Shown here one piece after another: positions 1 to 38,783 of a stretch of 38,783 bases of DNA (its first letter is position 1; each line of letters begins with the position of its first letter). The stretch comes from Propionibacteriales bacterium (lineage in GTDB: Bacteria > Actinomycetota > Actinomycetes > Propionibacteriales > Nocardioidaceae). The notes under the pieces are model-generated. The model worked only from the letters and a program-made list of their open reading frames with translations, did no database searches and was not told the origin of the DNA. A program made the translations under genes and the position numbers. Where the stretch lies: the NCBI GenBank assembly GCA_009377795.1, contig WHTJ01000040.1, forward strand, positions 1 through 38,783, written 5' to 3'.

Positions 1-81
1 GAGTACGAGGAGACGTGGCACAGACAGCACACCCACCACGAGTCAGCTACGACCCCCGAACCCCCAACCGAAACCAGATAA
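1..81 (+). CDS. C-terminal end of an unidentified upstream gene (partial)
   Basis: From the first base of the window a frame reads 26 codons and ends at TAA (79-81). The peptide is hydrophilic and rich in His, Glu, Thr and Pro (it contains HTHHES and TPEPPTE) and looks like an ordinary C-terminal tail. I do not recognise the family. It is in the same frame as the ATPase remnant that starts just after the stop, so this may be the junction where an older deletion joined two genes. It could also be a chance frame. Confidence 0.3.
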   Translation, partial: EYEETWHRQHTHHESATTPEPPTETR

Positions 82-135
82 TCCAGTCACCGGAGAACCG
101 GGGGAACCTCAGCCCTGGCCGGGATCCAACGACTG

Positions 136-1398
136 GTGGCGGAGGCGCAGGAGTCCAAGTCGCGCACCCAGGTACTGGCCGACCGGGCCGCCGCCCTGCT
201 GTTCTACGTCGCGGTGGCGGCCGCCGCAGTCACGGTGACGGTGTGGGCGCTCCTCGGCCAGGCCGACAGCGCGCTCACCCGGTCCGTGACGGTGCTGATC
301 ATCGCGTGCCCGCACGCACTCGGACTGGCGATTCCGCTCGTGACCTCGATCTCGACGTCCAAGTCGGCGCGCAGCGGCATCCTGGTGAAGGACCGGCTGG
401 CGCTCGAGCGGATGCGGGACGTCGACGCCGTACTGTTCGACAAGACCGGCACGCTCACCAAGGCCCAGCACGCCGTCGCCGGCGTCGTGGCCGTCGACGG
501 CGACGACAACGCACTCGTCGCCCTGGCGGCCGCCGCCGAGGCCGAGAGCGAACACCCGCTCGCCCGCGCCATCGTCGCCGAGGCGCACGACCGCGGTGTC
601 GCGGTTCCGGTGGCGACCGAGTTCCGGTCGCTGACCGGGCGCGGCGTCCAGACCCGGGTGGCCGGCGAGTCCGTCGCGGTGGGTGGCCCGGCGTTGCTTC
701 GGGAGCGCGACCTGCGACCTCCGGCCGGCCTGACCGAGAGCATCCAGAAGTGGGAGCAGCGTGGTGCGGCCGTACTCCACGTCCTCAGGGGCGATCGGGT
801 CGTCGGGGCGCTGGCGCTGGAGGACCAGGTGCGCGAGGAGTCGCGTACGGCGGTCGAGGCGCTGCACCGGCGCGGTGTGAAGGTCGCGATGATCACCGGA
901 GACGCCAAGCAGGTCGCCGAGGCCGTTGCCGAGGACCTCGGCATCGACGAGGCGTTCGCCGAGGTACTCCCGGAGGACAAGGACACCGCGGTCACCGAAC
1001 TGCAACAACGCGGCCACACGGTCGCGATGGTCGGTGACGGCGTGAACGACGCGCCCGCGCTCGCCCGCGCCGACGTCGGCATCGCGATCGGAGCCGGGAC
1101 CGATGTCGCCATCGAGTCGGCCGGGATCGTACTCGCGTCCGACGACCCGCGCGCCGTGGTGTCGGTCCAGAGGCTGTCCCGGTCCAGCTATCGCAAAATG
1201 GTGCAGAACCTGTGGTGGGCCGCCGGTTACAACGTGGCGGCGATTCCGCTGGCCGCCGGTGTACTCGCCTGGGCGGGGTTCGTGCTGCCGATGGCCGTCG
1301 GCGCCATGCTGATGAGCCTGTCGACCATCGTCGTCGCGATCAACGCGCAGTTCCTCCGCCGGGTGGACCTGCGCCCCGACGCCGTACCCGCGACCTGA
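136..1398 (+). CDS. N-terminally truncated CPH-type (CopB-like) metal-transporting P-type ATPase
   Basis: This is the C-terminal part of a P1B-type ATPase, a membrane pump that exports metal ions using ATP. Visible parts in order are a transmembrane segment, the ion-binding IIACPHALGL helix, the phosphorylation motif DKTGTLT, a HP-type ATP-binding motif (EHPLARA), the GDGVNDAPAL hinge motif and two final membrane helices. CPH instead of CPC is typical of the CopB copper/silver group. The 420 residues are far short of the usual 650-750: the metal-binding N-terminus, the first membrane helices and the actuator domain with TGE are absent. Family-like sequence (SALAGIQRLV) continues upstream of the GTG at 136 to about position 106, and a TAA at 79-81 closes the frame. 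I infer a broken gene whose product cannot complete a transport cycle. Confidence 0.75.
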   Translation: MAEAQESKSRTQVLADRAAALLFYVAVAAAAVTVTVWALLGQADSALTRSVTVLIIACPHALGLAIPLVTSISTSKSARSGILVKDRLALERMRDVDAVLFDKTGTLTKAQHAVAGVVAVDGDDNALVALAAAAEAESEHPLARAIVAEAHDRGVAVPVATEFRSLTGRGVQTRVAGESVAVGGPALLRERDLRPPAGLTESIQKWEQRGAAVLHVLRGDRVVGALALEDQVREESRTAVEALHRRGVKVAMITGDAKQVAEAVAEDLGIDEAFAEVLPEDKDTAVTELQQRGHTVAMVGDGVNDAPALARADVGIAIGAGTDVAIESAGIVLASDDPRAVVSVQRLSRSSYRKMVQNLWWAAGYNVAAIPLAAGVLAWAGFVLPMAVGAMLMSLSTIVVAINAQFLRRVDLRPDAVPAT

Positions 1399-1441
1399 CC
1401 GAATCCCTGGGCCGATGGCCGGTCTTGTCTACGGTGGGGCC

Positions 1442-2260
1442 ATGGAGCTCACGGAGGAATTCAGCTGGCGTGGACGGACGGTGCGGTGGGGCCGCCAAGG
1501 CTCCGGGCCGGACGTGGTGTTCTGTCACGGGACGCCGTGGTCTTCGCGGCTGTGGTCGCCGTTCGCCGCCGCGTCGAGCGCCGACTTCACGACGTACCTC
1601 TGGGACATGCCCGGGTACGGCGCGTCCTCCAAGCACCCGGATCACGACGTGTCGCTCGACGTTCAGGGGGAACTGCTCACCGACCTGATCGACCACTGGG
1701 GCCTGCGCTCGCCACACGTGGTAGCGCACGACTACGGCGGCGCGGTGTCGCTGCGGGCGCATCTGCTGCACGGCGCGCCGTACTCCTCGCTCGCCCTCGT
1801 GGACGTCGTCGCTCTTGCGCCCTGGGGCTCGGAGTTCTTCCGTCTGGTGAAGGAAAACGCCGACGTCTTCTCGGCGATTCCGGCGGCGATCCACGAGGGC
1901 GCGCTTCGGGCGTACATCGAGGGAACCAGCCATCGCGGCCTCACCCCCGAGCAGGCCGACATGCTGGTCGGCCCCTGGCTGGACGCCGAGGGCCGGGCGG
2001 CGTTCTACCGGCAGATCGCGCAGGCGGACGAACGGTACACCGACGAGGTCCAGCCGCTCTACGAGCGGATCGACATCCCCGTGCTGGTCGTCTGGGGCCG
2101 CGACGACGCGTGGGTCCCGGTCGACCGCGCGTACCGGCTGGCCGAACTGATTCCGGATTCCAGGCTCGAGGTCATCGACGAGGCGAACCACCTGATCCAG
2201 CTCGACCAGCCCGTTCGCCTCGCCACGACGCTGCACCGATGGCTGACGTCACGAACATAG
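1442..2260 (+). CDS. alpha/beta hydrolase with Asp nucleophile (haloalkane dehalogenase/epoxide hydrolase-like)
   Basis: A 272-residue soluble alpha/beta-hydrolase. The oxyanion-hole motif HGTPW lies at residues 29-33. The nucleophile elbow is HDYGG with Asp97, an arrangement found in haloalkane dehalogenases and epoxide hydrolases rather than in serine esterases. WGRDD (about 219-222) supplies the acid and ANHLI (His250) the base. The substrate cannot be read from the sequence. I start at ATG 1442 rather than the in-frame ATG 1415: a TACGGT hexamer ends 6 bases before 1442, which fits a leaderless promoter, and no ribosome site precedes 1415. It follows the ATPase remnant by 43 bases and is convergent with mntH. 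Confidence 0.85.
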   Translation: MELTEEFSWRGRTVRWGRQGSGPDVVFCHGTPWSSRLWSPFAAASSADFTTYLWDMPGYGASSKHPDHDVSLDVQGELLTDLIDHWGLRSPHVVAHDYGGAVSLRAHLLHGAPYSSLALVDVVALAPWGSEFFRLVKENADVFSAIPAAIHEGALRAYIEGTSHRGLTPEQADMLVGPWLDAEGRAAFYRQIAQADERYTDEVQPLYERIDIPVLVVWGRDDAWVPVDRAYRLAELIPDSRLEVIDEANHLIQLDQPVRLATTLHRWLTSRT

Positions 2261-2294
2261 GCGCGTTCGAGGCACCGATGACGAGTCACGGCCG

Positions 2295-3515
2295 TCACAC
2301 GGCGGCTTCGAAGGTGAGGCCGAGCAGCGCCAGGTTGAGGAGTACGACGACTCCGGCCACGGCCGACGCGATGACCGTGGTGTGCCGCGCGGCGGCGTAC
2401 TCCCCCATCACGTCACGGCGGGCGGTGAGTACGACGAGCGGGATCAGCGCGAACGGGATGCCGAACGAAAGCACCACCTGGGACATCACCAGCGACCACG
2501 TCGGGTCCGCACCGGCCGCGATCAGGACGAGCGCGGGCGTCACCGTGATGACCCGGCGCACCACCAGCGGGATCCTCCTGCGCAGCAGGCCCGCCATGAT
2601 CACCGCCCCGGCGTAGCAACCCACGGACGTCGACGCGAGACCGGACGCCAGCAGCGCCAGCGCGAACAGCAGGGCGATGAACGGGCCGAGGGCGTCGGAG
2701 ATCGCCGCGTGCGCGCCTTCCAGCGTGTCCGTCCCCTCCACACCCTGGAGCGCGCCGGCCGCCAGCAGCAACATGCCGAGGTTGACGCTTCCGGCCACCA
2801 CCATCGCGACCGTCACGTCGATCCGCGTGGCCGCGATCAGCCGCCGCCTGCGTGCGCCGAGATGCTGGTGGCCGTGCCGGTCCCGTACGAGGGCCGAGTG
2901 CAGGTACACCGCATGCGGCATCACGGTGGCACCGAGGATGCCGGCCGCCAGCAGTACGCTCTCCGTGCCGTCGAACCTCACCACCAGTCCTTCGACCGCC
3001 GACCCGGCGTCCGGAGGAGCCACCACCAGCCCGGCGAGGAAGCCGATCGCGACCACCCCGAGCATCTGAGCCACCAGGTACTCGAACGACCTCTGCCCCC
3101 GCCGGTCCTGCACGACCAGCAGCACCAGGGAGACCACCGCGGTGATGCATCCACCGAGCAGCAGCGGCAGGCCGAACAGCAGGTTCAGCGCGATCGCGCC
3201 GCCGATCACCTCGGCCAGGTCGGTGGCGACCGCCACCAGCTCGGCCTGCGCCCAGTAGACGAGACGAAATCGCTCGGGCAGGCGATCGCGCAGCGCCTCG
3301 GGCAGCGACTGACCGGTGACCAGCCCGAGCTTGGCCGACAGGTACTGCACCAGACCGGCCATCAGGTTGGCACCGACGACGACCCACACCAGCAGGTAGC
3401 CGAACCTGGCGCCGCCCGTCATGTTGGTCGCGACATTGCCCGGGTCAACGTACGCCACCGCGGCCACGAACGCCGGCCCGAGCAGCGCCGACGTGCGCCC
3501 GAGCCGCTTCAGCAC
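2295..3515 (-). CDS. mntH: NRAMP-family divalent metal ion transporter
   Basis: A 406-residue integral membrane protein of the NRAMP family, which imports Mn2+ or Fe2+ by proton symport. The first helix carries the metal-binding DPGN motif (residues 24-27). The MPH motif of helix 6 is present near residue 207 (VMPHAVYLHS). About eleven hydrophobic segments are visible, and length is normal. The start is GTG with GGGAG upstream. It begins 16 bases after the stop of the cystathionine beta-synthase gene on the same strand, so the two are probably co-transcribed. Nothing in the sequence separates Mn from Fe preference, and no MntR-type operator stands out in the short gap. Confidence 0.9.
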   Translation of the reverse strand: MLKRLGRTSALLGPAFVAAVAYVDPGNVATNMTGGARFGYLLVWVVVGANLMAGLVQYLSAKLGLVTGQSLPEALRDRLPERFRLVYWAQAELVAVATDLAEVIGGAIALNLLFGLPLLLGGCITAVVSLVLLVVQDRRGQRSFEYLVAQMLGVVAIGFLAGLVVAPPDAGSAVEGLVVRFDGTESVLLAAGILGATVMPHAVYLHSALVRDRHGHQHLGARRRRLIAATRIDVTVAMVVAGSVNLGMLLLAAGALQGVEGTDTLEGAHAAISDALGPFIALLFALALLASGLASTSVGCYAGAVIMAGLLRRRIPLVVRRVITVTPALVLIAAGADPTWSLVMSQVVLSFGIPFALIPLVVLTARRDVMGEYAAARHTTVIASAVAGVVVLLNLALLGLTFEAAV

Positions 3516-3531
3516 CCGCCACTCCCTAGCC

Positions 3532-4905
3532 TCAGCCGCGGGCCAGGACGCCGATCAGGTCCTGACGGGTGAGTACGCCGACGGGCTTGCCGTCCTCCTG
3601 GACCAGGAGCGCGTCGACGGTCTCGAGAGCGGCCACGGCGGCGGACACCGGCTCACCAGAACCGATCGTCGGCAACGGCGTTGACATGTGCTGCTCCACC
3701 CGGTCGGCCAGCTTGGCCCCACCGGCGTACAGCGCCTCCATGAGATCGCGCTCGACGACCGCGCCGACCACCTCCGCGGCCATCACCGGCGGCTCCGCGC
3801 GCACGACCGGCATCTGCGAGACGGCGTACTCCTGGAGAATGTGGATCGCCTCCGCGATCGTCTCGTTGGGATGGGTGTGCACCAGGTCCGGGAGCTTGCC
3901 CTCCTTGCCGCGTAGCACGTCCCCGACCGTGCCCTCGCCGCCCTCCGCGGGGAGGAAGCCGAAGTGCGCGAGCCACCTGTCGTCGAACACCTTGGTCAGG
4001 TATCCCCGGCCGCCGTCGGGCAGGAGTACGACGATCACTGCGTCCGGGTCCAGGACCTCGCGGGCCAGCTGCACGGCAGCGGCGACCGCCATCCCCGAGG
4101 ATCCGCCGACCAGCAGTCCCTCCTCGCGGGCGAGCCGGCGGGTCGTGAGGAACGAGTCCTTGTCCGACACCGAGATCACCCGGTCGCAGATCTCCCTGTC
4201 GTACGTCGTCGGCCAGAAGTCCTCACCGACCCCCTCGACCAGGTACGGCCGGCCGGTGCCACCGGAGTAGACCGAGCCCTCCGGGTCGGCCCCGACGATC
4301 TGCACGCGCCCGCCGCTGACCTCCTTGAGATAGCGCCCGGCGCCGCTGATCGTGCCGCCGGTTCCGATGCCCGCGACGAAGTGCGTGATCCGGCCGTCGG
4401 TCTGCTGCCACATCTCCGGGCCGGTCTGCTCGTAGTGAGACTGCGGGTTATTCGGGTTGGAGTACTGGTCCGGCTTCCAGGCGCCGTCGATCTCGTGGAC
4501 CAGCCGGTCGGAGACGGAGTAGTACGAGTCCGGGTGGTCGGGCTCGACCGCGGTCGGGCACACGACGACACTCGCGCCGTACGCCTCGAGGACGTTCCGC
4601 TTGTCCTCGCTGACCTTGTCCGGGCACACGAAGACGCACGAATATCCCTTCGCCTGCGCAACGATCGCCAGCCCGACGCCGGTGTTGCCCGAGGTGGGCT
4701 CGACGATGGTGCCCCCGGGACGCAGCGAGCCGTCGGCCTCCGCGGCCTCCACCATCCGCAGGGCGATCCGGTCTTTGACGCTGCCGCCTGGATTGAGGTA
4801 CTCGATCTTAGCGAGGACCGCCGGCTCGGCTCCGTCGGTCACCCGGCCGAGTCGCAGGAGCGGCGTGTCACCGACGAGATCCAGCAGCGAGTCGACGTAT
4901 TTCAC
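3532..4905 (-). CDS. cbs: cystathionine beta-synthase
   Basis: A PLP enzyme joining homocysteine and serine to cystathionine (transsulfuration). Residues 1-320 are the fold II catalytic domain: Lys44 in GGSVKDR binds PLP, TSGNTG (71-76) holds the substrate carboxylate, and GTGGTISG binds the PLP phosphate. Residues about 335-457 form a tandem CBS-domain module, which separates it from cysteine synthase. The haem-binding N-terminus of animal enzymes is absent, as is usual in bacteria. The start is GTG, 6 bases after a TAGGCT hexamer, so the mRNA may be leaderless. mntH follows 16 bases downstream. Confidence 0.93.
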   Translation of the reverse strand: MKYVDSLLDLVGDTPLLRLGRVTDGAEPAVLAKIEYLNPGGSVKDRIALRMVEAAEADGSLRPGGTIVEPTSGNTGVGLAIVAQAKGYSCVFVCPDKVSEDKRNVLEAYGASVVVCPTAVEPDHPDSYYSVSDRLVHEIDGAWKPDQYSNPNNPQSHYEQTGPEMWQQTDGRITHFVAGIGTGGTISGAGRYLKEVSGGRVQIVGADPEGSVYSGGTGRPYLVEGVGEDFWPTTYDREICDRVISVSDKDSFLTTRRLAREEGLLVGGSSGMAVAAAVQLAREVLDPDAVIVVLLPDGGRGYLTKVFDDRWLAHFGFLPAEGGEGTVGDVLRGKEGKLPDLVHTHPNETIAEAIHILQEYAVSQMPVVRAEPPVMAAEVVGAVVERDLMEALYAGGAKLADRVEQHMSTPLPTIGSGEPVSAAVAALETVDALLVQEDGKPVGVLTRQDLIGVLARG

Positions 4906-4911
4906 GGGGTC

Positions 4912-4917
4912 AGCCTA
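4912..4917 (-). promoter_or_regulatory. putative -10 element of a leaderless cbs promoter
   Basis: Read on the minus strand, TAGGCT lies 6 bases before the GTG start of cbs and no ribosome-binding site is present between. This spacing is typical of leaderless actinobacterial transcripts. The same hexamer is found upstream of ndh (19639-19644) and eno (24601-24606). No convincing -35 box was seen. Confidence 0.4.
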
Positions 4918-4975
4918 TGACTTGCCCGTAGATTGGAGTGGAACGTCGGGGGTGCACATCATGCGGGAGGTGTAC

Positions 4976-5983
4976 GTGAGCAAGGCGTCGGCGGCGCGCA
5001 GGCTGGCGGCGGCCGCCGCCTTCGGTGGCGGTGGTCTCGGGCTCCTCGGGGGATCGCTGTACGGCGTACTCCGTGCCGAGGCCACGTGGGCGCGCCGGAT
5101 CATCGGCCCCCGCGGCGAGAACCCGCCGGACGGCAGCGGGGTCTACGGCAGCGGGATGTCCGGCAAGCCCATCCGGCTCGCCGTCCTCGGCGACTCGGCC
5201 GCAAGCGGCTACGGGGTCGACGACCCCGACCAGACCCTCGCTGCTGTGCTCGCCGCCGGTCTCGCCGAGATCGCCGGGCGCCCGGTCCGGGTGACGGTCG
5301 ACGCCATGGTGGGAGCGCAGTCCAAGGACCTGCACAAGCAGGTCACCAAGGCGCTGGCGGCGTTGCCCGAGGTCGCGGTCATCATTATCGGGACCAACGA
5401 CGTGACCCACCGGGTGCGCCCCTCCGATTCGGTGCGCGCCCTGGAGGACGGCGTATGCCGGCTGCGGAAGTCCGGCTGCGAGGTCGTGGTCGGCACCTGT
5501 CCGGACCTGGGGACGCTCCGCCCGATCGCGCAGCCGCTGCGCTACGTCGCGCGACTGTGGAGCCGGCGGCTCGCGGCCGCCCAGACGATCGTGGTCGTCG
5601 AGGCCGGTGGCCGGTCGGTGTCGCTCGGCTCGCTGCTCGGCCCGGAGTTCAGCCGGGAGCCGCACCGCTACTTCGGGCCCGACCAGTTCCACCCGTCCGC
5701 CGCGGGCTACGCGAGCGTGGCCGCCGCGATGCTGCCCTCGCTGGCCGCCGTGCTGGGGCTGGCACCCGAGGCCGAGGAGTCACCGGACGCCTTCCGCGGC
5801 GAGGGCGTGCTCCCGGTGTCGTACGCCGCGGCCGAGGCCGCCCGGGCGGCCGGGACCGAGGTCGCCGCCACCGAGATCGCCGGGCGTGAACTCGGCGACC
5901 GGGGTCGCTGGGCCGCTCTGCGCCACCGCCGCCGCCGTCCCCTTCCGGACGTGGAGCGGCTCGCGGACTCCGAAGCGCCCTGA
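4976..5983 (+). CDS. membrane-anchored SGNH/GDSL hydrolase
   Basis: A 335-residue protein with an N-terminal Arg-Arg plus hydrophobic Ala/Gly-Leu-rich segment (residues 8-33), probably a membrane anchor or signal sequence. The SGNH fold is clear: LGDSAASGYG with Ser74, GTND with Asn141 and DQFHPSAAGY with Asp236 and His239. Such enzymes are esterases, lipases or carbohydrate acetyl-esterases; the substrate cannot be deduced. The tail after residue 250 is charged. I chose GTG 4976 because GGGAGG sits 5 bases before it; ATG 4961 is an in-frame alternative without a ribosome site. It is divergent from cbs, with a 70-base shared upstream region. Confidence 0.85.
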   Translation: MSKASAARRLAAAAAFGGGGLGLLGGSLYGVLRAEATWARRIIGPRGENPPDGSGVYGSGMSGKPIRLAVLGDSAASGYGVDDPDQTLAAVLAAGLAEIAGRPVRVTVDAMVGAQSKDLHKQVTKALAALPEVAVIIIGTNDVTHRVRPSDSVRALEDGVCRLRKSGCEVVVGTCPDLGTLRPIAQPLRYVARLWSRRLAAAQTIVVVEAGGRSVSLGSLLGPEFSREPHRYFGPDQFHPSAAGYASVAAAMLPSLAAVLGLAPEAEESPDAFRGEGVLPVSYAAAEAARAAGTEVAATEIAGRELGDRGRWAALRHRRRRPLPDVERLADSEAP

Positions 5984-6063
5984 GCGTGACCGGCGGAAGG
6001 TCTTGTGCCGAGGCAAATGTTGGTGCACCCTCGACACACGGCCAACTGAACCGGAGGGCAACC

Positions 6064-6294
6064 ATGCGCCAACACCACTCCGAAGAAACACATCGCCAAC
6101 TGGTCGAGCGGATCCCCTCGGCCACAGGACGAAGACTCGAAGAGTGGTTTGGCCATATCAACGACGGACCCGGCATGCTCAGGTTCGAGGAGCGGGTGAA
6201 CTGGCTGGCGGACGAATACGGCATATCGCACGGTTACGCGACCGCGATCGTCCACGAGCACAACCTGAAGCGGGCCCAGCGCGCGTTCCTGTAG
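6064..6294 (+). CDS. DUF4287-like small protein
   Basis: A 76-residue cytoplasmic protein. The ATGRRLEEW segment followed by WLADEYGISHGYATAIVHEH matches what I know of the DUF4287 family, whose function is unknown. ATG 6064 is preceded by GGAGGGCAACC, a strong ribosome site; an upstream in-frame start at 5986 lacks one. It lies between the SGNH hydrolase and the epoxide hydrolase on the same strand. Confidence 0.75.
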   Translation: MRQHHSEETHRQLVERIPSATGRRLEEWFGHINDGPGMLRFEERVNWLADEYGISHGYATAIVHEHNLKRAQRAFL

Positions 6295-6350
6295 GCGGGC
6301 GGACGGCCGTACGCCGGCCATCCGCGGCGATCGTCCAAGGGGCGGCAGCG

Positions 6351-7511
6351 ATGTCTGACGAGCTGATCCCGTTCGGAATCGAGATCCCCGAGGCCGACCT
6401 TCGCGACCTTCGCGCGCGTCTCCGGCGTACCCGCTGGCCGGAGAGCGAGACGGTGGGAGATCGGTCCCAGGGGGTACCGCTGACGTACATGCAGGAGCTC
6501 TGCGCCTACTGGGCGGAGACCTACGACTGGCGGGCCACCGAGAAACGGCTCAACGCGCTGCCGCAGTTCCGCACCGAGATCGACGGGCTCGGGATCCACT
6601 TCGTCCACCTTCGCTCGCCGTACCCCGACGCGCTGCCGCTGGTGATGACGCACGGCTGGCCCGGCTCCATCGTGGAGTTCCTGAAGGTCCTCGGTCCGCT
6701 GACCGATCCCACCATGGACGGCGGCGATCCGGCGGACGCATTCCACGTGGTGTGCCCGTCACTGCCCGGGTACGGCTTCAGCGACCGTCCGACGCGGCCG
6801 GGATGGGACGTCGAGCGGATCGCGGACGCGTGGACCGGGCTGATGAGCCGGGTGGGCTACAAGCGGTACGGCGCTCTGGGCAGCGACTGGGGTACGAGCA
6901 TCTGCACCAGCATCGGCCAGCGGAGCCCCGAGCAGGTGGCCGGTATCCATCTCGTCCCCCCGCTGGCGCCGCCCGACCCGGCGACCTTCGACGCCCTCAC
7001 CGATGCGGAACGGGCGGCGCTGACCGAGCTCGACTACCGGCACGAATGGGAGTCGGGGTACTCGCTGCACCAGGCGACGCGGCCGCAGACGCTCGGGTAC
7101 GGGCTGGTCGACTCACCGGCGGGCCTGTGCGCCTGGATCGTGGAGAAGTTCTGGGCGTGGGCCGACCACGACGACGATCTCGAGCAGGTGCTCACCCGGG
7201 ACGAGCTGCTGGACAACGTGATGTTCTACTGGCTTCCCGGGACCGGCGCCTCGTCGGCGCGGCTCTACTGGGAGAGCATCCGGCAGGTGGCGGAGATCTT
7301 CACCCGGCCGACGACCGACGTGGTGACGGTGCCGACCGGGTGTTCGGTGTTCCCGAAGGAGGTCCCCCGGCCGTCCCGCCGCTGGGCGGAGCGGCGCTTC
7401 ACCGACATCCGCTACTGGAACGAGCCGGACAAGGGAGGCCACTTCGCCGCCTTCGAGCAGCCGGAGCTGTTCGTGAGCGAGGTCCGGTCGTTCTTCCGGC
7501 TGGTCCGGTGA
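6351..7511 (+). CDS. epoxide hydrolase, EHN family
   Basis: A 386-residue soluble epoxide hydrolase with the N-terminal EHN domain (residues about 5-110) seen in juvenile-hormone/microsomal-type enzymes. The catalytic core shows HGWPG (101-105, oxyanion hole), the nucleophile Asp179 in GSDWGTS, and His364 in the C-terminal KGGHFAAFEQP. It opens epoxides to diols through an Asp-ester intermediate. The start is ATG, preceded by AAGGGGCGGCAGCG. It is 56 bases after the DUF4287 gene and convergent with the HEPN gene. It is the second Asp-nucleophile hydrolase in the first 8 kb. The natural substrate is unknown. Confidence 0.9.
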   Translation: MSDELIPFGIEIPEADLRDLRARLRRTRWPESETVGDRSQGVPLTYMQELCAYWAETYDWRATEKRLNALPQFRTEIDGLGIHFVHLRSPYPDALPLVMTHGWPGSIVEFLKVLGPLTDPTMDGGDPADAFHVVCPSLPGYGFSDRPTRPGWDVERIADAWTGLMSRVGYKRYGALGSDWGTSICTSIGQRSPEQVAGIHLVPPLAPPDPATFDALTDAERAALTELDYRHEWESGYSLHQATRPQTLGYGLVDSPAGLCAWIVEKFWAWADHDDDLEQVLTRDELLDNVMFYWLPGTGASSARLYWESIRQVAEIFTRPTTDVVTVPTGCSVFPKEVPRPSRRWAERRFTDIRYWNEPDKGGHFAAFEQPELFVSEVRSFFRLVR

Positions 7512-7550
7512 CCGCCGTCGTCATACGCACGTCACGGGGCGCGTCTCGGG

Positions 7551-7934
7551 TCAGGGTGCGGGCTTGCTCAACCAGTCGGCCACTGCGTCGACCACGTCCT
7601 CAGCGTCCGCTACGGCGGCCCTAGCCTCCTCGACACCTACGGCTTCGTGCGTATAGTCGGCCCGATTTCGACGTTCGAGCAAGGTATTCAGCGCGCGACC
7701 ATGATCGCGGTCCAGCCTGCCTTCCAAGACGAGGTATTGACCGAAGGCGGCGACAACTCCAGCATGCCTTGATCGAGATTGGCCCAGCGCCTGCAAGGCG
7801 GCCTCTGCAGCGTAGAACGCGGCGTAGTATGCGCGCGACACTGCCTGAGCGTTGAACCCCAGGTCCAGGAGCGCGCGCACGGCAGCGATCTCCTGACGGG
7901 CATGTTCCAGCTCGGCCGACCCTGGACGCGTCAT
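7551..7934 (-). CDS. HEPN-domain protein, probable toxin partner of the upstream nucleotidyltransferase
   Basis: A 127-residue, all-helical protein. YYAAFYAAEAAL (36-47) is a typical HEPN helix, and residues 91-96 (RADYTH) give the R-x4-H RNase motif. HEPN proteins of this size are usually RNases neutralised by a cognate minimal nucleotidyltransferase. In HepT the tyrosine modified by AMP lies two residues after the His; here residue 98 is Ala and the nearby Tyr94 lies inside the motif, so the modification site, if any, differs. The ATG overlaps the stop of the upstream nucleotidyltransferase gene (ATGA), so the two are translationally coupled. Toxicity is inferred from family and gene pairing. 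Confidence 0.82.
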   Translation of the reverse strand: MTRPGSAELEHARQEIAAVRALLDLGFNAQAVSRAYYAAFYAAEAALQALGQSRSRHAGVVAAFGQYLVLEGRLDRDHGRALNTLLERRNRADYTHEAVGVEEARAAVADAEDVVDAVADWLSKPAP

Positions 7935-8719
7935 GCGACCTTCCTGCCCTCGGCGTGCACCCGCTGTAGAAACGCCGTGTCGGCCCGTTCGTACTCCTCC
8001 TCTGTGAACGGCATAACCGATACCAGGGCTCGGTGCCGCTCAAAGATCCCCCAGAGGGCTTCCCCCATTCTCCGGATCTCCGCAAATGCCGAGTCCATTT
8101 CGGTAAGAACCGCCATGACGTCAACATCGGATTCCTCGTCGGCGGCGCCCCGGGCGTACGAGCCGTACAACAAGACGTCACGCAACCGATCGCCATACAG
8201 TCGCCGCAGCTCGGTTACGGTGTCCTGCAGAACAGCTTCGAGATCAAAGCCTCCCGATAGTTCCCGGAGCTCCGGGTCGGCGAATCGCTGCATCGCCCGC
8301 TGCGCCTGGTCCTCGTCGACCAGCCGCTCGTCGAGCAGCCACTGCACGGCCCTCCGGCTCGCGCGCGCGTCCCGCAGCGCGAACCATGCCTCCCGCAGCT
8401 CCGGGAACTCGAAGAGGGTGTCCTTGAACCGGCGGAACGCTCCACGCCCGGCAATCGCGCGCTCCAGCAGGTCCTGAGCCCGCGGATCGCCTACCCGGGC
8501 GATGAAATCCTGCAGGTCCCGGTAGCCTTCACCGGAGTCGCTGGGATGGATGCGGATCCATCCCAGCTCGTCCGGGTCCGGCCCGTCGTCGGTGTCGTCG
8601 AACTCGCTGCGGCAGTGAACGTCACCGGTGGACGGATCGAGGTACCACCGGTGCTCCCACGAGTGATCGTCCAGGGCGTCCGCGATCTCTCGCAGATCGA
8701 GGGTGTCGAGGTCGAGCAT
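7931..8719 (-). CDS. UPF0158 domain fused to a MNT-type nucleotidyltransferase (candidate antitoxin)
   Basis: A 262-residue two-domain protein. Residues 1 to about 125 resemble UPF0158 (WYLDPSTGDV at 25-34, AIAGRGAFRRFKD at 88-100), a domain of unknown function. Residues about 165-262 are a nucleotidyltransferase of the polymerase-beta/MNT type with GSYARG (186-191) and DVD (198-200). The third acidic position I expect near residue 234 appears to be Ser (VSVMPF), which may reduce or change activity. ATG 8719 has GGAG 8 bases upstream. The HEPN gene overlaps its stop by 4 bases, the usual HEPN-MNT toxin-antitoxin arrangement but with an added N-terminal domain. It lies 34 bases behind the acyltransferase gene on the same strand. 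Confidence 0.8.
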   Translation of the reverse strand: MLDLDTLDLREIADALDDHSWEHRWYLDPSTGDVHCRSEFDDTDDGPDPDELGWIRIHPSDSGEGYRDLQDFIARVGDPRAQDLLERAIAGRGAFRRFKDTLFEFPELREAWFALRDARASRRAVQWLLDERLVDEDQAQRAMQRFADPELRELSGGFDLEAVLQDTVTELRRLYGDRLRDVLLYGSYARGAADEESDVDVMAVLTEMDSAFAEIRRMGEALWGIFERHRALVSVMPFTEEEYERADTAFLQRVHAEGRKVA

Positions 8720-8753
8720 TCTTCATCTCCGTCATCTCGCTCGCACGCTCACT

Positions 8754-9674
8754 CTAGCGCCAGACGTCGGTACGACGGCCCACCCGCGGTGGAGCCGTCT
8801 GCTCCCACACCCGGCGCCACCGCGCGACCTTCGGACCGGACGGATCGGGGATCTCCTTCCGGGCCGCCCGTAGCTGCGCCTGCCACCACGTGGTGCGATC
8901 CTCGTCCAGCAACTGCGACATGGCGGCCACCACGCGCGGGGCGAACTCCCGTGCGGTCTCGCCGTCGCCGGGCGAGAGCGGCGCGCCGTACCGCACCGTC
9001 ACCGGCGGCCGGCCGGGCCGGGGCCAGCTGCGACCCCGCGGCATCGCCGCGAAAGAGCCGCGGATGGCCACCGGCACGATCGGTACGCCGTGCTCGATCG
9101 CCAGCCAGGCGGCGCCCATCCGGAACCGTCCCATCCAGCCGTCGGGTGAACGGGTGCCCTCGGGGAACACGACGACGTTCCACCCCTGCCCCAGCAGGTC
9201 GCCCGGAGTCGACGACAACGAGCCGCCGCGGCGCTCGATCGGGAACGTGTTGAACACGATCGCCGAACCGGTGGCCCGCCACCAGGTGTCGAAGAAGTAG
9301 TCCGCCGCCGCCGCGACCGACGTACGCCGCCGCCACGCGTCCGGCAACGTGCACAGGATCAGCGGCGTGTCCAGATGCGACGCGTGGTTGGCGACGAACA
9401 GCACCGGCGGGGAGACCCGGCCCAGCATGTCGAGGCCGGTGACCCGAGGCGACACCTGCGAGCGCAGCAACGGGTCGAGCCCGACCTCCTGTACGACCTC
9501 ACGCAGCGCGCGGGCCGGGCGCCTTCGCGCCCACTCGGTAGGGAAGACGTATTTTTCCTTCTCTGGAACAAAAGGCTCGGCGTTGCGCGGAACCAGCGGC
9601 CGTCTCCCCCATCGCCATCCGCGCGCGACCATGCGGACGTCGTCGGCCGTCTCCCGCAGGAACCGAGTCATCAT
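8754..9674 (-). CDS. PlsC-type lysophospholipid/glycerolipid acyltransferase
   Basis: A 306-residue acyltransferase of the 1-acylglycerol-3-phosphate family. NHASHLD (His97, Asp102) is the catalytic HX4D motif, and FPEGTRS (about 169-175) binds the phosphate of the acceptor. Residues 1-70 form a charged N-terminal extension not needed in the basic family. The starts GTG 9677, ATG 9674 and ATG 9671 are consecutive; ATG 9674 has the best spacing from AGGGGG. The gene begins 10 bases after the LarA-like gene ends, so they are almost certainly co-transcribed. It may esterify the product of the upstream reductase and dehydrogenase genes; this is inference. Confidence 0.85.
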   Translation of the reverse strand: MMTRFLRETADDVRMVARGWRWGRRPLVPRNAEPFVPEKEKYVFPTEWARRRPARALREVVQEVGLDPLLRSQVSPRVTGLDMLGRVSPPVLFVANHASHLDTPLILCTLPDAWRRRTSVAAAADYFFDTWWRATGSAIVFNTFPIERRGGSLSSTPGDLLGQGWNVVVFPEGTRSPDGWMGRFRMGAAWLAIEHGVPIVPVAIRGSFAAMPRGRSWPRPGRPPVTVRYGAPLSPGDGETAREFAPRVVAAMSQLLDEDRTTWWQAQLRAARKEIPDPSGPKVARWRRVWEQTAPPRVGRRTDVWR

Positions 9675-9684
9675 CACCGGCCCC

Positions 9685-11265
9685 CTAGTGGACGTCCGCG
9701 ATCAGGTGCGGCGGGTTGTGTAAGTAGGTGAGGGACGGCGACCGCCCGACCGTGCCGGAGACCATCTCCAGTGCGTCGCTCAGAGTCGAGGCGGCCCGGA
9801 AACCCATTCGCTGCACGGTGTGCCGGTCCGCGCCGACCCACACCACGTCGCCGACGTGGTCCAGCGCGTGCGCGGCCCAGTACCACATGTAGAACGGGTG
9901 CACGCCGTGATAGGCGTACGACGTCCGGTAGAGATGGATGTACCACGGGTCGGTCGCGTACGACTGCTCGAACTTCTCCTCGATCGCCACCGGGTCGGTC
10001 GTCTCCGCCAGCACCTCCTCGAAGAAGTCGACGTACGACGGGTGATGCAGCTGGGAGAACTCGTTCGGCACCGGGTGGTACAAGATCACTGCGCCGCCCT
10101 GACGCACCAGCGGACATCCGCGGTAGGAGTTGAAGTAGTAACCCAGGCCCATGCAGGTGGCGAGGATCGGGTTCATGACCGAGTTGACGTTATAGGGCCC
10201 GAGATACGGCAGGCCCATCACCAGCACATCGGTCTGCCCTTGAACCTCCACCATCTGCTGCCGGTGCACGTTGGCCAGCGTCTTCGCGTGCACCGCCTCG
10301 GTCTCGCCGGCATGGACCCCGGTCACGCCGTACGGCGACTCCAGCGAGTGGAAGACCCGGCGCTTCACCTTCCGGGGAGCCACGCCGAGCGCGCGGCGCG
10401 CGGCCAGCATCGACGCCTGGTCGCGGATGCTCCACTCCCATTCGCGCTTGTTCAGGAACTCGTACGGCGCCGGGAACACGTCGTTGTTGAGCGTGGTCTC
10501 GATCGTGAAGATGCGCAGATGATCGGCGAGCAGCCGTCCCATCCGGATCGCGGAGTGGTGCAGATGCGACTTCTCCGGATCCATGAACGAGCGGGACTGC
10601 ACCATCGTCTTGCTGTTGTGGTGCGGGCGGAGGCTCTTGTACGACGCGAGGCCGACCGGGACCGACTTGTGGCCGCCATCCATCGCGACCAGGTTGACGT
10701 TGACGTAGACCAGCAGGTCGGACTCGGCCGCCCGCCGGTTGATCTCGACGTCCTCGTTCCGGTCGGTCACACCGACGTGCAGCAGGTCGTCGGGGTCCTC
10801 CGCGTCGTGGTTGTAGAGCAGACCCTGCGGGAAGAACGACCGGAACACCCGCTCGCCGACGATGGCGCGAAGCTCGTCCGGCGTGAGCCGGCGATGCACG
10901 GCGTTGGCCGAGATCAGCGCAACGTCGTCGACACCGGCGGCAGCCGCCATGGTCAGGACCTGCTCGATGACCCGCTGCCTGATGTCTGGTTTTCTCATCG
11001 GCGGAAGGGGAAGCGAGATATCATCGAACGCGATCGTGAGCCGCATTCCGGGCCGCAGCAGCTCCGACAACGGCTCGGACCCCTCCGGGTTCAGCAGCGC
11101 ATGCCGGATCGTGGCGTCGACATCGCGTACCGCCGGCAGGGACTCCGGCGGATAGACCACCCGGGTGCCGATCGGGAATCTCTCCAGCCGGAAACCCTCA
11201 CCCTCGTGCACCACCAGCGGTGGTGTGCGGTCGTCCACCTGGAGCACGAATCCCGGACGGCTCAT
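9685..11265 (-). CDS. LarA-like DUF2088 (lactate racemase domain) protein
   Basis: A 526-residue protein whose N-terminal half resembles the DUF2088/LarA domain. LarA racemises lactate with a nickel-pincer nucleotide bound to a lysine. Segments that line up from memory are AFDDISLPLPPM (79-90), YNHDAEDPDD (151-160) and GGHKSVPVG (197-205), the last with the probable cofactor lysine K200. The Arg of the family DxTRP motif seems replaced (DISLPLP), and the second catalytic His is not where I expect it, so this is a divergent homologue. The cofactor-making genes larB, larC and larE are not in the window. ATG 11265 has AGGAGGAGCAG before it. It lies between the alcohol dehydrogenase and acyltransferase genes. 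Confidence 0.78.
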   Translation of the reverse strand: MSRPGFVLQVDDRTPPLVVHEGEGFRLERFPIGTRVVYPPESLPAVRDVDATIRHALLNPEGSEPLSELLRPGMRLTIAFDDISLPLPPMRKPDIRQRVIEQVLTMAAAAGVDDVALISANAVHRRLTPDELRAIVGERVFRSFFPQGLLYNHDAEDPDDLLHVGVTDRNEDVEINRRAAESDLLVYVNVNLVAMDGGHKSVPVGLASYKSLRPHHNSKTMVQSRSFMDPEKSHLHHSAIRMGRLLADHLRIFTIETTLNNDVFPAPYEFLNKREWEWSIRDQASMLAARRALGVAPRKVKRRVFHSLESPYGVTGVHAGETEAVHAKTLANVHRQQMVEVQGQTDVLVMGLPYLGPYNVNSVMNPILATCMGLGYYFNSYRGCPLVRQGGAVILYHPVPNEFSQLHHPSYVDFFEEVLAETTDPVAIEEKFEQSYATDPWYIHLYRTSYAYHGVHPFYMWYWAAHALDHVGDVVWVGADRHTVQRMGFRAASTLSDALEMVSGTVGRSPSLTYLHNPPHLIADVH

Positions 11266-11290
11266 CTGCTCCTCCTGCGCATCGGCCCCG

Positions 11291-11323
11291 CTTCGCGCCG
11301 AGATTGCACAATCTCGGCGGGAG
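11291..11323. repeat. palindromic intergenic element, copy A
   Basis: A near-perfect palindrome lies in the gap between the alcohol dehydrogenase stop and the LarA-like start. Arms of 11 bases (CGCCGAGATTG, 11296-11306, and its complement at 11309-11319) flank a 2-base centre. The 33-base unit recurs in inverted orientation, with 31 bases inserted between its halves, at 30166-30229. No T-run follows, so it is not an obvious terminator. It may be a mobile palindromic repeat or form an mRNA hairpin between the two genes. Confidence 0.75.
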
Positions 11324-11340
11324 GGTTGATCATCATCTTC

Positions 11341-12546
11341 CTACCTTTCCCCGTGGGGATCGAACGCGACCTTCACCGTACCCAGCCGACCCGACGAGTG
11401 GGCGTGGTCGATCGCCTCCCGCCAGCGGTACAACGGATAGACCGCGCCCACCACTCCGTCGAGCGGCCCGCCCGCGGCCAGCTCCATGGCCAGCTCGAAC
11501 GCGGGCCTCCCGCCGGCGGCGGGCTCCGAGGGAGCCGAGGCGTACGTTCCCACGACGTCCAGCTCACGAAACCACACCGGGGACAGGTCGGCTCCCCCGG
11601 TCGGCATGCCGGACAGCACGACGCGTCCGCCCGCGCGGGTGGCGCGCAGGACGGTGTCCAGCGAGTCCTTGCTGCCGACCGCGTCGATCGCGACGTCGAC
11701 CCCGCCGAGGAGGTACGCCCGCTGGTGGTCGGGAGCCAGCCGGAACGCGCGGGTGGTACGCCGTACACCCCGGAACACCTCGTCCGGACTCACCACCTCG
11801 GTGGCCCCGAACGACCGGGCCAGCTCCCGCTGCCGGGCGTGCTTGGCGACCACCGTGATCCGGCCCGCCGACGTGAGCTCCCGCAACGCCAGCGTCGCGA
11901 AGAGACCCACGGACCCTGCACCGGACACCAGCACCGTCGCGCCGTCCGGGACCGCGGCCCGGAACGCCGTGTGCACGGCACAGGCCAGCGGCTCGGCGAG
12001 CACCGCGCGCTCGTCCGGCAGGTCGTCGGGCACCGGGTACAGCTGGCTCCGATGGGCCATGAGCACCCGGCCCCACCCACCGCCGGTGTCACTGCAGTAG
12101 CCGGTCTGCAGTCCGGGCGAGACATGCCCGACCGTGATCCGATCGCACCGGTTGGTCGCCCCGGCCGCGCAGCTCGCGCACGGCTCGACACCGCGGGCCG
12201 CACAGCTCAGCACCGGATCCAGCACGACCCGCGTGCCGGCGGATAGGTCGTCGCAGTCGTCGAGCAGCTCGCCGACCACCTCGTGGCCGGGCACGAACGG
12301 CATCGACACCAGGGCGGAGAAGTAGAGGCTGGTCGTGCCGGTCACGGCGCCGAGGTCCGACCCGCAGATTCCGGACAGCGTCGGGCGGACCCGGGCCCAC
12401 GACTCGTGCTCGACCCGAGGCTCGTCCCGGTTCACCAGCCGGAGCGGGGCCGCCGGACCGGTGAGAATGCCGGGGATCCGTCCACCCGCGGCCCGGGCGG
12501 CGACATAGCGCGGCAGCGAGCGGTACATCTCGAGAGCGAGCATCAT
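11341..12546 (-). CDS. zinc-dependent alcohol dehydrogenase (MDR superfamily)
   Basis: A 401-residue medium-chain dehydrogenase. Catalytic zinc ligands are in GICGSD (Cys61) and GHEVVGE (His88, Glu89). The four-Cys structural zinc loop is present (Cys115, 123, 126, 134). SGAGSVGLF is the nucleotide-binding turn. The substrate is unknown; context suggests a fatty alcohol/aldehyde or a lipid head group. The ATG overlaps the stop of the upstream reductase/HAD gene (ATGA), with GAGGTGA 8 bases before, so I reject the longer open frame to 12654. A 75-base gap with the palindromic repeat separates it from the LarA-like gene. Confidence 0.88.
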   Translation of the reverse strand: MMLALEMYRSLPRYVAARAAGGRIPGILTGPAAPLRLVNRDEPRVEHESWARVRPTLSGICGSDLGAVTGTTSLYFSALVSMPFVPGHEVVGELLDDCDDLSAGTRVVLDPVLSCAARGVEPCASCAAGATNRCDRITVGHVSPGLQTGYCSDTGGGWGRVLMAHRSQLYPVPDDLPDERAVLAEPLACAVHTAFRAAVPDGATVLVSGAGSVGLFATLALRELTSAGRITVVAKHARQRELARSFGATEVVSPDEVFRGVRRTTRAFRLAPDHQRAYLLGGVDVAIDAVGSKDSLDTVLRATRAGGRVVLSGMPTGGADLSPVWFRELDVVGTYASAPSEPAAGGRPAFELAMELAAGGPLDGVVGAVYPLYRWREAIDHAHSSGRLGTVKVAFDPHGER

Positions 12547-14822
12547 CGCGGCATCACCTCGGCGACGCCCGCCGACGGCAGGTCCAGCCGGGACACGGCG
12601 CCCGGTGAGCTCCAGTCGACGATCTCCCACTGCGAGCGGCGGGCCCGCCGCCACAGGTGCACGTCGGGCGACACCGCGACCGGCTTGCCGACGACCTCGA
12701 GCATAGGCAGGTCGGAGTGGCTGTCGGCGTACGCGTAGGACCGGCCGAGGTCGAACCCGGAGCTCTCGGCGAGATGCCGCAACCAGGCCGCACGGGACTC
12801 ACCGACCAGCGGCGGCGCCGCGAGGAATCCGGTGCAGCGGCCGTCCCGGTCGACCGCGAGGTCCGCGGCGACGATGTCGTCGAACAGCGGGGCCAGCGGC
12901 CTGGTGAGCGGCCGGATCGCACCGGTGATCAGGATCGTCCGGTGGCCGGCCGACCGATGCTGACGTACCCGGCGCAGCGCGGCCGCGGACACCCTCTCCA
13001 GCACATGCGGGGCCAGCGTCTCGTCGACCAGCCGGTCGAGCTCGGCAAGGTCGGCCCCGGCGTACCGCCGGTAGACCGCGCGCAGGAAGCCGCCCCGGTC
13101 CCGGCGCTCGGCCTGGATGTAGCCCGGCAGCCGGCGGAGCAGCCTGCCCACCTCGGCCAGCCGGGCATGACCCTCCAGCTCCGGCAGCCGGGTCCACAGG
13201 TACGTCTCGATGACGTTGGACGAGAGCAGGGTGCCGTCCATGTCGAACGCGGCGACCACGTCGGTCGCCTCGGGCAGGCCATTGCTGCTGCGCTTCGCCG
13301 CGGCGGCGTTTCGTCTCCGGCGTACGACGTCCAGCGAGCGCAGCGGCTCGGTCACCGCCGGAGCATGGACCTCGCCGAGGTAGTGCTCCCAGTCCACGAC
13401 CGCGGTGTCGAAACCGAAGACCTCGCGGTCGTCCGGTTCCAGGGCCCGGTGCAGGCCGATGGTCGCGTCGTCGACGAACTGCAGCTCGGCCTGGGCGTAC
13501 TCGCGGTAGAGGTCGACGTACCGGCGCAGAAACTCCAGCCGGCGCTGCTGCCGGTCGACGTCGCGCGCGATCCGCCGGATCCGTTCGCTGCGCGGCACGT
13601 GGGTGACCAGGTAGTCGGCCGCCTTGTGCGCGCGCTCGCTGGCGACCAGCAGGCGCTCCACCGCCTCACCACCCGGGAACCGCCACGCCGGGAGCCGGAC
13701 CGCGCCGCGCTCGCCCATGTCGAACGGGTACCGGTCGAAGTAGTGCGCGATGATCTCGTACAGCCGGTGGAAGGTCAGCGGGTTGCGCCCGCCGGACGTG
13801 ACGTGGAAGTAGCGCGGCTCGCCGGGCTCGGGACGGCCGGCCAGCACCGCGACCAGCGCCCCGACCACGTGGTCGACCGGGACCACGTCGACCACCGAGT
13901 CGGGTGCGGCCGGGAACTCCGGCAGCTCACCACGACCGAACGCGAGGATCAGCGGCTCGGCCATCTTGAAGCCCTCGATCCACCCCGGATGCGGCGTCTC
14001 CAGGGCCGACTCGATGATGCTCGGACGCACGATGGAGACCGGCCGCCCGGCGCCGAGTTCCTCGACTACCCGCTCGCCGAGCGCCTTGGTGAAGGTGTAG
14101 ACGTCGGTCCATCCGAGACTGCGGGCCCGCTCGCCTCCGGCCTTGACCAGCTGCTCGTTCACCCACTCCCGTCGCCGGCGCTCGGCGTCGGCGGCGGCGG
14201 TGATGAAGCCGGCGCGGCCGTGTTGCCGCTCGGCCTGCCTGCGGACTCGGGCGAGCCGGCCGGGCGTACGGGACTGTTCCTCGGCCCGGGCACGCATCCG
14301 CCGTCCCCACTCCGCCTCGGCCCGCCAGTCCACGTCGTGCTCACAGGATCGCTCCGGGATGGCACCTCGCCGCCGGCCGGCGACGTACGCGGTCGACACA
14401 TGGATGTAGTGCGCGTCGCTCCCGGACTCGCCGAGCCGCTCGAGCAGTCGGCGGGTGCCGAGCACGTTGGTCGCGAACGCCTCGTCGATCGGCGGATCGA
14501 ACGACACGTCGCCCGCGCAATGCACGGCGACGTCGAGATCCGCGGGCAGTGGTGGTATGTCGGCCAGATCGCCCTCGATGACCTCGACCCTAGAGTCGAG
14601 CACGTCGTCGACGTCGTCGTTCACGATGTCGGAGAAGATCGGCTTGCGGAGCAGCTGGGCGACGCGGTCTCGCCCTGTTTGTGACCCTTTGCGGCGTACC
14701 AGTGCGACCACGGTCGTGCCCGGCAGGTCCCGCAGGATGCGATGCAGCAGCGCCTCGCCGACGAATCCGGTGACACCGGTGAGCAGCACCCGCCTGCCGT
14801 CGAGCCGCTCCCGAAGCCGCAC
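12543..14822 (-). CDS. fatty acyl-CoA reductase-like SDR fused to HAD-IB phosphatase
   Basis: A 759-residue fusion. Residues about 11-330 are an extended SDR/NAD-binding-4 reductase: GVTGFVG (16-22) binds NAD(P), EGDLAD (83-88) is typical of the family, and Tyr242/Lys246 (YTFTK) form the YxxxK catalytic pair. An Arg/Glu-rich insertion fills 160-235. Residues about 340-510 are a helical linker resembling the C-terminal region of fatty acyl reductases. Residues 521-745 are a HAD-IB hydrolase: DMDGT (Asp527, Asp529), ITGA (Thr633), GESR and DSHSD (Asp700, Asp704). The first half likely reduces an acyl thioester, the second removes or transfers a phosphate. GTG 14822 has AGGAGG 6 bases before, so I reject 14906. 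First gene of the block running to 7551. Confidence 0.83.
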   Translation of the reverse strand: MRLRERLDGRRVLLTGVTGFVGEALLHRILRDLPGTTVVALVRRKGSQTGRDRVAQLLRKPIFSDIVNDDVDDVLDSRVEVIEGDLADIPPLPADLDVAVHCAGDVSFDPPIDEAFATNVLGTRRLLERLGESGSDAHYIHVSTAYVAGRRRGAIPERSCEHDVDWRAEAEWGRRMRARAEEQSRTPGRLARVRRQAERQHGRAGFITAAADAERRRREWVNEQLVKAGGERARSLGWTDVYTFTKALGERVVEELGAGRPVSIVRPSIIESALETPHPGWIEGFKMAEPLILAFGRGELPEFPAAPDSVVDVVPVDHVVGALVAVLAGRPEPGEPRYFHVTSGGRNPLTFHRLYEIIAHYFDRYPFDMGERGAVRLPAWRFPGGEAVERLLVASERAHKAADYLVTHVPRSERIRRIARDVDRQQRRLEFLRRYVDLYREYAQAELQFVDDATIGLHRALEPDDREVFGFDTAVVDWEHYLGEVHAPAVTEPLRSLDVVRRRRNAAAAKRSSNGLPEATDVVAAFDMDGTLLSSNVIETYLWTRLPELEGHARLAEVGRLLRRLPGYIQAERRDRGGFLRAVYRRYAGADLAELDRLVDETLAPHVLERVSAAALRRVRQHRSAGHRTILITGAIRPLTRPLAPLFDDIVAADLAVDRDGRCTGFLAAPPLVGESRAAWLRHLAESSGFDLGRSYAYADSHSDLPMLEVVGKPVAVSPDVHLWRRARRSQWEIVDWSSPGAVSRLDLPSAGVAEVMPR

Positions 14823-14971
14823 CGGTGCCCTCCTGCCCTCGCCGCTGCCACATTGTCGATGACGCGCGTCGTGAAATCCAAGCACACGCCCTGGATCCCG
14901 GCCCACCGGGGAGGTCCCGCCCGGGATGCGAAGATCTACCCCATACGTCGTCGGACAGCGAGGAGTGTGGG

Positions 14972-15958
14972 ATGAGGGCCGTTCAGATCGTCGAGCTCAC
15001 CGGACCGGAGACGGCCCTGCGGATGGCCGACGTCGGCGAACCCGAGCCTGCGCACCGGCTCACGCCCGGCCAGGGAGTCGTCATCGACGTGCACGCCGCG
15101 GGCGTGTCCTTTCCCGAGGTGCTCCAGACCCGCGGCCAGTACCAGCTGAAGCCGGAGACGCCATTCGTCCCCGGCAGCGAGGTGGCCGGGGTGGTGCGAT
15201 CCGCGCCCGACGGCGCGCGCGTGCGGCCGGGCGACCGAGTCGCCGCGATGTGCCAGCTGGGTGGTTTCGCCGAGGTCGCGGTGGCCCCGGAGTACCTCAC
15301 CTGCCCGCTCCCGGAGCGGCTCGACTTCGCGCAGGGCGCGGGCCTGATCCTCAACTACCACACGGCGTACTTCGCGCTGCAGATGCGCGGACGCCTGCGC
15401 GAGGACGAGACCGTGCTGGTGCATGGCGCGGCGGGCGGCGTCGGCACCGCGGCGTTGCAGGTGGCGAAGGGCCTCGGCGCCCGCAGCATCGCGGTGGTGT
15501 CCAGCGCCGAGAAGGAGCGGATCGCCCGAGACGCGGGCGCCGACGAGGCGGTCCGCTCGGACGGCCCGTGGAAGGACGAGGCCCGGGAGATCTCCGGCGG
15601 CGGGGTGGACGTCGTCGTCGACCCGGTCGGAGGCGACCGGTTCACCGACAGCCTGCGCGCGCTGCGGGAGAACGGCCGCCTGGTCGTGGTCGGGTTCACC
15701 GGCGGGTCGATCCCGGAGGTCCGGGTCAACCGGCTCCTGCTGAACAACACCGAGGTCGTGGGCGCGGGCTGGGGTGCGTACGCGACGACGAAACCCGACT
15801 TCAACCGGGAGGTCGCAGCCGCGCTCAACCAGCTGATCGAGGCCGGTTACGTACGGCCGATCATCGGCGCGCGGTTCCCGCTCGAACAGGCAGCCGACGC
15901 ACTCCGGTTGCTCGACGAACGCCGAGCAACCGGAAAGGTCGTGCTAGAGCTTCGCTGA
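14972..15958 (+). CDS. NADPH:quinone oxidoreductase, zinc-free MDR (zeta-crystallin type)
   Basis: A 328-residue oxidoreductase. The cofactor site reads HGAAGGVGTAALQVAK (about residues 151-166), followed by the usual PVGG (about 220). No zinc-binding Cys/His set is seen, which puts it in the quinone reductase/zeta-crystallin branch. FVPGSEVAG is the conserved N-terminal motif of the group. It reduces quinones or enoyl substrates with NADPH. GAGGAG precedes ATG 14972 at good spacing. It is divergent from the reductase/HAD gene, with 149 bases between starts, and convergent with the Bax-inhibitor-like gene. Confidence 0.88.
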   Translation: MRAVQIVELTGPETALRMADVGEPEPAHRLTPGQGVVIDVHAAGVSFPEVLQTRGQYQLKPETPFVPGSEVAGVVRSAPDGARVRPGDRVAAMCQLGGFAEVAVAPEYLTCPLPERLDFAQGAGLILNYHTAYFALQMRGRLREDETVLVHGAAGGVGTAALQVAKGLGARSIAVVSSAEKERIARDAGADEAVRSDGPWKDEAREISGGGVDVVVDPVGGDRFTDSLRALRENGRLVVVGFTGGSIPEVRVNRLLLNNTEVVGAGWGAYATTKPDFNREVAAALNQLIEAGYVRPIIGARFPLEQAADALRLLDERRATGKVVLELR

Positions 15959-15967
15959 GCCCGCGGG

Positions 15968-16813
15968 CTACTCCCCGCGCAGGATCGCCAGGATGCGGAG
16001 CAGGTTGATGTAGATCCACACCATCGTCACCGTGAGCCCGAAGGCGGCCCGCCAGGACTCGACCTCGGGGAGCCCGGCCTCGATGCCCCGCTCGACGAAG
16101 TCGAAGTCGAGCACCAGCATCAGCACGCCGATCACGAGGCCCGCGCATGCGGTGAGCAGACCGAGAGTACCGAAGCCACCGAAGCCGATCTCGGCGCCGA
16201 AGAGGCTGAGGGCGAACTCGAACAACATCAAGCCGACGAAGCCGAACATCGAGATCACGACGACCTTGCGGAACTTCGGCGAGACCGTGATGTTGAAGAA
16301 CTTGTACGCCGCCAGCGTCGCGGCGAACGCGACGAAGGTGCCGAAGACCGCCTGCATGACGACGCCAGGCCACATGGTCTCGAAGACCATGCTCATCGCG
16401 CCGACGAACACGCCCTCCACGGCCGCGAACACCGCCACCAGCGCCGGGCTGATCACGCGCTTGAAGGACAGCACCAAGGACAGGCCGAGGCCGCCGAACG
16501 CGCCGGCCATCCACGCCGTTATCGCCGGCTGGATCTCCCTGGTCGGGTCGGGCAGCAGGATCCAGGTCACCGCGGCAGCGGCGACCAAGATGACCATCGT
16601 GAGCCCGGTCTTCTGCACGACCGAGTCGATGGTCATCCGCTCCCGGACGTCGACCGGGCCGCCGGTCTGCCACGTGGACGGATCGCTGTGGCCAGGCTCG
16701 GCGTACCCCTGGCTGGGTCCGGCGCCCGGGTAGGTCGGGTAGCCGCCGGGCTGCGCCGGCGCACGGCCGTTGAAGCCGCCGCTGCGTTGGAAGATCGGGT
16801 TGCTGCTCTGCAT
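15968..16813 (-). CDS. Bax inhibitor-1/YccA-family membrane protein
   Basis: A 281-residue protein with a Gly/Pro/Gln-rich cytoplasmic N-terminus (1-60), then seven hydrophobic segments up to residue 278. The pattern matches the BI-1/YccA-like group common in actinobacteria. In other bacteria members act as pH-sensitive ion leak channels or protease modulators; the role here is unknown. ATG 16813 has GGAGGAGACAC before it. It lies next to the tRNA gene on the same strand and is convergent with the quinone oxidoreductase. Confidence 0.85.
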   Translation of the reverse strand: MQSSNPIFQRSGGFNGRAPAQPGGYPTYPGAGPSQGYAEPGHSDPSTWQTGGPVDVRERMTIDSVVQKTGLTMVILVAAAAVTWILLPDPTREIQPAITAWMAGAFGGLGLSLVLSFKRVISPALVAVFAAVEGVFVGAMSMVFETMWPGVVMQAVFGTFVAFAATLAAYKFFNITVSPKFRKVVVISMFGFVGLMLFEFALSLFGAEIGFGGFGTLGLLTACAGLVIGVLMLVLDFDFVERGIEAGLPEVESWRAAFGLTVTMVWIYINLLRILAILRGE

Positions 16814-16899
16814 GTGTCTCCTCCGGTGACACCCCGTAATGAGGCCTGAGTCGATACTACATACCAGCGGGCACGATCACGGTGGCCCGGCAGTGTCCG

Positions 16900-16973
16900 T
16901 GCCCCCGGTGGGACTCGAACCCACACTGACCGCTGTTTAAGAGCGGCGACTCTGCCGATTGGTCTACGGGGGC
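16900..16973 (-). tRNA. class I tRNA with UAA anticodon (identity uncertain)
   Basis: Read on the minus strand this gives a full cloverleaf: acceptor GCCCCCG/CGGGGGC with discriminator A, D-stem GAC/GTC with an 11-base loop, anticodon stem CCGCT/AGCGG with loop CTTAAAC, 5-base variable loop TCAGT, and T-arm GTGGG-TTCGAGT-CCCAC. The anticodon is TAA, which would read the Leu codon UUA, but tRNA-Leu needs a long variable arm and this one is only 5 bases. The acceptor stem resembles actinobacterial tRNA-Arg. The 3' CCA is not encoded. Aminoacyl identity cannot be settled from the sequence. Confidence 0.8.
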
Positions 16974-17366
16974 GATCCGATGCTACGAGACGCCAGGCGC
17001 CGACTCCTGGACGGCCGGAGTCCCTTGTCACTCTCCGCAACCGGTATACGCCACATTGGCGTCTCGACCGGAGTTGATACTGATGATCTAGTTAGCCGTC
17101 CTTTGTCTGATTTAACGCGCCCGTAAAACGAACGAAGAATCGCCGGCCGCTCCCGTCGGAGACCTCGCGGGTGACCAATTCCCGACCTCCACGGCGGGCG
17201 GTTCTCCCGATTTCGCGGCGGCGGAGACCGAGCGCACCTCCTGCCGCGGGAGCTCCGGCCGGATCTTGCCCAGCGGACGACGTCAGGCTGCCGAGATCCC
17301 GACGCGTACGAGAATTGCCTATCCACTCATGAAAAAGATTCCGCGCTCGGAAACGCCCTCAAACTG

Positions 17367-17405
17367 GTGCGCACCTCGGCGCCTATAGGTCGCCGAGGTG
17401 CGCAC
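17367..17405. repeat. 39-base near-perfect palindrome
   Basis: Two 15-base arms (17367-17381 and 17391-17405), each containing the palindromic octamer GTGCGCAC, flank the 9-base centre CCTATAGGT. Adding a single A before the centre would make one perfect 40-base palindrome, so this looks like a copy with one base lost. No T-run follows on either side. It may be a dispersed repeat, a cruciform or transcription-stopping hairpin, or a regulator site. Confidence 0.8.
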
Positions 17406-17488
17406 TGTGATGTAACCGTGTCATCACGTTCGGTGTCTAGGACTGAACATGGGCAGTTCATGGTCGCCAACCCGGTGACAGATTACGG

Positions 17489-17505
17489 GTTGCAGCTATT
17501 GCAAC
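17489..17505. promoter_or_regulatory. operator-like inverted repeat upstream of the winged-helix gene
   Basis: GTTGCA (17489-17494) and TGCAAC (17500-17505) form a perfect inverted repeat with a 5-base centre, 162 bases before the regulator start. Size and symmetry fit a dimeric regulator, but no binding protein can be named. Confidence 0.3.
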
Positions 17506-17666
17506 ACGAAGCGCTACATGCCAAGATTTCCGGCAGCACAAAGGTGCACGCAAAACCGATGGCGAGCGGGCTTGGAGGGACCACCGGTGAAGCGGAAATG
17601 GCACAACTGTGCGCAGTGTCCGAGAGCGGAGGGCCACTGCGACAGATGCCCAGGAGACGTGGTGCG

Positions 17667-18245
17667 ATGAGCGCCGGGGAGCAGTCAAGTTCCCGGGCGT
17701 TCGTTCTGTGCGTGGGCGTGTCCGCGGCGCAGCGCGAGGCGATCGCGCACGCACTCGGCGACGATGTGGGCCTGGTGGTCGCGCGGGATGCCGCGTCCGC
17801 ACAGGCGGCGTTGCGGGCGGCGGCCGGCGAGGCGCCGCCGAACATCCGCCCGGTTCCGTCGCCGCTGCCGGAGGACCTGATCCTTGACCGCGGGCCGCTC
17901 TACATCGACCTGGGACGCCGCGAGGCCCGATGGGAGGGCGTGCCCCTGAGCATGCCCGCGCTCTCGCTCGATCTTCTCGCGGCTCTGGCGGAGAACCCCG
18001 GCAAGGCCTGGACCTTCGCCGCACTGACCCAGCAGGTGTGGAACCGCCCCTTCCTCGGCGATACCGAAGCGGTCGTGTCGGCGGTCAAGCGACTGCGCCG
18101 CCAGCTGGCCGAGCAGGCGCCCGGCCTGCAGATCGACTCGGTACGTGGCATCGGCTTCCGGCTGGAGGGGCTCGACACCCCCGATGTCGAGCTCCCGCGC
18201 CAGCGCACCGAGCGACTGGGATTCGCCCGGCCCGTCACCAGCTGA
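17667..18245 (+). CDS. winged-helix (OmpR/PhoB-type) transcriptional regulator
   Basis: A 192-residue DNA-binding protein. Residues about 10-52 look like a shortened receiver-like segment without a clear phospho-acceptor Asp pocket. Residues about 73-168 form the Trans_reg_C winged helix: LSLDLLAAL, WTFAALTQQVW, the recognition-helix region TEAVVSAVKRLRRQL and the wing SVRGIGFRL. No histidine kinase gene is nearby, so it appears to be an orphan regulator, perhaps not controlled by phosphorylation. ATG 17667 follows AGGAGA at about 10 bases. An upstream in-frame extension to 17367 starts inside the palindrome and is rejected. It is convergent with the NADH dehydrogenase gene. Confidence 0.82.
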   Translation: MSAGEQSSSRAFVLCVGVSAAQREAIAHALGDDVGLVVARDAASAQAALRAAAGEAPPNIRPVPSPLPEDLILDRGPLYIDLGRREARWEGVPLSMPALSLDLLAALAENPGKAWTFAALTQQVWNRPFLGDTEAVVSAVKRLRRQLAEQAPGLQIDSVRGIGFRLEGLDTPDVELPRQRTERLGFARPVTS

Positions 18246-18294
18246 GCGAGCGTGGGCACGGGCGGTCGGCGGCCGAGCGATCTCGGCCGGACGG

Positions 18295-19590
18295 TCAGTG
18301 GTTGGCGCGCTCCCACTCGTCGCGCTCGCGGTGCAGTGACCCCAGCGAGACGACCTCGCGGCGGAAGAACAGCGCGAGCGTCCAGTCGAGCACGATGCGG
18401 ATCTTCTTGTTCAGCGTCGGCATCCGCGACATGTGGTACGTACGGTGCATGAACCAGGCGATGATGCCCCTGGCCTTGATGCCGTACACCTGCGCCACGC
18501 CCTTGTGCAGGCCCAGACTCGCCACCGAGCCGGCGTGCCGGTGCCGGTAGTCCTCCAGCGGCGCGCCGCGCAGCGACCTGACGACGTTGTCCGCGAGAAC
18601 CTTCGCCTGCCGTACGGCGTGTTGCGCGCTCGGGCTGCACAGCCTGCCGGGGTTCGCGAGATCCGGTACGGCGGCCGCGTCGCCGGCCGCGAACGCTCCC
18701 GGCATGTCCTCGACCGTGAGATCCGCCCGGGCCCTGACCCGGCCACGGTCGTCCAGCGGAAGGTCCGTCTTGGCCAGGATCGGGTTCGCCTTGACACCCG
18801 CGGTCCACACGATCGTGTCGGCATCGAACTCCTCGCCGCCGGTCAGCACCACCCGGCCGCCGACGACCGACTCCAACCTGGTTTCGAGATGCACCTCGAT
18901 CCCCCGCTTGCGGAGCTGGTCGAGTGTGTACCGCGCCATGTCCTCGTCCACCTCGGGCAGGATGCGAGGGGCCGCCTCCACCAGCACCCACCGCATGTCC
19001 TCGGGCGCCACGTGGCCGTAGTACCGGGTGGCGTAGCGCGCCATGTCCTCCAGCTCGGCCAGCGCCTCGATGCCGGCGTACCCACCGCCGACGAACACGA
19101 ACGTCAGGAGTCGCCGCCGCCGGTCGTCGTCCCGGATCGAGGCGGCGGCGTCCAGCCGCTCGAGGACCCGGTTGCGCAGCGCGATCGCCTCCTCGATCTG
19201 CTGGAACCCGATCGCCTGGTCGGCCAGGCCGGGTATCGGCAGCACGCGGGAGACCGACCCCAAAGCAGAGACGAGGATGTCGTAGCTGAGCTCGTACGTC
19301 GAGCCCTCGGAGGGCTCGATCGTGGCGACCCGGTTCGCGTGGTCGAGCCCGACCAGCCGTCCGGTCACCACGTCGCAGCCGCGGAGCGTACGCCGCAGCG
19401 GCACCACGACGTGGCGCGGCTCCAGGCTGCCCGCCGCGGCCTCCGGGAGGAACGGCTGGTACGTCATGTTCGGCCGGGGGTCGATGACGGTCACGCGCGC
19501 CTCACCGCGGCGCAGCTTGCGCTGTAGCCGCAGGGCGGTGTACATGCCGACGTAACCCCCGCCGGCGATCAGAATGTGCGGAGAGGTCAT
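18295..19590 (-). CDS. ndh: type II NADH dehydrogenase (NDH-2)
   Basis: A 431-residue FAD enzyme of the respiratory chain that passes electrons from NADH to quinone without pumping protons. ILIAGGGYVGMYTAL near the N-terminus binds FAD, a second FVGGGYAGIEALAELED (near residue 165) binds NADH, and AAGDAAAVPD completes the FAD site. The C-terminal 60 residues are basic and amphipathic (FFRREVVSLGSL), fitting peripheral membrane attachment. I prefer ATG 19590 (AAGGTGG 8 bases before) over GTG 19602, four codons upstream. A Rex-like operator overlaps the -35 box of its promoter, so it is probably induced when NADH is high. Confidence 0.9.
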   Translation of the reverse strand: MTSPHILIAGGGYVGMYTALRLQRKLRRGEARVTVIDPRPNMTYQPFLPEAAAGSLEPRHVVVPLRRTLRGCDVVTGRLVGLDHANRVATIEPSEGSTYELSYDILVSALGSVSRVLPIPGLADQAIGFQQIEEAIALRNRVLERLDAAASIRDDDRRRRLLTFVFVGGGYAGIEALAELEDMARYATRYYGHVAPEDMRWVLVEAAPRILPEVDEDMARYTLDQLRKRGIEVHLETRLESVVGGRVVLTGGEEFDADTIVWTAGVKANPILAKTDLPLDDRGRVRARADLTVEDMPGAFAAGDAAAVPDLANPGRLCSPSAQHAVRQAKVLADNVVRSLRGAPLEDYRHRHAGSVASLGLHKGVAQVYGIKARGIIAWFMHRTYHMSRMPTLNKKIRIVLDWTLALFFRREVVSLGSLHRERDEWERANH

Positions 19591-19638
19591 GGGCTTCGCC
19601 ACCTTCGATGCTTGTCATCGACGACAACCTCCACCCTC

Positions 19639-19667
19639 AGCCTAGAATTTCGTGAAGTTTTTCACAA
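19639..19667 (-). promoter_or_regulatory. ndh promoter
   Basis: On the minus strand TTGTGA (19662-19667) and TAGGCT (19639-19644) are separated by exactly 17 bases, giving a plausible sigma-70-type promoter about 48 bases upstream of the ndh start. A short inverted repeat TTGTC/GACAA (19612-19627) lies in the leader. Confidence 0.6.
19650..19667. promoter_or_regulatory. Rex-like redox operator
   Basis: GTGAA-GTTT-TTCAC (19652-19665) with outer bases A66 A67 and T50 matches the Rex operator pattern TGTGAA-n4-TTCACA with one symmetric mismatch (C at 19651). It overlaps the ndh -35 box. Rex in Streptomyces represses respiratory genes, ndh among them, and is released by NADH. The rex gene is not in this window. 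Confidence 0.65.
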
Positions 19668-19676
19668 GCTCGGTGG

Positions 19677-20130
19677 GTGGTGACGTTGCGGTGTCGGCGA
19701 CGGCTGCCCTATCCGCTCGAGGACGTGTGGGCGGCGATCACGGAACCCGACGAACGGGCCGACTGGTTCGGAGCAACCACCATTCGATCCGCGCGAAGGC
19801 GGCGCGATCGACATGGTGCCGAACGAACCGGGGCGGCCCGCGGAGGTGATGCGCGTGAGCGGTGAGATCCTCACCTGGGATCCTCCCCACGTCTTCGAGC
19901 ACACCTGGCGGCAGTCGCACATCGAGGACGGAATCGTGCGATACGAGCTCGAAGCGGCCGGGGACGACACGGTCGTGACGTTCACCCATCGAGGGCTGGG
20001 CCAGGGCACTGCCCAGGACTATCTGCCGGGCAGCGACGCGTTCCTGGATCGCCGGGCGGCTCACCTCGGCGGGCGGGAGATTCCGAACTGGCAGGAACGA
20101 TACGACGAGATCGTTGCCCTCTATACCTAG
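19677..20130 (+). pseudogene. SRPBCC/AHSA1-family gene broken by a frameshift
   Basis: The N-terminal part (GTG 19677; LPYPLEDVWAAITEPDERADWF) is in one frame and the rest (FDPREGGAID, then VSGEILTWDPPHVFEHTW to the stop at 20130) is in another. Restoring one base at about 19770 gives a continuous reading DWFG-EQPPFDPREGG and a protein of about 151 residues, the normal size for START-like SRPBCC/AHSA1 proteins, which bind hydrophobic ligands. Such genes often sit beside an ArsR regulator, which is absent here. Either a real inactivating one-base deletion or a sequencing error would explain it. It is divergent from ndh. Confidence 0.75.
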
Positions 20131-20153
20131 GCTGGACCGCACTCCGAGCGCGG

Positions 20154-20996
20154 CTACCCGACCCCCGCGAACATCCGCGCTCGGGTGAAGACCGCGTCCA
20201 GCATCTCCTCGGTGAGTTTCCCGGTGAAGGTGTTCTGCTGGCTCGGGTGATAGCTCCCGAGCAACGTGACCTCGTTCCCGCCGGGCGCGGAGATCGCGGC
20301 CTCGGCGGCGTGCCCGAAGCGGGGCCGGGGCCGCGGTACGTCGTACCCGAGCGCGCGCAGCGTGCGCAGCGCGGAGTTCCAGGCGTACGACCCCAGGCAC
20401 ACGATGACCTGCATGGACGGCGCCAGCAGCTCAAGCTCCCGGGTCAGCCAGGGGGCGCACGCGTCGCGTTCCTCGATCGTGGGCTTGTTGTCCGGTGGGG
20501 CGCATCGCACCGCGGCGGTCACCCGTGTGCCGATCAGCCGCTGGCCGTCGCCGGCGTGCTCGCTGGCCGCCCGGGCGGCCAGGCCGGCCCGATGCAGCGC
20601 CGCGAACAGCCAGTCGCCGGAGCGGTCGCCGGTGAAGATCCGGCCGGTGCGGTTGCCGCCATGGGCCGCGGGCGCGAGTCCGAGCAAGACGATGCGCGCG
20701 TCGTCATCGCCCCAGCCGGGGACCGGACGGCCCCAGTAGGGCTCGCCGGCGAACGAGCGGCGCTTCCTCCGCGCCACGTCCTCACGCCACCCGACCAGCC
20801 GGGGACAGGCCCGGCAGACCGACATCCGGGCACCCAACGAGTCCAGGTCGGCTCCGGTGGCCAGGTCCCGCACCTCGTCCGCGCTGGACGCCACCGGGGT
20901 ACGCCGGGTCGCCGGGTCGTCCGGCCACCCGGCGCCGGCCGGCGCCGGACTCGCGAACAGCTTTCCGGTCACCGGGTGTGGAAGGGACTCAGCCAC
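20154..20996 (-). CDS. uracil-DNA glycosylase, family 5 (UdgB type)
   Basis: A 280-residue base-excision repair enzyme that removes uracil from deaminated DNA, important in GC-rich genomes. Motif GLAPAAHGGNRTGR (106-119) with FTGD is characteristic of family 5, which lacks the polar catalytic Asp/Asn of family 1. Four cysteines (61, 64, 165, 180) are placed to bind the 4Fe-4S cluster. SYHPSQQNT is the second conserved motif. The start is GTG with GGAG just upstream. It is convergent with the SRPBCC gene and separated from ppx by 114 bases holding a direct repeat. Confidence 0.9.
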   Translation of the reverse strand: MAESLPHPVTGKLFASPAPAGAGWPDDPATRRTPVASSADEVRDLATGADLDSLGARMSVCRACPRLVGWREDVARRKRRSFAGEPYWGRPVPGWGDDDARIVLLGLAPAAHGGNRTGRIFTGDRSGDWLFAALHRAGLAARAASEHAGDGQRLIGTRVTAAVRCAPPDNKPTIEERDACAPWLTRELELLAPSMQVIVCLGSYAWNSALRTLRALGYDVPRPRPRFGHAAEAAISAPGGNEVTLLGSYHPSQQNTFTGKLTEEMLDAVFTRARMFAGVG

Positions 20997-21013
20997 CTAC
21001 TCCACCTCGCCGT

Positions 21014-21094
21014 GACCACCGTTTCCCGACCCAATACCCGAAAACCGTGCCGGATCTGGCGCTTCGACCACCGTTTCCCGACCCAATACCCGAA
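21014..21094. repeat. 29-base direct repeat, two copies, period 52
   Basis: The same 29 bases occur at 21014-21042 and 21066-21094 (both begin GACCACCGTTTCCCGA and end CCCGAA), with a 23-base spacer. The bases just after each copy are also partly alike (GTGCCGG and ATGCCGG). They lie in the gap between the glycosylase and ppx genes. Confidence 0.85.
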
Positions 21095-21110
21095 GACGGA
21101 TGCCGGCCGC

Positions 21111-22052
21111 TCACGAGCCCGCCGCCAGCGAGTGGACGATGCCGTCCAGGATGTCGTGCTCGCTGACCACGATCTCCGGATGGTCGGCGCGCGTGGCCAC
21201 GTGCTCGGCGACGCGGGAGAAGATCAGCGCCCCGCATCCGATGACGTCCGCCCGGCCGGGATGCATGAACGGCAGCTCGCGGCGCTCCTCGCGGCTCATC
21301 GCCAGCAGCCGGTCCGCGGCGACACGCACATCGGACACCGCGAGCCTGGCATGGTGGATCCGGCTCGAGTCGTACTCCGGCAGGCCCAGCACCATCGCCG
21401 CCACCGTGGTGATCGTACCCGCGACACCCACCAGCGTCCGCGCCCGCTCGATCGGAACCTCCAGCCCGTCGAGCATCCGGTCGATCTCCGCGGAGACTGC
21501 GGAAATTTCCTCACTGGTAGGCGGATTCGTGTGCAGCAGGCGCTCGGTCAGACGCACTGACCCGATGTCCGCCGACACCGCCGCCATGACCTGCTCGTGG
21601 CCGTCGCCGATCACGAACTCGGTCGATCCGCCACCGATGTCCAGGACAAGGTACGGCGCCTCGACGCCGATCCGCGCAAGACCGGCGGTCGCTCCGGCGT
21701 ACGACAGCCGGGCCTCCTCCTCACCCGTCAGCACCTCGGGCGACACCCCGAGCCGCTCGCGCACACCGGCGGTGAAGACGTCCGCGTTGCTTGCGTCGCG
21801 CGCGGCCGACGTCGCGCAGAACCGAACCGCGACCGCCGAGTGCTCGCGGACCACCCGCGCGTAGTCCTCACAGGCGGCGAAGGTCCGGTCCAATGCCTCG
21901 TCGGCCAGCCGGCCGGTCCGGTCGACGTCCTTGCCGAGGCGCACGATCTCCATCCGGCGTACGACGTCGCGGAACGCGCCGCGATCGTCGTGCTCGGCCA
22001 CCAGCAGCCGGATGGAGTTCGTACCGCAGTCGATTCCGGCGTACGTCGTCAT
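21111..22052 (-). CDS. ppx: exopolyphosphatase/ppGpp phosphohydrolase family (Ppx/GppA)
   Basis: A 313-residue member of the sugar kinase/HSP70 fold. GIDCGTNSIRLLV at the N-terminus is the first phosphate loop, DIGGGSTEF (near 135) the second, and GVAGTITTVAAM the third. It cleaves terminal phosphate from polyphosphate or pppGpp. Length matches the short actinobacterial Ppx proteins, which lack the C-terminal HD domain of E. coli Ppx. The ATG overlaps the stop of the DUF501 gene (ATGA), so it is translationally coupled in the eno-ftsB-DUF501-ppx operon. I reject the longer frame to 22184. Confidence 0.92.
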   Translation of the reverse strand: MTTYAGIDCGTNSIRLLVAEHDDRGAFRDVVRRMEIVRLGKDVDRTGRLADEALDRTFAACEDYARVVREHSAVAVRFCATSAARDASNADVFTAGVRERLGVSPEVLTGEEEARLSYAGATAGLARIGVEAPYLVLDIGGGSTEFVIGDGHEQVMAAVSADIGSVRLTERLLHTNPPTSEEISAVSAEIDRMLDGLEVPIERARTLVGVAGTITTVAAMVLGLPEYDSSRIHHARLAVSDVRVAADRLLAMSREERRELPFMHPGRADVIGCGALIFSRVAEHVATRADHPEIVVSEHDILDGIVHSLAAGS

Positions 22053-22573
22053 TCCGTGCCCTCCGCGGGATCGACACAGAACCCGTCGGCCCACCACTCG
22101 TCCAACCGGCCGAGCGCCTCGTCCCCCAGCGGATTGACCCCCGGCCCCGCGGCCAGCGCGTGCGCGACCAGGACGTGCAGGCACTTGACCCTGGTGGGCA
22201 TGCCGCCAGCGGACACGTCCACGATCTCCGGGACGTCGCTCAGCTCGCGACGCCGCGCCAGGTAGTGCTCGTGGGCCGCGCGATGGCCGGCGGCCAGCTC
22301 CTCGTCCTCTTCCAGCCGCTCAGTCATCCGCCGCATCAAGCCCGACGCCTCGAGCGTGCCGATCAGGGAGGTCGCCTTCGGGCACGTGAGGTAGTACAGC
22401 GTCGGGAACGGCGTGCCGTCGGACAGCCGCGGCCGGGTCTCCACGACGTCGGGAAGCCCGCACGGGCAGCGGTGCGCGACCGCGGCGATGGACCGGGGCG
22501 GACGGCCGAGCTGGCTGGCCACGGCGGCCAGGTCGGCCGGACTCGGGCTCGTGGGCCGGTCAGTCGGCGCCAT
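22049..22573 (-). CDS. DUF501 family protein
   Basis: A 174-residue cytoplasmic protein of unknown function, found almost always between ftsB and ppx in actinobacteria. Conserved features seen are ADLAAVASQLGRPPR at the N-terminus, RCPCGLP, the segment FPTLYYLTCP, and MPTRVKCLHVLVAHAL near the C-terminus with conserved Cys and His. ATG 22573 has GGAGG 10 bases before it and lies inside the end of ftsB (14-base overlap). The frame continues to 22696, but that part is only the ftsB tail read in another frame. Confidence 0.9.
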   Translation of the reverse strand: MAPTDRPTSPSPADLAAVASQLGRPPRSIAAVAHRCPCGLPDVVETRPRLSDGTPFPTLYYLTCPKATSLIGTLEASGLMRRMTERLEEDEELAAGHRAAHEHYLARRRELSDVPEIVDVSAGGMPTRVKCLHVLVAHALAAGPGVNPLGDEALGRLDEWWADGFCVDPAEGTE

Positions 22574-23267
22574 CGCCGCCGTTGCCTCCGGGCCGGTTAC
22601 CTCTGGGGGCTCCGTCTCCGGCCGCGCGGTCGCCGCCGGCCGCTCCGCGATCGCCACCGGGCCTGGCGGCGTCGCCGCCGCGTCCACCATCGGCACCCGG
22701 TCCGAGGCGCCGCGCGGGCTCGTCCTTGCTCTTGGCCCTCGTCGGCAGCGCGGCGCCCGCGACTCGTACGCTGCGAAGCGCCTTATCCCACCATTCCGGC
22801 CCGGGGGCGTCGCCGACGTCCTGCGGGTCGGTCAGCTCGGACGTGACCTCGAGCGGGTCGCCGTTCTCGTCGAGCACCCGGAAGCCGATCTCCCCGGGCA
22901 ACACCCACCCGAACCGCTCACGCGCCTGCGCCTCGATGAACGCAGGGTCCTCCCAGCGCCGCTTCTCCTCCCGCAGAGCCTCGACGGCCTGCTTCCGCTC
23001 GGCGATTTCTGCTTCCAAACCTTGAATTTCCGAGCGCTGCTCGAACCACACCCGAATGCTGGTGGCGTACGAGACGAACAAGACGGCGAGTACGACGAAC
23101 ACGACCGCCGAACGACCGCTCAGCCGCGGACCGCTCCCCGGCTCCTCGACCCTGCCCGCCGAAGCATCGCGACTCGCCTGACTCCGGCGGTCCTGCGGCC
23201 GGCGCCGCCCGGGACCCGGTGGACGGGAACGCCCGCTCCGCCCGCCGTTGCGTCCGGTCTGCGCCAC
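22560..23267 (-). CDS. ftsB: septum formation initiator, FtsB/DivIC family
   Basis: A 235-residue bitopic membrane protein of the divisome. A basic Pro/Arg/Gly-rich cytoplasmic tail (1-50) is followed by one membrane helix (about 53-71, AVVFVVLAVLFVSYATSI), a coiled coil (about 75-105) and the family motif ERFGWVLPGE. The last 70 residues are a low-complexity Gly/Asp/Arg tail, unusually long for the family. It connects FtsQ and FtsL in the septal complex. The GTG lies 6 bases after the enolase stop. No recognisable domain is seen after residue 165. Confidence 0.9.
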   Translation of the reverse strand: MAQTGRNGGRSGRSRPPGPGRRRPQDRRSQASRDASAGRVEEPGSGPRLSGRSAVVFVVLAVLFVSYATSIRVWFEQRSEIQGLEAEIAERKQAVEALREEKRRWEDPAFIEAQARERFGWVLPGEIGFRVLDENGDPLEVTSELTDPQDVGDAPGPEWWDKALRSVRVAGAALPTRAKSKDEPARRLGPGADGGRGGDAARPGGDRGAAGGDRAAGDGAPRGNRPGGNGGDGAD

Positions 23268-23273
23268 CGTGGA

Positions 23274-25619
<2,346 letters not shown>

Positions 25620-25629
<10 letters not shown>

Positions 25630-26312
25630 ATCTGGTCTTCTGGTAGCTCGCTGGTCGGGCCCGGAACACTCATGTCTTCCTTGGCCTCATCGGACACCGG
25701 CTGCGAGAGCGAGCCGGTGCCGGGGTTCGCCTGCTGTGGGTTCAGCACGTTGCCGTAGCGGGGATTCGTCTCCGGATCCAGCTGGGCCAGATGCCGCTGC
25801 GCCACCCTGGAACCGCGCTCCTGCAGGGCCTGCGGGTCCTCCGGCTGTTGTCCCGGGTTGTCGCGCTCGAACGCGATCCTTCCCAGCTCGGCGGTCAGAA
25901 GAGTGTTGCGGGCCAGCCGCCGGGTGATCTCGTCGACCGCCTCCGCCTTGTCCTCCGGTACGCCGTCGAGGTCGAACGGCAGTTGCCGCATCCACTCGTC
26001 CACCTCGGAGTCGGAAAGCGTGAGATCGCGCTTCGCCGCGAGGTCATCGATCGCCGCACCCAGGATCAGCTGGTTGGCCGCGTTCAGCGACGCGATTCGC
26101 AGCGGGAGCGACGCGTTCCCGCCACCCTGCGCGGCCTGGGCCGCCTTCAGCAGCTCGCAGAATCCCTCGGTCGAGTCGGCGAGCTGGTCCTCGGTGATCA
26201 CCGTGTCGCCAACCGTGGCCGCCTCGCCCGGGTGCAGCGAACCGCAGCCGGCGAGGACGGCGGCGCACGCTGCCACCGACAGGCACATGCGAGGAGTACG
26301 ACGGACGTTCAC
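25620..26312 (-). CDS. SurA N-terminal domain-like lipoprotein
   Basis: A 230-residue exported lipoprotein. Residues 1-23 form a signal peptide ending in the lipobox LAGC (Cys23). Residues about 30-180 resemble the chaperone part of SurA (VGDTVITEDQL, helices with SEVDEWMRQL). No parvulin-type prolyl isomerase domain is present, so any role is as a chaperone or structural protein outside the membrane. GTG 26312 follows AAGGGGATGTC. It lies between mfd (108 bases upstream) and mazG (overlapping), a conserved actinobacterial order. Confidence 0.85.
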
Positions 26313-26420
26313 GACATCCCCTTCTGTTCGAGTCCCCAGCCACTGAGGATCGTACGCAAGATCGCCCGGCGATGCGTCAACCGGCCCGGCCCGGCCCCCG
26401 CGCGTCTGGCCATGGCGCCT

Positions 26421-29400
26421 TCAGCCGGCCAGGGCGGGCTGACCCGCGAGCACGCCGTCGATGACCTCGTGGCACCAGGCGAGCAGAGTCTCGTCCCGCA
26501 GCGGCGTACCGCCGATCTCCCCCGAGGACGGTCGCGGCACCAGCAGCGTCTTGGGTCCGGCCTTCCACACGCTCTTCGGGTACAGCCGCCGCAACCGCAG
26601 CTGCGCGGACTCCGGCAGATCGACCGGCGCGAACCGCACGTACCGTCCCTGCACCGTCAGCTCGGTCAGCCCGGCGGCGCGGGCGGCGACCCGTAGCCGC
26701 GCGACCTGCAGGAGTGCGGCCACCGGCGGGGGCACGTCGCCGTAGCGGTCGTCCAGCTCGGCCAGGACCTCGCGGATCTGCTCCTCCGCGCGCACCTCGG
26801 CCAGCCGCTGGTACATCTCCAGCCGCAGGCGCTGGCTGGGGATGTAGTCGTGCGGCAGATGGGCGTTCACCGGCAGCTCGATCCTCGTCTCCGGTACCTC
26901 GGGTACACCGTCGTCCCGGAACTCGGCCACCGCCTCGCCCACGAGCCGCATGTACAGGTCGAAGCCCACGTCAGCGATATGCCCGGACTGCTCGCCGCCG
27001 AGCAGGTTGCCGGCGCCGCGGATCTCCAGATCCTTCATCGCGACCGCCATCCCGGCGCCGAGGTCGGACTGCTGCGCGATCGTGGACAGCCGGTCGTACG
27101 CCGTCTCGGTCATGGGCCGTTCCGGCGGGTAGAGGAAGTACGAGTACGCCCGCTCACGACCGCGGCCCACCCGCCCGCGGAGCTGATGCAGCTGCGACAG
27201 GCCGAACAGATCGGCCCGCTCGACGATCAGCGTGTTGGCGTTGGCCACGTCCAGACCCGCCTCCACGATCGTCGTGCACACCAGCACGTCGACCCGCTTC
27301 TCCCAGAAGTCGAGCATGACCTGCTCCAGCTGGTGCTCGCCCATCTGCCCGTGCGCCACCGTCACCCGCGCCTCCGGCACCAGCTCACGCACTCGTGCGG
27401 CCGCCTTCTCGATCGTGTTGACTCTGTTGTGCACAAAGAAAACCTGGCCATCGCGCAGCAGCTCACGCCGGATCGCCGCCGTCACCTGGCCGTCGTCGTA
27501 GGCGCCGACGTAGGTCAGCACGGGATGCCGCTCCTCCGGCGGCGTGGTGATCGTCGACATCTCCCGGATGCCGGTGATCGCCATCTCGAGGGTCCGCGGA
27601 ATCGGGGTCGCCGACATGCTCAGGAAGTCGACCGCCGTACGCAGCCGCTTCATGGCCTCCTTGTGCTCGACGCCGAAGCGCTGCTCCTCGTCGACGATCA
27701 CCAGGCCGAGGTCCTTCACCTTCGCATCGGGGTTCAGCAGACGGTGGGTGCCGATCACGACGTCGACGGTTCCTCGTGCCAGGCCCTCGATGACCTCCTT
27801 CGCCTCCGCGTCCGACTGGAACCGGCTGAGCGGCTTCACGACGACCGGGAAGCCGGCGAACCGCTCGGTGAAGGTCGAGTAGTGCTGCTGCACCAGCAGC
27901 GTGGTAGGCGCGAGAACGGCGACCTGCTTGCTGTCCTGCACCGCCTTGAACGCCGCGCGCACGGCGATCTCGGTCTTGCCGTATCCGACGTCGCCGCAGA
28001 TCAGCCGGTCCATCGGGACCGCCCGCTCCATGTCCCGCTTGACCTCGTCGACGGTGCTGAGCTGGTCCGGCGTCTCCACGAACGGGAAGGCGTCCTCGAG
28101 CTCTCGCTGCCACGGACTGTCCGCGGTGAATGCGTGTCCCTGTGTCGCCTGCCGGGCGGCGTACAGCTTGATCAGCTCCGCGGCGATCTGCCGCACCGCC
28201 TTGCGCGCGCGGCCCTTCCGCCTCGCCCAGTCCCCGCCGCCCAGCCGGTCGAGCCCCGGCTGCTCTCCCCCGACGTAACGGGTCACCTGGTCGAGCTGGT
28301 CGGTGGGTACGTACAGCCGGTCGGCCGGCTGACCGCGCTTCGCGGCGGCGTACTCCACTACGAGGTACTCCCGGGTCGCACCCGCGACGGTGCGTTGCGC
28401 CATCTCCACATAGCGGCCGACGCCGTGCTGCTCGTGCACGACGTAGTCACCGGACGTCAGCTCCAGCGGGTCGATCTGCCGGCGCCGCCGGGCGGGCATC
28501 TGCCGCATGTCCTTGGTCGAGCTGCGCTGGCCGGCGATGTCGTCCGCAGTAAGTACGGCGAGGTCGAGGGCGGGTACGACGAAGCCGTGGTCCAGCCCGC
28601 CCTGCGTCACGTGTACGACTCCGGGCTCGGGCTCGCCCTCCATGTCCTCGACCAGCCGGGCGGCGATCTCGTGCTCACCCAGCACCTCGACGAAGCGCTC
28701 CGCCGATCCGTGCCCCTCGCACACGAGGGCGACGCGCCGTCCGTCGTGCAACCAGCCGCGGACGTCGTCCACGGCCCGCTTGGTGTCCCCGTGGTAGGCG
28801 TCCGCCGGCTGCACGTCGACCAGCCGCTGCTCGACACTGCCGCGTTCGACGTCGACCTCCGCGCGGACGATCTCGCCGGTCTCCGTCCGCACCGGCGCGC
28901 TGGGGGTGTTGGCGTCCGGGTCGAGGCCGAACGGCGAGGTGGTCCACCACGCGAGATCGCGCGCCAGCGCGTGCGACCGCACGTCCGCGATCTCGTGATA
29001 GGCGGCTGTACGCAGGTCGATCGGCGCGCTCCCCCCGCTCGCGGCGGAGGCCCAGGACGCCTGCAGGAACTCCTCGCTGGTCGCGACCAGGTCGTGCGCG
29101 CGGGTCCGTACCCGCTCCGGATCGCAGACCAGTACGTGCGTGCCGTCCGGAAGCAGGTCGACCAGGAGCTCCATCTCGTCGACCAGCACCGGCGCCAGCG
29201 ACTCCATGCCCTCGACCGCCTGGCCCTCGGCCAGCTTGTCCAGCATCTCGCGCAGCTCCGGATGCCGGTCGGCCAGCTCGCGGGCCCGGCGGCGTACGTC
29301 GTCGGTCAGGAGCAGCTCGCGGCACGGCGGAGCCCACACGCCGTCCGGCGCCGCGCCCAGAGAGCGCTGGTCGGCGACCGCGAACGACCGGATCTCGTCC

Positions 29401-30044
29401 ACCGTGTCACCCCAGAACTCCACCCGGAGGGGATGCTCGTCGATGGGCGAGAACACATCCACGATGCCGCCCCGGACCGCGAACTCCCCACGCCGCTCCA
29501 CGAGGTCGACCCGAGTGTAGGCGGCCGCCGAGAGCCGGCGTACGACATCCTCGAGCTCGACCTCGTCCCCGACATGCAGCGCCACCGGCTCGAGGTCGGC
29601 CAGCCCCTTGACCAGCGGCTGCAGGACGGAGCGCACCGGCGCCACCAGCACCCGGATCGGCCCGGTGGGCATCCCCTCCGCATCGGGATGCACGAGCCGG
29701 CGCAAGACGGCCAGGCGACGGCCCACCGTGTCCGATCGGGGCGAGAGGCGTTCGTGCGGCAGCGTCTCCCATGCCGGGTACAGCGCGACGGAGGACGGGT
29801 CGACCATGGTCTGCAGCGTCCGCACGAGGTCCTCGGCCTCGCGGGTCGTCGCGGTGACCGCGAGTACCGGCCGTCCCGCCCCACCCTCGCCCGGATCGCA
29901 GGCCAGCGCGGTCACGAGGAACGGTCGCAACGCGACCGGCGCGGTCAGGTCGAGCGCTCGTACGAGGCCGCCCCTGGCGTCCGCGGTCGCCTCGGCAAGC
30001 GTGGGCTCGCGTACGACGACTCGGGCAAGTCCTCGCAGGCTCAT
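26421..30044 (-). CDS. mfd: transcription-repair coupling factor
   Basis: A 1207-residue DNA translocase that removes RNA polymerase stalled at DNA damage and recruits UvrA. In order: UvrB-like N-terminal domains (about 30-450), CarD-like RNA polymerase-interacting domain (about 520-580, SGDYVVHEQHGVGRY), helicase domain with Walker A GDVGYGKTE (about 683), DEEQ (about 783) and motif VI LRGRVGRGRERAYSYF (about 954), and the TRCF C-terminal domain (about 1060-1160). ATG 30044 has GGGAGGACGATCC before it; the open frame to 30086 is not needed. No disruption is seen. Confidence 0.97.
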   Translation of the reverse strand: MSLRGLARVVVREPTLAEATADARGGLVRALDLTAPVALRPFLVTALACDPGEGGAGRPVLAVTATTREAEDLVRTLQTMVDPSSVALYPAWETLPHERLSPRSDTVGRRLAVLRRLVHPDAEGMPTGPIRVLVAPVRSVLQPLVKGLADLEPVALHVGDEVELEDVVRRLSAAAYTRVDLVERRGEFAVRGGIVDVFSPIDEHPLRVEFWGDTVDEIRSFAVADQRSLGAAPDGVWAPPCRELLLTDDVRRRARELADRHPELREMLDKLAEGQAVEGMESLAPVLVDEMELLVDLLPDGTHVLVCDPERVRTRAHDLVATSEEFLQASWASAASGGSAPIDLRTAAYHEIADVRSHALARDLAWWTTSPFGLDPDANTPSAPVRTETGEIVRAEVDVERGSVEQRLVDVQPADAYHGDTKRAVDDVRGWLHDGRRVALVCEGHGSAERFVEVLGEHEIAARLVEDMEGEPEPGVVHVTQGGLDHGFVVPALDLAVLTADDIAGQRSSTKDMRQMPARRRRQIDPLELTSGDYVVHEQHGVGRYVEMAQRTVAGATREYLVVEYAAAKRGQPADRLYVPTDQLDQVTRYVGGEQPGLDRLGGGDWARRKGRARKAVRQIAAELIKLYAARQATQGHAFTADSPWQRELEDAFPFVETPDQLSTVDEVKRDMERAVPMDRLICGDVGYGKTEIAVRAAFKAVQDSKQVAVLAPTTLLVQQHYSTFTERFAGFPVVVKPLSRFQSDAEAKEVIEGLARGTVDVVIGTHRLLNPDAKVKDLGLVIVDEEQRFGVEHKEAMKRLRTAVDFLSMSATPIPRTLEMAITGIREMSTITTPPEERHPVLTYVGAYDDGQVTAAIRRELLRDGQVFFVHNRVNTIEKAAARVRELVPEARVTVAHGQMGEHQLEQVMLDFWEKRVDVLVCTTIVEAGLDVANANTLIVERADLFGLSQLHQLRGRVGRGRERAYSYFLYPPERPMTETAYDRLSTIAQQSDLGAGMAVAMKDLEIRGAGNLLGGEQSGHIADVGFDLYMRLVGEAVAEFRDDGVPEVPETRIELPVNAHLPHDYIPSQRLRLEMYQRLAEVRAEEQIREVLAELDDRYGDVPPPVAALLQVARLRVAARAAGLTELTVQGRYVRFAPVDLPESAQLRLRRLYPKSVWKAGPKTLLVPRPSSGEIGGTPLRDETLLAWCHEVIDGVLAGQPALAG

Positions 30045-30165
30045 GGATCGTCCTCCCAGTGGCTGCGCACAGCACAACAGCCCCACATCCGGGCTGGATG
30101 GGGGGTCGCGACGCTCAGCCTACGCGACTCCGCCAACCCGCCGCCCTCGCGATATCCCGCCCGCT

Positions 30166-30229
30166 CTCCCGCCGAGATTGCACATCAGGCCGCTCTCCCG
30201 CCGACCACAACTGCAATCTCGGCGCGAAG
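30166..30229. repeat. palindromic intergenic element, copy B with 31-base insertion
   Basis: The left half (30166-30180, ending CGCCGAGATTG) and right half (30212-30229, TGCAATCTCGGCGCGAAG) are identical, in inverted orientation, to the two halves of the element at 11291-11323. Between them lie 31 extra bases. CCGCTCTCCCGCCGA at 30161-30175 is repeated at 30190-30204, so the insertion partly duplicates the left flank. It lies between mfd and cysQ. Confidence 0.75.
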
Positions 30230-30240
30230 GAGTACCGGGC

Positions 30241-31032
30241 TCAGACTCCGTGCTGGTCCTGGTAACGCCGTACGAAATCGGTGATCCGGTCCGCGAGCTC
30301 CGGCCGGCACACGCACAGATCCGGCAGCATCACGTCGTCCTGGTTGTAGGACAGCGGCCCGCCGTCGACCCGGCTGGTGTGCAGACCCGCCGCCCGGGCG
30401 ACCGCCACCGGCGCCGCGGAGTCCCATTCGTACTGACCACCGGCATGCACATAGGCATCGGTGACGTCCCGGATCACGGAGATCACCTTCGCCCCCGCGG
30501 ATCCCATGGGCACGAGGTCGGCGCCGATCTCCTCGGCCATGGCCTCCACGAACGCGGGCGGACGGGTCCGGCTGACCGCGATCCGCGGTCGCGCAGCGCT
30601 GGAGTCCGGAACCGTCGGAGGATCCCCCGTGTTGAACGTCGTACCGAGCCCCGGCTGTGCGACGGCACCGGCCGCGAGTTCGCCGCGCTCCCACAGCGCC
30701 ACGTGGACCGCCCAGTCGTCGCGCGGCGGCTCGCTGTACTCGCGGGTGCCGTCGAGCGGGTCCACGATCCAGACCCGGTCCGACCGCAGCCGGACCTTGT
30801 CGTCCTTGCCCTCTTCCGACAGCACGGCGTCATCCGGCCGGTGCCGCGCGAGAAGCTCCATCAGGAGGTCATGGGATGCCTGGTCGCCGGCGTCCTTCAG
30901 GGCCTTGCCCTCCAGTCCTTGGCCACGGAGCCGGGTGAGCTCGTCACCCGCGACCGTTGCCAGCCATGCGGCAAGTGCGTGATCGTCGGCAAGATCGTGG
31001 GGGCCCGGCTCGGGCAAGGCGGAGTTCATCAT
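30241..31032 (-). CDS. cysQ: 3'(2'),5'-bisphosphate nucleotidase CysQ
   Basis: A 263-residue member of the inositol monophosphatase superfamily that converts PAP to AMP. Metal-binding motifs SEEGKDD (about 73-79), DPLDGTREY (about 91-99) and WDSAAPVAVARAAG near the C-terminus are intact; ELTRLRG and DQASHDLL fit the actinobacterial CysQ branch. ATG 31032 is chosen over GTG 31050 and ATG 31029; no strong ribosome site marks any of them. A sulfotransferase gene diverges from it 220 bases away and would produce the PAP that this enzyme removes. Confidence 0.88.
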   Translation of the reverse strand: MMNSALPEPGPHDLADDHALAAWLATVAGDELTRLRGQGLEGKALKDAGDQASHDLLMELLARHRPDDAVLSEEGKDDKVRLRSDRVWIVDPLDGTREYSEPPRDDWAVHVALWERGELAAGAVAQPGLGTTFNTGDPPTVPDSSAARPRIAVSRTRPPAFVEAMAEEIGADLVPMGSAGAKVISVIRDVTDAYVHAGGQYEWDSAAPVAVARAAGLHTSRVDGGPLSYNQDDVMLPDLCVCRPELADRITDFVRRYQDQHGV

Positions 31033-31235
31033 CGGGAGATCACCGTACACGCACCGCCACGGATCTCACGCCGGCCGCCAGGTCTCGCGCCACCGTACGC
31101 CCTCTCCGGATATCGGGCGCCCCCGACCTGCAGGCAACACGTGACGTGAGTTCGACGTTACTCGGAGTCGCAAAACTTCTAATCCAGGCAAGCTATTTCA
31201 CACTTGCCCCTGTTACGCGAGACTCGTTTTTTGGG

Positions 31236-31246
31236 TAATGTAAAAT
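31236..31246 (+). promoter_or_regulatory. putative -10 region of the sulfotransferase promoter
   Basis: TAATGT (31236-31241) overlaps TAAAAT (31241-31246) in an AT-rich stretch ending 5 bases before ATG 31252. TTACGC (31213-31218) lies 17 bases upstream of TAATGT. With no ribosome site present, this fits a leaderless transcript starting near GTG 31249 or ATG 31252. Confidence 0.45.
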
Positions 31247-31251
31247 TCGTG

Positions 31252-32196
31252 ATGCTTCCGGACACGTACGTCGTCGGCGCTCCGAAGGCAGGTACGACGA
31301 CGGTGTCGCAGTGGCTCGCGGGTCATGACGAGGTGTGCGTCCCCGTTCCCCAGGAGCCGTCCTACTGGGCCTATGACTACCCGCAGTTGCGAGAGCAGCT
31401 CGGCTTCTCCAGCGCCGCCGCCTATGGTGCGTTGTTCAGCGGGGATCCCGAGCAGCCCTATGCCCGGGTCGTCGATGCGTCGACAGTCTATCTGTACTCC
31501 CAGCGCGCGGTGCCGGCGATCCTGCTGGCACAGCCGAACGCGCGGTTCGTCGTGTGCGTGCGCAATCCCGCCGACCTGGTGCTCTCCTACCACCGCGCGC
31601 AGGTGGCGGCGCGGAGCGAGCCGTACGCCGACTTCGTGACGGCCTGGCGACGAAGCCTGACGGGTACAGGAGACACCGGCGATTCCCTGGACCCGAAGCT
31701 GCTCGACTATCGGCTGGTCGGCCGGCAGGGTGCCGCGGTGAAGCGAATGCGTGCGCTGGTGTCCGAGGAACGGCTGCACGTCGTGGTTTTCGATGACCTG
31801 ATCGCGGACCCGACCGCCGCGTGGCGCGAACTGGCAGCGTACCTCGAGATCAGCCCGGAGCCGGTTCCCACGTCCCGTCCGCGGGATGCGAGCGGGAAGG
31901 CGTTCCCCTCGCCGCTGTTCCAGCGCATCACGAACGGATCGTCCATGCCGCCGGGTGGCCCGGTAGGTCGGTTCCGGCAGTGGGTCCGCGAGGACGAGCG
32001 CGGCCTGCTCGCCCGTACCAAGAACCTGATGTCGCGAACCGACGCGTCCCGGTCGGTCACGCCGGAGCTGATGGCCAAGCTGCGGGACTTCTTCGCCGAG
32101 GACGTACGCCTGCTGGCCGAGCTCATCGACCGTGACCTGAGCCACTGGATCGTGGGCGACGCCGACGCGACGGAGGCTCCGAGCGTCACCGCCTGA
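31252..32196 (+). CDS. PAPS-dependent sulfotransferase
   Basis: A 314-residue cytoplasmic enzyme that moves a sulfuryl group from PAPS to a hydroxyl acceptor. PKAGTTT (11-17) binds the 5'-phosphosulfate, and RNPADLVLSYHR (104-115) with Arg104 and Ser112 binds the 3'-phosphate. The acceptor (lipid, sugar or peptide) is unknown. The start is ATG 31252, or GTG 31249 just before it; the earlier ATG 31204 would read through the AT-rich promoter and adds no family sequence. The upstream bases are AT-richer than the neighbours, and no other sulfation gene is near except the divergent cysQ. It is convergent with pth. Confidence 0.88.
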   Translation: MLPDTYVVGAPKAGTTTVSQWLAGHDEVCVPVPQEPSYWAYDYPQLREQLGFSSAAAYGALFSGDPEQPYARVVDASTVYLYSQRAVPAILLAQPNARFVVCVRNPADLVLSYHRAQVAARSEPYADFVTAWRRSLTGTGDTGDSLDPKLLDYRLVGRQGAAVKRMRALVSEERLHVVVFDDLIADPTAAWRELAAYLEISPEPVPTSRPRDASGKAFPSPLFQRITNGSSMPPGGPVGRFRQWVREDERGLLARTKNLMSRTDASRSVTPELMAKLRDFFAEDVRLLAELIDRDLSHWIVGDADATEAPSVTA

Positions 32197-32207
32197 TCGG
32201 CGACGAG

Positions 32208-32795
32208 TCAGCGGTTGAAGGAGTTCTGCGTCTTCTCCAGCCCATGGGCGAGCAGTGACTCCACCGCGTCCGCGGCACGTTCGACGTACGACGCCAGGTC
32301 GGCTCGCTCCGCGGCGCCGAACGCCGACAGGACGTAGTCTCGCGGCGGCCGCGGACCGGTAGGACGCCCCACTCCGAAGCGCACCCGGTAGAACTCCCCG
32401 GTCCCGAGCGCGCCGCGAATGCTCTTCAGGCCGTTGTGGCCGTTGTCCCCTCCGCCGAGCTTCAGCCGGAGCTCGCCATAGGGGATGTCGAGCTCGTCGT
32501 GTACGACGACGAGCCGATCCACCGGGATCTTGTAGAACGCCGCCAGCGTGGACACCGGACCACCGGACTCGTTCATGTAGGAACGGCCCCGGCCGAGCAC
32601 CATCCGCTGACCCGGCGGACCGCCCAGACGGCCCTCGACCACGTGCGCACGCCGGCTCTTGTGCATCCGCCACGATCCGCCCATGCGGTGCGCCAGCACG
32701 TCGCCCACCAGGTAGCCGACGTTGTGCCGGGTGTCCGCATAGCGCGCGCCGGGATTGCCCAGCCCCGTCACCAGCCAGACGTCGTCGCCGTTCAC
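32208..32795 (-). CDS. pth: peptidyl-tRNA hydrolase
   Basis: A 195-residue enzyme releasing tRNA from peptidyl-tRNAs that drop off ribosomes. GLGNPG (Asn14), RHNVGY (catalytic His24), SYMNESG (Asn75) and VVHDELD (Asp100) are the expected catalytic and binding residues. The start is GTG 32795 with only a weak ribosome site. It follows the L25 gene by 38 bases, a common actinobacterial pair, and probably shares its transcript. Confidence 0.95.
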   Translation of the reverse strand: MNGDDVWLVTGLGNPGARYADTRHNVGYLVGDVLAHRMGGSWRMHKSRRAHVVEGRLGGPPGQRMVLGRGRSYMNESGGPVSTLAAFYKIPVDRLVVVHDELDIPYGELRLKLGGGDNGHNGLKSIRGALGTGEFYRVRFGVGRPTGPRPPRDYVLSAFGAAERADLASYVERAADAVESLLAHGLEKTQNSFNR

Positions 32796-32833
32796 CGGGC
32801 TGCTCTAGATGTCGCGCGCGTCCGCGGGCTCGC

Positions 32834-33523
32834 TCACTCCTGCGACTCTGCGGACTCGCCCTCCGCCGGAGCCGCGGCCTCCGCAGCGGGCTCCGCGGCC
32901 GGTTCGGCCCCGACCGCCTCGGCCTCCTCGCGCTCCACACCGGCCTCGGCCTCCGCCTCGGCCAGCTCGGCCTCGAGCTGTTCGGCGGTCGGCGCGGCGA
33001 CCGCGTTGACGATCAGCATGTCCTCGTCCACGTGCAGGCTGCTGCCCGCTGGAAGCTGGAGGTCCTTCGCCAGCACCTGGGAACCGATCTCCAGGCCCTC
33101 GACGGACACCTCGATCGACTCCGGGATGTGTGTGGCCTCGGCGTCGATGGAGATCGTCGTCTGCTCGGTGACCACGAGTGCGTCGGACGCCGCCTCGCCC
33201 ACGACGTAGACGGGGACGTCGACGGTCACCTTCTCACCGCGACGCACCTGGATCAGGTCGACGTGCTTGACGAATCCCCTGATCGGGTCGCGCTGGATCT
33301 CCTTCGCCAGCGCGAGCTGCTCCTTGCCCTCCATCTGCACCGAGAACAATGCGTTGGCGTTCTTCAGCGCCATCATCGCGTCGTGGCCGGGCAGGGTGAG
33401 GTGAATGGGCTCGGCGCCGTGACCGTAGAGGACGGCGGGCACCTTGTCCGCCCGCCGGATCCGGCGGGCGGCGCCCTTGCCGAACTCGGTGCGCGACTCG
33501 GCCTTGATCTTGACCTCGGACAC
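32834..33523 (-). CDS. rplY: 50S ribosomal protein L25/general stress protein Ctc
   Basis: A 229-residue long form of L25, which binds 5S rRNA. Residues 1-95 are the L25 N-terminal domain (TEFGKGAARRIRRADKVPAV, LYGHG), 96-180 the TL5/Ctc C-terminal beta domain (VDVPVYVVGEA, the typical HIPESIEVSVEGLEIG segment). The last 50 residues are a Glu/Ala-rich tail, common in actinobacterial Ctc but without known function. GTG 33523 has GAGGAG before it. A TACACT hexamer (33631-33636, minus strand) may be part of its promoter in the 163-base gap to prs. Confidence 0.93.
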   Translation of the reverse strand: MSEVKIKAESRTEFGKGAARRIRRADKVPAVLYGHGAEPIHLTLPGHDAMMALKNANALFSVQMEGKEQLALAKEIQRDPIRGFVKHVDLIQVRRGEKVTVDVPVYVVGEAASDALVVTEQTTISIDAEATHIPESIEVSVEGLEIGSQVLAKDLQLPAGSSLHVDEDMLIVNAVAAPTAEQLEAELAEAEAEAGVEREEAEAVGAEPAAEPAAEAAAPAEGESAESQE

Positions 33524-33686
33524 TGCGACTACTCCTCATAGTTGCTGGTGGTGGCGGAACCTCGCGTCCTGCCGGTCGCACCGGGTCCGGTCTCCGGCGG
33601 CGTACAGGACACAACGCGCCAAACCGTTTGAGTGTATCAGCGGCTCGCGGGAGGGAACGAACAGCCGCCGCCCCCGGTGACCGTGA

Positions 33687-34667
33687 TCAGGCGTTGCCGT
33701 CGAACATGCTGGTCACCGAGCCGTCCTCGAAGACCTCGCGTACGGCACGCGCGATCAGGGGCGCGATGGACAGCTCGGTGAGCTTGTCGAACCGGCTGTG
33801 ATCCGGCAGCGGCAGCGTGTTCGTGACGATGATCTCCCGGATCGGGGAGTTCTTCAGCCGATCCACGGCCGGGCCGGACAGCACGGCATGCGTCGCCGCG
33901 CACACCACCTCGGCCGCACCCGCGTCCGCGAGCGCCTCGGCCGCCTTCACGACGGTTCCCGCCGTGTCGATCATGTCGTCGACGACGACGCAGGTACGCC
34001 CCTCGACGTCGCCCACGACCTTGTTCGCCACGACCTGGTTCGGCACGTTGATGTCCCGGGTTTTGTGGATGAACGCCAGCGGGCAACCACCCAGCCGATC
34101 CGTCCACTGCTCAGCGACCCGCACCCGTCCGGAGTCCGGAGAGACCACCGTCATGTTGGCGACGTCGTAGCTCTTCTCCACGTAGTCGGAGAGGACCGGC
34201 AGCGCCATCAGGTGGTCGACTGGACCGTCGAAGAACCCCTGGATCTGCCCGGCGTGCAGGTCGACCGCGATCAGCCGGTCGGCACCGGCGGTCTTGAACA
34301 GGTCGGCCATCAGCCGGGCCGTCACCGGCTCACGCCCGCGGTGCTTCTTGTCCTGACGGGCGTAACCGTAGAACGGCGTTACCACCGTGATCCGCTTGGC
34401 CGACGCCCGCTTGAGCGCGTCGACCATGATCAGCTGCTCCATGATCCAGTTGTTGATCGGCTCACTGTGGCTCTGGATGGCGAACGCGTCGCTGCCGCGG
34501 ACCGACTCGTGGAACCGGACGTACGTCTCGCCGTTGGCGAAGTCGCGGGTGGTCGTGGGAACCAGGTCGACGTCGAGGAACCGGGCGATCTCCACGGCCA
34601 GCTCCGGATGCGCCCGTCCGGAGAACAACATGAGGTTCTTCTCTGTAGTCCGTTTCATACCGGTCAC
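33687..34667 (-). CDS. prs: ribose-phosphate pyrophosphokinase
   Basis: A 326-residue enzyme making PRPP from ribose 5-phosphate and ATP. RTTEKNLMLFSGRAHPELA opens the protein; ATP-loop residues ARQDKKHRGREP, the flexible VDLHAGQIQGFFDGPVDH segment and the PRPP motif VVVDDMIDTAGT (about 227-238) are intact. I chose GTG 34667 because GAGGAGATC lies 8 bases before it and the length equals the mycobacterial enzyme. GTG 34703, which overlaps the glmU stop, and ATG 34658 are alternatives. It is downstream of glmU, a conserved pair. Confidence 0.95.
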   Translation of the reverse strand: MTGMKRTTEKNLMLFSGRAHPELAVEIARFLDVDLVPTTTRDFANGETYVRFHESVRGSDAFAIQSHSEPINNWIMEQLIMVDALKRASAKRITVVTPFYGYARQDKKHRGREPVTARLMADLFKTAGADRLIAVDLHAGQIQGFFDGPVDHLMALPVLSDYVEKSYDVANMTVVSPDSGRVRVAEQWTDRLGGCPLAFIHKTRDINVPNQVVANKVVGDVEGRTCVVVDDMIDTAGTVVKAAEALADAGAAEVVCAATHAVLSGPAVDRLKNSPIREIIVTNTLPLPDHSRFDKLTELSIAPLIARAVREVFEDGSVTSMFDGNA

Positions 34668-34699
34668 AAGCCGATCTCCTCGACGCTTGGTCGTCTCGT

Positions 34700-36184
34700 T
34701 CACTGGCGTCCGTTCGGTGTTTCGTCACTATTGTGCACATCGGGCCCGGTGGCGGTTTCCTGTGCCCGCCTGGCGGCCTCGGCCGCGGGTGTCCCGGGAC
34801 GCTTGCGGATCGTCCAGTCGTCGAGGTGGCGTTGCGGTCCCGAGGAGACGGCGAGGGCGCCCGGCGGGACGTCCTGGCGTACGACGGTTCCGGCCCCGGT
34901 CGCGGCGCCGTCGCCCACCTCCACGGGTGCGACGAAGGTGCTGTTGGAGCCGCCCTTGACCTCGCGCCCGATCGTGGTGTGGCGCTTGGCGACGCCGTCG
35001 TAGTTGGCGAAGATCGTGCCCGCCCCGATGTTGGTGTGCTCGCCGATGTCGGCGTCCCCGACGTACGACAGGTGCGGCACCTTGGCGCCCTCGGCGAGGT
35101 GGGCGTTCTTCGCTTCCACGAACGCGCCGATCTTGGCCTCGCCGCCCAGCGTCGTGCCGGGGCGGAGGTAGGCGAACGGGCCGACGGTCGCCTGCCCCCC
35201 GATGACCGCACCGACGCCGTGCGTACGCACGACCGCCGCGCCCTCGCCGACCGTCACATCGGTCAGCGTAGTGTCCGGACCGATCGTGGCGCCCGCAGCG
35301 ACGCGCGTCTGACCGTGCAACTGGACACCCGGATGCAGCGTGACGTCCGTGCCGAGCTCCACGGAGTCGTCCACCCACGTGGTGGCCGGGTCGACGACGG
35401 TCACCCCGGCCCGCATGTGCCTGGTCAGGATCCGCCGGTTGAGCTCGGCGCCGAGCACGCTCAGCTGGACCCGGTCGTTGACGCCCTCGGTCTGCCGGAC
35501 GTCGGCGACGGGTACGCCGATGACCTCACGACCCTCGGCCCGCACGATGCCGACGACGTCGGTGAGATACAGCTCACCCTGCGCGTTGTCCGCGTCGAGC
35601 CGACCCAGCGCCGCGTGCAGTGTCTCGCCGTCGAAGGCGTAGATCCCGGAGTTCACCTCGGTGATGGCCTGCTGCTCCTCGCTGGCGTCGTCATGCTCGA
35701 CGATCGCGACCACCGAGCTCGCGGAGTCGCGCACCACCCGGCCGTATCCGGAGGGATCGGCCAGGTCGGCGGTGAGGAGGGATACCGCGGCGCCGGAGGA
35801 GGCATGCCGGCTGTGCAGGTCGGTGAGCGTCTCCGCGGTGAGGAGCGGCGTATCGGCGTACGTCACCATCACCGTGCCCTGCACTGACGGAAGCGCGGCG
35901 AGCGCGCACTGGACGGCATGACCGGTGCCCAGCTGCTCCTCCTGGACCACCATCTGCGCGGCGTCGTCCAGCTCGCGCACGTGCGGCTCGACGAGCTCAC
36001 GGCCGTGGCCGATGACCACCACGAGGTGCTCCGGCGGTGGATCGACGGCCCGCCCCGCACGCATCGCGTGCTCCAGAAGGCTTCGCCCGCCGAGGCGGTG
36101 AAGGACCTTCGGGATCTTGGACTTCATCCGGGTGCCTTCGCCGGCGGCCAGCACGATGACCGCTGCCAAGTCCTTCGAGGTCAC
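34700..36184 (-). CDS. glmU: bifunctional UDP-GlcNAc pyrophosphorylase/GlcN-1-P acetyltransferase
   Basis: A 494-residue enzyme that acetylates glucosamine 1-phosphate and couples it to UTP, giving UDP-GlcNAc for peptidoglycan. LAAGEGTRMKSKIPKVLH (12-29) is the nucleotidyltransferase signature; VNSGIYAF and GELYLTDVVGI follow. From about residue 250 a left-handed beta-helix of hexapeptide repeats carries the acetyltransferase site (YLRPGT, EAKNAHL, HLSYVGDADIG, NYDGVAKRHT). GTG 36184 has GAGGAGAAGACC upstream; the frame to 36274 overlaps the tRNA-Gln gene and is rejected. The C-terminal 40 residues are low complexity. Confidence 0.96.
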   Translation of the reverse strand: MTSKDLAAVIVLAAGEGTRMKSKIPKVLHRLGGRSLLEHAMRAGRAVDPPPEHLVVVIGHGRELVEPHVRELDDAAQMVVQEEQLGTGHAVQCALAALPSVQGTVMVTYADTPLLTAETLTDLHSRHASSGAAVSLLTADLADPSGYGRVVRDSASSVVAIVEHDDASEEQQAITEVNSGIYAFDGETLHAALGRLDADNAQGELYLTDVVGIVRAEGREVIGVPVADVRQTEGVNDRVQLSVLGAELNRRILTRHMRAGVTVVDPATTWVDDSVELGTDVTLHPGVQLHGQTRVAAGATIGPDTTLTDVTVGEGAAVVRTHGVGAVIGGQATVGPFAYLRPGTTLGGEAKIGAFVEAKNAHLAEGAKVPHLSYVGDADIGEHTNIGAGTIFANYDGVAKRHTTIGREVKGGSNSTFVAPVEVGDGAATGAGTVVRQDVPPGALAVSSGPQRHLDDWTIRKRPGTPAAEAARRAQETATGPDVHNSDETPNGRQ

Positions 36185-36217
36185 GGTCTTCTCCTCGGCG
36201 TCTTCGCGGACGTCACG

Positions 36218-36289
36218 CTCCCCCGCCTGGCTTCGATCCAGGACTTCGGGCTTCAAAGGCCCACGGGCTGCCAATTACCCCACGGGGGA
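36218..36289 (-). tRNA. tRNA-Gln (anticodon TTG)
   Basis: Acceptor TCCCCCG/CGGGGGA with discriminator G, D-arm GGG-TAATTGGCAG-CCC, anticodon arm TGGGC-CTTTGAA-GCCCG and T-arm CCTGG-ATCGAAG-CCAGG. The anticodon TTG reads CAA/CAG. The T-loop begins with A instead of the usual T at position 54. CCA is not encoded. It lies 33 bases upstream of glmU on the same strand, the usual place in actinobacteria. Confidence 0.9.
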
Positions 36290-36419
36290 CCGAGGCGCCA
36301 GAGCGGAGCGCGTTCTTCCTACGGCCAGGGTGTCACAACCTGGTCAAGGCGCCTGCGGGTCGCCAGTCTGCCATGTGGAGGAGCGGGGCATCGAAACGCC
36401 CGCCGCCCGCCCGTCCGCA

Positions 36420-36450
36420 CCGTGAGCCCGGGTGCGTGACACGCTCACGG
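36420..36450. repeat. 8-bp inverted repeat between tRNA-Gln and the desaturase
   Basis: CCGTGAGC (36420-36427) and GCTCACGG (36443-36450) can form a hairpin with a 15-base loop; a smaller CGTGA/TCACG pair lies inside. No T-run follows. It may separate the divergent promoters or act as an operator; no clear role is seen. Confidence 0.35.
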
Positions 36451-36466
36451 CGACCGCGAGGTTGGT

Positions 36467-36499
36467 ACCTACGACTCCGTAGGTTACGGTTGCGTAGGT
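36467..36499. promoter_or_regulatory. CGTAGGT operator cluster upstream of the desaturase
   Basis: The heptamer CGTAGGT occurs three times: inverted at 36467-36473 (ACCTACG), direct at 36478-36484 and direct at 36493-36499. The first two form a perfect inverted repeat with a 4-base centre; the last two are spaced 15 bases apart. The cluster ends 29 bases before the desaturase ATG. The TetR gene downstream is the best candidate binder. Confidence 0.6.
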
Positions 36500-36528
36500 A
36501 AGCCTTCTCCATCGCAAGGATCTCCTCT

Positions 36529-37515
36529 ATGACTCCCCCACCTGCCACGGCGCTAGCCGAGACCCCTGTAACAGACGCCTCGACCAGCACCGCGCTCAAG
36601 GACCGAGCCCCGGCAGCGGGCACGATGTCGGAAGACATTCAGTCCCGAAAGGAACAGGTGGCCCTGGCGCTGTTCATCGGCATCCCGTTCCTCGCCGTCG
36701 CGGCCGCCATACCCGTCGCCTGGGGTGGTTGGCTGGGCTGGACCGACATCGTGATCGCGCTGGTGATGTACGCCATCTCCGGCCACGGCGTCACCGTCGG
36801 GTTCCACCGGTGCTTCACCCACAAGTCGTTCAAGCCCAACCGCGGGCTGAAGATCGCGCTGGCCGTCGCCGGCTCGCTCGCCATCGAGGGCCCGGTGATC
36901 CGCTGGGTCTCCGACCACCGCAAGCACCACAAGTTCTCCGACCGCGACGGCGACCCGCACTCGCCGTGGCGGTACGGCGAGTCCGTCGGCGCGCTCACCA
37001 AGGGCCTGTTCTATGCGCACATGATCTGGATGTTCGACCCGGAACAGTCTCCCCAGCGCAAGTACGCCCCCGACCTGCTCAAGGACACCGACATCGTGCG
37101 GATCTCCCGCGCGTTCCCGTGGCTCGCCCTGGTCTCGATGGTGCTCCCGGCGGTCGCCGGCGGACTGCTCACCTGGTCATGGTTCGGCGCGCTGACGGCG
37201 CTCTTCTGGGGCTCGCTGGTACGAGTGGCGCTTCTGCACCACGTCACCTGGTCGATCAACTCGATCTGCCACACCGTGGGCCAGCGTCCGTTCAAGAGCC
37301 GCGACAAGTCGGGCAACGTGTGGTGGCTGGCCATCCCCTCCATGGGCGAGTCGTGGCACAACCTGCATCACGCCGACCCGACCTGCGCCCGGCATGGAGT
37401 GCTTCGCGGCCAGGTGGACAGCTCGGCCCGGCTGATCTGGCTGTTCGAGAAGCTCGGCTGGATTCACACCGTGCGCTGGCCGGTCAAGGAGCGCCTCGAA
37501 GCACGCCGTACCTGA
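36529..37515 (+). CDS. acyl-CoA (stearoyl-CoA delta-9 type) fatty acid desaturase
   Basis: A 328-residue integral membrane di-iron enzyme that introduces a cis double bond into acyl chains, adjusting membrane fluidity. The three histidine boxes are HRCFTH (93-98), HRKHH (130-134) and HNLHH (277-281), the pattern of acyl-CoA delta-9 desaturases. Four hydrophobic segments lie around them; residues 1-40 are a polar N-terminal tail. The start is ATG 36529 with AAGGAT 7 bases before. It needs an electron-transfer partner that is not in the window. An operator cluster lies upstream and a TetR gene begins 12 bases after its stop, so the pair is probably one autoregulated unit. Confidence 0.92.
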   Translation: MTPPPATALAETPVTDASTSTALKDRAPAAGTMSEDIQSRKEQVALALFIGIPFLAVAAAIPVAWGGWLGWTDIVIALVMYAISGHGVTVGFHRCFTHKSFKPNRGLKIALAVAGSLAIEGPVIRWVSDHRKHHKFSDRDGDPHSPWRYGESVGALTKGLFYAHMIWMFDPEQSPQRKYAPDLLKDTDIVRISRAFPWLALVSMVLPAVAGGLLTWSWFGALTALFWGSLVRVALLHHVTWSINSICHTVGQRPFKSRDKSGNVWWLAIPSMGESWHNLHHADPTCARHGVLRGQVDSSARLIWLFEKLGWIHTVRWPVKERLEARRT

Positions 37516-37527
37516 GATGATGTCCGC

Positions 37528-38172
37528 GTGACATCGGACCCAGGCGAGAGGTCGAAACGCAACCACCGCGCACGGATGACGAGCGCCGAACGCCGTGAGC
37601 AGCTGATCGAGATCGCGCGTGGCCTGTTCGCCGAGCGGGGATTCGACGGTACGTCGATCGAGGAGATCGCTGCCCGCGCCGAGGTGTCGAAGCCCGTGGT
37701 GTACGAGCACTTCGGCGGCAAGGAGGGCATCTACGCCGTCGTCGTCGACCGCGAGGTGCGACGGCTCCTCGACATGATGAGCGCGGCCCTGACCGCGGGG
37801 AAGCCCCGCGCACTCCTCGAGCAGGCGGCGATCGCCCTCCTGGACTACATCGAGCAGAGCTCGGACGGGTTCCGGATCCTGGTGCGCGACTCGCCGGTCG
37901 GGTCGGCCTCGGGCTCGTTCGTCAGCATCATCAGCCACGTCGCCTCACGGGTCGAGCACATCCTCGCCGGAGAGTTCAGCAACCGGGGGTTCGACCCGAA
38001 GAACGCTCCGATGTACGCCCAGATGCTGGTCGGGATGGTCGGCACGACCGGACAGTGGTGGCTCGACACCCGCAAGCCGCACAAGGACGTCGTCGCCGCG
38101 CATCTGTGCAATCTCGCCTGGCACGGGCTCTCCGGCCTGGAGAAGGACCCCAGCCTGATCACCCGCGGCTGA
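37528..38172 (+). CDS. TetR-family transcriptional regulator
   Basis: A 214-residue regulator. Residues about 18-68 are the TetR DNA-binding domain (SAERREQLIEIARGLFAERG, GTSIEEIAARAEVSKPVVYEHFGGKEGIY). The C-terminal ligand domain (75-205) is helical with a hydrophobic lining, fitting an acyl-CoA or fatty acid ligand, but this is inference from the neighbouring desaturase. GTG 37528 is used; ATG 37576 would shorten the N-terminus by 16 residues and still keep the whole domain. A GATGAT hexamer 6 bases before the GTG may permit leaderless expression. Confidence 0.88.
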   Translation: MTSDPGERSKRNHRARMTSAERREQLIEIARGLFAERGFDGTSIEEIAARAEVSKPVVYEHFGGKEGIYAVVVDREVRRLLDMMSAALTAGKPRALLEQAAIALLDYIEQSSDGFRILVRDSPVGSASGSFVSIISHVASRVEHILAGEFSNRGFDPKNAPMYAQMLVGMVGTTGQWWLDTRKPHKDVVAAHLCNLAWHGLSGLEKDPSLITRG

Positions 38173-38190
38173 CCGTTTTTCGCGTCGACG

Positions 38191-38783
38191 TCACCGCACC
38201 TTCCGGGCGACCGCGAAGATCCGCCGGAATGGGAGCACCGTGCGGGCGTCCGTGGTCGGGTAGGCCACGCGAAGCGCCTCGGCGTACTCCCGCTCGAAGT
38301 CCGTCCGCAGGGGCTCGGGGAGGGCCTGCGGGAACGGCCGCGCCGCCGTGCTGGAGGCCCAGCGAAGCACCGGATCGGGTCCCCGCAGCAGATGGAGGTA
38401 CGTCGTCTCCCACACCTCGGCCTGGCAGCCGAGCGCGATCAGGGACTCGAGGTACGCCGCGGGCTGATGCGTCCTCCGAAACGGCACGTCCTTCGTGTAC
38501 TCCCGGAATCTCGGCTCGCCGACCAGCCCCTTCAGCAGAGTGTGGCTCGGCTGATCGTGGTTGCCCGGGACCTGAAACCCGAGCCAGCCGTCGAAGGAGA
38601 CGAGATTCACCAACCGTGGCAATAAATCACGATGCTCTGGTATCCACTGCAGAGTGGCGTTGGACACCAGCACGGTCGGCGGTGTGGTCGCCCGTACCGC
38701 ATCCGAGGTCGACGACGAACGACGGGGAGTCGGCGGCGATCCGCGAGATCAGGTCGAAGAACGGCCGGGCCCGCTCGTCGGCA
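38191..38783 (-). pseudogene. tam: trans-aconitate 2-methyltransferase, damaged and cut by the window end
   Basis: The C-terminal 160 residues ([14 protein letters not shown] onward, with FQVPGNHDQPSH, TYLHLL and PFRRIFAVA) are those of trans-aconitate methyltransferase, which methylates trans-aconitate with SAM. Upstream of 38673 the family N-terminus ([10 protein letters not shown], then the SAM motif [10 protein letters not shown]) is present but in another frame and directly adjacent: about 50 residues that normally lie between the two motifs are missing. A deletion with frameshift at about 38675-38690 would explain this. The 5' end lies outside the window. It is convergent with the TetR gene, 18 bases between stops. 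Confidence 0.72.

Follow-up and report, generated by a model that had tools for sequence, protein, structure and literature searches.

The window analysed here, a stretch of 38,783 nucleotides from a Propionibacteriales bacterium (contig WHTJ01000040.1), carries a block of four genes which is kept together among the Actinomycetota far beyond chance. We tentatively propose, giving this reading not quite an even chance, that these genes form a conserved actinobacterial operon making a glycerolipid with a fatty-alcohol-derived chain, most likely a 1-O-alkyl (ether) one. The features of the locus are as follows:

14822-12543, minus strand: FAR-HAD fusion, NAD_binding_4 (residues 14-322) plus HAD-IB phosphatase domain (residues 524-709)
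12546-11341, minus strand: Zn-dependent medium-chain alcohol dehydrogenase (ADH) of the polyol/ketose type, ADH_N plus ADH_zinc_N
11296-11319, no strand assigned: inverted repeat with 10-bp perfect arms and a 4-nt loop, inside the ADH-LarAH gap
11265-9685, minus strand: LarAH, a LarAH14/15/16-type LarA homologue, predicted nickel-pincer nucleotide (NPN) protein, Lar_N, NF052592
9677-8754, minus strand: PlsC-type glycerolipid acyltransferase, Acyltransferase domain, HX4D and PEG motifs intact

The four genes were all confirmed at these coordinates. The first-pass annotation of the locus had placed them on one strand and assigned them to a reductase/HAD fusion, a Zn-alcohol dehydrogenase, a LarA-like protein and PlsC, and the domain matches bear these identities out. 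The four-base overlap that it saw between the first two genes is there as well (12543-12546, ATGA, shared by the FAR-HAD stop and the ADH start), while the ten bases that it counted between the last two hold if the in-frame ATG at 9674 is the start of PlsC and become seven with the GTG at 9677. The palindrome that it mentioned in the larger gap (75 bases) is also real (CGCCGAGATT-GTGC-AATCTCGGCG at 11296-11319), and when the ADH-LarAH gap was shuffled 2000 times by mononucleotides, arms of at least 10 bases arose twice. No T run follows the palindrome, and within 180 bases upstream of LarAH three of the 27 relatives examined have a stem of at least 8 pairs, with differing sequences; a conserved operator or terminator is therefore rejected.

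The first-pass annotation depended on the four families co-occurring in other genomes, and they do, the genes travelling together in a fixed order. All four, in the same order and on the same strand, were found in 71 of the 80 named loci, and in 8 of the remaining 9 the contig ends at the block; the kept gene order rules out a chance neighbourhood. The block ranges from Nocardioidaceae to MAGs of Acidimicrobiales and Nitriliruptorales, with FAR-HAD identity down to 38%. Among 296 sampled Actinomycetota genomes the FAR-HAD gene is present in 79, and 77 of these also contain LarAH (Fisher p 7e-53, uncorrected for shared ancestry), one of them (G097) only a LarAH of a distant kind. Several loci depart from the common composition: in L163 and L164, from another family of the same order, ADH is gone and LarAH is devoid of K200, H216 and H124, with FAR-HAD and PlsC remaining, while in L162 ADH is missing and the NPN residues of LarAH are kept. 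TetR regulators are recurrent beside the block in some lineages.

The reductase part of FAR-HAD matches NAD_binding_4 with 174 bits, contains the nucleotide motif and the Tyr-x3-Lys signature, and has Ser143, Tyr242 and Lys246 in all 110 aligned homologues; of the solved structures, the fatty acyl-CoA reductase 7eoz matches it best. A C-terminal Sterile domain scores 33.5 bits (Pfam cut-off 35.4). The phosphatase part matches HAD-IB TIGR01490 with 107.4 bits against a cut-off of 98.3 and carries the DxDGT and DSxxD motifs, Asp527, Asp700 and Asp704 being invariant (110/110 aligned homologues) and the second Asp, D529, being replaced by Glu in 44 of the 110. In the ADH, Cys61, His88 and Glu89 are kept in 110 of 110 homologues and the structural-Zn cysteines in 105; the solved structures closest to it are of enzymes whose substrates are polyols, ketoses and a sugar-alcohol phosphate.

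LarAH belongs by full-length match to NF052592 (LarAH14/15/16; 913.1 bits, curated cut-off 740, residues 6-525 of 526). Judging from its residues, it appears to be an enzyme which would use the rare nickel cofactor NPN: Lys200 (Lys184 in LarA), the NPN lysine, and the nickel ligand His216 (LarA His200) are each present in 117 of 119 homologues. The same holds for its single catalytic histidine, His124 (117/119). The classical pair of histidines is incomplete, with V190/N191 in place of LarA His174 and L85 in place of Arg75, and homologues have Ile, Val or Leu at position 190 and mostly Asn or Thr at 191. The genes for the cofactor are present in the same genome, LarB (269 bits) beside LarC (426 bits) on contig C109 and LarE (290.8 bits) on contig C70. 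When flanking ORFs of the 80 named loci were compared all-against-all, the four block genes and ORFs overlapping them being set aside, LarE (19 loci) and LarC (17) were the commonest extra families identified, and at least one of LarB, LarC and LarE lies within the fetched flank (up to 10 kb) in 21 of the 80. At a threshold of E 1e-20, LarC was not found in 10 of 92 LarAH genomes, three of which (G163, G319, G350) are 95-98% complete. Desguin et al. (2020) set aside LarAH groups 12, 13 and 16 as being without the residues (PMC7583248); a LarAH working without NPN is rejected here, as K200 and H216 are kept and LarBCE are encoded in the genome.

The acyltransferase has all the expected PlsC residues (H98, D103, P172, E173 and G174 of the HX4D and FPEG motifs in 97/97 aligned homologues), and its only solved match, 5kym, is a PlsC. 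In the Rubrobacter family, assigned through 100% plasmid matches of two genomes, none of the 12 fetched loci contains a PlsC match, and in all 12 PlsY, its identity Pfam-checked (PF02660) for two of the twelve proteins, directly precedes FAR-HAD; in the other 108 loci no PlsY was found at E 1e-8. This replacement of PlsC by PlsY ties the block to the acylation of glycerol phosphate.

For the product, all substrates and the sequence of reactions we infer the following. PlsC, or PlsY in Rubrobacter, would acylate glycerol 3-phosphate or its lyso form, and the FAR domain would convert acyl-CoA to a fatty alcohol. LarAH with its NPN would take a hydride from the carbinol carbon (C2) of the glycerol part, and the Zn-ADH would reduce or oxidise this carbon too, by way of a ketone of the alkyl- or acyl-DHAP type. 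The HAD domain, only loosely placed in the scheme, would remove phosphate. The NPN enzyme acting on the glycerol part perhaps stands in for AGPS. A more definite version of the scheme, which we consider improbable, makes LarAH14 itself the ether-bond-forming enzyme, a nickel-pincer replacement for AGPS: a hydride borrowed from C2 of 1-acyl-glycerol 3-phosphate would give enzyme-bound acyl-DHAP, the ester at C1 would thus become exchangeable, the alcohol made by FAR would displace the fatty acid, and the hydride would be returned to the same face. Such chemistry calls for a single catalytic histidine and for the configuration to be retained, in keeping with the residues found.

The first-pass annotation had suggested an unusual fatty-alcohol or hydroxy-acid-containing lipid. 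The exchange of PlsC for PlsY and the similarity of the reductase domain to a solved fatty acyl-CoA reductase speak for its lipid part; its hydroxy-acid part has lost ground. A lipid of the latter kind, in which LarAH would fix the configuration of a 2-hydroxyacyl chain, which FAR would reduce to a 1,2-diol for acylation by PlsC, agrees with the fact that the characterised enzymes of the LarA superfamily work on 2-hydroxy acids (PMC7583248, PMC11770544). However, the counterparts of LarA His174 and Arg75 (Leu in the latter case) are missing in LarAH, LarAH14 of Frankia performed none of the seven hydroxy-acid isomerisations tried (PMC7583248), no fatty-acid hydroxylase is among the flanking families identified, and the presence of PlsY in the Rubrobacter loci suggests glycerol 3-phosphate as the acceptor; we regard such a lipid as unlikely. 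Inversion of C2 of glycerol phosphate by LarAH (sn-3 to sn-1), resulting in archaea-like stereochemistry, seems highly improbable: LarA enzymes do use hydride transfer to invert the configuration of carbinol carbons (PMC7583248), and one-His LarAs have been suggested as possible one-way racemases (PMC12611868), but the known inversion needs two bases and LarAH has His124 only.

It is also conceivable, though unlikely, that the ether bond is made elsewhere, by an AGPS-like or some other enzyme, with FAR supplying only the alcohol and LarAH and ADH producing or recycling a polar head group or a building block of the glycerate type. The genome studied here does contain an AGPS-like gene, unlinked to the block (contig C53; 327 bits to AGPS 2uuu as against 121 for the next-best kind of enzyme), so that the ether step could be encoded outside the block, and similar genes are present in G046, G039 and G049. 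Against this, no AGPS-like PF02913 protein was found in the block genomes G110, G068, G098 and G028, where all matches (2, 3, 3 and 1, respectively) were classified, and LarAH is a nearly constant companion of FAR-HAD. In the whole survey 34 of the 48 PF02913 matches from 14 genomes were classified. A neutral-lipid operon, in which the fatty alcohol would go into wax esters, HAD and PlsC would produce diacylglycerol and LarAH would have an unrelated redox role, would suit FAR, HAD and PlsC, and in G037 (L191) FAR-HAD occurs without the other three genes in the 12 kb fetched; but it leaves the linkage of LarAH and ADH unexplained, and we find it quite improbable.

The lipids of Rubrobacterales also speak for the 1-O-alkyl lipid that we favour. 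The abstract of a 2023 paper on this order is said to mention a putative 1-O-alkyl glycerol phosphate operon, and R. radiotolerans was reportedly among the five species studied. By its title, the paper describes these organisms as dominated by mixed ether/ester lipids (10.1016/j.syapm.2023.126404). Table S1 of PMC7583248, described in the main text as giving the COGs around every LarAH group, may include the neighbourhood of the block, so a part of the block may have been described in these two sources. R. radiotolerans has neither an AGPS-like PF02913 protein nor DUF2229: one of its PF02913 proteins is glycolate-oxidase-like (277 bits versus 105 for AGPS), and the other scores 137 bits to a glycolate-oxidase-like and 74 to an AGPS-like protein. 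AGPS was not found in three fully classified genomes of the Rubrobacter family. DUF2229, a Ger/PlsA domain, matched none of the 14 block genomes, while Thermotoga maritima, the positive control, did match; since the controls Lactococcus, Thermus and Deinobacterium matched too, the domain is no specific ether marker. The Ger of Thermotoga maritima is named in PMC11150832. Our literature search found no work joining lactate racemase with an ether lipid, and for lactate racemase together with acyltransferases it led to a single paper, on iron regulation in C. difficile. To our knowledge, ether lipids have not been reported from Kribbella, Frankia or Actinomadura.

The block links two questions, the synthesis of ether lipids in aerobic actinobacteria such as Rubrobacter and the function of single-histidine LarA proteins. 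If the proposal is true, the NPN cofactor gains a role beyond hydroxy-acid racemisation, and a lipid class serving as an environmental biomarker acquires a genomic marker; if LarAH14 is the ether enzyme, bacterial ether lipids would have a new, flavin-free chemistry.

Among known proteins, members of NF052592 share with LarAH the full-length match and the absence of His174, reported for groups 14 and 15 (PMC12611868). The family is named as a hydroxyacid isomerase, yet the LarAH14 assay was negative (PMC7583248), and LarAH here belongs to an operon of lipid type, NPN genes being close by in other genomes. Gluconate 2-epimerase of Phytophthora is called LarAH15 (PMC11770544), which may differ from the 15 in the NCBIfam name. 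The nearest fold is 9q3k (Z 40.6, 452 residues, rmsd 2.4); LarA_Sp and LarA_Bw (9q3k and 9q3j; PMC12611868) share one catalytic histidine and the NPN lysine with LarAH at 22-24% identity but lie near glycolysis genes and always carry Asn at the site of the second His, where LarAH proteins have Ile/Val/Leu190 and mostly Asn or Thr191.

In the AGPS pathway (animals; the MXAN_1676 operon), FAR and an acyltransferase stand beside the ether enzyme (PMC9131029), whereas the block has no FAD_binding/AGPS-type gene among its four. From Ger/PlsA systems it differs by the lack, in 14 of 14 genomes, of the Ger/PlsA domain DUF2229. Those ester-to-ether reductases form alkyl or vinyl ethers in bacteria (PMC11150832, PMC11868695). 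The first-pass annotation knew of no described pathway with this combination of genes, which is only partly so: the LarA-like family is already named in NCBIfam, and the Myxococcus elb operon (ElbB, ElbD, ElbE) joins a FAR-like domain, an acyltransferase and a HAD phosphohydrolase, as does the block (PMC9131029). As the same source has it, the effect of elbB insertions was ascribed to polarity, so that the role of the elb HAD is not established, and ElbD showed no FAR activity in vitro. ElbD has a FAR-ACS-ACP-acyltransferase architecture and SDR neighbours, while FAR-HAD here consists of NAD_binding_4 and HAD only; and the passages cited mention no LarA in the elb operon, whereas the block has LarAH.

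The block is a real operon, conserved across distant lineages of Actinomycetota. The observation of the first-pass annotation stands: its four genes are all present. They lie on the minus strand of the window, where they span 14822 to 8754. In the direction of transcription they are:

First gene, minus strand: FAR-HAD, a fatty acyl-CoA reductase domain fused to a HAD-IB phosphatase
Second gene, minus strand: ADH, a Zn-dependent alcohol dehydrogenase
Third gene, minus strand: LarAH, a LarA-like protein
Fourth gene, minus strand: PlsC, an acyltransferase

The FAR-HAD and ADH genes overlap by 4 bases, and LarAH and PlsC are separated by 7 or 10 bases, depending on the start codon chosen. The 75-base gap ahead of LarAH carries an inverted repeat at 11296-11319 (10 bp arms and a 4-nt loop), which shuffled gap sequences equalled in 2 of 2000 cases; we assign it no role, because relatives do not share it, any stem being found in only 3 of the 27 examined. 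Elsewhere in the window there are:

7551-8719, minus strand: putative MNT-HEPN toxin-antitoxin pair, 34 bases past the PlsC end; the HEPN-domain ORF (7551-7934) overlaps the nucleotidyltransferase ORF (7931-8719)
14975-15958, plus strand: zinc-binding dehydrogenase gene, upstream of the block and divergent from it
15968-16813, minus strand: Bax-inhibitor-1-like gene, also upstream of the block
16899-16973, minus strand: tRNA-Leu(taa) gene
36217-36289, minus strand: tRNA-Gln(ttg) gene

A species scan with one genome each yielded, from 586 candidates, at least 560 stretches encoding a LarAH relative, of which the best 80 were kept. All four genes occur in the same order and on the same strand in 71 of these 80 loci; in eight of the nine incomplete ones the missing gene lies beyond the contig end, and locus L069 is the sole one lacking PlsC despite 1.6 kb of spare sequence. 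The 80 loci include Nocardioides, Kribbella, Actinopolymorpha, Frankia, Actinomadura and Phytohabitans, as well as Nitriliruptorales and Acidimicrobiales MAGs and two MAGs labelled Acidobacteria. LarAH is the best-conserved protein of the block, with 63-66% identity in the thirteen loci whose FAR-HAD is least similar (38-42%).

Among 296 sampled Actinomycetota genomes, LarAH (E 1e-40 or better) was found in 92, FAR-HAD (E 1e-35 or better) in 79 and both in 77, a co-occurrence for which Fisher's test assumes an independence that these species do not have. Of the 15 LarA-only genomes, all but G333 (66% complete) carry a LarA of a distant kind, at 39-46% identity; this distant kind is also the sole LarA of G097, although that genome is scored as having both genes. 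FAR-HAD without LarAH was seen only in G121 and G315. In 71 of the 76 genomes placed by coordinate the two genes share a contig, always on the same strand, and in five they lie on separate contigs. The distant LarA at L190:5908-7467, which has no accompanying reductase-HAD (as in 13 other LarA-only genomes), retains the residues for the nickel-pincer nucleotide (NPN). In one cluster of nine loci a TetR-family regulator adjoins the block (L182:10393-11019, the one checked with Pfam, and eight others), being divergent from FAR-HAD in eight of them.

Ser143, Tyr242 and Lys246 of the FAR domain, whose nearest solved structure is the fatty acyl-CoA reductase 7eoz, are present in 110/110 homologues, as are Asp527, Asp700 and Asp704 of the HAD domain and Cys61, His88 and Glu89 of ADH; the HAD Asp529 is replaced by Glu in 44 of 110, and the PlsC HX4D motif is intact in 97/97. 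The solved relatives nearest to ADH include L-idonate dehydrogenase, ketose reductase and galactitol-1-phosphate dehydrogenase, consistent with a ketone close to a phosphate ester.

LarAH matches NCBIfam NF052592 (LarAH14/15/16) along its entire length (913 bits against a cut-off of 740). Its AlphaFold model (38 input sequences, mean pLDDT 94) is closest to two single-histidine LarA structures, 9q3k (Z 40.6, 452 residues, rmsd 2.4) and 9q3j (Z 37.2), followed by other LarA and malate racemase structures at Z of about 28-31. In the profile alignment, D72, H108, K184 and H200 of LarA correspond to D82, H124, K200 and H216, R75 is replaced by L85, and the H174 position by V190 or N191. Since K200, H216 and H124 are kept (each in 117 of 119 homologues) and the H174 position is replaced, LarAH should bind NPN and accept a hydride using one base, and should not racemise by the known two-base route. 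This agrees with PMC12611868, which describes groups 14 and 15 as without His174, and with the negative Frankia LarAH14 assays given in PMC7583248. The name LarAH15 is also applied, in PMC11770544, to a Phytophthora gluconate epimerase, which may differ from group 15 of NF052592.

As to cofactor supply, the genome carrying the window encodes LarE and adjacent LarB and LarC. In 21 of the best 80 loci the flanking sequence that was fetched (up to 10 kb per side, often shorter) contains at least one of these NPN biosynthesis genes, 3' of PlsC in Actinomadura and upstream of FAR-HAD in Actinoallomurus and Haloactinopolyspora. Because their placement differs by lineage, this linkage probably has more than one origin. 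LarC (E 1e-20 or better) was found in 82 of the 92 LarA-positive genomes versus 193 of all 296; the ten without a match at this threshold include three (G163, G319 and G350) that are 95-98% complete.

In the Rubrobacter family (f21), PlsY stands immediately ahead of FAR-HAD in all 12 fetched loci (Pfam-checked, PF02660, in two) and no PlsC match is present in any of them; no PlsY turned up in the other 108 loci. R. radiotolerans (L170 among the twelve) and R. indicoceani were recognised in the family by 8-kb stretches of small contigs matching named plasmids at 100%, the eleven loci other than L170 being called Rubrobacter by family label only. The simplest account of this exchange between PlsC and PlsY is that the block works on an acylated glycerol phosphate. 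At E 1e-35 the FAR-HAD query has a single match in each genome of the family except G241, whose gene is divided between two contigs. Between ADH and LarAH lie a Protoglobin gene in L152 (10678-11265) and a MOSC protein gene in L156 (7448-8119), both of this family.

Mixed ether/ester lipids are reported to dominate in the order Rubrobacterales. R. radiotolerans has two PF02913 proteins and the Rubrobacter-family genomes G068 and G098 three each, none of them AGPS-like; across 14 genomes, 34 of the 48 PF02913 matches were classified. DUF2229, which we take to be a Ger/PlsA domain, is absent from all 14 block genomes tested; as a control it was run against 14 known genomes and matched in four, Thermotoga maritima but also Lactococcus, Thermus and Deinobacterium. 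Neither of two enzymes that commonly serve ether-lipid synthesis in bacteria was thus detected in the Rubrobacter genomes, which makes the block a good candidate for this role in Rubrobacter. However, AGPS-like genes elsewhere in the assembly studied here and in G046, G039 and G049 count against so simple a story. The former, at L229:454-2067 (contig C53), encodes an FAD protein unlinked to the block, with 327 bits to AGPS 2uuu.

The first-pass annotation had proposed that the block could make or recycle an unusual lipid containing a fatty alcohol or hydroxy acid; in outline this holds, a lipid role being likely, while the hydroxy-acid branch has become less likely. An ether lipid is our best guess for the product, a tentative one falling just short of an even chance. 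In the scheme considered, the FAR domain would yield a fatty alcohol and PlsC or PlsY an acyl-glycerol phosphate, and LarAH would borrow a hydride at C2, for which one histidine would suffice, thereby activating C1 for acyl-to-alkyl exchange. That LarAH is an NPN-dependent ether synthase of this kind is possible but, in our view, unlikely; its possible AGPS role is one we infer by elimination. Several loci fit the scheme poorly: L163 and L164 have FAR-HAD, LarAH and PlsC and have lost both ADH and the NPN residues, L162 lacks ADH and retains those residues, and in the 12 kb of L191 FAR-HAD is the only one of the four genes. The joint loss in L163 and L164 hints that ADH and the NPN site of LarAH act on one common redox step. 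The LarA-like proteins there (L163:4837-6366 and L164:5526-7037) are without the NPN lysine, the nickel histidine and the catalytic histidine.

PMC9131029 describes ether-lipid operons of Myxococcus in which a FAR-like domain occurs together with an acyltransferase; these are joined by AGPS in one type and, in the elb type, by a HAD protein alongside SDR proteins and a further protein whose function is unknown. The same review ascribes the effect of disrupting elbB, the HAD gene, to polarity and describes the FAR activity of ElbD as undetected, and the parallel with our block is therefore one of gene classes only. At that level, the HAD domain of the block corresponds to ElbB and its ADH to the SDR reductase, and LarAH would take the place of AGPS.
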